DNA from: a virus
IMG/VR virus record: IMGVR_UViG_3300044490_000122
Location: 1-33,408 of that record
Length of the DNA: 33,408 nt
Direction: 5' to 3' (one strand)
Shown: positions 1 through 33,408 of the stretch, piece by piece
How the letters are laid out: each line of letters starts with the position of its first letter
Position numbering within the stretch: the stretch's first letter is position 1
Translations under genes and position numbers: made by a program
The notes under the pieces: generated by a model
Databases searched by the model: none
Told to the model about the DNA's origin: nothing
The model's input: the letters and a program-made list of their open reading frames with translations, nothing else

Positions 1-18
1 AACGCAAGGATTATCCGG

Positions 19-201
19 TTACATATTTAGGATGCTCAGCATATGCGCGGCTTGTGCCTTAGTCATGCCCGCAATAGCTAATGTCTTTATCCATTGTGCC
101 CAGGTATATCTTTTAGTCAGTCCTCCTATCTTCAAATCAAACGTCCAGCCGACTCCCGGTAAGATGCTGTCCCATTGATATACCGCAAGAAAGAATGTCA
201 T
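19..201 (-). CDS. Small hypothetical protein of the leftward operon (60 aa)
   Basis: Not recognised. It encodes 60 residues with many aromatics at the N-terminus and a short helical C-terminus (TWAQWIKTLAIAGMTKAQAA) that could form a helix-turn-helix-sized fold, which is only an inference. The start is supported by a strong Shine-Dalgarno, GGGAGG, seven bases before the ATG on the minus strand. It follows the 74-aa gene by 14 bases, so the two are probably co-transcribed leftward. It ends 18 bases before the window edge, and the operon may continue beyond it. No signal peptide or membrane segment is seen. Confidence 0.6.
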   Translation of the reverse strand: MTFFLAVYQWDSILPGVGWTFDLKIGGLTKRYTWAQWIKTLAIAGMTKAQAAHMLSILNM

Positions 202-215
202 CTGGCGAACCTCCC

Positions 216-440
216 TTAGATATTTTCCTCAACGTGTTTACAAGCAATCTCCCACCAGGGATGACCGGATTTCTTTATGCGCTTTGCCCACTTCGTGAAT
301 TTAATCCGGCCAAGCTTCGTTTTAGGTGGTTCGGGCAACTTGACCTTGGCCGATTCTATTTCATTCCTGGCATACTTGCCCTTCAAAACATTGGTCAGGT
401 GCGCGATTGCCATAGCTTTTATTGGGTCATATTTTTCCAT
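216..440 (-). CDS. Small basic hypothetical protein of the leftward operon (74 aa)
   Basis: Not recognised. The 74-residue product is lysine-rich, soluble and predicted to be mostly helical, with a central KLPEPPKTKLGRIKF stretch and an HPWWEIACKHVEE tail. The ribosome site GGGGGT lies about ten bases before the ATG and overlaps the stop codon of a 15-codon leader ORF just upstream, which suggests translational coupling. It is transcribed away from the structural genes, so it belongs to a different, perhaps early or regulatory, transcription unit. The basic composition would fit nucleic-acid binding, but nothing in the sequence proves this. Confidence 0.6.
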   Translation of the reverse strand: MEKYDPIKAMAIAHLTNVLKGKYARNEIESAKVKLPEPPKTKLGRIKFTKWAKRIKKSGHPWWEIACKHVEENI

Positions 441-448
441 ATTCGGTT

Positions 449-496
449 TTACCCCCTTATTTCTTTGTAAACATCAAAATCAATTTCAATTTTCAT
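449..496 (-). CDS. Leader ORF, 15 aa (MKIEIDFDVYKEIRG)
   Basis: A 15-codon ORF on the minus strand begins with ATG at 496, ten bases after a near-perfect Shine-Dalgarno (GGGGAGGT, plus-strand positions 507-514). Its stop TAA is embedded in AAGGGGGTAA, which also serves as the ribosome site for the 74-aa gene starting eight bases later. It may be a leader peptide coupling translation of the operon. Alternatively it is the truncated N-terminus of a longer protein: the strand-like opening MKIEIDFDVYKEI looks like the beginning of a larger domain. The ribosome site is better than needed for chance, but an ORF this short cannot be proven from sequence. Confidence 0.4.
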   Translation of the reverse strand: MKIEIDFDVYKEIRG

Positions 497-534
497 ATGT
501 TGATTTACCTCCCCTGGATTTGAATGGTACATGA

Positions 535-570
535 TTGCCCCATTATATTGCATGATACATGCCAGATTGC
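535..570 (-). promoter_or_regulatory. Candidate leftward promoter with operator-like inverted repeat
   Basis: On the minus strand a perfect TATAAT (plus-strand 542-547) lies about 46 bases before the leader ORF start. No good -35 hexamer is present 16-18 bases upstream. Instead the 13-bp inverted repeat GCATGATACATGC (550-562) fills the spacer, where a dimeric regulator could bind and control the leftward operon. The dyad and the box are visible; the function is inferred. Confidence 0.35.
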
Positions 571-786
571 TGCATAAAATTCCCCAATAAAATCAATATG
601 TTACAAATCCGCCAATTTCCAGGTATAAATATTTTGCCTGGGTAATGCGGCGTTAAACCGTAACGTATTGAAATCATTAATAAAGGCCCGGTACAAATAA
701 TTAAACTAGCAATACAAATATTTGAACCGCCAATTTGCCGAACGTATAAAGGAAATTCTTTTTGCAAAAACCATACCACCCTGCCG

Positions 787-831
787 CATTATATATCCCT
801 GCATTATATACCACTACATTATATATCAAAC
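787..831. repeat. Degenerate 15-bp direct repeats, array A (3 units)
   Basis: Three head-to-tail units begin at 787, 802 and 817, each starting CATTATATA and diverging in the last five or six bases. They have the same unit length and core as the cleaner array about 50 bp to the right, but they are not in register with it (the distance is not a multiple of 15). They look like older or lower-affinity copies of the same site. Confidence 0.7.
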
Positions 832-865
832 CAGTAAACAATCCGCCCCCGTTTCCCCAGGCAAA

Positions 866-985
866 TCATATATATCCCTTCAATATATACCTCACCAATA
901 TATACCTCACCAATATATACCTCACCAATATATACCTCACCAATATATACCTGTCCATTATATACCTGTCCATTATATACCTCAC
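866..985. repeat. 15-bp direct repeats (iteron-like), array B (7 units plus 1 degenerate)
   Basis: Seven exact-length 15-bp units start at 881, 896, 911, 926, 941, 956 and 971. The first four are identical (CAATATATACCTCAC). The fifth and sixth end CCTGTC, and the sixth and seventh start CATTATA. A degenerate unit occupies 866-880. The constant part is the ATATACCT core. Evenly spaced AT-rich direct repeats in a non-coding divergent region resemble iterons that bind a replication initiator or a cooperative repressor. Because 15 is a multiple of three, the array also yields spurious long repetitive reading frames. Confidence 0.9.
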
Positions 986-1154
986 CACAGGTAAATATGA
1001 ACTTCCAGGAAAAAGGGTTCCTTTCTGGGGGTGGGGGAGGCCGGATGGCAAAGCGGAGTCCCGGAAAAATTCATTAGTAACCCCTCCCACCCAACCTCAA
1101 TTTTCAGAGCTCAGAGTTCAGAGCGTAGACACACAGCTGTTTCGGGTGGTTTTT

Positions 1155-1185
1155 AGGTCCGGTGTTAAAATTTAACGGGGGAGCT
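1155..1185. repeat. Dispersed palindrome P1 (core GTTAAAATTTAAC)
   Basis: The invariant 13-bp core lies at 1164-1176. The left arm is AGGTCCGGT; the right arm, GGGGGAGCT, is imperfect. It is the most degenerate of seven copies in the window, and it forms a tandem pair with P2, core to core 53 bp, upstream of the terminase genes. There is no T-tract after the stem on either strand. Confidence 0.85.
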
Positions 1186-1207
1186 GGTTGGGGGTGGTGG
1201 TAATAAC

Positions 1208-1237
1208 AGTTCCCATGTTAAAATTTAACGGGGAACC
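1208..1237. repeat. Dispersed palindrome P2 (core GTTAAAATTTAAC)
   Basis: The core is at 1217-1229, with arms AGTTCCC and GGGGAACCT. One base is missing from the right arm beside the core compared with the other copies, but GTTCCC still pairs with GGGAAC. It lies about 105 bp upstream of an extended -10 box and 265 bp before the putative small terminase gene. It is the second member of the tandem pair. Confidence 0.88.
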
Positions 1238-1340
1238 TGTTTGCGGACTTAAATGGGGAATGGGGTTGATGGTGCATTGTTTCTTTCGGTCTGGTCCTCA
1301 GCTCGCACTAATCGTTTGGGGGATGGGGGATTTTGTGATA

Positions 1341-1349
1341 TGATATAAT
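1341..1349 (+). promoter_or_regulatory. Extended -10 promoter candidate ahead of the terminase genes
   Basis: TGATATAAT is a perfect TGnTATAAT extended -10 element. No TTGACA-like -35 is present at 16-18 bases upstream, which extended -10 promoters tolerate. It faces right and lies about 150 bp before the start of the putative small terminase gene, making it the best candidate in the window for the start of the virion operon. Confidence 0.45.
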
Positions 1350-1464
1350 CAACAACGTGTTTTATAAACGGTGATTGACAAATGCTCCTCCTCCCACTCG
1401 ACCAGGTAGATAGTGTTTTTGAAAGCCAGCCCTTGCTGCAGGAGCCGGTGGGGTTTCCTCTGCC

Positions 1465-1496
1465 GGGGGCTGGGGAGAGGGAGGATGAGGAGGGGG
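1465..1496 (+). other. Potential G-quadruplex at the terminase leader
   Basis: Four guanine tracts (1465-1469, 1472-1475, 1479-1481 and 1492-1496) with loops of two, three and ten bases meet a relaxed quadruplex pattern on the non-template strand. The last tract is also part of the Shine-Dalgarno for the next gene, so folding in the mRNA could compete with ribosome binding. This is a pattern match only; the purine-rich run may simply be a strong ribosome site. Confidence 0.35.
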
Positions 1497-1502
1497 ATGA
1501 AG

Positions 1503-1877
1503 ATGACTGAGGCAGACCGCTTGATGGAGATTCTGACCTCGGATGTCGAGGATCTGCCGGTGTTTGAGGAGGGGAACGGGAACGGCAGGAGGAAGGTTCC
1601 AGCCCTGGGTCCCCCTTCTTGGCTCGAGAATTCTAACTGGCAGGACGATCCGGCGTCGGGGAAGCTGGAAAAAATTAGATCAGTTTTCCTGAACGCTAAA
1701 ACTCCAGAGGAGGTGTACACTGCCGCTTCGGTGATGCCTATTGGAGACTGGATGGAAATGGTTGCAAAGCTTGGGAAGCAAGTTGACCCTGGGCAGGTGC
1801 AGATCACAAGTATCAGAATCGAACTGCCGCCTATAGGTTACAGCCGAGGCGAAGTGATCGAAATCGAGGTTCCCTGA
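1503..1877 (+). CDS. Putative terminase small subunit (124 aa)
   Basis: The product is called mainly from position: it sits directly upstream of the large terminase with a one-base stop/start overlap (TGATG), where small terminases normally lie. The 124 residues are acidic in the N-terminal half. They end in a helical segment (TPEEVYTAASVMPIGDWMEMV) followed by a hydrophobic strand tail, a layout seen in small packaging subunits. No clear DNA-binding helix-turn-helix is visible. The start at 1503 is preferred because AGGAGGGGG lies just upstream; in-frame ATGs at 1485, 1497 and 1413 are alternatives. If correct, it recognises the packaging site and loads TerL. It could instead be an unrelated small virion gene. 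Confidence 0.5.
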   Translation: MTEADRLMEILTSDVEDLPVFEEGNGNGRRKVPALGPPSWLENSNWQDDPASGKLEKIRSVFLNAKTPEEVYTAASVMPIGDWMEMVAKLGKQVDPGQVQITSIRIELPPIGYSRGEVIEIEVP

Positions 1878-3325
1878 TGTCAGAGCTGGCTTTAAATCCC
1901 TGGCTCGATGCAGGAAAAATCCAGCAGCAGTTTGTCCTGTCGCAAGACCTCGAGGCGTGTTTAATGGGTCCGAGAGGGGAAGGTAAAACCGAGGGGGGAA
2001 TCCGCCGGATGACCCTTCATGCAGGTGAGCAAGAACAATCCGTCCGGCCTATTCCCTGGGCAATTGTACGAGATACTTGGAAAAACCTCGAACGTACGAC
2101 TCTTAAGTCTTTCCTTCAGCCCCATCCGAATTCGTTTTCAGAAAAAATCCGTCCCCTCCTCAAGGTTTCTGGTGGTGGGGAGAAGATCGTTCTTCCGGGT
2201 TTCTGGGAAGCCCATTTATTCGGTGTTGATTCCCTTGGTGACTTAAGCCGCTTGCAATCTCTCCAACTCGGCGGGATATGGCTTGAAGAACCTGCCCCAG
2301 CTGCCGCTGAGGACATAGGCGGTGGGCTTGAGGAGAGGGTTGTGACTGTGGGGATTACGTCTCTGCGCCATCCCTGCGCATGGCGGACGGTTCAGATAAC
2401 GCAAAACTATCCAGACGAGGACCACTGGACCTGGCAGAGGTACTTCATTCGCAGAGAAGGCCGGTTGTTTAGAATTCCACGAGGGGAAAACCCCCATCTC
2501 CCGACTGACTACCGGGATAATATGGAGAGAGCCCTGGCAAATGACAAGGGCCTTCTCAATCGTTTGGTACTTGGCCAGCCTGGTTTTGTGTCACAGGGTG
2601 AGGCTGTGACACCTGAGTATGATTCTTTAGTCCACAGGTCGAATATTGACCTAGAGCCGTATCCGAATACAGTAGGCTATCGCTTTTGGGACGGGTACAG
2701 TAATCCGGCGTGTGTTATTGCCCAACTAACCCCCCGCGGTCAGCTGCAGGTATTTGAGGCCATTGTTGGAAAGGGGATGGGAGTTAAGCAGCTGATCAGA
2801 GACTTCGTCATTCCGGCTATATCCGAGCGGTATGGTGATGTCCCTGAGTGGGAAGACATCGGCGATCCTTCTATGGTGACGAAAGACCAGTCTGATTACG
2901 AGCAGTCAGCAGCTATGGTTATAGAAAAAGAATTGAAAACATTCTTTCGCCCTGGGCCGAAGGCTTGGTCGATTCGCCAACAGGGAATGAAAAACGCCCT
3001 TCTTGCTACTATTCCTGGAAATAAACCGTTCGTCTATCTGTCCGCCAGTCCCCTAGTCCAGCCTCTGCACCAGGCTCTCCGCGGTGGGTGGGCGTATAGG
3101 ATGTCTCCATCAGGGCTTAGAATCGGGACTATCCCAATGAAAAATCATCACTCACACCCAGCGGACGCTTTGTCCTACGGTGTTTGTGAGTTGCTGAGTA
3201 TGTCTGAAGGCGGGAGGATAGATCCTTATGTCCAGCCTAGTGTAGATTATTACATGGAAGAACTGATATTCCGCCAAACTCCAGGAATGGGATCTGTAGG
3301 CCGGGATCCAGTGACAGGTTACTGA
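1877..3325 (+). CDS. terL: Terminase large subunit, ATPase and nuclease (482 aa)
   Basis: This is the DNA-packaging motor, which cleaves concatemers and pumps DNA through the portal. The N-terminal ATPase shows Walker A GPRGEGKT at residues 31-38 and Walker B GIWLEE at 133-138, with the catalytic Glu at its end. A TQNYPDEDHW segment near 175-184 sits where the coupling motif is expected. The C-terminal RNase H-like nuclease has three acidic positions in the expected order: D272 (RFWDG), D330 (IGDPS) and D430 (HHSHPADALSYGV). The length of 482 is normal for the family and no residue is obviously missing. The ATG overlaps the upstream stop codon. The nuclease pattern and the portal type downstream fit a podovirus. 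Confidence 0.93.
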   Translation: MSELALNPWLDAGKIQQQFVLSQDLEACLMGPRGEGKTEGGIRRMTLHAGEQEQSVRPIPWAIVRDTWKNLERTTLKSFLQPHPNSFSEKIRPLLKVSGGGEKIVLPGFWEAHLFGVDSLGDLSRLQSLQLGGIWLEEPAPAAAEDIGGGLEERVVTVGITSLRHPCAWRTVQITQNYPDEDHWTWQRYFIRREGRLFRIPRGENPHLPTDYRDNMERALANDKGLLNRLVLGQPGFVSQGEAVTPEYDSLVHRSNIDLEPYPNTVGYRFWDGYSNPACVIAQLTPRGQLQVFEAIVGKGMGVKQLIRDFVIPAISERYGDVPEWEDIGDPSMVTKDQSDYEQSAAMVIEKELKTFFRPGPKAWSIRQQGMKNALLATIPGNKPFVYLSASPLVQPLHQALRGGWAYRMSPSGLRIGTIPMKNHHSHPADALSYGVCELLSMSEGGRIDPYVQPSVDYYMEELIFRQTPGMGSVGRDPVTGY

Positions 3326-3326
3326 G

Positions 3327-3521
3327 ATGCTCCAGGGTCAGGCTGAAACTGTTGAGGTTACTGTCCTCCCTCCTGACATCCGGCTTCAATTCTGGCCCTA
3401 CTCACCACCACGGACGGAGTTAGTTGGATGGATTTGGTTTTCCGACAGTCACCCAGCAAAGGATTTTTGGAAGCGGCTGGGTGATGGGTGTTACCAACGC
3501 AGGTCCGGTGTTAAAATTTAA
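3327..3521 (+). CDS. Small hypothetical protein ending in palindrome P3 (64 aa)
   Basis: Not recognised. The ORF starts one base after the TerL stop and has only a weak ribosome site, so translation would depend on coupling to TerL. The 64 residues are rich in Trp and Pro (LQFWPYSPPRTELVGWIWFSDSHPAKDFW is split by no obvious domain boundary) and look like a compact beta fold. The last codons SGVKI and the stop are supplied by the palindrome core (GTT AAA ATT TAA), as if the element had been placed across the end of the gene. It could be a real small virion or packaging protein, or a chance frame filling the gap before the portal. Confidence 0.45.
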   Translation: MLQGQAETVEVTVLPPDIRLQFWPYSPPRTELVGWIWFSDSHPAKDFWKRLGDGCYQRRSGVKI

Positions 3522-3531
3522 CACCGGAACT
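3501..3531. repeat. Dispersed palindrome P3, perfect inner stem
   Basis: The core is at 3510-3522. The arms CCGGT and ACCGG pair perfectly around it, and the outer AGGT/AACT ends pair with one mismatch. It lies 18 bp before the portal start and covers the end of the 64-aa ORF. At the third arm position this copy has G-C where most others have C-G, a two-sided change that keeps pairing. Confidence 0.92.
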
Positions 3532-3548
3532 GTTAAGCTGGGATAAAA

Positions 3549-6137
3549 ATGCTGACAGAAAAACGCCCGATCAAATGGCTTCTTGAAGCCCCAGATAAAA
3601 GCAACCTGGCTGATGAGCTGACTAGCAAGGAACTGAGCTACCTCGGCCAGGAAGTTGTGCGTCTATATCGCCTGGATCGGAATAACCGCCAGGATTGGGA
3701 TGCTTTATCTGAATCAGCGTTGAAGTTGGCGAAACAGGTTCGGGAACGCAAGACAACTCCGTGGGATAATTGCTCGAATGTCAAGCATCCGTTGATTACA
3801 GTTTCAACTATCCAATTTGCAGCCAGGGCGTATCCCGAGATCTGCAAAGGCAGTAAGGTTGTGAAGTGCCAAATCACCGGCGACGATCCGCCTGAGACTC
3901 CAATCCAACCCCAAGTTCCCCAGCAAATCCCTGGCCAGATGCAAACGATGCTTCCGCTACCTGGCCAAACCCCGGCTCAAATGGGCCAGATGCCCCTGAC
4001 GATCGGGGTTCAGGAAAAAAGCCCCAAACGCCAACGGGCTGATCGGATCGAGACTCACATGAACTTCCAGCTGACCCAAGAGATGGTTGACTGGGAGTCG
4101 GATATGGACACTCTCCTCCATGTCCTACCTGTCGTAGGTCAATGTTACAAGAAAACCTACTTCGACCCCGAACTCGATCACAATGTCTCCGAACTGGTCC
4201 TCCCTGATGACTGTGTTGTCAGTAAGTCGAAGATACGAGACATTAAAAAAGCCCGGCGGATTAGCCATCGCCTGTGGATCTACGATAACGATGCGCAGGA
4301 GAGAATGCGAGCTGACATCTGGCGGGAGGTTTCTCTTGGGGTTCCGCCTCTAGCCAGTCAAGACACCGACGCTCCGCATGAGTTCATCGAGCAGCATTGC
4401 TGGTATGACCTAGATGGGGATGGGTATAAAGAGCCTTATATCATCACAGTCCATCTTGTATCTGTTAAAGTCGTTCGTGTGCTGGCTCGGTGGCAGATGG
4501 AATCTGTGATTGCTGATAGGAAGAACGAAGTCAAGAAAATCATTCCTGACCATTACTTCACCCACTTTGGGTTTATCCCGAACCCAGATGGCTCGATCAA
4601 CTACCTAGGCTTTGGCCAGCTCCTCGAACCAATCAACTCATCCGTCAACACTGTCCTGAACCAGCTGATCGACAGTGGGACTCTATACAACACTGGCGGT
4701 GGGTTCCTTGGCCGGGGGATCAGGATGCGTGGGGGGACTTACACCTTCCAACCAGGGGAATACAAAACTGTTGATTGTCCAGGTGGGGCCTTGAAGGAAA
4801 ATATCGTCCCCTTGCCGACGAGAGAACCGTCAGTTGTTCTGTTCCAGCTCCTGGGTTTCCTCGTCCAGGCTGGGAAGGAAATCAGTTCTGTCCAAGATGT
4901 CTTAACTGGCGACGCGAAGCTGGCTGCTACGATGCCTGTAGGCACAATGATGGCCTTAGTGGAACAGGGGCTGAAGGTCTTCACTGCAATATACAAACGA
5001 ATCTACCGCTCGCTTAGCGAGGAGTTTAAGAAACTGTATTACCTGAACGCCAGGTATCTCGACCCTGTGACTTCGTTTTATGTGTCCGGGAACAAAAACC
5101 GGGTGGAGTTGTCTGACTACCGGGCTGATGATACTCTCGTGATGCCGGTGGCTGACCCGGATTTGTCCTCCGATATGCAGCGGTTGCTTAAGGGTCAGGC
5201 TTTGAAGGACTTAACTGGCCGACCGGGCCTCAACGAAGTGGCGATTACGAGGCAGCTGGTCCGGGCAATTAGACCAGAAAACATGCACGAAGTGTTGATG
5301 ACAGATGCCCAGATGTCTGGGAAGGAACCAATCCCCTGGGCTCCACCGCCTAACCCGCAGGTTATTCTTGCACAGGCTAAGGCGAATCATCTGAACGCCC
5401 GGGCACAGGAATCGGCTTTGCAGCTGCAGATGTCGTTGCAGAAGTTTGAGCTTGAGACGGAGGCGTTGCTGGCGGATATAGAGAACAAGAAAGCCGACAC
5501 GATGTTGAAGCTGGCGAAGGCTGAGGCTGCAGAGGCTGGCCTGCAGCTACAGCAATACGAAGCTGAGATGAATCATATATCAGAGCAAGTCAAAGCCAGA
5601 ATGGATGTGGTGAAAGAGCGAATTAAAGCTTTTGCTCAGCAACAGAAACAACTGGCTGATCAAGAAGGAATGACAGAGGTTCTGGAGAGTGATCAAGGTG
5701 GTATGGAAGGTCGAGCCTTTGGTGGCCCAGTGGACAGGGGAAACCCCTTTGTTGTCGGTGAACTTGGGCCTGAGTTGTATGTACCTTCTGGCAGCAACGA
5801 CAACCAAGAGCTGTCAAAGCTAATGGGAATCTTGAATCAGAACAAGAACCTCGAATATGTCCGGCGTATTCTAGCTCCATACAATTCTCCGGTAAAAGTC
5901 TACGACGATGATGGAACGATTGCCAGTCATATGATGATGTACAGCGATCATCCTGGTGGGAGAGGTTACATCAGTTTTCCGTCTATAGTGAATGATGAGG
6001 AAGGGTTCAGGGAACTGTCGCCTGATGAAGCTTACAGGCACGCTGTAAGAAGCAGACAATACATCCAGCATCCAACTAGAGAAGAAGCTGATTGGTTTTC
6101 TAAGAACTACAAAAAAGTATGGGGACCAATACAGTGA
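3549..6137 (+). CDS. Portal protein with coiled coil and C-terminal extension (862 aa)
   Basis: The portal forms the dodecameric DNA channel at the capsid vertex and docks the terminase and tail. Residues 1-570 resemble portals of podoviruses related to Bcep22 and BPP-1: a helical N-terminus, the segment WDNCSNVKHPLITVSTIQFAARAYPE, a Pro/Gln-rich insert near 118-150, and a long crown/stem region. Residues about 605-715 are a Gln/Ala/Glu-rich coiled coil. Residues 721-748 (GGPV...PFVVGELGPELYVP) match a motif usual at the ends of tape-measure proteins. Residues 779-862 form a separate small domain ending DWFSKNYKKVWG. At 862 residues it is longer than a standard portal because of this tail. 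The ATG follows GGGAT; palindrome P3 is just upstream. Confidence 0.88.
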   Translation: MLTEKRPIKWLLEAPDKSNLADELTSKELSYLGQEVVRLYRLDRNNRQDWDALSESALKLAKQVRERKTTPWDNCSNVKHPLITVSTIQFAARAYPEICKGSKVVKCQITGDDPPETPIQPQVPQQIPGQMQTMLPLPGQTPAQMGQMPLTIGVQEKSPKRQRADRIETHMNFQLTQEMVDWESDMDTLLHVLPVVGQCYKKTYFDPELDHNVSELVLPDDCVVSKSKIRDIKKARRISHRLWIYDNDAQERMRADIWREVSLGVPPLASQDTDAPHEFIEQHCWYDLDGDGYKEPYIITVHLVSVKVVRVLARWQMESVIADRKNEVKKIIPDHYFTHFGFIPNPDGSINYLGFGQLLEPINSSVNTVLNQLIDSGTLYNTGGGFLGRGIRMRGGTYTFQPGEYKTVDCPGGALKENIVPLPTREPSVVLFQLLGFLVQAGKEISSVQDVLTGDAKLAATMPVGTMMALVEQGLKVFTAIYKRIYRSLSEEFKKLYYLNARYLDPVTSFYVSGNKNRVELSDYRADDTLVMPVADPDLSSDMQRLLKGQALKDLTGRPGLNEVAITRQLVRAIRPENMHEVLMTDAQMSGKEPIPWAPPPNPQVILAQAKANHLNARAQESALQLQMSLQKFELETEALLADIENKKADTMLKLAKAEAAEAGLQLQQYEAEMNHISEQVKARMDVVKERIKAFAQQQKQLADQEGMTEVLESDQGGMEGRAFGGPVDRGNPFVVGELGPELYVPSGSNDNQELSKLMGILNQNKNLEYVRRILAPYNSPVKVYDDDGTIASHMMMYSDHPGGRGYISFPSIVNDEEGFRELSPDEAYRHAVRSRQYIQHPTREEADWFSKNYKKVWGPIQ

Positions 6138-6445
6138 AAAACCTCCCTATCTTCGACAAGGAAATCCTGATCTCCCCAGGCGAATGGCAATCCTGGCTCA
6201 ATCACCCGATCACCCAGGAATTCATGTCCGCCATCAAACGTGAGCGAGACGACTGGTCCAGGATGCAGGCGCAGGGGGAGCTTCTGAAAGAAGGAATGGG
6301 AACAATCGAGTGGTACGCGAAGTCTGTGGGGATAATCTACGGCCTTGAATACAGCCTTGAGGGCGTAGGCGAGGCCCTGAATGAACAATGGCGAGAGGCG
6401 GCTGAAAGGAAGGAAGCTGCGGAAAGAGAGAAAGAAAATGTTTGA
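6134..6445 (+). CDS. Small protein between portal and GroES-like gene (103 aa)
   Basis: Conserved-looking but of unknown function. The preferred start is the GTG at 6134, which overlaps the portal stop as GTGA and has GGGGA upstream; an ATG at 6119 is the alternative. The N-terminal half contains SPGEWQSWLNHPITQEFMSAIKRERDDW, a helical segment, and the C-terminal third is a charged helix (EQWREAAERKEAAEREKE) likely to form a coiled coil. It has no membrane segment or signal. Genes in this position in related podoviruses are usually small head-assembly proteins, so a role in the portal or capsid pathway is possible. The next gene starts eight bases before its end. Confidence 0.7.
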   Translation: MKNLPIFDKEILISPGEWQSWLNHPITQEFMSAIKRERDDWSRMQAQGELLKEGMGTIEWYAKSVGIIYGLEYSLEGVGEALNEQWREAAERKEAAEREKENV

Positions 6446-6770
6446 AAACACATCAGGAATCTGCAATCTCTGTGAATACAAGTGTTTGGTTTTGCCTGAT
6501 CCGGTAGAGGACAAGACTGAGGGTGGGATTCTCTACAAACCCGACATTGCGAAAGAGAGGGAGAAATACCGAACCTGCAAAGCAACTTTCATTCTCGCTG
6601 CGAAGGCTGCGTTCCAGGACTTTGGGAAGGATGGGAACCAGAGTTACATTCCCCAACCTGGAGACCGTGTCTACGTTGCGGTTGCTGCGGGGATGTTCCA
6701 CTACGGTCCGGATGGTAAGGAGTATCGTCTGGTAAACGACAAAGATGTTGTCGGCCAGCTTGATGAATAA
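6438..6770 (+). CDS. GroES-like co-chaperonin (110 aa)
   Basis: The product resembles the GroES/Cpn10 family, which caps GroEL during folding. Landmarks in GroES order are a first strand with YKCLVLPDP (14-22), a mobile-loop-like KTEGGILYKP (26-35) corresponding to the KSAGGI region of GroES, the PGDRVYVAVAAG strand (74-85) matching PGDIVIFNDGYG, and a final EYRLVNDKDVVGQLDE like the GroES EVLIMSESDILAIVE ending. An insertion around 45-70 replaces the usual roof region. The N-terminus carries CNLC-EYKC, which is unusual. T4 gp31 and related phage proteins replace host GroES for folding the capsid protein, and the position just before scaffold and capsid fits this. The start at 6438 overlaps the previous gene by eight bases. 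Confidence 0.72.
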   Translation: MFENTSGICNLCEYKCLVLPDPVEDKTEGGILYKPDIAKEREKYRTCKATFILAAKAAFQDFGKDGNQSYIPQPGDRVYVAVAAGMFHYGPDGKEYRLVNDKDVVGQLDE

Positions 6771-6788
6771 AGGAAAAAGGAAATCAAA

Positions 6789-7691
6789 ATGGACACCGAA
6801 CAACTAGGAACTCCCGAAGAAAGAGCCTCCAACATGGGCTGGAAGCCCAGGGAACAGTGGGTTGGTGACCCCGAAAGGTGGGTGCCAGCGGACCAGTTTA
6901 TTGAAAACGCTGATAGGCGTCTCGACTACGCTCGGAAGACGAATAAAAACCTCGAGAGGCAGGTGACTCAGTTGCAGAAATCGAACCTGGAACTTAAATC
7001 TGCCCTTGATGGCCTGCGTGGTGATATGGGAGAGTTCGTCAGCTTCCATAAGGACGCCGCAGATCGAGCTGCAAAGGCGGCTTACGCTCAGGCTTTGAAG
7101 GATGCTAAGGGAAAGCAAGAGGCTGCCTTCGAGAGCGGAAACAGAGACGCTTTCAATGCTGCAACGGCTGAGCTGGACCAGTTGATCCAGAGTCACCCAG
7201 CCGTAACTGGGCAGGCTGACAGAAAACCTGAGGTCAAACAGCCAGAGAAAAGAGAAGGCGGAACTGGCAATCCTGATCTCGACAAATGGCTAGAAGCCGA
7301 ACCTGGTGCATTGGATGACTGGCTCACAAAAAACCAGTGGTACAACGAAGACGCTGATATGGCTGACTATGCTGAAAAGGTCGATAGGCTTTTGCACCGA
7401 AAACACAGACTCGGCATTCCACAGTCTGAACAGTTAGAACTTGTGACAGAGGAAGTGAAGAAAAAGTTCCCGAGTTACAAAGACTGGACAAACAACGAGC
7501 GGAAAAAGGTTGCGACTGTGGAAAGCTCCGGTGACAGTGGGCCTGTCGCTGGCAAGAAGTCTTACGCCAGTCTGCCTCCTGAAGCTAAAAAACAGTGCGA
7601 CAAGTGGGCTGGGGTCGATGGCTCCGGGAAAACCGGCACGATGCCCGGATTCACTAGGGAAGAGTTCGTAAAAACCTACAAATGGGAATAA
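6789..7691 (+). CDS. Scaffolding protein (300 aa)
   Basis: This is an internal assembly scaffold that directs capsid protein into procapsids and is then removed. The sequence has the typical opening of this family (ERASNMGWKPREQWVGDPERWVPADQF, residues 11-37), then a long charged helical region (45-135) likely to be a coiled coil. A variable Pro/Gly-rich linker follows, then an acidic middle, and finally the conserved-looking tail SYASLPPEAKKQCDKWAG...YTREEFVKTYKWE-type ending, which in scaffolds contacts capsid protein. Its position two genes before the major capsid protein agrees. AAGGAAA precedes the ATG. The next gene could start inside the last codons (ATG at 7682), but a better start lies at 7706. 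Confidence 0.85.
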   Translation: MDTEQLGTPEERASNMGWKPREQWVGDPERWVPADQFIENADRRLDYARKTNKNLERQVTQLQKSNLELKSALDGLRGDMGEFVSFHKDAADRAAKAAYAQALKDAKGKQEAAFESGNRDAFNAATAELDQLIQSHPAVTGQADRKPEVKQPEKREGGTGNPDLDKWLEAEPGALDDWLTKNQWYNEDADMADYAEKVDRLLHRKHRLGIPQSEQLELVTEEVKKKFPSYKDWTNNERKKVATVESSGDSGPVAGKKSYASLPPEAKKQCDKWAGVDGSGKTGTMPGFTREEFVKTYKWE

Positions 7692-7705
7692 GCGAGGACA
7701 AGGAA

Positions 7706-8242
7706 ATGTCTAAGAATAGAATAGAGATAACTGCACCAGAGGAAGATCTCGAAAGAAGCGAGACCCCTGAATCTCGCCGGGCCGCTTTAATTGCAAAGAA
7801 GCGGGCTGAGAGAATTCCTCCGGGAATGAAGTCTCTGAGCTTGGACTATCCCCAGCGGCCAGGGTTTACCCGCCGGGTGGTTTGTGATCGCCAGGGACGC
7901 CTCGAAAGGTTCGAGGCTGGGGGCTGGGACTTCGTAACTCACAGTACCCTCTACGGGGAAAACCCAGCGGACAGGAAAATAACTGCAAGAGAAGGAATTG
8001 ACTCTCGAATCAGCCAGGTCGTTGGGAAGCACAAGGACAACTCCCCAATGATCGGGTATTTGATGGAGATACCTACCGAGTTGTATAACGAAGACCAGGC
8101 CATGAAAATGGAACAACTCGACAAGCTCGAAGCCGGGTTTAGGCAAGGAATAGACCCCGATGGCAAGGGTCGCCCTGGCAGCGATGGAAGGTATGTTCCG
8201 TCAACTGGAATCCACATCAAAAGAAACCAAACTGCTCCGTGA
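7706..8242 (+). CDS. Conserved phage protein between scaffold and capsid genes (178 aa)
   Basis: Function unknown. The chosen start at 7706 has GAGGACAAGGAA upstream; an in-frame ATG at 7682 lies within the scaffold gene and lacks a ribosome site. The product is highly charged and soluble. It has a segment IPPGMKSLSLDYPQRPGFTRRVVCDRQGRLERFEAGGWDFV (38-80) that looks like a small beta domain, and a helical segment YLMEIPTELYNEDQAMKMEQLDKLE (about 118-142). Proteins with this YLM-IP-E-Y-EDQ pattern recur next to scaffold genes in podovirus and siphovirus clusters, so it is probably a head-assembly or minor virion protein. Confidence 0.7.
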   Translation: MSKNRIEITAPEEDLERSETPESRRAALIAKKRAERIPPGMKSLSLDYPQRPGFTRRVVCDRQGRLERFEAGGWDFVTHSTLYGENPADRKITAREGIDSRISQVVGKHKDNSPMIGYLMEIPTELYNEDQAMKMEQLDKLEAGFRQGIDPDGKGRPGSDGRYVPSTGIHIKRNQTAP

Positions 8243-8260
8243 GGGCAGTAGGAGAACAAA

Positions 8261-8890
8261 ATGGCAAATGTTGACTTCCGGCAGGGGCTGCGTCCTATCG
8301 GGCATCTTTTGGGCCTGAACTGGAACAGCAACCTCCAGAAATGCTACATCCCCAGCACCGACACTTCAATCGGAGTGTTTGTTGGGGATGCTGTGGACCT
8401 GGCCGGGTCATCGGATGCGACTGGTGCTTATCCTACCGTCACGAGGGTGACTACCGGTGCCAGCAACCCAATCTACGGTGTTGTTGTCGGCATCGAGCCT
8501 GATCCCTCTGTTGGTCTGAATATAACCTACCGCCAGAATAGTACCTCCCGGTACGTCTGGGTTATCCGTGACCCCTTTGTTATTTATGAGATTCAGGGCT
8601 GCTCCAGTGCTGTAATTACAGCAGCTTCTGTCGGCCTGAATGCTGTTCTGGTTGCTACTCACACCGGCAACACTACTACCGGCCTCAGCGGTCTGGAACT
8701 CGACAGCGGCGCAGGTACGGCTCCTGCGGCTGACTCTACCTACACGCTTACCATCATGGGCTGCTCTGATGACCCCAAAAACGACATCACAGCTGTCAAT
8801 GCGAAGTGGCACGTCATGATTAACCTCCATCGTCTGATGCCGAACTGGAGCCCGACTGACGCGGCGTACTTCGGCTCTAAGGGGGCATAA
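8261..8890 (+). CDS. Putative capsid decoration or head protein (209 aa)
   Basis: Located directly upstream of the major capsid gene with a perfect AGGAG eight bases before the ATG. The product is almost entirely beta-strand-like, small-residue rich, and has no helix, signal or membrane segment. It reads as a barrel-type protein: an N-terminal arm (MANVDFRQGLRPIGHLLG), GDAVDLAG, VTRVTTGASNPIYGVVVGI, then VIRDPFVIYEIQ, a strand pattern common in cement and decoration proteins. Its final NWSPTDAAYFGSKGA leads into the capsid gene two bases later. Decoration/stabilising protein is the best guess from context; a minor head-completion role is possible. Confidence 0.6.
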   Translation: MANVDFRQGLRPIGHLLGLNWNSNLQKCYIPSTDTSIGVFVGDAVDLAGSSDATGAYPTVTRVTTGASNPIYGVVVGIEPDPSVGLNITYRQNSTSRYVWVIRDPFVIYEIQGCSSAVITAASVGLNAVLVATHTGNTTTGLSGLELDSGAGTAPAADSTYTLTIMGCSDDPKNDITAVNAKWHVMINLHRLMPNWSPTDAAYFGSKGA

Positions 8891-8892
8891 TC

Positions 8893-9795
8893 ATGATTAC
8901 TACTGGAACCAACCCGAAAGCAATGTGGCCTGGGATCAATGCTTGGTGGGGCGCTGCGTATAACGAAAAGCCCGCCCAGTGGACTGATCTCGTGGAGCAA
9001 CATACTTCTGAAATGATGTGGGAAGAGGACGTCGGCATCAGTGGCTTCCCGCTGGCTCAAATCAAGCCCTCTGGTAAAGGTATAACCTACGCCGATGAGC
9101 ATCAGGGATACATCAGCCGGTATACCCATATCGTCTGGTCCCTTGGCTACATCGTATCGTGGGAAGAGATGCTTAACAACCTGTACGAGCAGGTCGCCAA
9201 ACGCCGGACCCAGCGGCTGGCCTTCTCTATGCGCCAGACCAAAGAGTGGAACGTTGCTAACATCTACAACCGGGCGTTTAGCAACTCCTACCTCGGCGGT
9301 GATGGTGTGTGCTTGTGCAGTGCGAGCCACCCGACCAGTGCTGGCCTTCAGAGCAACGTACCGTCCAGTGCCCTTGACATATGCGAACTCGGTATCGAGG
9401 ACATGATGGTCAAGATCGGCACTGCCACCAACGACATGGGCCATCCGGTTGGTCTGATCGGCCAGTCCCTGATCGTTCCCTGGCAGTTATTCTACGAAGC
9501 TAACCGGATTCTGGAGAGCGTTCTGCAGAACGACACTGCGAATAACGCGATCAATGCCCTGCGGACCACCAACGCGTTGCCCCAGGGGATCAAGGTGAAC
9601 AACTACCTAACCGATGCTGATAACTACTTTATCCGCACCGACTGTCCAGATGGGGTGAAGTTGTTCCAGCGGTATCCGTTGACCTTCGATGAGGACAACG
9701 ACTTCGATACCAAGAACCAGAAATACGCCGCTGTGGATTACTACAGCGTCGGCTGGTCCGACTGGCGGCAGGTGTATGGGTCGAATCCTGCGTAA
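8893..9795 (+). CDS. Major capsid protein (300 aa)
   Basis: The main head shell subunit, expected to have the HK97 fold. Supporting features are the opening MITTGTNPKAMWPGINAWWG, typical of this capsid family in podoviruses; the segment about 75-120 with SRYTHIVWSLGYIVSWEEMLNNLYEQVAKR, like the E-loop/spine-helix region; the LCSASHPT segment near 140, typical of mu-type and related capsids (LFS-H-); and the late A-domain-like strands YFIRTDCPDGVKLFQRYPLTF. The length of 300 is normal. GGGGG lies eight bases upstream. It follows scaffold and decoration genes and precedes palindrome P4, which ends the head-gene block. The first ten residues recur in the 56-aa protein starting at 13521. Confidence 0.88.
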   Translation: MITTGTNPKAMWPGINAWWGAAYNEKPAQWTDLVEQHTSEMMWEEDVGISGFPLAQIKPSGKGITYADEHQGYISRYTHIVWSLGYIVSWEEMLNNLYEQVAKRRTQRLAFSMRQTKEWNVANIYNRAFSNSYLGGDGVCLCSASHPTSAGLQSNVPSSALDICELGIEDMMVKIGTATNDMGHPVGLIGQSLIVPWQLFYEANRILESVLQNDTANNAINALRTTNALPQGIKVNNYLTDADNYFIRTDCPDGVKLFQRYPLTFDEDNDFDTKNQKYAAVDYYSVGWSDWRQVYGSNPA

Positions 9796-9810
9796 ACCTT
9801 TGTGGGTGGT

Positions 9811-9841
9811 AGGTCCCGTGTTAAAATTTAACGCGGGAACT
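9811..9841. repeat. Dispersed palindrome P4
   Basis: The core is at 9820-9832, with arms AGGTCCCGT and GCGGGAACT. Next to the core the pair is T-G, a wobble if transcribed rightward; the rest pairs apart from one outer G-A mismatch. It lies in a 99-bp gap between the capsid gene and the beta-helix fibre gene, 53 bp before the latter's start, and has no T-tract after it. Confidence 0.92.
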
Positions 9842-9894
9842 ACCGCCCCACATTTCCGGTGGGTCTTAGGCCCCAATTCTGAAGGAGAGCGGAA

Positions 9895-11139
9895 ATGCCT
9901 GAGTTAAATGCGATGTCTAACTACCCAGCTGGTTTCAGGACTGGCCTCAGTGTACGCGGGGCTCCGATTCTGAACACCTATGGGGGACAAGTTTTCTGGG
10001 TCGATAGCGGTGGTCCTGGGGCTGATAATGGTAATGGAACCTACCAGCGGCCTTTCAAGACCATCGACTACGCTATCGGTAAGTGCACGGCCAGTAACGG
10101 CGATGTTATCATCTGCAAAGCTGGCCACGCTGAGACTTTAACCTCCGCCGGCGCGATTACCTGCGATGTTGCTGGCGTGACGATTATGGCTGCTTCAGGG
10201 GCAGTCGGCTCCTTGAAGCCTGCCTTGACCTTTAGTTCCACTGACAACAGCGCGTCGGTTTTGGTGACTGCTGCTCAGGTCAGCATCATCGGCATTCTCG
10301 GTATTTGCAATGATGATGCTCTGACTAACCCTTTCCACATCCAGGCTGCTGATTGCTTCCTGGACATCGAGTGGCGGGATGGCTCTGATGCGATTGAGGC
10401 TGCTACTGTAGTTCTGACCACAGCCGCGGCTGATCGGCTTACTGTCAACCTCCGTTATCTTGGGTATACCACAGGCAACGCTTGTGTGGCCCCGATTAAG
10501 CTGGTTGGCTGTAACGGCGGCAGAATCTTCGTTGACTTCTACGGTTTGGCCAGCACTGCGGTTGTGAACTTCGCCTCGACTGCATGTTCCGACATCGAGA
10601 TCGAGGGGTACTTCTACAATGAGAGTGCGGCGCTGACTAAGAATGTCGTTGATACCATCACCGGCTCGACTTGGTTTGTTAAGGGCTACGACGGCAAGGG
10701 TGGGTATAGCTTCAGTGGCGGCTCAGCTGCTGCTGTGGCTGTGGATGACATCTCGACTGTTGCCACCTATGCTAGCACGGCTTCAAGCCAAGCTGCCTCA
10801 GTGGGCATTCAGACTTCCGCTGTCGCCAGCCAGACTGCCTCGGTCGGGGTTCAGGCGTCTACTGTGCAGTCCAAGACTGATTCTGTGGGTCTGACTGCAT
10901 CTACGACAAATTCAAAGACTGACAGCGTTGGCCTCACCGGATCTACTAACATCAGTAAAGTTGATTCTGTTGGAATAAGTTCTTCCACAGGTATCAGCAA
11001 AATTGACTCTGCTGGCCTCACCGGCTCTACCAACGTCAGCAAAACCGACTCAGTCGGGATTAACACCTCCACAATCATCAGCACCCTGGCAAGCATCGCT
11101 GCCCGGATTTCGATGATTGCTAGCAAGGAAGGTTTGTAA
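9895..11139 (+). CDS. Beta-helix fibre protein with 14-residue repeats (414 aa)
   Basis: A probable head- or tail-attached fibre. Residues 1-65 include FWVDSGGPGADNGNGTYQRPFKTIDYAIGKC and GDVIICKAGHAETL, the classic start of a right-handed parallel beta-helix (pectate-lyase-like). Residues 65-280 continue as short strands rich in T, V, A and G. Residues 297-394 are seven tandem 14-residue units (consensus SKTDSVGLTGSTNI), then a helical tip ending RISMIASKEGL. The repeats should make an extended trimeric stalk. AGGAGAG is well placed before the ATG. It lies directly after the capsid gene and before a methyltransferase and two glycosyltransferases, so it is a plausible substrate for glycosylation at its many Ser/Thr residues; that link is inference. 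Confidence 0.7.
   Translation: MPELNAMSNYPAGFRTGLSVRGAPILNTYGGQVFWVDSGGPGADNGNGTYQRPFKTIDYAIGKCTASNGDVIICKAGHAETLTSAGAITCDVAGVTIMAASGAVGSLKPALTFSSTDNSASVLVTAAQVSIIGILGICNDDALTNPFHIQAADCFLDIEWRDGSDAIEAATVVLTTAAADRLTVNLRYLGYTTGNACVAPIKLVGCNGGRIFVDFYGLASTAVVNFASTACSDIEIEGYFYNESAALTKNVVDTITGSTWFVKGYDGKGGYSFSGGSAAAVAVDDISTVATYASTASSQAASVGIQTSAVASQTASVGVQASTVQSKTDSVGLTASTTNSKTDSVGLTGSTNISKVDSVGISSSTGISKIDSAGLTGSTNVSKTDSVGINTSTIISTLASIAARISMIASKEGL
10783..11076 (+). repeat. Coding tandem repeat, 42 bp, seven units
   Basis: Seven successive 42-bp units encode the 14-residue motif of the fibre stalk (residues 297-394). Units 3-7 are closest (SKxDSVGL...); units 1-2 are more diverged (SQxASVG). Such repeats change number easily by slippage or recombination, so fibre length may vary between related phages. 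Confidence 0.85.
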
Positions 11140-11141
11140 GG

Positions 11142-11651
11142 TTGAGTTACTCTATCGAACAATCAGCCGCTTATCTGTCGCATCTACCGCTGTTATCGGC
11201 GGCTGTATCTGTTACTACCGGCCCTGTCCTTGAGCTAGGGGCGGGGCTCGGTAGTACCTATCTGTTGCATGGTATGTGTGGGGTTAGTAGGCGGAAGTTG
11301 CTGACCATCGAGTCAGATGAAAACTGGATGCAGCGGTTTATGAAGTTCGGTAGGCCCTGGCACCAGTTCAAAAAGGTAGATGATTATCAAGACTTACAGG
11401 AATACAAGGAACCTTGGGGATTGGCGTTTGTAGACCACGGGCTTTATAAACAGCGGGGACATTCCATTCTGCAGCTTAAGCATGTGCCGATAGTGGTAGT
11501 TCACGATACTTGCTACCCGTGGCTTTATGATTATGTAAATACTCTAAGTCACTACAAATACCGCTGGGACTGGCAGTTGAATGGCCCGCAGACGACTGTG
11601 GTTAGCGACATTAAAGATATAAGGAAGATATTCGGAGGAATGGGATTGTGA
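11142..11651 (+). CDS. Class I methyltransferase-like protein (169 aa)
   Basis: The sequence has the Rossmann-type SAM-binding motif I, VLELGAGLGSTYLL, at residues 29-42 and an acidic residue after the second strand (LLTIESDENW). A later GLAFVDHGLYKQRG and VVVHDT resemble motifs IV-VI of small sugar- or peptide-modifying methyltransferases. The start is a TTG at 11142, just after the fibre gene stop, with GGAAGG about nine bases upstream; an alternative ATG would remove motif I. It overlaps the next gene by four bases. With the two glycosyltransferases that follow it probably forms a modification cassette, perhaps methylating a glycan or a virion protein. The substrate is unknown. Confidence 0.65.
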   Translation: MSYSIEQSAAYLSHLPLLSAAVSVTTGPVLELGAGLGSTYLLHGMCGVSRRKLLTIESDENWMQRFMKFGRPWHQFKKVDDYQDLQEYKEPWGLAFVDHGLYKQRGHSILQLKHVPIVVVHDTCYPWLYDYVNTLSHYKYRWDWQLNGPQTTVVSDIKDIRKIFGGMGL

Positions 11652-12493
11652 GTGGGGACATAGCGATTGTCTGTTACATAGACAAAGATCAATGGATAGA
11701 GCAGGAATTCCTGTGGCTGTTGAAGTCGTGGTATTACAGTGGCGGATGGATGGTTTCTGATCTTGTTGTTTTTCACCATCCAGATGTTCAGGGGCTGCCA
11801 GTGGATAATAGTATAAAATATATTCCCCTGCAGGCTTTTGCGGATAAGTATCCTGAGTGGACTGGCTATCGGTTTATTAACAGCATCGGATATATGTCAG
11901 AGCCGGAGGCAGGGATTTTAGCTGAATACAAATATGTTTTGAGGACTGACTGTGATTGCTTTCTGACGCCGTACTTCAGGAACTTCCGTCCCAGACTCAC
12001 TACCTTCGGGGCGGGTCAGTATGCAGAAACGCCGGAAGTGGTCCACCGCCTGACAGACATCGCGGCTAAGTGGGGGATAGCCCCTGGGTTTAACAACATC
12101 GGATCTACAGTCATGGGCTTCGCTTCGAGGGTGATAACATACTCTTTGATTCAGCTTGAGTTCTGCAAGAAGCTTCGGGAAGAAGAATTCAAAGATGGAA
12201 TGGGCCAGTGGCCAGGATGGTGGTTTGGTACTCTGTCAATGTACGCCGGGCAGCTGGCGGCCTGGGCTTACTTTGGTCCGAATATGACTATGGGTGGCTT
12301 GGACTGTCATTGCCTCTCACACGATGATATATCACCGAGCGACTACCATATCCACGCATGGCATACTTACGAGCACTTCAGCAAGTTCAACTGGCGTGAG
12401 GGAAAGTACCGCGGGCGGGATATGGGCAGCCTAGACATAACCAAAATCGCTGATTACTGTCTGTGGATTGCCGGAGACGGTCCATGCGGATAG
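11648..12493 (+). CDS. Glycosyltransferase-like protein, GT-A type with DxD (281 aa)
   Basis: Likely a nucleotide-sugar transferase. The N-terminus MSGDIAIVCYIDKDQWIEQEFLWLLKSW resembles the first strand-helix of GT-A enzymes, and LRTDCDCFLTP (98-108) carries the DxD metal-binding motif (D101, D103) after a hydrophobic strand. A later segment with FNNIGSTVMGFASRV and AWHTYEHFSKFNWREGKYRGRDMG fits the acceptor half. The GTG start has GGAGGAATGGGATT upstream and overlaps the previous gene by four bases; the end overlaps the next gene by ten. It resembles uncharacterised viral and bacterial GT-like proteins more than any named enzyme, so the donor and acceptor cannot be stated. Confidence 0.6.
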   Translation: MSGDIAIVCYIDKDQWIEQEFLWLLKSWYYSGGWMVSDLVVFHHPDVQGLPVDNSIKYIPLQAFADKYPEWTGYRFINSIGYMSEPEAGILAEYKYVLRTDCDCFLTPYFRNFRPRLTTFGAGQYAETPEVVHRLTDIAAKWGIAPGFNNIGSTVMGFASRVITYSLIQLEFCKKLREEEFKDGMGQWPGWWFGTLSMYAGQLAAWAYFGPNMTMGGLDCHCLSHDDISPSDYHIHAWHTYEHFSKFNWREGKYRGRDMGSLDITKIADYCLWIAGDGPCG

Positions 12494-13524
12494 TCCACTT
12501 TGCTCCCTTTGCTCCCAATGGCTGTGGTCTGTATGAAGCGGCTAGGGATATGGTAGTGGCGGACTTGAACCAAGGCCATGATTCTAAACTTGTGGACACT
12601 GGAATTTTCATCAACGGAGAGTGTATTGGTGGTCAGGGCAGGGTAGATTTAGAAGACACAAGAAGCCGGTCTTCTATAAGAACCCACAGCCCGCTTGTGG
12701 CCAGGGACGCTGATGTGTTGATTGCTCACACTGGAGCGCCTGATCCGTGGTATTCTGTGTGTCAAGCTCCTTTGATATGGATGCTGCATGGTAGGCCCCA
12801 GGCTTGTTTTAGACCAGAGCAATACGGAAACGGCAGCTCATTTTCCCTAATGGCGAACATAGCTGAGTGGCCCAGGACAAAGGCTATGATTTCATTCTGG
12901 CCGTATCACAGGCAGTTCTGGAGCCCGATTATTCCTGACCATAAACTGTTTTGCTTTGATGCTCCTCCTGTGGATTGTATGAGGTTTTCTCCAGACGGCC
13001 CAAGGCATGATTTTGGTGTGATGGGGGGCAAGGTTAATGTTATCCTAGCAGATTCAAGAAGGGAAGATGTCGATCTGTATGAAATAACAAACGGAGCGAT
13101 TGCCTTTGCCAGAGCTAACCACGGAGTCAAGTTCCACTTCTACGCTATGGAAGAGCCTCTGCGATGTTGGGAGTATATGATAAGGGAACTGAAAACACTT
13201 GGGGCTCTCGGAGAAGTATGGGCGAGGCGTCCGAATATGGAGGAGGTGTTCAGGGCTGCTGATGTCGTTTTGTCGCCTCATAGGATCACGACCAGGGTGA
13301 TTGCAGAGGCCCTGTGCTGCGGGACTCCGGTGATTGCTGCTGATGGATGTGTTCATGCTACATGGACCTGTAGACCAGATGACCCGGAGAGTGTGTCTAG
13401 TGCTATTGAGGCGGCTGTTGGACAGTACAAGGAAGTTGGCAGTAAAGTGAGTGAAGTCGCAAAGGAATTCTCTTTATCCAAATACAGCCTATCAATGGAG
13501 AGCGTCTTTGACGCTGTGTTATGA
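12484..13524 (+). CDS. GT-B glycosyltransferase, family 4-like (346 aa)
   Basis: A GT-B fold glycosyltransferase is suggested by the opening MRIVHFAPFAPNGCGLYEAARDMV, the usual first strand and Gly-rich loop of GT4 enzymes. The C-terminal donor domain has VNVILADSRREDVDLYEITNGA, KFHFYA, EEVFRAADVVLSPHRITTRVIAEALCCGTPVIA (about 253-285), including the Glu of the EX7E-like region (E275), and a final helix. The ATG at 12484 is favoured, with GGAG nearby and a ten-base overlap with the previous gene; a GTG at 12463 is possible. Together with the neighbours it would glycosylate virion proteins or alter host surface sugars. Confidence 0.75.
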   Translation: MRIVHFAPFAPNGCGLYEAARDMVVADLNQGHDSKLVDTGIFINGECIGGQGRVDLEDTRSRSSIRTHSPLVARDADVLIAHTGAPDPWYSVCQAPLIWMLHGRPQACFRPEQYGNGSSFSLMANIAEWPRTKAMISFWPYHRQFWSPIIPDHKLFCFDAPPVDCMRFSPDGPRHDFGVMGGKVNVILADSRREDVDLYEITNGAIAFARANHGVKFHFYAMEEPLRCWEYMIRELKTLGALGEVWARRPNMEEVFRAADVVLSPHRITTRVIAEALCCGTPVIAADGCVHATWTCRPDDPESVSSAIEAAVGQYKEVGSKVSEVAKEFSLSKYSLSMESVFDAVL

Positions 13525-13691
13525 TAACAACTGGAACATTTCCAAAAGCTCTGGAGGGTGGAAAGATGGCTAAGAAGCAGATGGAAAAGATGGGGAAGAA
13601 AAACGGCGGCAAGACTCCGAAAGCGCCGCCTCCTGCCGGTAAGGTATCTCCCCGGAAGCAGATGGCTATGGGAGGCAAGTGCCCTAAGTAA
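13521..13691 (+). CDS. Lys-rich small protein with capsid-like N-terminus (56 aa)
   Basis: Two starts are possible. The ATG at 13521 overlaps the stop of the glycosyltransferase gene (ATGA) and gives 56 residues starting MITTGTFPKALEGGK. The ATG at 13566 has GGAGG ten bases upstream and gives 41 residues, MAKKQMEKMGKKNGG and onward. The longer form begins with a match to the major capsid protein (MITTGTNPKAM), nine of ten residues identical, with most codon differences synonymous. The rest is a Lys/Gly/Pro tail ending GGKCPK. A small basic head protein or DNA-binding peptide is conceivable; a remnant of a second capsid gene is another explanation. Function unknown. Confidence 0.55.
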   Translation: MITTGTFPKALEGGKMAKKQMEKMGKKNGGKTPKAPPPAGKVSPRKQMAMGGKCPK

Positions 13692-13704
13692 TTTAACCCA
13701 AACG

Positions 13705-13751
13705 TCCTGAAACGCCCTGTGAGGGGCGTGGAGAGACACCACGTTTCAGGA
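13705..13751 (+). promoter_or_regulatory. 5' leader hairpin covering a ribosome binding site
   Basis: CCTGAAACG (13706-13714) pairs perfectly with CGTTTCAGG (13742-13750), plus one flanking T-A pair; the 3' arm includes the first bases of the Shine-Dalgarno CAGGAGG for the gene at 13761. A second hairpin, ACGCCC (13712-13717) with GGGCGT (13724-13729), shares ACG with the 5' arm, so the full-length forms exclude each other. This is a possible translational switch; no known riboswitch family is recognised. Confidence 0.5.
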
Positions 13752-13760
13752 GGATTCAAA

Positions 13761-14453
13761 ATGTCTTCGCCAGTTCGGTATTCTGATGGTGTTACGAATG
13801 TAAGCAGCGACAAAACGATGGGGCAATTTCTGGCCCCTGATCCCACCAAGGTTCACCTCTTCTTCGACGACTTCGATACCTATACCGCCGGTCAGTGGAC
13901 CGTGACCGAGACCAATGCTGCGGCTACCGAGGCTCTAACTGACGGCGACGGTGGCTTGCTTCTCATCACCAACACTAACCTCGAGAACGACGCGGTTTCG
14001 ATGCAGAAGGTTGGCGAATCCTTTCTCATGGCGACAGGGAAAAAGGCCTGGTTCAAAACCAGGTTCCAGGTCTCTGAAGGTACTCAGGTCGATCTGCTGA
14101 TGGGTCTGGCTATCACTGACACGACTCCGCTAAACGCCTCTGATGGTGTGTTCTTCAGGAAGGATGATGGAGACACCAATGTGGATTTTATAGTCGTCAA
14201 AAACTCTGTTGAGTCTAGCCTTGAGGGTGTTGGTACGATGGCCAGTGGGACTAATATCATCCTCGGCTGGTACTACGATGGGTTGACTACCTTCTACATC
14301 TACGTCAACGATGTTCTGGTTGGGACATTGAGCTACACTGCGGCCAGCTTCCCTAATGACGAAGAGTTAACTGTCACCATGCACCACGAGACTGGGGCTG
14401 CTGGCGCCCAGACTATGACTGTGGATTACATCTTGGCTGCTAAGGAGAGATAA
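13761..14453 (+). CDS. Concanavalin-A-like beta-sandwich virion protein (230 aa)
   Basis: Probably a structural or carbohydrate-contacting virion protein. The segment LFFDDFDTYTAGQWTVTETNAAATEAL, then GGLLLITNTNLENDAVSMQKVGESFLMATGKKAWFKTRFQVSEG, is the pattern of a jelly-roll (LamG/concanavalin-A-like) sandwich, followed by LMGLAITDT and GVFFRKDDGDTNVDFIV and later strands to the C-terminus. No signal or membrane segment. The start has AGGAGGATTCAAAATG, an excellent ribosome site partly paired in the upstream hairpin. Such proteins occur in phage head or tail gene clusters as decoration or fibre-associated proteins; the exact place in the virion is not known. Confidence 0.65.
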   Translation: MSSPVRYSDGVTNVSSDKTMGQFLAPDPTKVHLFFDDFDTYTAGQWTVTETNAAATEALTDGDGGLLLITNTNLENDAVSMQKVGESFLMATGKKAWFKTRFQVSEGTQVDLLMGLAITDTTPLNASDGVFFRKDDGDTNVDFIVVKNSVESSLEGVGTMASGTNIILGWYYDGLTTFYIYVNDVLVGTLSYTAASFPNDEELTVTMHHETGAAGAQTMTVDYILAAKER

Positions 14454-14454
14454 A

Positions 14455-14889
14455 ATGGGTCTCTCAATCAGATGGTTATATCCCAGGAACTGGTCTGGGA
14501 ATCCTCCTGACAGTGGAGGATACAAGCGGATTGTGGTTCAGGTTGTGGGGGACAATCTGTCGGCTGATTACTCCTACCAACAGATTGTGGATATATCCGA
14601 ACTGCGGACTACTCAAGGCTTGGTCCCGACTAGGACTGTTGTGGAGTGGGTCAAGGGTTCTGCTCAGAACATGGATGATTTGAAGCTGTATTGGGACCGA
14701 GTCCCGAGGGTTCCTATTGGCTCTATCACTCTGCCAGACAGTGGAGAGAAATTCCCTGTCGTGAACTACGGTGGGTCGGCTGATCCGGGGATTGCTGGTG
14801 ATGGTACGGGTGATATTCTTCTGTCTACAAATGGAATAACAGCCTCCGGGTACTTCGATATTACCTTCAGCATGAGGTTGAAGGCGTAA
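14455..14889 (+). CDS. Hypothetical beta-rich structural protein (144 aa)
   Basis: Not recognised. It begins one base after the previous stop, with GGAGAG as ribosome site. The product looks like an all-beta domain: YKRIVVQVVGDNLSADYSYQQIVDIS, then VVEWVKGSAQNMDDLKLYWDRVP, FPVVNYGG and a final GYFDITFSMRLKA. No signal or helix bundle. Its Gly/Asp-rich loops and strand pattern suit a virion domain of about the size of an immunoglobulin-like or carbohydrate-binding fold, and its position with the concanavalin-A-like protein suggests they act together. Palindrome P5 starts four bases after its stop. Confidence 0.6.
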   Translation: MGLSIRWLYPRNWSGNPPDSGGYKRIVVQVVGDNLSADYSYQQIVDISELRTTQGLVPTRTVVEWVKGSAQNMDDLKLYWDRVPRVPIGSITLPDSGEKFPVVNYGGSADPGIAGDGTGDILLSTNGITASGYFDITFSMRLKA

Positions 14890-14892
14890 ACG

Positions 14893-14923
14893 AGGTCCCG
14901 CGTTAAAATTTAACGCCGGAACT
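14893..14923. repeat. Dispersed palindrome P5
   Basis: The core is at 14902-14914, with arms AGGTCCCGC and GCCGGAACT. Next to the core it has C-G and G-C pairs; there is one C-C mismatch in the third arm position and the usual outer G-A mismatch. It lies 15 bp before the GTG start of the 72-aa gene and marks the border between the glycosylation/fibre block and the tail-neck block. Confidence 0.9.
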
Positions 14924-14937
14924 GGGGAACGGTAGCT

Positions 14938-15156
14938 GTGTCTAAACAGTGGCAGTCATTACCAGACAGAGTAAAAAGCATGATTTGGGACTGTGATAGG
15001 TATTCTAGCTTATCTCTTGGCATTATACCTATTCACAGCTGCGAACTAAACAGACGCTATCCATCTGAGATACCAATGAGTAATCTACAACTTGTCTCGG
15101 TGTGTGCTGTAGCAAGGATGGTATCACTGCCAGACAGTTACATTGGAGAAGTTTGA
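14938..15156 (+). CDS. Small hypothetical protein (72 aa)
   Basis: Not recognised. The GTG start at 14938 has GGGGAACGG upstream. The stop overlaps the next start by one base, which supports a translated gene in an operon. The product is short, with a helical first half (KQWQSLPDRVKSMIWDCDRYSS), a Cys- and Ser-containing middle and a hydrophobic VSVCAVARMVSLPDSYIGEV tail. Without a close family the role is unknown; context suggests a small tail or head-completion accessory. Confidence 0.5.
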   Translation: MSKQWQSLPDRVKSMIWDCDRYSSLSLGIIPIHSCELNRRYPSEIPMSNLQLVSVCAVARMVSLPDSYIGEV

Positions 15157-15680
15157 TGACTTTTCATCCGGGAGACAACTGGTGCATCTGCGATCTGACC
15201 GGCAAGAAGGTCTTGATGAGTCAGACCAGAAAGACCTGGGACGGTTTGCGGGTTTGGGAAAAGGTCTGGTATCCTAAACACCCGCAGCTCTTTGTCCGCG
15301 CAATAAAAGAACACATCGGCGTCCGTGATGGTCGCCCCCGCCCGGCTGATGTTACTTACGAACTCCCCTATGGCTATGGTTCCTTTTGCCTGAGGAGTCC
15401 TGATGGAACTCTCTATGTTGTATACGTCGAAGAAGACGGAGCGCTGTTCGTCAGAGAAGGTTCTGTTGGGACTCCTCTTGATATATTCTACCTCAATCGC
15501 TACGGCTTCACCGTAGACAACGATGGGGCTCTTCATGTAGCCGACGTCGGTAGTGTGATGGGTCCGCCGAGATGGTTGATGGGCGCACACGCAGCTGGGA
15601 CTGACGCGACTATTTATGAAATCCAGGTCGATAGCGGTGATCTTGCGGTTTATGTAGTTGAATCTGTGTGGTACACTTGA
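15156..15680 (+). CDS. Phage protein with degenerate zinc-ribbon-like N-terminus (174 aa)
   Basis: Residues 1-65 (GDNWCICDLTGKKVLMSQTRKTWDGLRVWEKVWYPKHPQLFVR) resemble a common phage virion protein whose usual pattern is CD-CG-S-R--W-GL-VC---WE-RHPQDF. Here only the first Cys pair position survives (CICD); the expected later Cys residues are replaced, so a bound metal is unlikely. The rest, about residues 75-174, is an extra beta-rich part with repeated YVVYVEEDGALFVREG and HVADVG-type strands. The ATG at 15156 has GGAGAAG upstream and overlaps the 72-aa gene stop by one base. It lies directly before the gp4-like adaptor, where this family is often found. Confidence 0.6.
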   Translation: MTFHPGDNWCICDLTGKKVLMSQTRKTWDGLRVWEKVWYPKHPQLFVRAIKEHIGVRDGRPRPADVTYELPYGYGSFCLRSPDGTLYVVYVEEDGALFVREGSVGTPLDIFYLNRYGFTVDNDGALHVADVGSVMGPPRWLMGAHAAGTDATIYEIQVDSGDLAVYVVESVWYT

Positions 15681-15690
15681 GGGTTGAGAA

Positions 15691-16629
15691 ATGGGTCTGT
15701 CTGGCGTTACGACTATAACATACACTCGGGATCAGTTGATAACTGACGCGTTTCTTGAGATGGGAGTTATCGGTGAGAGCGAGACTCCGAGCAACGATAT
15801 GATAACCAGGGCTACCCGAACCCTCAACGCTATGATGAAGGAGTGGGTTGCCAGAGGCGTTGGGTTGTGGTTGAATCAGCGGTTTACGATGGCTCTGGCG
15901 TATCAGACGGAATCTTATCTAATCGGCCCGAGTGGGTGGCATTGCACGACTTCGATGACTGAGACTGCGTTGTCTGCAGATGCGGCCAGTGCAGCGACTT
16001 CGATTTCGGTTGATAGTATTACTGGAATAAGCAATGGTGATTATATCGGCATCCAGCTTGACGGCGGTACGATGCAGTGGACTACAGTAAACGGGGCTCC
16101 GGACCCGGCTGGCCCGTCTGTGACTCTTACTAACGCTTTGACTGGAGCGGCGAGTGAGGATGCTGTGGTGTTTGCCTACACTACGAAAGTCAACAGACCG
16201 CTTGGGGTTGTGAATCTGAATGTTAGAGATGTCAACGGCAATGAGATCGAGTTGTTTAGATTGTCCAGGGAAGAATATATGGCTTTGCCTCTTAAGTCTA
16301 GTTTAGGTAAAGTTGTGAATTACTACTATGATCCACAGTTAACAAACGCCCGGCTCTTTGTGTGGCCTACCTGTCAGACCGTCAGCGATCGGCTGGTAGG
16401 CACGTTCAAGATGCCGATTCAGATATTTGTAAACGCAACTGATAACCCTGAGTTCCCAGAGGAGTACTACTCAGCCCTCAAATTCGGTCTGTCGGTTCAG
16501 TTGTCTACTGCTTACCATGTTCCAGATAGAACATTCAGCAAGCTTGTGGGTTTGGCTGATAGCTCATTCTCAAATGCAGACCAGTTTGACAGAGAAGAAG
16601 GGTCTGTTTACTTTGCACCAGGTTATTAA
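15691..16629 (+). CDS. Head-to-tail adaptor, P22 gp4-like (312 aa)
   Basis: Likely the first ring of the tail under the portal. Residues 10-55 (TYTRDQLITDAFLEMGVIGESETPSNDMITRATRTLNAMMKEW) form the characteristic helical start of gp4-like adaptors. The 92-170 region carries a beta insertion (TALSADAASAATSISVDSITGISNGDYIGI) often seen in larger family members. The last third returns to helices with FVWPTCQTVSDRLVGTFKMP and EYYSALKFGLSVQLS. At 312 residues it is much larger than P22 gp4 (about 166) because of the insert. AGGGTTGAG precedes the ATG; the next gene begins two bases after the stop. Confidence 0.8.
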   Translation: MGLSGVTTITYTRDQLITDAFLEMGVIGESETPSNDMITRATRTLNAMMKEWVARGVGLWLNQRFTMALAYQTESYLIGPSGWHCTTSMTETALSADAASAATSISVDSITGISNGDYIGIQLDGGTMQWTTVNGAPDPAGPSVTLTNALTGAASEDAVVFAYTTKVNRPLGVVNLNVRDVNGNEIELFRLSREEYMALPLKSSLGKVVNYYYDPQLTNARLFVWPTCQTVSDRLVGTFKMPIQIFVNATDNPEFPEEYYSALKFGLSVQLSTAYHVPDRTFSKLVGLADSSFSNADQFDREEGSVYFAPGY

Positions 16630-16631
16630 AG

Positions 16632-18860
16632 ATGATTATCAATATCACCTATCCAAAATTCAAAGCCTTTACAACATCCAGCGGGTCAATGCAGTATGCC
16701 TCTGGGTATAAGGTATGGGCGTTTGCTGCCGATCAGGTTCCGTCTTTGTTGACGGCGGTTAATACCTATTCTGATCCTGATTGCACAGTTCTAAATACTT
16801 GGCCTGTTGTTCTAGATTCTGTTGGCGAGGCGAGTATCTATGTTAACGTAGACGTGAAGCTTGCTTTCGCGTCTTCGACTGGTGATTGGTCGTCTCCAAT
16901 TTGGACTATTGACAATCTGTCAAAGCAGCAAAACACTACTATTGTATCTGGTGAAGCGACAGCTGGGACTACGAACAACAACTATGTCTGTGATGTGGTC
17001 CCGCCGTTTACGTCTCTGCCGAACAATCTTACCTTGGTAATGACCCCTGATGTAGATAACACTGCTACCCTTGGGGTTACAACCCAGACTGGTTCTGGAA
17101 TAAACGATCTCACATTCACCGGCCCCTACATTGGCTCGACATCTGGTTCCGTGTTCACTGTCGAGGTGATGGGTGTTGGGGTTCCGGTGGCTGTGACGAT
17201 AGCCGAGAATGTTGCTGCTGGGCTGGTGACGGCAGGGAATCACTACGTTAAGATTGTGGCTGTGACAGCAACAGGTGATTCTTTGCCAAGTGCAGCGTCT
17301 AATGTTGTTAACGCGGCTGGGGCAAGGAAGATTGATGTGACTGGTATCCCGGCCATAAGCAGCTTGATCACTGGATATAAAATCTACATGACCAAGGCTG
17401 GTGGGACAGTTTATTACTACGTTGCTACGGTGACGGCTACTACCTACACAATCAACGTGGCTGACGCTGGGCTTGTAACAGAGATAAACGTCGCCCAGAC
17501 CGCTGATGACTGGATTAGATGGAGGAAGGATGGGGGTGCTTGGACTGATCAGGTTGTTATAACTGCAACTGCTCAGTCGATGATTGAGGGGGTGTCTTTC
17601 GCTTTTGCTCAGAAGATAAATCACACAGTCGGGGACATCTGGACTGTTGATGTGACTACCCCGGCGAGGTTGAATTTCTGCGGTCTTGGTAATAAGCTAA
17701 TCTACAAAAACGAAGCTGGATTTCTTGTAGGTCTCGGCGGTGGGGATATGCAGGAAGACTATCCTGCTACCTTGGTCTATTCACTTAGCCAAGACTGCTG
17801 GATTTTGAATAATCCATCTTTGCCAGTTTTGACTTCGTTGATTCCTTCTAGATACAGAAAAAGAGTAACAGCAAACTACACTCTCTTAGCCGCTGACAAA
17901 GGGACGGAGATTAGCTGCTACGGAACTTTCACAGTTACATTGCCTGACCCAGCGACACTTCCTCATACGTTTTACTATGTGTATAACGAAGGGGCTGGGA
18001 CGATAACTATTGATGCCGGAGCCTTCACCATCTTCGGCCCAGGGCAATCTGTAGCTGGAGCTTCGACGTTTAAACTGACTCCAACTGGAATCATGGCCGT
18101 TCAGCTTGGGACTAATGGAGTTGATTGGCATATTCTAACCACGAGTCTGCCTGTTGGTGCGGCTCCTGGATTCACGAAGAATCTTGTAATCCAGAACAAC
18201 GCTGTGACTCCGAACACTAAAATAGACATCGACGCTGATACAGTTGTGGTGTCTGATGGGACTAACTATTACACAGCGACATCGGTTAACTTGACAGTGG
18301 ATGGGGGTGTAGTCGGAGCCAACGGAATCGACGCCGGGGCTTTGGCTTCGCCTAATTGGTACTATCAATATGTAATCTACAACGTGAACACTCTAACAGT
18401 CGCCGGGCTGATGTCTCTGTCAGCGACAGCTCCGACGATGCCTTCTGGGTATACGTTCAAGAAGCTAGTCGGGGCGGCGAGATACACTGGAGGCCAGTTT
18501 AGACCTTTCTACCAGAATGGAGATGATGTTTACCTGAATCAAGTTTCTGTGGTTGCTACTTGGGCCGGGTCTCCTTATGTTTTGACTAGCATAGCAGACA
18601 TCGTGCCAGCCCAGGCTGTTGCGGCGTCTTTCAAGCTGTCAGGTCTGGGCGGCGGGGCTGCTTCGTCTTATTTCTTTATTGCCTGGACAGGCGCGGCTGC
18701 TGGAGAGTTAGAACTCGGCTTCGGAGCTGTCGGGGTCACCTACATGATGACGTTCAATGACTACAGATTGAATCCTGCGGCTCCTCAGACTGTCTATTTA
18801 ATGACAACTGACGGAAACGTCGATCTCGACGTGACTGGCTTCAAGATGAGGCTATCGTAA
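16632..18860 (+). CDS. Multidomain tail fibre / tailspike (742 aa)
   Basis: A receptor-binding or side-fibre protein. Residues 1-98 (PKFKAF...YKVWAF...YSDPDC...WPVVLDSVGEASIYVNVDVKLAF...WTIDNL) match the capsid-proximal domain typical of podophage tail fibres. Residues about 190-285 form an immunoglobulin/fibronectin-like strand set. Residues 405-500 (ANYTLLAADKGTEISCYGTFTVTLPD...TITIDAGAFTIFG) and 520-650 (NTKIDIDADTVVV...GIDAGALASPNWYYQYVIY...PSGYTFKKLVGAARY) are modules widely found in phage fibres. No enzyme motif is evident. It lies between the gp4-like and gp10-like genes; its stop overlaps the next start (TAATG). The ribosome site is weak (CAGGTTATTAAAG). Confidence 0.8.
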   Translation: MIINITYPKFKAFTTSSGSMQYASGYKVWAFAADQVPSLLTAVNTYSDPDCTVLNTWPVVLDSVGEASIYVNVDVKLAFASSTGDWSSPIWTIDNLSKQQNTTIVSGEATAGTTNNNYVCDVVPPFTSLPNNLTLVMTPDVDNTATLGVTTQTGSGINDLTFTGPYIGSTSGSVFTVEVMGVGVPVAVTIAENVAAGLVTAGNHYVKIVAVTATGDSLPSAASNVVNAAGARKIDVTGIPAISSLITGYKIYMTKAGGTVYYYVATVTATTYTINVADAGLVTEINVAQTADDWIRWRKDGGAWTDQVVITATAQSMIEGVSFAFAQKINHTVGDIWTVDVTTPARLNFCGLGNKLIYKNEAGFLVGLGGGDMQEDYPATLVYSLSQDCWILNNPSLPVLTSLIPSRYRKRVTANYTLLAADKGTEISCYGTFTVTLPDPATLPHTFYYVYNEGAGTITIDAGAFTIFGPGQSVAGASTFKLTPTGIMAVQLGTNGVDWHILTTSLPVGAAPGFTKNLVIQNNAVTPNTKIDIDADTVVVSDGTNYYTATSVNLTVDGGVVGANGIDAGALASPNWYYQYVIYNVNTLTVAGLMSLSATAPTMPSGYTFKKLVGAARYTGGQFRPFYQNGDDVYLNQVSVVATWAGSPYVLTSIADIVPAQAVAASFKLSGLGGGAASSYFFIAWTGAAAGELELGFGAVGVTYMMTFNDYRLNPAAPQTVYLMTTDGNVDLDVTGFKMRLS

Positions 18861-20278
18861 TGCCAGAAGAAAACCCCATGCAGTTTCCGTTTGTGGTAGA
18901 TGGTCTACGGGGAGACGTCCCGACGAACTTCTATCCTGCGTCGGATTCTGAGAGGGGAGTGATTCTATACCCAACGCCGGGGCTGCTTGAGCATTGTCAG
19001 CTGACGGACTGCTCTGAAATCAGGGGCATATTGGCGTGGAATAATTATCTGTACGTCGTTGCTAGAAGAGGGAGCCAGTCAGCTTTCTGGCGTGTTGATG
19101 GAGTTGGGGCGTTTGCTGAACTCGGAACGATAACTACAAGTGCATCTGGTCCTGTGTGGATAAAGAATAATTCTACGCAGATTTTGATTGTGGATGGGGT
19201 GAGTGGGTATGTCTACACTCCGAGTTCAAACGTCTTTGTCCAGGTAACTGACGCGGATTTCCCTGGTGCAGGGGCTGCGGATTATCTAGATGGCTATGGG
19301 CTGTTCTTTACACCCGGCACGAACCAGTGGTTTCACAGCGAACTGTACGACTTTTTGGATTTTGATGCTTTAGATTTCTACACAAAGGAAAGTACCCCTG
19401 ACAACATCCGTTCGATGTTGGCTTATGCTAGGGAGCTTTACATCTTTGGGGTGTCTAAAGGAACTGAAGTCTGGCATAACTACGGCGGGGATAATTCCTC
19501 AGCCGACAACCCGACTTTCGCGAGGGATCCTGGTGGCCTAATCCAGCATGGATGTGGGGCCGCTGCGTCTCCAAGCACAATGGACGGAGAACGGGTGACG
19601 TGGATAACTGATCAGGGACAGCTGATGCAGGCTGTTAGATACGAATCTCAGGTTGTCAGCAGCCAGATGTTCGATCGGGCTCTGCGGGGGTACGCGTCTT
19701 ATTCAGATGCTGTTGCTTTTAGCTACAGAGATCAAGGTCATGTGTTTTATCAGGTGTCATTTCCAGCTGCTGACGAGACGTGGGTGTTAGATGGAAATAC
19801 TAAAGTTTTCCACAAGCGGTCTAGTTACAAATCAATAGGGGGCTATGGACGACACAGAGCGAACTGCTACGCCCTGCTGAACGGTGTTCACTACGTTGGC
19901 GACTACACAAACGGCAAGGTTTATAAGATGTCTGTTGATTACCTTAGCGACAACGGCAATAACATCCAGCGGAAACTTTACAGCAGAGAATGGGAAGGCG
20001 GTTTGAATAGGTTGTTTTTTCCTCCTGTCCAGTTAATTGTAGAACCTGGTGTAGGTCTTGTCGGTGGCGTGGCTCCTCAGATTGGCCTCGAGTGGTCTAG
20101 CGATGGGGGTCACAACTGGAGCACGATGCTGACTGCGTCAGCTGGTGCAACTGGTGACTATGGAGCTAGGGCAATATGGAGACAACTTGGCTCTGGCTTC
20201 CGGAGAATGTACCGGATGACGTTTACTGATCCTGTCGTATGGAAGGTTTTGGGGATTGACTGGGGTGGATTCAAGTGA
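18860..20278 (+). CDS. Tail hub / DNA stabilisation protein, P22 gp10-like (472 aa)
   Basis: Similar in length (about 470) and layout to P22 gp10, the beta-propeller that plugs below the gp4 ring and closes the tail. The start QFPFVVDGLRGDVPTNFYPASDSERGVILYPTPGLLEHCQLTD is typical, followed by repeated strand blocks (RGILAWNNYLYVVARRG, IVDGVSGYVYT, YLDGYGLFFTPGTNQWFHSELYD). Then comes the RSMLAYARELYIFGVSKGTEVW segment and the end GFRRMYRMTFTDPVVWKVLGIDWGG. Its stop overlaps the small gene that follows as GTGA. Related proteins in BPP-1-like and Bcep22-like phages occupy the same place. No membrane or signal sequence is present. Confidence 0.85.
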   Translation: MPEENPMQFPFVVDGLRGDVPTNFYPASDSERGVILYPTPGLLEHCQLTDCSEIRGILAWNNYLYVVARRGSQSAFWRVDGVGAFAELGTITTSASGPVWIKNNSTQILIVDGVSGYVYTPSSNVFVQVTDADFPGAGAADYLDGYGLFFTPGTNQWFHSELYDFLDFDALDFYTKESTPDNIRSMLAYARELYIFGVSKGTEVWHNYGGDNSSADNPTFARDPGGLIQHGCGAAASPSTMDGERVTWITDQGQLMQAVRYESQVVSSQMFDRALRGYASYSDAVAFSYRDQGHVFYQVSFPAADETWVLDGNTKVFHKRSSYKSIGGYGRHRANCYALLNGVHYVGDYTNGKVYKMSVDYLSDNGNNIQRKLYSREWEGGLNRLFFPPVQLIVEPGVGLVGGVAPQIGLEWSSDGGHNWSTMLTASAGATGDYGARAIWRQLGSGFRRMYRMTFTDPVVWKVLGIDWGGFK

Positions 20279-20502
20279 TATTTCCAGACATCCCGGAACA
20301 GTACCGGAGCCAGCTTCCAGATTTCTTTTGGAACTGGTACAGGGACTTGAAGAAGCTCATACGGCGGGAGTTTACGACAGCCGGAGACGTAACTTTGATT
20401 AAGGCTGGAGATGGAATTATCCTGACCAACGCTGCAGGAACAGTTACTAAGAGAGTCCGTTTAAATGACCTGGGTGATGGTCTGCTTTTTGAGGATCCCT
20501 GA
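20275..20502 (+). CDS. Small protein after the gp10-like gene (75 aa)
   Basis: A GTG start within a GTGA overlap with the gp10-like stop, and a one-base overlap with the next gene, indicate translational coupling on both sides. The N-terminal half is helical (PEQYRSQLPDFFWNWYRDLKKLIRREF) and the second half is a beta hairpin set (GDGIILTNAAGTVTKRVRLNDLGDGLLFEDP) that resembles the ends of short fibre or adaptor proteins. It may help attach fibres to the tail hub. Not assigned to a named family. Confidence 0.65.
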   Translation: MIFPDIPEQYRSQLPDFFWNWYRDLKKLIRREFTTAGDVTLIKAGDGIILTNAAGTVTKRVRLNDLGDGLLFEDP

Positions 20503-21449
20503 TGCCCCCGATTTATGAAGTGTCTGAAACTTTAATCAACGGGGTGGCTACTTCGGTGACCACTCACAGCCACGCGGGGGTGGATTCAGTTAATATAAGC
20601 CACGGGGATTTACTTAATCTCAGTGCCGACGATCACACTCAGTATTTGCTAGATAGCACCTACACTAGTCCCGGCAGTGTAGACCCTGGTCACGAGCATA
20701 GCGGGCTTTGTCCCAGTGGTGGTGGTTCTAGGGTAGTGATAGTAGACGCATTGGGAAATGTTGGAGTCAATACTGGCACTCCAGATAAGGATTTTCAGAT
20801 AGTAGGAACGATGAAGATAGGAGAAGACACCACTAACTTTGCCGAGTTTGAATCAGACGGCACTCTTAAGCTGAATGGCACTGCTACTGGCTGGGAGGAC
20901 TTACGGGTAGCTGTCACCAGCACAAAATTGGGGGGGACTAAAGACCCTGGCTTCGCGGTGTTTAAGACTAACGGGGCCGGATCGCAGGGGGTCTTTCTTT
21001 ACTGGTTTGATGCAGCTGCGGAAGAAGAGTTATATTTCGTTGTTCAGCTTCCTCACTCCTGGGCCAGGACAGCGATTACTCCTCATGTCCACTGGGTTCC
21101 AGCAACAAACTCTGATGGGGTGCCTGCTAATCAGACTGTTGAGTGGGGACTTGAGTACACGTGGGCTAATATTGGTGGAGTTTTCAGCAATACATCCATT
21201 GTCTACGGGAAGGCTCATCTCCCAGCCGATGCTGATGTGGTGGCAGGGAAACATTATGTGACTAATTTGACAGCGATAACTCCTGGCGTAGGAACTCAGG
21301 ATGGTATTAGCTCTATGATAGCGTGTAGGATATTTAGAAATGCCACTGACGCTGTGGATGATACCTATGAGCAGGATGCGGGCCTGCTTGAGATTGACTT
21401 TCATTATGAAATTGACACTATTGGGTCGAGGACGATAGGCTCGAAGTAA
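20502..21449 (+). CDS. Tail fibre protein with DDHTQYL motif (315 aa)
   Basis: Residues 20-62 carry the fibre pattern THSHAGVDSVNISHGDLLNLSADDHTQYLLD with His-rich strands, as in shafts of many phage fibres. GNVGVNTGTPDKDFQI (about 85-100) is a beta-prism-like repeat. Residues 125-315 form a domain common in phage fibres, with GWEDLRV, FYW-type strands, VVQLPHSWARTAITPHVHWVP, WGLEYTWANIGG and a final LLEIDFHYEIDTIGSRTIGS. No catalytic motif. It ends the tail-neck block: palindrome P6 begins 13 bases after its stop. It probably contributes to host recognition. Confidence 0.75.
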   Translation: MPPIYEVSETLINGVATSVTTHSHAGVDSVNISHGDLLNLSADDHTQYLLDSTYTSPGSVDPGHEHSGLCPSGGGSRVVIVDALGNVGVNTGTPDKDFQIVGTMKIGEDTTNFAEFESDGTLKLNGTATGWEDLRVAVTSTKLGGTKDPGFAVFKTNGAGSQGVFLYWFDAAAEEELYFVVQLPHSWARTAITPHVHWVPATNSDGVPANQTVEWGLEYTWANIGGVFSNTSIVYGKAHLPADADVVAGKHYVTNLTAITPGVGTQDGISSMIACRIFRNATDAVDDTYEQDAGLLEIDFHYEIDTIGSRTIGSK

Positions 21450-21461
21450 TGGTGGCTTGAT

Positions 21462-21492
21462 AGGTCCCATGTTAAAATTTAACACGGGAACT
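21462..21492. repeat. Dispersed palindrome P6
   Basis: The core is at 21471-21483, with arms AGGTCCCAT and ACGGGAACT. T-A flanks the core, the next position is A-C (a wobble G-T on the other strand), followed by three C-G pairs. It lies 15 bp before the 54-aa gene and opens the ejection-protein block. Confidence 0.92.
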
Positions 21493-21506
21493 GGGCGGGA
21501 CAAAAG

Positions 21507-21671
21507 ATGCCAGTTAAATTAACGAAGCTTCCAAGTGGCAAGGTGAAGGTAAGCACGCCGAGTGGGACGAAGGCTAAAGCCACAACTCCGAAGAAGGCTG
21601 AGGCTCAGAAAGTGTTGCTTAATGCTATCGAGCACGGGTGGAAGCCAACTGGGAAGAGGCCAAAGAAATGA
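21507..21671 (+). CDS. Small basic protein with SGKVKVSTPSGTKAK motif (54 aa)
   Basis: A 54-residue protein just downstream of palindrome P6. It is very basic and has a recognisable pattern, KLPSGKVKVSTPSGTKAKATT followed by a helix KAEAQKVLLNAIEHGWKPTGKRPKK. The beta hairpin plus helix ending EHGWKPT recurs in short phage proteins near tail or ejection genes, but its function is unknown; DNA binding is plausible from the charge. The stop overlaps the next start as ATGA. The ribosome site is weak (GGGCGGGACAAAAG). Confidence 0.65.
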   Translation: MPVKLTKLPSGKVKVSTPSGTKAKATTPKKAEAQKVLLNAIEHGWKPTGKRPKK

Positions 21672-22141
21672 CTAAGCCGCTTACACGAGATGAATTAGAG
21701 TCGCTGTCTTTCTTTCTGAAAGATGACAAGGCTGCTTTGAAGTTGGCCCTGGACATTATCTACGTCGGGCATTTGTGGGATGACTTGCTGGACGGCGACA
21801 CCCAACGGAGCGGTGATGAGGTAAGCACGGCTTTTGTTAAGGCTTTCAGGAATATTCCGAATAATGTGTTTTATCTAGGTCTGCATCCTGTGGCTCAGCA
21901 GCAGTTAAATGGATTGATTGTCAGTGCGGCTATGCAATACCGTGATAGTACTCATCTAGAAATGGGAAACGAAGACGACCGCTTCATGGCTTTCCAGATC
22001 AGAAATGCTGTGTTGCCTATTATCCACTTCCTGATACTCTTGATCGGCGGCGAGGACTGGATAGACCAGCACGGAGTTGATTTCTGGCGAACCTTTGGCT
22101 TACGTGGACAGTATCTTGAGTTCGTCGAGGAGGGCAGATAA
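21668..22141 (+). CDS. Conserved phage hypothetical protein, helical (157 aa)
   Basis: Function unknown. The ATG at 21668 overlaps the preceding stop by four bases and is preferred over an in-frame GTG at 21638. The product is mostly helical. The middle part ALKLALDIIYVGHLWDDLLDGDTQRSGDEVSTAFVKAFRNIPNNVFY contains an acidic WDDLLDGD patch, and IRNAVLPIIHFLILLIGGEDWI is a hydrophobic helix that may contact membrane or a partner. Similar acidic helical proteins lie before ejection genes in other podoviruses. The next gene starts directly after the stop with GGAGGG. Confidence 0.65.
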   Translation: MTKPLTRDELESLSFFLKDDKAALKLALDIIYVGHLWDDLLDGDTQRSGDEVSTAFVKAFRNIPNNVFYLGLHPVAQQQLNGLIVSAAMQYRDSTHLEMGNEDDRFMAFQIRNAVLPIIHFLILLIGGEDWIDQHGVDFWRTFGLRGQYLEFVEEGR

Positions 22142-23008
22142 ATGTGCTTTGGAGGAGCTGATTACTCTAGTTCCATCGACGCCGTGATGAGCGGTCAGAT
22201 GGCGGCCATCAATGCTCTCCAGCAGATGTTCGGAGAAGGCAAGAAACTTATAGGGCCTTTTGTCGAAACTGGGCAGGAGGCAATGAAGCGGTTGTCGGAT
22301 ATTTTTCTGGGGGAAGGGAAAGACCTCACTGACATCCCAGCCTTCCAGACTTTAATGGGAACACTGGAAAAGTATGGGCTGAGGGGACTGGATAGAAGTG
22401 CGGCAGCAAAGGGGTCGTTATTGTCTGGCCCGAATCTTAAAGGTATTGGGAACTGGCTAGAGGATTTAGCTTTAACGAAGTCTGTTCAACCGTATCTGGC
22501 AGGTGTTGGGGGGTTGTATAGTGGTGGTCTCCAAGGTGGGATGAGCCTTGCTAACCTTGCCGGTAGCATGGGCAACAGTATGGCGGGTGTTTATACTACG
22601 ACTGGGAATCAACTGGCGAGTTTATATGGAGCGCAGGCGCGGAGTCAGGGTGGCGGACTCAGCGACATAATGGGCGCTATTGGATTTGCTCTGCCTCAGA
22701 TATTTGGATTATCTGGTCAACTCGGCGCTTCTGCTTTAGGAAGTTTATTTAGCGGAGGTAGTGGCAGCTCCAGCCTATACAGCCCGAGTCTCGTAGGTGT
22801 GTCTAACGCCTACAATCCCAGTAATTACTTCCAGGGGATGCGAAAAGGCGGCCCAGTCCGCCGTCGCCGTCCCTATGTTGTTGGTGAGGCTGGGCCGGAG
22901 ATTTTTGTACCTGAAGAGGATGGGATGATTATACCGAACGATCAACTGGGTTCCTTTACCAGCGGTAGAACTGGCAGATTCAATTCTTTCAGAAAAGCAA
23001 TGATCTAG
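22142..23008 (+). CDS. Internal ejection (DNA transfer) protein, gp7/gp20-like (288 aa)
   Basis: Predicted to travel with the genome into the cell and help form the DNA channel. The pattern FVETGQEAMKRLSDIFLG, then FQTLMGTLEKYGLRGLDRSAAAKGSLLSGPNLKGIGNWLEDLA (about 55-115), is typical of this family. A Gly/Ala/Ser-rich amphipathic middle follows (120-225) with several possible membrane-active stretches. Residues 236-270 (RKGGPVRRRRPYVVGEAGPEIFVPEEDGMIIPN) hold the same tape-measure-like motif as the portal C-terminus. GGAGGG lies upstream of the ATG. It precedes the 379-aa and 2005-aa genes, which complete the ejection set. Confidence 0.78.
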   Translation: MCFGGADYSSSIDAVMSGQMAAINALQQMFGEGKKLIGPFVETGQEAMKRLSDIFLGEGKDLTDIPAFQTLMGTLEKYGLRGLDRSAAAKGSLLSGPNLKGIGNWLEDLALTKSVQPYLAGVGGLYSGGLQGGMSLANLAGSMGNSMAGVYTTTGNQLASLYGAQARSQGGGLSDIMGAIGFALPQIFGLSGQLGASALGSLFSGGSGSSSLYSPSLVGVSNAYNPSNYFQGMRKGGPVRRRRPYVVGEAGPEIFVPEEDGMIIPNDQLGSFTSGRTGRFNSFRKAMI

Positions 23009-23021
23009 TGAGGTGAGAGAG

Positions 23022-24161
23022 ATGCCTTACGGGTTTAATCCAGATTATTACGACAACGCACCTGGGCCGTTTACGAGCTTTGCGTCTGGGGTTCGGGCTG
23101 GGACGGGGCTGCAGGAGTCTATCTTGAGGCAGCAGGTTCAGCGGGAAGCTTTGCAAAGGAGCCAAGAAGAGAAAGAGGCTTTGAAGCGGTATAGTCTGTC
23201 TCAGAATATCCAGGACCTGTACCCGGTGATGAAGCCGGAAGCTGCGGCTTTGATGCCATTTAGGCTTGATGAAGCTCAACTGGCCAACGCCGACAAGATG
23301 GTTGACTACTATAACAAAGCAAAGTGGAATCTGGATTTGAACACATATCCAGCGTTCAGAGAAGATATATTTTCTAGATTCCCGCGGGCGAACAAAAGTT
23401 TGTTTCCTCCCCCAGAAGCCTTTGACGGAGATCCAGAGAAGTTCGATCGCTGGAGGGGGCTCGCCGAACAGATGGCTTCTTACTTCAAGCGGATTTCGAG
23501 TCCGCAGGAAAGTAAGCTTATTCCTCTGCATGAAGGTGTAGATCTTTATGATCCAGTAGAAAAGAAAGTAGTAGCTTCTGGTCCGCCAAAAGAACCCAAA
23601 GGTGCAGACTGGTTCCGTCTGTCTGACGGTTCGTGGGCTTGGATAGTTCCTCCTGGAAGAGGTCAAGCAGGTACGCCTCCTCCACCGCCTGGAGCTACCC
23701 CTAAAGGCGCGGTTGGACCAGCCAAGAGTATCTGGGGTAGGATGGCTGATGCTGCTCAGGTTGGAGACTGGGACCAGTTTGATTTCTTCAATAATCTCTG
23801 GAAACAGCAACACCCAGGCCAGCGTCCGACGTTGTTTAAAGATGATAAAACTGGAAGGTACGAGTGGCTTACTCCTAGACCTGGGGAACAGACTAGGGAA
23901 GGTTTGCACCCAGTTAGTGAAGATATGTTCAAGTCTCTTTTAGGCAGCCAGATGGCTTCCTTGATTCCTCCGGTGCCGGAGATTGCAGGTAGCAAACCGC
24001 CAGCTCCTTCTGGTAAAGGTGAAACCACATCCAAATTCAGTCCGTCTGGAATCCCCGTAGGCAAGATGAAACGCTTGTCAGACGGAACCACAGTTGGTAA
24101 CTTCGGTGACGGCCTGTGGGTCGTAGACCAGGCAGGCAAGAAGGTCCGTCGATATGAGTGA
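23022..24161 (+). CDS. Putative internal virion/ejection protein (379 aa)
   Basis: The start at 23022 has GAGGTGAGAG upstream; an in-frame GTG at 23013 is less likely. Residues 25-70 form a Gln/Glu-rich helix (LQESILRQQVQREALQRSQEEKEALKRY) likely to be a coiled coil. The middle (70-165) is helical with charged segments. A PPPPPG linker sits near 225, and the end has two short beta units (WFRLSDGSWAWIVPPG, MKRLSDGTTVGNFGDGLWVVDQAGKKVRRY). There is no enzyme motif. Its position between the ejection protein and the transglycosylase and its overlap with the next gene by eight bases suggest it is part of the injected complex. Not recognised by name. Confidence 0.6.
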   Translation: MPYGFNPDYYDNAPGPFTSFASGVRAGTGLQESILRQQVQREALQRSQEEKEALKRYSLSQNIQDLYPVMKPEAAALMPFRLDEAQLANADKMVDYYNKAKWNLDLNTYPAFREDIFSRFPRANKSLFPPPEAFDGDPEKFDRWRGLAEQMASYFKRISSPQESKLIPLHEGVDLYDPVEKKVVASGPPKEPKGADWFRLSDGSWAWIVPPGRGQAGTPPPPPGATPKGAVGPAKSIWGRMADAAQVGDWDQFDFFNNLWKQQHPGQRPTLFKDDKTGRYEWLTPRPGEQTREGLHPVSEDMFKSLLGSQMASLIPPVPEIAGSKPPAPSGKGETTSKFSPSGIPVGKMKRLSDGTTVGNFGDGLWVVDQAGKKVRRYE

Positions 24162-27100
24162 TCTCATTGACATCCCTGGTTTCGATTTGACTGGACATCT
24201 TCGGTCTTTAGTGGACAAATATGCTGACGAGATGGGAGTGCCTCGTCATGAGGTGCAGCAGATTGCGAACCAGGAAAACATCAAAGACCCGTATCGGGTA
24301 TCTCCGGCTGGAGCTGTCGGCCCTATGCAGTTGATGCCAGGGACGGCGAAGATGCTTGGGGTTGATCCCTGGGATGTTGAGGAGAACATTAAGGGGGGCG
24401 TAAAGTACTACAAAGATATGAGGGACAAGTTCAACGACCCTGTGAAGGCTGCTACTGCGTATCACTCTGGCCCTGGGGCAGTTGAATCCGGTAAACTCGG
24501 TCCGAGGGGGCGGCAATATAGAAGCAACTTTGCGGCAGCTTTGTCTAGGATGGGAGGGGATGGAGAGGGCTTAATGGATATTCCTGGGTTTAGCCAGGAT
24601 GGATTGATAGATATTCCTGGGTTTGGCCAAGAGAAGCAAACTCCACTGATTCCGACTTTGGAGCAGGCTCAAAGGACCAAAGAAAGGGTTCTTGGTCCTA
24701 GCACATTGCTGTCTCCTGGTCCGACAGAAGAGGAGCTTAGTAAAGCTGCTGAGAAAGTGAGAATGCCTGTTGGGGAGCTGATTTCTCGGGGCATTAGATC
24801 ATTTAGTAACGCTCTGTTGGACCCTTCAAAGGGAACCTTTAAGCTAGCCGGTGTCCCGACTATTGAGCAGATTCAGAAGTCTGGCAAGATAAAACAAGTC
24901 GATCAAGCTGAGCTTGGACCTCCAGTGGAGTATGGAGAGTTTGGCAAGCTGGTACAGCAAGCGATGGAGCCGTGGTTTAAGACTGATGTGAGAGAACCTG
25001 AAAGGCAGTATGCTGGTGAAAGCACGATGATGATTCCGGCTGAAGTAGCTGGGACTGTTGGGTCTTATGTGTTGCCAGGGAAATATGTTCAGATTGCTAG
25101 TTCTGGGACAGGGTTACTTTCTCGTCTTTATAGAAACTTGTTGACTTTTGCTGCGGCCGATATACCGAGAGGCTATCAACAGGCTGGAATGGAAGGAGTA
25201 AAACAGGCTCTTTGGCATTCGCCCTTGACGGCTCTTTTGTTTACTATTGGAGGTTTGCCTAGAGGTAGGTTGACCAGTACTCTCGGTGTCGGAACTGCCG
25301 GAACTGTATCTGCAGCCGCTGCTGGTGAACGTGATCCCGCGAAGCTGGCTGAGTCTTTTGCTACGATGGCGGTTCTGCACAATTTAATAGGTCACTTTCC
25401 GAAAGACTCTAAAGCAGCTACAGAAAAGGCTAAAGCTGAGTTGGATAATTGGGTCAAGGACAATCAGGTTAGCCCAGAGGAACTGTCAGCTGTTAGAGAG
25501 AGGCTGGCTAAAATAAGGGCCGATATGCCTGATGTTCTTGGCGAGCGTCCATTTGAAGAGACGGCTAAGGTGACGGAGGAGGGAGGTGTCATTCCGATGG
25601 GGGCTGGATTTATTCCTATTCCTAAAGGGGTGAGTAAGGAGGATTATTTCAGAGGTATAAAGTTCAATGTTGCCCAGAGAGAAAGAGTTTCGCCAGACAG
25701 CCTCGAATACGTCGGAGACATGGAAGGGTTTGGAAAAACTCCTGGGTTGCATTTGTTTAATGTTACAGACCCGAATCACCCGAAGTTTAATTCCACTGTG
25801 AGTTGGAAGCCAGAGGCGGTTGGTTCGGTAACTCTGCAGCCAGCTGCCCCAGAAGGGGAGGATACAACTTTCGGGATGGGGTTGTTTCCTATCTGGAAAT
25901 CTAAGATGCAGGAGTCGTTGGAGAGGAAACTTCCTGAGAGAGGGATTGCTAAGACTGTATCTGATCTAGTGAAAACTTGGGCTGGCAGGGGAGAATTCAA
26001 ACAAGAGGAAATGAAGTGGAGTGGAGTGATTCCGTGGCTGGAGGAGAAAAGTGGAAGGGTGACGAAGCAGGAAGTGATGGATTTCCTGAGGGAGAATCAG
26101 ATTGAGGTGAGGGAGATTGAGAAGGGCAAGCCCAAACCGATAACGGAGTTACCAGCTGGATATAAAGTAATCGAAACACCAGAAGGTTACTGGGATGTCT
26201 ACAATCCTGGTGGCAGAGTGTTAACTAGAGGAGACTCACGGAATCAAGCTGTGAATCAAGCTCTTGGGCATCCGGACTTGGCTGGTCTTGAAACTGCGGG
26301 CACTAAATTCAGCCAATACCAACTTCCTGGTGGGGAGAATTATAGAGAGTTGTTGTTGACGTTGCCAGCTAAGGAACTTAGGAGAAAATCCAATGTTGTA
26401 GGCGAGTATCGAAGCAGCCACTGGGACGAACCCAACGTCCTCGCCCACGTCCGCTTTAACGAAAGAACTGGTCCAAATGGCGAGAGGATTCTGTTTATTG
26501 AGGAGATACAGAGTGACTGGCATCAGAAGGGGAGGAGGGAGGGGTATAGGCAGGAGCCGCTAACTGAGTTGCCTGAAGGCTACAAAGTGTATAAGAGAGG
26601 GGGTGGGATCAAGTATTGGGCTGTAAGAGACAAGGAAGGAAACATTATAAGTGAAACCCCAGATTTTCCACCTTCTGCTACGAAAGGATTTCCAGATGAG
26701 TATGCTATTAAAGAAGCTTTGAAGGTCATCAATGAGGAAAGGCTTTCAGGCATCCCTCCCGCCCCCTTCTCCAGCACCTGGCACGAACTCGCCATGAAGC
26801 GGATGCTTCGTTATGCTGCGGAGAACGGGTACGATAAGGTGGGGTGGACGACTGGGAAACAGCAGTTTGAGCGATGGGGATCTGAGCGCATAGATTGGAG
26901 AAGAAACAGCGATGATTCCTGGACAGTAGCTGCTAAAGAGCAGGAAGGAGGATTTGCTGGTGGGCTGGACATTGAAGCTGAGGCCAGGAATCGAGGAATA
27001 TTGCTGGAAGAGTCGGGACGGAAAGTTACCTCAAAAGATGAGTTAAGGGATATAGCGAAAGAAGTTCTGTCCAGAGAACGTAGACGAGAAGACGTTGATA

Positions 27101-30100
27101 AGCTGGTAGATAGAATATGGGACAGGATGCAAACTGAGGCTGAAGGCACATCTTTGCCGAGGAAGGAGGGTCTGGAGGAGTTCTACGATTCAAAGTCTAG
27201 CAAGGGCGGTTTGGTTACGTCTATGAACAAATACGGAAAGCAGTGGGGAGCGAGGGTTGGGGAGGATGTGATTACGACTATACCAAAAGGAGGAAAAGAG
27301 GGCGAGTATTACATAGAACGTGATGGAGATGTCTATCACGTAATAAGGCCGGATGGAACCTGGGACAGGGAATTTACGTCCTTCTATGACGCGTCTGATT
27401 ATATGAGGAAAATAAGTCCTGGTGTAATACAAAAGATTCACTCCATCGACATCACTCCCTCAATGAAACAGTCTGTCTCTGAGGGACAGTATATGTTTAT
27501 GGGACTGCTTCCCGGTATGGAGAACCTATTCCAGCCCAAACGCCCCCAAAGCGAAGCTGAGCAGAAAATCTGGTCTAGAATATCAATCGGCCAGCACGAG
27601 AAGGAGCCGTGGGTGTCTGGTAGTGATGTGTACACAGCCTTGTTAGATAGGTTCCACCCACTCAAGAAGCTAATGGAGTCATATGAATATAGGCCAGAAT
27701 CCATAACAGACGATCCATATCGTCAGACTCGCTTGTTTGAGGGGTGGCATGGGAAGGCAGAGGCGTTCTTACAGCACCATCCATTTGATCGTACAACGTA
27801 TCAGTTCCTTAAAGACGTTAAGCCGCTGCGTCAGATACTGGAGCCGATCTTTGAGTCTGACAGACTCGATAGTTTTCGAAATTACCTAGTAGCCAAACGT
27901 GTCATCGAGCGGGAATCCAAGGGATTCAAGACTGGTGTAGATCTGGATGCTGCCAGAGAAACTGTGGATCAGCTTAAGCCAGAGTTTGAATCTGCTGCTG
28001 TGGACTTCGAGAGGTACATGGATTCTGTTCTCCGGTACACTCGTGATAGTGGACTGATAAGTTCCGAGCGGTATGATATGATCAAGAAGGGCAGCACCGA
28101 TTACGCTCCGTTGCTTAGATTGATGGAGCCAGAGTCTCTTCCGGGCGGAGGTCGTGGGTTTGAGGCCAGTGAAGTAATCAAGAAGTTCAAAGGTTCCGAG
28201 CGTTCTATAATCGACCCTATTGAGGCGGCTTTACGTTTAACCTACACTATGATAAATGCTGCTGAGCGTAATAATGTAGGGTTGAGTTTAATAAGGTGGG
28301 CTAGACAAAGTGGTGCCCTTGGTGATAAGATTAGAGAAGTCAATAAAGGATCTGTGCCTATTGATGTGTCTCTGAACGAAGTAACTCACAATCCGCGGGT
28401 CAGGGAGATTCTGAGGGAAAACGGCTTGTCTCCAGAGGACGCAGTAATATTCAGACCGAGGTCATTTCGTCCAGCCAGCGATGTTATCTCTGTGTGGGAA
28501 GATGGAACGCGGAAGTTCTTCAAGGTTCCTAAAGATATAGCTGATGTCATAAAAGGTATGGACAATGAGTCAATCAATATCTGGGTCAGAATGTTTTCGG
28601 CTCCCGCCCAGGCCCTGCGACTCGGAGCGACTACCCTGTCCCCAGAGTTCGGGATCAGAAACTTTTTTAAAGATCAATTTCCAGCGTTCTTCCACAGCAA
28701 ATATGGTTACAAGCCTTTGATTGATTTCATGAGGGGCGTAGTTGAGTTGGCTAGAGGAGGTGAAAGGTACTGGCAGTATATGATAAGCGGAGCCCCGAGT
28801 TCTGAGTTGGTGTCAATGGACAGAAGGATGCTTCAATCAAAGCTGCAGGATGTCATGTCTGGTAAGCTGTCTATGCCGGGGTTTTTAGTCAGGCACCCTA
28901 TTGAGGCTGCTAAGATACTGTCTGAGTATTCAGAGAGAGGAACCAGGCTCGGTGAATTCCAGAAAGGTGTAGTCCAGGAGGGGGCGACTCCAGAGGGTAT
29001 CCAAGAAGCTGGTTTCCAGAGTCGCGAAATCACAGTTGACTTTGGCAGAAAGGGCTCTGCTGGGAAAGCTATTAATATGCTGACCGCTTTCTGGAACGCT
29101 AACCTCCAGGGGCTTAACAAGTTCGTTAGGGCACATAAAGATAATCCAGCCAATGTAATGGCCAAAGCTGCTGCAGCTGTTACTATACCATCGATTTTAC
29201 TGGAGCTGGCTTTTGGGGATGACGATAGATACAGGAATCTTCCGGGGTGGAGAAAGGATTTATTCTACAATATCCCTACTGACTATGGAGTGATTTCCCT
29301 CCCGAAACCGTGGACTTATGGTTTAGTGTATGGAGCTTTGCCGCAGCGTATAGTTAGAATGATAAAACAGAACGATCCCCACGCCTTCGATCATGTGATG
29401 GAGGCTGTTGGAAGAGAGGTTCCTGACTTTCCGCTGCCAACAGCTATCAATCCATTTATCGAAGTGTGGGCTAATCGTAAGTTGTATTCTGACAGGCCGA
29501 TTATGCCTGCGTGGAAAAAGGATCTGCCTCCGAAGTTTCAGTTCAGCCCTAACACATCTGAGGCGGCGAAGGCTGTTGGGGATATAGTGAGCAAAATGCC
29601 TCTGGTCGGAGACACATCAGCTGCATCACCTGCCGCTATCGAGCACTTCGTTAAGTCTTGGACTGGTGGCGCTGGCAAGATGATTTTAGACGGGCTTGAC
29701 TATTCTATGGAAACAGCTGGTGTGTCTGGACGGTCTGTGAGGCCAACGAGACAGTTGGGGGATATTCCTGTTGTGAGAGCTTTGATGGCTCGGTATCCCA
29801 CCCCTGACGCAGAGCCAATACAGTTGCTGAGGGAAAACGCAAAGAACTTCGGGGCGAAGTTGAAGGGTCTGAATGAGATGTCTCAGAGGTTGGCTGTCCA
29901 GGGGAAGAGTGATGAGTTGAGGCAGTTGATAAAGGAGCTTGGTCCAGAAGCCTCAATGAATATAAAAGGAGTCGTCCAGGCTATAGACAACGCAAGCAGG
30001 TTTGTGAACCTTGTAGATGCTCATCCTGGAATGACGGCAGATCGTAAGCGTGAGGTTATTGACAAGATTTACCTGAACATGATCGACACGGCGTCTAGGG

Positions 30101-30171
30101 TGAATCAAGCTATAGACACAATGAAGAAGTACCAATCTACACGCGGGAACGTCAATCAGTTCCCACGTTAA
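24154..30171 (+). CDS. Giant transglycosylase / large polyvalent protein (2005 aa)
   Basis: A virion-borne lytic transglycosylase fused to polyvalent domains, expected to be injected to open peptidoglycan. Residues 12-132 are an SLT domain: catalytic Glu E41 (IANQENIKDPYRVSPAGAVGPMQLMPGTA), then AYHSGPGAV (102-110) where the usual form is AYNAGPG. The short motif DIPGF occurs at 6-10, 142-146 and 152-156, framing the domain. Residues 300-420 are Gly/Ala-rich with possible membrane segments. Residues about 717-910 match a polyvalent domain (NYRELLLTLP, VRFNERTGPNGERILFIEEIQSDWH, ENGYDKVGW). Residues about 1480-1700 match an LPD38-like region (GIRNFFKDQFP, REITVDFGRKGSAG). A hydrophobic segment lies near 1666-1688. 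The stop TAA lies in palindrome P7. Confidence 0.85.
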   Translation: MSDLIDIPGFDLTGHLRSLVDKYADEMGVPRHEVQQIANQENIKDPYRVSPAGAVGPMQLMPGTAKMLGVDPWDVEENIKGGVKYYKDMRDKFNDPVKAATAYHSGPGAVESGKLGPRGRQYRSNFAAALSRMGGDGEGLMDIPGFSQDGLIDIPGFGQEKQTPLIPTLEQAQRTKERVLGPSTLLSPGPTEEELSKAAEKVRMPVGELISRGIRSFSNALLDPSKGTFKLAGVPTIEQIQKSGKIKQVDQAELGPPVEYGEFGKLVQQAMEPWFKTDVREPERQYAGESTMMIPAEVAGTVGSYVLPGKYVQIASSGTGLLSRLYRNLLTFAAADIPRGYQQAGMEGVKQALWHSPLTALLFTIGGLPRGRLTSTLGVGTAGTVSAAAAGERDPAKLAESFATMAVLHNLIGHFPKDSKAATEKAKAELDNWVKDNQVSPEELSAVRERLAKIRADMPDVLGERPFEETAKVTEEGGVIPMGAGFIPIPKGVSKEDYFRGIKFNVAQRERVSPDSLEYVGDMEGFGKTPGLHLFNVTDPNHPKFNSTVSWKPEAVGSVTLQPAAPEGEDTTFGMGLFPIWKSKMQESLERKLPERGIAKTVSDLVKTWAGRGEFKQEEMKWSGVIPWLEEKSGRVTKQEVMDFLRENQIEVREIEKGKPKPITELPAGYKVIETPEGYWDVYNPGGRVLTRGDSRNQAVNQALGHPDLAGLETAGTKFSQYQLPGGENYRELLLTLPAKELRRKSNVVGEYRSSHWDEPNVLAHVRFNERTGPNGERILFIEEIQSDWHQKGRREGYRQEPLTELPEGYKVYKRGGGIKYWAVRDKEGNIISETPDFPPSATKGFPDEYAIKEALKVINEERLSGIPPAPFSSTWHELAMKRMLRYAAENGYDKVGWTTGKQQFERWGSERIDWRRNSDDSWTVAAKEQEGGFAGGLDIEAEARNRGILLEESGRKVTSKDELRDIAKEVLSRERRREDVDKLVDRIWDRMQTEAEGTSLPRKEGLEEFYDSKSSKGGLVTSMNKYGKQWGARVGEDVITTIPKGGKEGEYYIERDGDVYHVIRPDGTWDREFTSFYDASDYMRKISPGVIQKIHSIDITPSMKQSVSEGQYMFMGLLPGMENLFQPKRPQSEAEQKIWSRISIGQHEKEPWVSGSDVYTALLDRFHPLKKLMESYEYRPESITDDPYRQTRLFEGWHGKAEAFLQHHPFDRTTYQFLKDVKPLRQILEPIFESDRLDSFRNYLVAKRVIERESKGFKTGVDLDAARETVDQLKPEFESAAVDFERYMDSVLRYTRDSGLISSERYDMIKKGSTDYAPLLRLMEPESLPGGGRGFEASEVIKKFKGSERSIIDPIEAALRLTYTMINAAERNNVGLSLIRWARQSGALGDKIREVNKGSVPIDVSLNEVTHNPRVREILRENGLSPEDAVIFRPRSFRPASDVISVWEDGTRKFFKVPKDIADVIKGMDNESINIWVRMFSAPAQALRLGATTLSPEFGIRNFFKDQFPAFFHSKYGYKPLIDFMRGVVELARGGERYWQYMISGAPSSELVSMDRRMLQSKLQDVMSGKLSMPGFLVRHPIEAAKILSEYSERGTRLGEFQKGVVQEGATPEGIQEAGFQSREITVDFGRKGSAGKAINMLTAFWNANLQGLNKFVRAHKDNPANVMAKAAAAVTIPSILLELAFGDDDRYRNLPGWRKDLFYNIPTDYGVISLPKPWTYGLVYGALPQRIVRMIKQNDPHAFDHVMEAVGREVPDFPLPTAINPFIEVWANRKLYSDRPIMPAWKKDLPPKFQFSPNTSEAAKAVGDIVSKMPLVGDTSAASPAAIEHFVKSWTGGAGKMILDGLDYSMETAGVSGRSVRPTRQLGDIPVVRALMARYPTPDAEPIQLLRENAKNFGAKLKGLNEMSQRLAVQGKSDELRQLIKELGPEASMNIKGVVQAIDNASRFVNLVDAHPGMTADRKREVIDKIYLNMIDTASRVNQAIDTMKKYQSTRGNVNQFPR

Positions 30172-30188
30172 AATTTAACATGGGAACT
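30158..30188. repeat. Dispersed palindrome P7, overlapping a stop codon
   Basis: The core is at 30167-30179, with arms AGTTCCCAC and ATGGGAACT. This copy has an A-T pair where most others have G-C, and the outer GTTCCC/GGGAAC arms pair fully; the position next to the core is C-A (wobble on the other strand). The stop codon of the 2005-aa gene (30169-30171) is inside the core. The next gene begins 20 bp later. Confidence 0.92.
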
Positions 30189-30208
30189 GAAACCAAACGG
30201 AGATCCAA

Positions 30209-32257
30209 ATGAGCAAAATGAAACGGAACCTTCTTATTGCACTCGCTATCGTAGCGGTGACTGCCTCCTTGTGTTGGTCCCAGGCTGCTTCCTGGACTAC
30301 CTGGGGTTTGTATAAGCCTAAGTTGACCACCCAGGGAACCACAGATTATAACAACTTCAACACTGCGATGACCAGGCTCGATCTTAGGCTGACCAAATCA
30401 TACTGGATCGGCGATCCTGCGATAGCTGCATGTCTCGGGCTTGCGGCTGTTGAGTATATCACAGATTTAGAATCGGCGGTGGCGCTGGTGGCAGCGGCCG
30501 GAAATCCGCCAGTTACCTTGCACGCTCCGAAAGGAACGTACACTCTTACGTCTTCTGTGACTCTCCAAAGCTGCATTGAGCTGAAGCCTGAGCGGGGAGC
30601 TAGCTTTGTCCTCGGAAATTTTGATCTAAATATCAACGGAACCCTTGACGCGGGGAACTATCAGATATTTGTTTGTGCCGGGACTGGGAAGCCGGTGTTT
30701 GGACCAGGGGCCGTTGAGAAGGCCTATGCCGAGTGGTTTGGTAACATTGTTAGTCAAACTACTGACTGCACAGCCATGTTGCAATTTGCTATTAACTCCT
30801 TGCCGAATGGCGGAACATTACAACTGTTAGATAAGGTTTACAAGCATACAGGAATATCAGTAACTAAATCCTTGTCCATTAATGGCTTGCTGCCTCCAAG
30901 CTATTGGGACAACGACTCGTTCAACGCTTTGGGAGGCGGATCTCGCCTGTGGCAATACGCTGCGACAGGAGACAATGTAACTATTCGGCCTCCCAACCTT
31001 GGTGATCGTCGCATTGAAGTAAGTCTGACCAATATTTGTTTAATTGGGGCAAAATTCAACGGTACTGGCTTGACTGGTACACCTACCAGTGGGAGAGGAC
31101 TGTTCATTGATGGCAGGCAACAGGCAGAGACATCAGTCTTCATATCCCTGAATAACGTATTTTCATCATACCATAAAGACCAAGGAATTGATATTACGGG
31201 GGCTGTTTACGGAGTGCATTTAGGCCGTATTGGAGCTAACGGCAATGGCAAGCAGAATCTAAGGATTATAGGACAAACTGATCCTATCGGAGAGTTTTCT
31301 GCCGATCATCTGCGGATGTTAGGCGGCGGTGGGGATGGAGCTACTGACATGGAGAAGGCTGGTATTTACATAAACTCCAGCGGTAACTTCAAATTCGGGT
31401 TTGTCACATCTACTGGAGCACTGGGTGCTGGATTGATGGTAGGCGGTGGAAATTATGAAATTGGCGTTTTGCACTGTGAAACTCCCAGCGGGACTCCCGG
31501 TGCTACTCATGTTATGGTTCAAGCAGGTGATGGAACAAGTAATCCGTCAGCGTTACAGATAAGAAGCATGAACATTGCCCCTGGCACAAATTATCCAGGG
31601 ACTGTTCTGCTATGCAAAAATGGGTCAAGACGCGTCAGAATTGATAATTTTGTGGTAAACGATATAATTGACACATCTGGAACAGCGCTACACGTTAACT
31701 TTGAGTCCGGTAGCGAATCTTGCGTTATCAAGGGAGTTTCTGTAGCTACGGGAGGAGGCGATAATTTTAAGGTAACGGACGCTGACGGTGACAATTATGT
31801 CGAATCGCTGCATCCTCACTTTAGAGTAGGGATGAGTGCGGCAGCTGCTAATGCAACGGGAGACGGAACCATAGTGTTGGTGGTTCTGGACACAGTTCAA
31901 TACGATAACACATCGTCATTCAATACTGGGACTTATTTATATACGATACCGACGAGTGGTGTATACAGCTTCTCTGCTCAGATATTGATAACTGGTGCAG
32001 ATGGGATAAATCACACAAACTTTGGAATTATCATCGAGAAAAATTCAGCATCAACTATTGCCCGTAATGAGTTGCCACTTTTACCAACTAGCTGTTGGCC
32101 ACAAACTCAGTACATAGGCAGGTTTGTTAGGGGAGACACTATAGGCATTAAGGTATATGTAGAAGGCGGTGCTAAGACGGTCAGTGTCGGGTCCACGTCG
32201 AATGCGTTCGCTTATCTTCAGGGTACTATGATTGCTCCTAGTTTGGGAACATATTAA
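30209..32257 (+). CDS. Tailspike-like beta-helix protein with signal peptide (682 aa)
   Basis: Residues 1-26 (MSKMKRNLLIALAIVAVTAS followed by LCWSQA) are a textbook Sec signal peptide with basic start, hydrophobic core and SQA-type cleavage site, unusual for a phage fibre. Then come ASWTTWGLYKPKLTTQG, a head- or tail-contact-like segment, and about 100-530 of short strands with beta-helix character (VTLHAPKGTYTLTSSVTLQ...LKPERGASFVLG, GGTLQLLDKVYK, RIDNFVV). Residues 540-675 resemble a C1q/TNF-like globular tip (LDTVQYDNTSSFNTGTYLYTIPTSGVYSFSAQILI...VRGDTIGIKVYVEGG). No catalytic residues can be assigned. Likely a receptor-binding spike or a secreted protein. Ribosome site GGAGAT; palindrome P7 upstream. 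Confidence 0.75.
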   Translation: MSKMKRNLLIALAIVAVTASLCWSQAASWTTWGLYKPKLTTQGTTDYNNFNTAMTRLDLRLTKSYWIGDPAIAACLGLAAVEYITDLESAVALVAAAGNPPVTLHAPKGTYTLTSSVTLQSCIELKPERGASFVLGNFDLNINGTLDAGNYQIFVCAGTGKPVFGPGAVEKAYAEWFGNIVSQTTDCTAMLQFAINSLPNGGTLQLLDKVYKHTGISVTKSLSINGLLPPSYWDNDSFNALGGGSRLWQYAATGDNVTIRPPNLGDRRIEVSLTNICLIGAKFNGTGLTGTPTSGRGLFIDGRQQAETSVFISLNNVFSSYHKDQGIDITGAVYGVHLGRIGANGNGKQNLRIIGQTDPIGEFSADHLRMLGGGGDGATDMEKAGIYINSSGNFKFGFVTSTGALGAGLMVGGGNYEIGVLHCETPSGTPGATHVMVQAGDGTSNPSALQIRSMNIAPGTNYPGTVLLCKNGSRRVRIDNFVVNDIIDTSGTALHVNFESGSESCVIKGVSVATGGGDNFKVTDADGDNYVESLHPHFRVGMSAAAANATGDGTIVLVVLDTVQYDNTSSFNTGTYLYTIPTSGVYSFSAQILITGADGINHTNFGIIIEKNSASTIARNELPLLPTSCWPQTQYIGRFVRGDTIGIKVYVEGGAKTVSVGSTSNAFAYLQGTMIAPSLGTY

Positions 32258-32270
32258 GGAGACGATTCAA

Positions 32271-33408
32271 ATGAAAAAATATCTCGGCATCTACGGCTTA
32301 ATTCTGCTTCTATCGGTCGGGGTTTCGTACGGACAGGTAGACACCAAACCAAGCACTGTACCGGCCAACTCTGGCAGGGTGACTGCCAAATCATCTCCGG
32401 TAGCTGCTGACTCCATTCCTGTGTGGGACTCTGCGGCCAGCAATAATATCAAGAAGTCTACTCTTCAGCAAATTTCAGATTCTTTTCTTGCTGGAATCTA
32501 TGCTCCGAAATCGGCAAAGTATCTTACTGCCCAAGATGAATCGGGGCTTTCTGGTGAAGTTAATCTAGGCCTTTTAACCTCCGGCCTTCTTAAGCACACT
32601 GTAGCCGCTGGGGTTAGCACCCCGGCTACTGCCGTTTCCGGGACTGATTATTACCCGCCCATTTCCACAGGCACAGTAACTTCATCGGCTACTCCTACTC
32701 CCGCTGTCGGTACTGTAGGGGCTGATGTTTATTATGACGTCACTGCCCTCGCTGAAGCCGCTACTTTCGGTGCGCCTACCGGAACGCCTACGAATGGGCA
32801 AAGGTTGACTATCAGAATAATAGACAACGGGACTGCTCGGGCACTTGCCTGGAACGCCATTTACGCTAACGGTCCAGGTTTTGCCCTTCCCAATACTACA
32901 GTGGTGGGCGAGACACAGATTAATGAATTTCTCTACAGTACGTCTCTTACTAAATGGGTGCTGGAATATCGATCCGGGGGGAAGTCCATATATCAGGATG
33001 CTGCGGGGAATGCCGGTGTCGGGACGGCGAGTCCGGGAGCGAAGCTACATATATATAAAGAGGGCAGCAATGAACTTCGCGTAGAAGCAAACGATGGATC
33101 GAATGACAGAAGCGCCAAACTTTCTTTGCAGGGGTCTGGTAATGGTGGAGCCATCACAGGTGGCGCTATTATAGATTTCACCGATAGCGACGGAACTCCC
33201 GGTACTCCGGGTGCGCTGACCTTTCAAAAGAGCAGTTCCACTTATATGACAATTCTCAATGGCGGCAACGTCGGCATTGGGACGACGAGTCCGGGAGGAA
33301 ATTTGGAGGTTGTCGCTGCAGGCGGAAATGGGACAGATGCACGGTTTACTTCTTATGATTCTGGTTCCAATCATTCAGTACTGTCCCTTAGAAAATCTGA
33401 TTCGTCCG
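32271..33408 (+). CDS. Tail fibre protein with signal peptide, 3' end outside the window
   Basis: The frame is open from ATG 32271 to the last base (379 codons and one base) without a stop, so the gene continues past the window. AAGGAG lies nine bases upstream. The first 22 residues (MKKYLGIYGLILLLSVGVSY and GQ) form a second Sec signal with SYG-Q cleavage. The remainder is a Ser/Thr/Gly-rich fibre: WDSAASNNIKKSTLQQISDSF, a beta module near 150-235, and two copies of the shaft motif GNxGxGTxSPG (residues about 246-256 and 338-348). That motif in many fibres precedes an intramolecular-chaperone (peptidase S74) domain, which would lie beyond the edge; this is a prediction. Confidence 0.78.
   Translation, partial: MKKYLGIYGLILLLSVGVSYGQVDTKPSTVPANSGRVTAKSSPVAADSIPVWDSAASNNIKKSTLQQISDSFLAGIYAPKSAKYLTAQDESGLSGEVNLGLLTSGLLKHTVAAGVSTPATAVSGTDYYPPISTGTVTSSATPTPAVGTVGADVYYDVTALAEAATFGAPTGTPTNGQRLTIRIIDNGTARALAWNAIYANGPGFALPNTTVVGETQINEFLYSTSLTKWVLEYRSGGKSIYQDAAGNAGVGTASPGAKLHIYKEGSNELRVEANDGSNDRSAKLSLQGSGNGGAITGGAIIDFTDSDGTPGTPGALTFQKSSSTYMTILNGGNVGIGTTSPGGNLEVVAAGGNGTDARFTSYDSGSNHSVLSLRKSDSS

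Follow-up and report, generated by a model that had tools for sequence, protein, structure and literature searches.

Co-inheritance of a Ser/Thr-rich fibre stalk and a glycosyltransferase gene suggests a portable, self-sugar-coated head fibre in many uncultured phages

The window analysed here, a virus record of 33,408 nucleotides, carries a podovirus-like virion block in which genes for a methyltransferase (MT) and two glycosyltransferases (GTA and GTB) follow a fibre gene (Table 1), raising the question of what these enzymes modify. A sequence-only reading had proposed that the fibre or the capsid is glycosylated, possibly with methyl capping. The features on which that proposal was built are present: the four genes lie where they had been placed, with the fibre directly after the capsid gene, the cassette is enclosed by virion genes (capsid before, connector genes after), and the two palindromes were recovered, P4 as a strong hairpin that is possibly a processing or attenuation site and P5 as an inverted repeat. 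The overlap that had been described holds for the three enzyme genes, which overlap one another, and does not extend to the fibre gene, which is separated from MT; relatives of GTB start at the internal ATG, giving a GTA/GTB overlap of 10 nt. The capsid protein shares 48% identity with proteins annotated as capsid in phage records.

Table 1. Features of the window bearing on the fibre and enzyme genes
Feature	Position	Strand	Remarks
Large terminase	1877-3325
Portal	3549-6137
Major capsid protein	8893..9795	+	phrog_371 major head protein, E 4e-7; defines the backbone
Hairpin P4, between capsid and fibre genes	about 9801..9851	+	inverted repeat; RNA fold -37.2 kcal/mol, z -4.96
Fibre gene	9895-11139	+	414 aa; good ribosome-binding site; directly 3' of capsid gene
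Fibre head domain, beta-helix-like	9895..10749	+	fold predicted from sequence pattern
Ser/Thr-rich fibre stalk, proposed glycan acceptor	10750..11136	+	14-residue (two-heptad) repeats
MT, class I SAM methyltransferase	11142..11651	+	TTG start, 2 nt past fibre stop
GTA, GT-A fold glycosyltransferase, Pfam DUF7164	11648..12493	+	4-nt overlap with MT
GTB, GT-B/GT4-like glycosyltransferase	12484..13524	+	likely ATG 12484; ORF from 12463
Inverted repeat P5	13700..13756	+	3' arm holds ribosome-binding site of next gene (ATG 13761)
Gene 3' of module	13719-14453		related to gene directly after capsid in L007 (hhalign)
Head closure	18860-20278
Internal protein, 2005 aa	24154-30171

The enzyme classes assigned to the three genes were upheld. 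GTB scores above the cut-off of the Pfam family Glyco_trans_1_4 (28.4 versus 27 bits), and a profile search of the PDB placed GT4 enzymes on top. In its E-x7-E region the second Glu (E282) is invariant, while R274 aligns at the position of the first; given this departure from the usual GT4 motif, the chemistry of GTB may differ. Fold predictions were made for GTA and MT, because profile searches against PDB sequences yielded a single weak match for the former (Bcs3, E 0.03) and none for the latter. The AlphaFold (AF2) model of MT (pLDDT 91.4) matches class I SAM methyltransferases in the PDB, and the Rossmann methyltransferase fold together with the E/DxGxGxG motif I places the protein in class I. 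No clear Pfam family emerged across its 28 relatives, and the Pfam family Methyltransf_24, which represents TylF-like sugar O-methyltransferases, gave a sub-threshold match to MT (E 0.084). Residues E31, G33, G35, D98, H99, H121, and D122 are invariant among these relatives, and the pairs D98-H99 and H121-D122 look catalytic.

GTA belongs to the Pfam family DUF7164 (E 9e-35), the only family returned by Pfam at E values up to 1; no paper on this family was found in the literature. Its model, of moderate confidence (pLDDT 73, pTM 0.78), matches GT6 and GT8 enzymes. The best structural match is BoGT6a (Z 15.6, rmsd 3.7 over 214 residues), indicating a GT6-type GT-A fold, and a Foldseek search with the model retrieved an alpha-1,3-galactosyltransferase (E 2e-5). 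The GT6 family sequence model did not match GTA, and identity in the structural alignment was 7–10%; judged by sequence, GTA is not a GT6 enzyme, though its predicted fold is closest to that family. Both Asp residues of the D101-x-D103 motif are invariant among the aligned relatives. Therefore, given these structural matches and the conserved motif, we read DUF7164 as a family of GT-A glycosyltransferases.

The fibre ends in the Ser/Thr-rich repeat stalk that had been noticed beforehand: Ser and Thr account for 37% of its last 144 residues, and its densest 60-residue segment reaches 45%, the highest value among all proteins of the window. The repeats are of the type V-D-S-V-G-x-x / x-S-T-x-x-S-K, with a Ser/Thr periodicity of 14 (autocorrelation 0.54). 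No tandem repeat was detected in the fibre gene at the DNA level, and the repeat therefore exists only at the level of the protein. S-V-G motifs mostly lie 14 residues apart, with spacings of 7, 11, 18, and 21 also occurring, as in coiled coils of heptads and hendecads. The heptad register of the window stalk is unbroken, and Ser/Thr are frequent at positions b (0.53), c (0.84), and f (0.56) versus d and e (0.06 each). Across the stalks compared, the register was fitted by scoring hydrophobic residues at a and d, with no score given to Ser/Thr, and compared with shuffled sequences; it beat them in nearly all stalks (z 2.7 to 10.1, and 1.0 for L152), and the Ser/Thr fractions were again high at b (0.44), c (0.68), and f (0.58) versus a (0.15), d (0.13), and e (0.17). 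On this pattern, the stalk looks like a coiled coil bearing Ser/Thr at the exposed positions b, c, and f, which would display them outwards, as needed for an O-glycan acceptor. D-S-V-G is the most recurrent candidate acceptor motif; it is kept in L156 although many other Ser/Thr residues are lost there, but it is not universal, the stalks of L148, L150, and L152 being built on other Ser/Thr repeats.

To which part of the virion the enzymes are tied is suggested by their co-inheritance among viral contigs, which come from metagenomes and may be fragments. All four genes recur in unchanged order in L003 and L004, where the capsid protein is 75% identical to that of the window, in L006 (31%), and in L002 and L005, which show no capsid similarity at all. 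All enzymes are present in L002 although conservation of its fibre is limited to the stalk part. Conversely, L007 and L009, with capsid identities of 76% and 75%, carry neither stalk nor enzymes, and L033, whose fibre is stalkless, is missing GTA and GTB and keeps MT alongside a GT2 gene.

A scan with the fibre head gave 441 matches in viral contigs, many of them right after a gene of about 300 aa in capsid position. The best 80 of the 441 matches were taken for comparison, and most of these have other C-termini and no enzymes. Stalks were identified with a profile that was trained only on stand-alone stalks of other phages and applied to all fibre-head proteins. In this enzyme-blind set (best 80 of 441), clustering at 95% left four clusters with both stalk and enzymes, none with only one of the two, and 55 with neither (Fisher p = 2.2e-6); at 60% clustering the corresponding counts were 4/0/0/23 (p = 5.7e-5). 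For all fibres, the counts for both, stalk only, enzyme only, and neither were 9/0/3/59 (p = 3e-9). The three enzyme-only clusters (L148, L152, and L155) were considered as counter-examples and rejected, since their stalks are Ser/Thr-rich (0.53, 0.55, and 0.52) and had been missed by the profile because their repeats use different letters or because they scored slightly below the cut-off.

A scan with GTB uncovered a smaller unit, many phages having the stalk and GTB only. A last, wider GTB scan brought the GTB-encoding viral contigs to 42. A Ser/Thr-rich stalk lies just upstream of GTB in 40 of these, and in the remaining two the contig breaks off 123 and 582 nt before GTB. In the 40 contigs, the stalk and GTB are separated by at most one non-enzyme gene or by MT and GTA. 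Ten of the 11 previously unseen GTB contigs have a stalk, the eleventh being one of the two cut contigs. The GTB loci contain 322 plus-strand ORFs that reach 150 aa; the rule used to recognise stalks was passed by 44 of them, and nearly all of these are the GTB-paired stalks themselves. Stand-alone stalk proteins, whose N-terminus begins MAYTLKGKLDSIG, are frequent beside GTB; a scan on this N-terminus added two contigs, and GTB was present in each.

The minimal unit is therefore the Ser/Thr stalk plus GTB. The initial view that the entire fibre moves with a four-gene cassette was dropped, the head being dispensable and MT and GTA optional. The sequence-only reading had suggested asking whether fibre and cassette move together and had named absence of the cassette from phages with the same fibre as evidence against its proposal; such absence is found only for the fibre head, which occurs without the cassette when joined to another C-terminus, while a Ser/Thr stalk is accompanied by the GT-B gene.

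Gene adjacency alone is no proof of an acceptor, and stalk and GTB might be cargo transferred together and linked by position rather than chemistry; the evidence for the link is all positional, and block transfer by itself would yield co-occurrence. We nevertheless regard this as improbable, since the association tracks the stalk and not the head after recombination within the fibre gene (L002 and fibres with other C-termini) and the pairing is kept at 34–58% GTB identity, with an additional gene intervening in several loci.

Major head proteins of three kinds precede the unit: phrog_371, the backbone of the window type; phrog_10/617, in L002, L005, L148, L152, and L155; and phrog_422, in L150, L165, and their kin, a siphovirus type in which major tail and tape-measure genes follow. 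Siphoviruses of this last type are the most frequent carriers of stalk and GTB in the set. In all three capsid lineages it lies between the capsid gene and the connector or tail genes, and this shared position suggests, by synteny, that the fibre is located on the head. In the window, the gene on the 3' side of the module is related, by hhalign (probability 93%, E 3e-7), to the immediate downstream neighbour of the capsid gene in L007, which is consistent with insertion of the module between the capsid gene and this neighbour. The same distribution bears on whether another virion protein, the major capsid or a decoration protein, is glycosylated, the fibre being a mere neighbour. The unit does adjoin capsid genes, and capsid and tail-tube subunits are glycosylated in mycobacteriophages (PMC12619734, PMC11256854), but the stalk–GTB pair is found alongside three capsid proteins that are unrelated to one another, and the similar capsids of L007 and L009 occur without stalk and without enzymes, so that we consider this alternative unlikely. 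Of the two targets proposed beforehand, the fibre is thus well supported by co-inheritance and narrowed to its stalk, and the capsid has become less likely because the same pair accompanies unrelated capsids.

On the GTB tree, the phages holding MT and GTA form one group (98/95), nested with relatives that have only the stalk and GTB, and those with stand-alone stalks form another (100/100). The labels of these groups require the minimum number of changes on this tree, and the MT+GTA group spans two capsid lineages, the window type and the phrog_10/617 type. From this grouping, the stalk and GTB appear as the shared unit and MT and GTA as a later elaboration, which, most simply, would have been gained once.

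Altogether, we propose that these genes probably constitute a portable glycosylated head-fibre module in which GTB initiates on the stalk, GTA extends, and MT caps. GTB most likely makes the first linkage, because it is the only enzyme always present. It would transfer the first sugar, as a GT4-like enzyme, to Ser/Thr of the stalk, where the Ser within the recurring D-S-V-G is the most plausible site; GTA, with its GT6-like, retaining-type GT-A fold, would add a further sugar, and the glycan would then be O-methylated by MT. O-methyl capping by this putative activity is plausible; the class I fold does not define a substrate, and the glycan is our proposed target. The newly made fibre would be modified in the cytoplasm, ahead of mounting on the capsid. 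We infer all of these functional steps, including the stalk as acceptor, their order, and the place on the head, from sequence, fold, and co-inheritance.

Modification of the host envelope, for example of LPS, for superinfection exclusion or serotype conversion is known for temperate phages, as PMC12619734 also notes. Against such a role of the cassette stand the overlap of its genes within the virion block and their strict pairing with a stalk gene; moreover, MT, GTA, and GTB have no strongly hydrophobic 19-residue segment (maximum mean hydropathy 1.58), unlike typical gtr clusters, and this role is very unlikely. DNA is often the target of phage glycosyltransferases (PMC12619734), but hypermodification of phage DNA is hardly credible here, as no locus links the enzymes to DNA genes and their partner in three backbones is a virion stalk gene.

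The module appears to be a feature of uncultured phages. Sequence searches of 50,697 isolated phage records with GTA, MT, and two GTB queries gave no match, the fibre gave one weak match, to the head part, and a DNA-level search with positions 9500–14000 found nothing in phages. The earlier view that such cassettes rarely stand between capsid and tail genes is thus accurate for isolates, whereas in uncultured viruses this is their standard position. No relative was found with GTB and GTA profiles in 84,980 bacterial and archaeal genomes. A wider reading, offered tentatively as a real possibility, is a virus-restricted, self-decorating stalk: a Ser/Thr-ladder coiled coil that, with its own initiating glycosyltransferase, forms an exchangeable cartridge, has been mounted on the heads of at least three unrelated capsid lineages, and on one occasion gained a second sugar and a methyl cap, so that uncultured phages would bear a mucin-like coat.

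If the stalk is glycosylated in the proposed way, acceptor and enzyme would be encoded by one small pair of neighbouring genes, and the GTB family and DUF7164, to which no function has been assigned so far, would gain a concrete, testable substrate. Virion glycosylation in tailed phages would then be a modular, mobile trait that goes with the fibre stalk and not with the capsid lineage, and V-D-S-V-G heptads could serve as a sequence signature for predicting glycosylated fibres in metagenomes.

Several known systems invite comparison. Uncultured podovirus-like phages encode, next to the capsid gene on its 3' side, beta-helix fibre or decoration proteins that share the head domain and position of the window fibre (441 matches) but, among the best 80 of these, mostly differ from it in the C-terminus and the lack of enzymes. 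The chlorovirus PBCV-1 protein A064R contains two glycosyltransferase domains and a methyltransferase (PMC9614988), resembling the roles predicted here of two glycosyltransferases and a capping O-methyltransferase for a virion glycan; it differs in being one fused protein that acts on a capsid N-glycan of a eukaryotic virus, and no homology is claimed. In loci of serine-rich repeat adhesins of the Fap1/GspB type, the adhesin gene has the gene for the initiating enzyme next to it, and the set of later enzymes is variable (PMC5207161). As in the module, where initiation by GTB is our proposal, a Ser-rich repeat gene adjoins the glycosyltransferase starting O-glycosylation. The adhesins, however, are initiated by the two-protein Gtf1/Gtf2 and exported by the accessory Sec system (PMC5207161), whereas the module pairs a single GT-B protein with a structural protein of the phage, and homology is not claimed. 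A Gtf1/Gtf2 (GtfA/GtfB)-type pair is absent from the stalk+GTB-only units, which have a single glycosyltransferase, suggesting that the module may work like these loci and is not one of them.

Glycosylation of phage virions is itself a known kind of system, characterised by a glycosyltransferase genetically tied to a virion protein, as GTB is to the stalk in the contigs described above. Mycobacteriophage virions (Che8 and others; Freeman et al. 2023, as cited in PMC12619734 and PMC11256854) are glycosylated, and these sources report that the modification protects the phages against anti-phage immune responses. There, as here, phage-encoded glycosyltransferases are proposed or shown to modify virion subunits. 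In those accounts, the glycan is on capsid and tail-tube subunits and the Maravista genes lie near the genome 3' end, whereas in the module a repeat stalk, encoded right next to its enzyme in a portable unit, is the proposed acceptor.

Among the loci compared with the window, the gene separating a stand-alone Ser/Thr-rich stalk from GTB, the GT4-like glycosyltransferase gene, in several phages is perhaps a fibre tip. A phage with a window-type capsid and a fibre without the stalk (L033:5989-7121) retains the methyltransferase gene MT and carries a GT2-like gene in place of GTB and the GT-A fold gene GTA, a possible enzyme swap in step with stalk loss. In the window, the inverted repeat downstream of GTB could control how the next gene, with its start codon at 13761 (ATG), is translated. 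The GroES-like gene occupies the position of annotated GroES genes in related phages.

Locations of features in the window and compared loci
Feature	Location	Remarks
Small ORF, 41 aa	window 13566-13691	Lys/Pro/Gly-rich (MAKKQMEKMGKKNGG...); between GTB and following virion gene
Inverted repeat	window 13700-13756	3' arm contains AGGAGG ribosome-binding site of gene with ATG 13761
GroES-like co-chaperonin	window 6381-6770	Cpn10 match, E 0.008, sub-threshold
Two tandem fibre-head paralogues	L029:3438-5994	immediately 5' of MT-GTA-GTB
Additional gene between stand-alone stalk and GTB	L173:5100-5720; L187:3488-3976; L207:3260-3796	

Distant MT relatives (29–37% identity) were found in L034–L056, near position 6000 in most loci, within runs of 4–10 genes with GT2 glycosyltransferases, further methyltransferases and a radical SAM/SPASM protein. 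These runs are predicted from sequence to be larger glycan cassettes of other uncultured phages.
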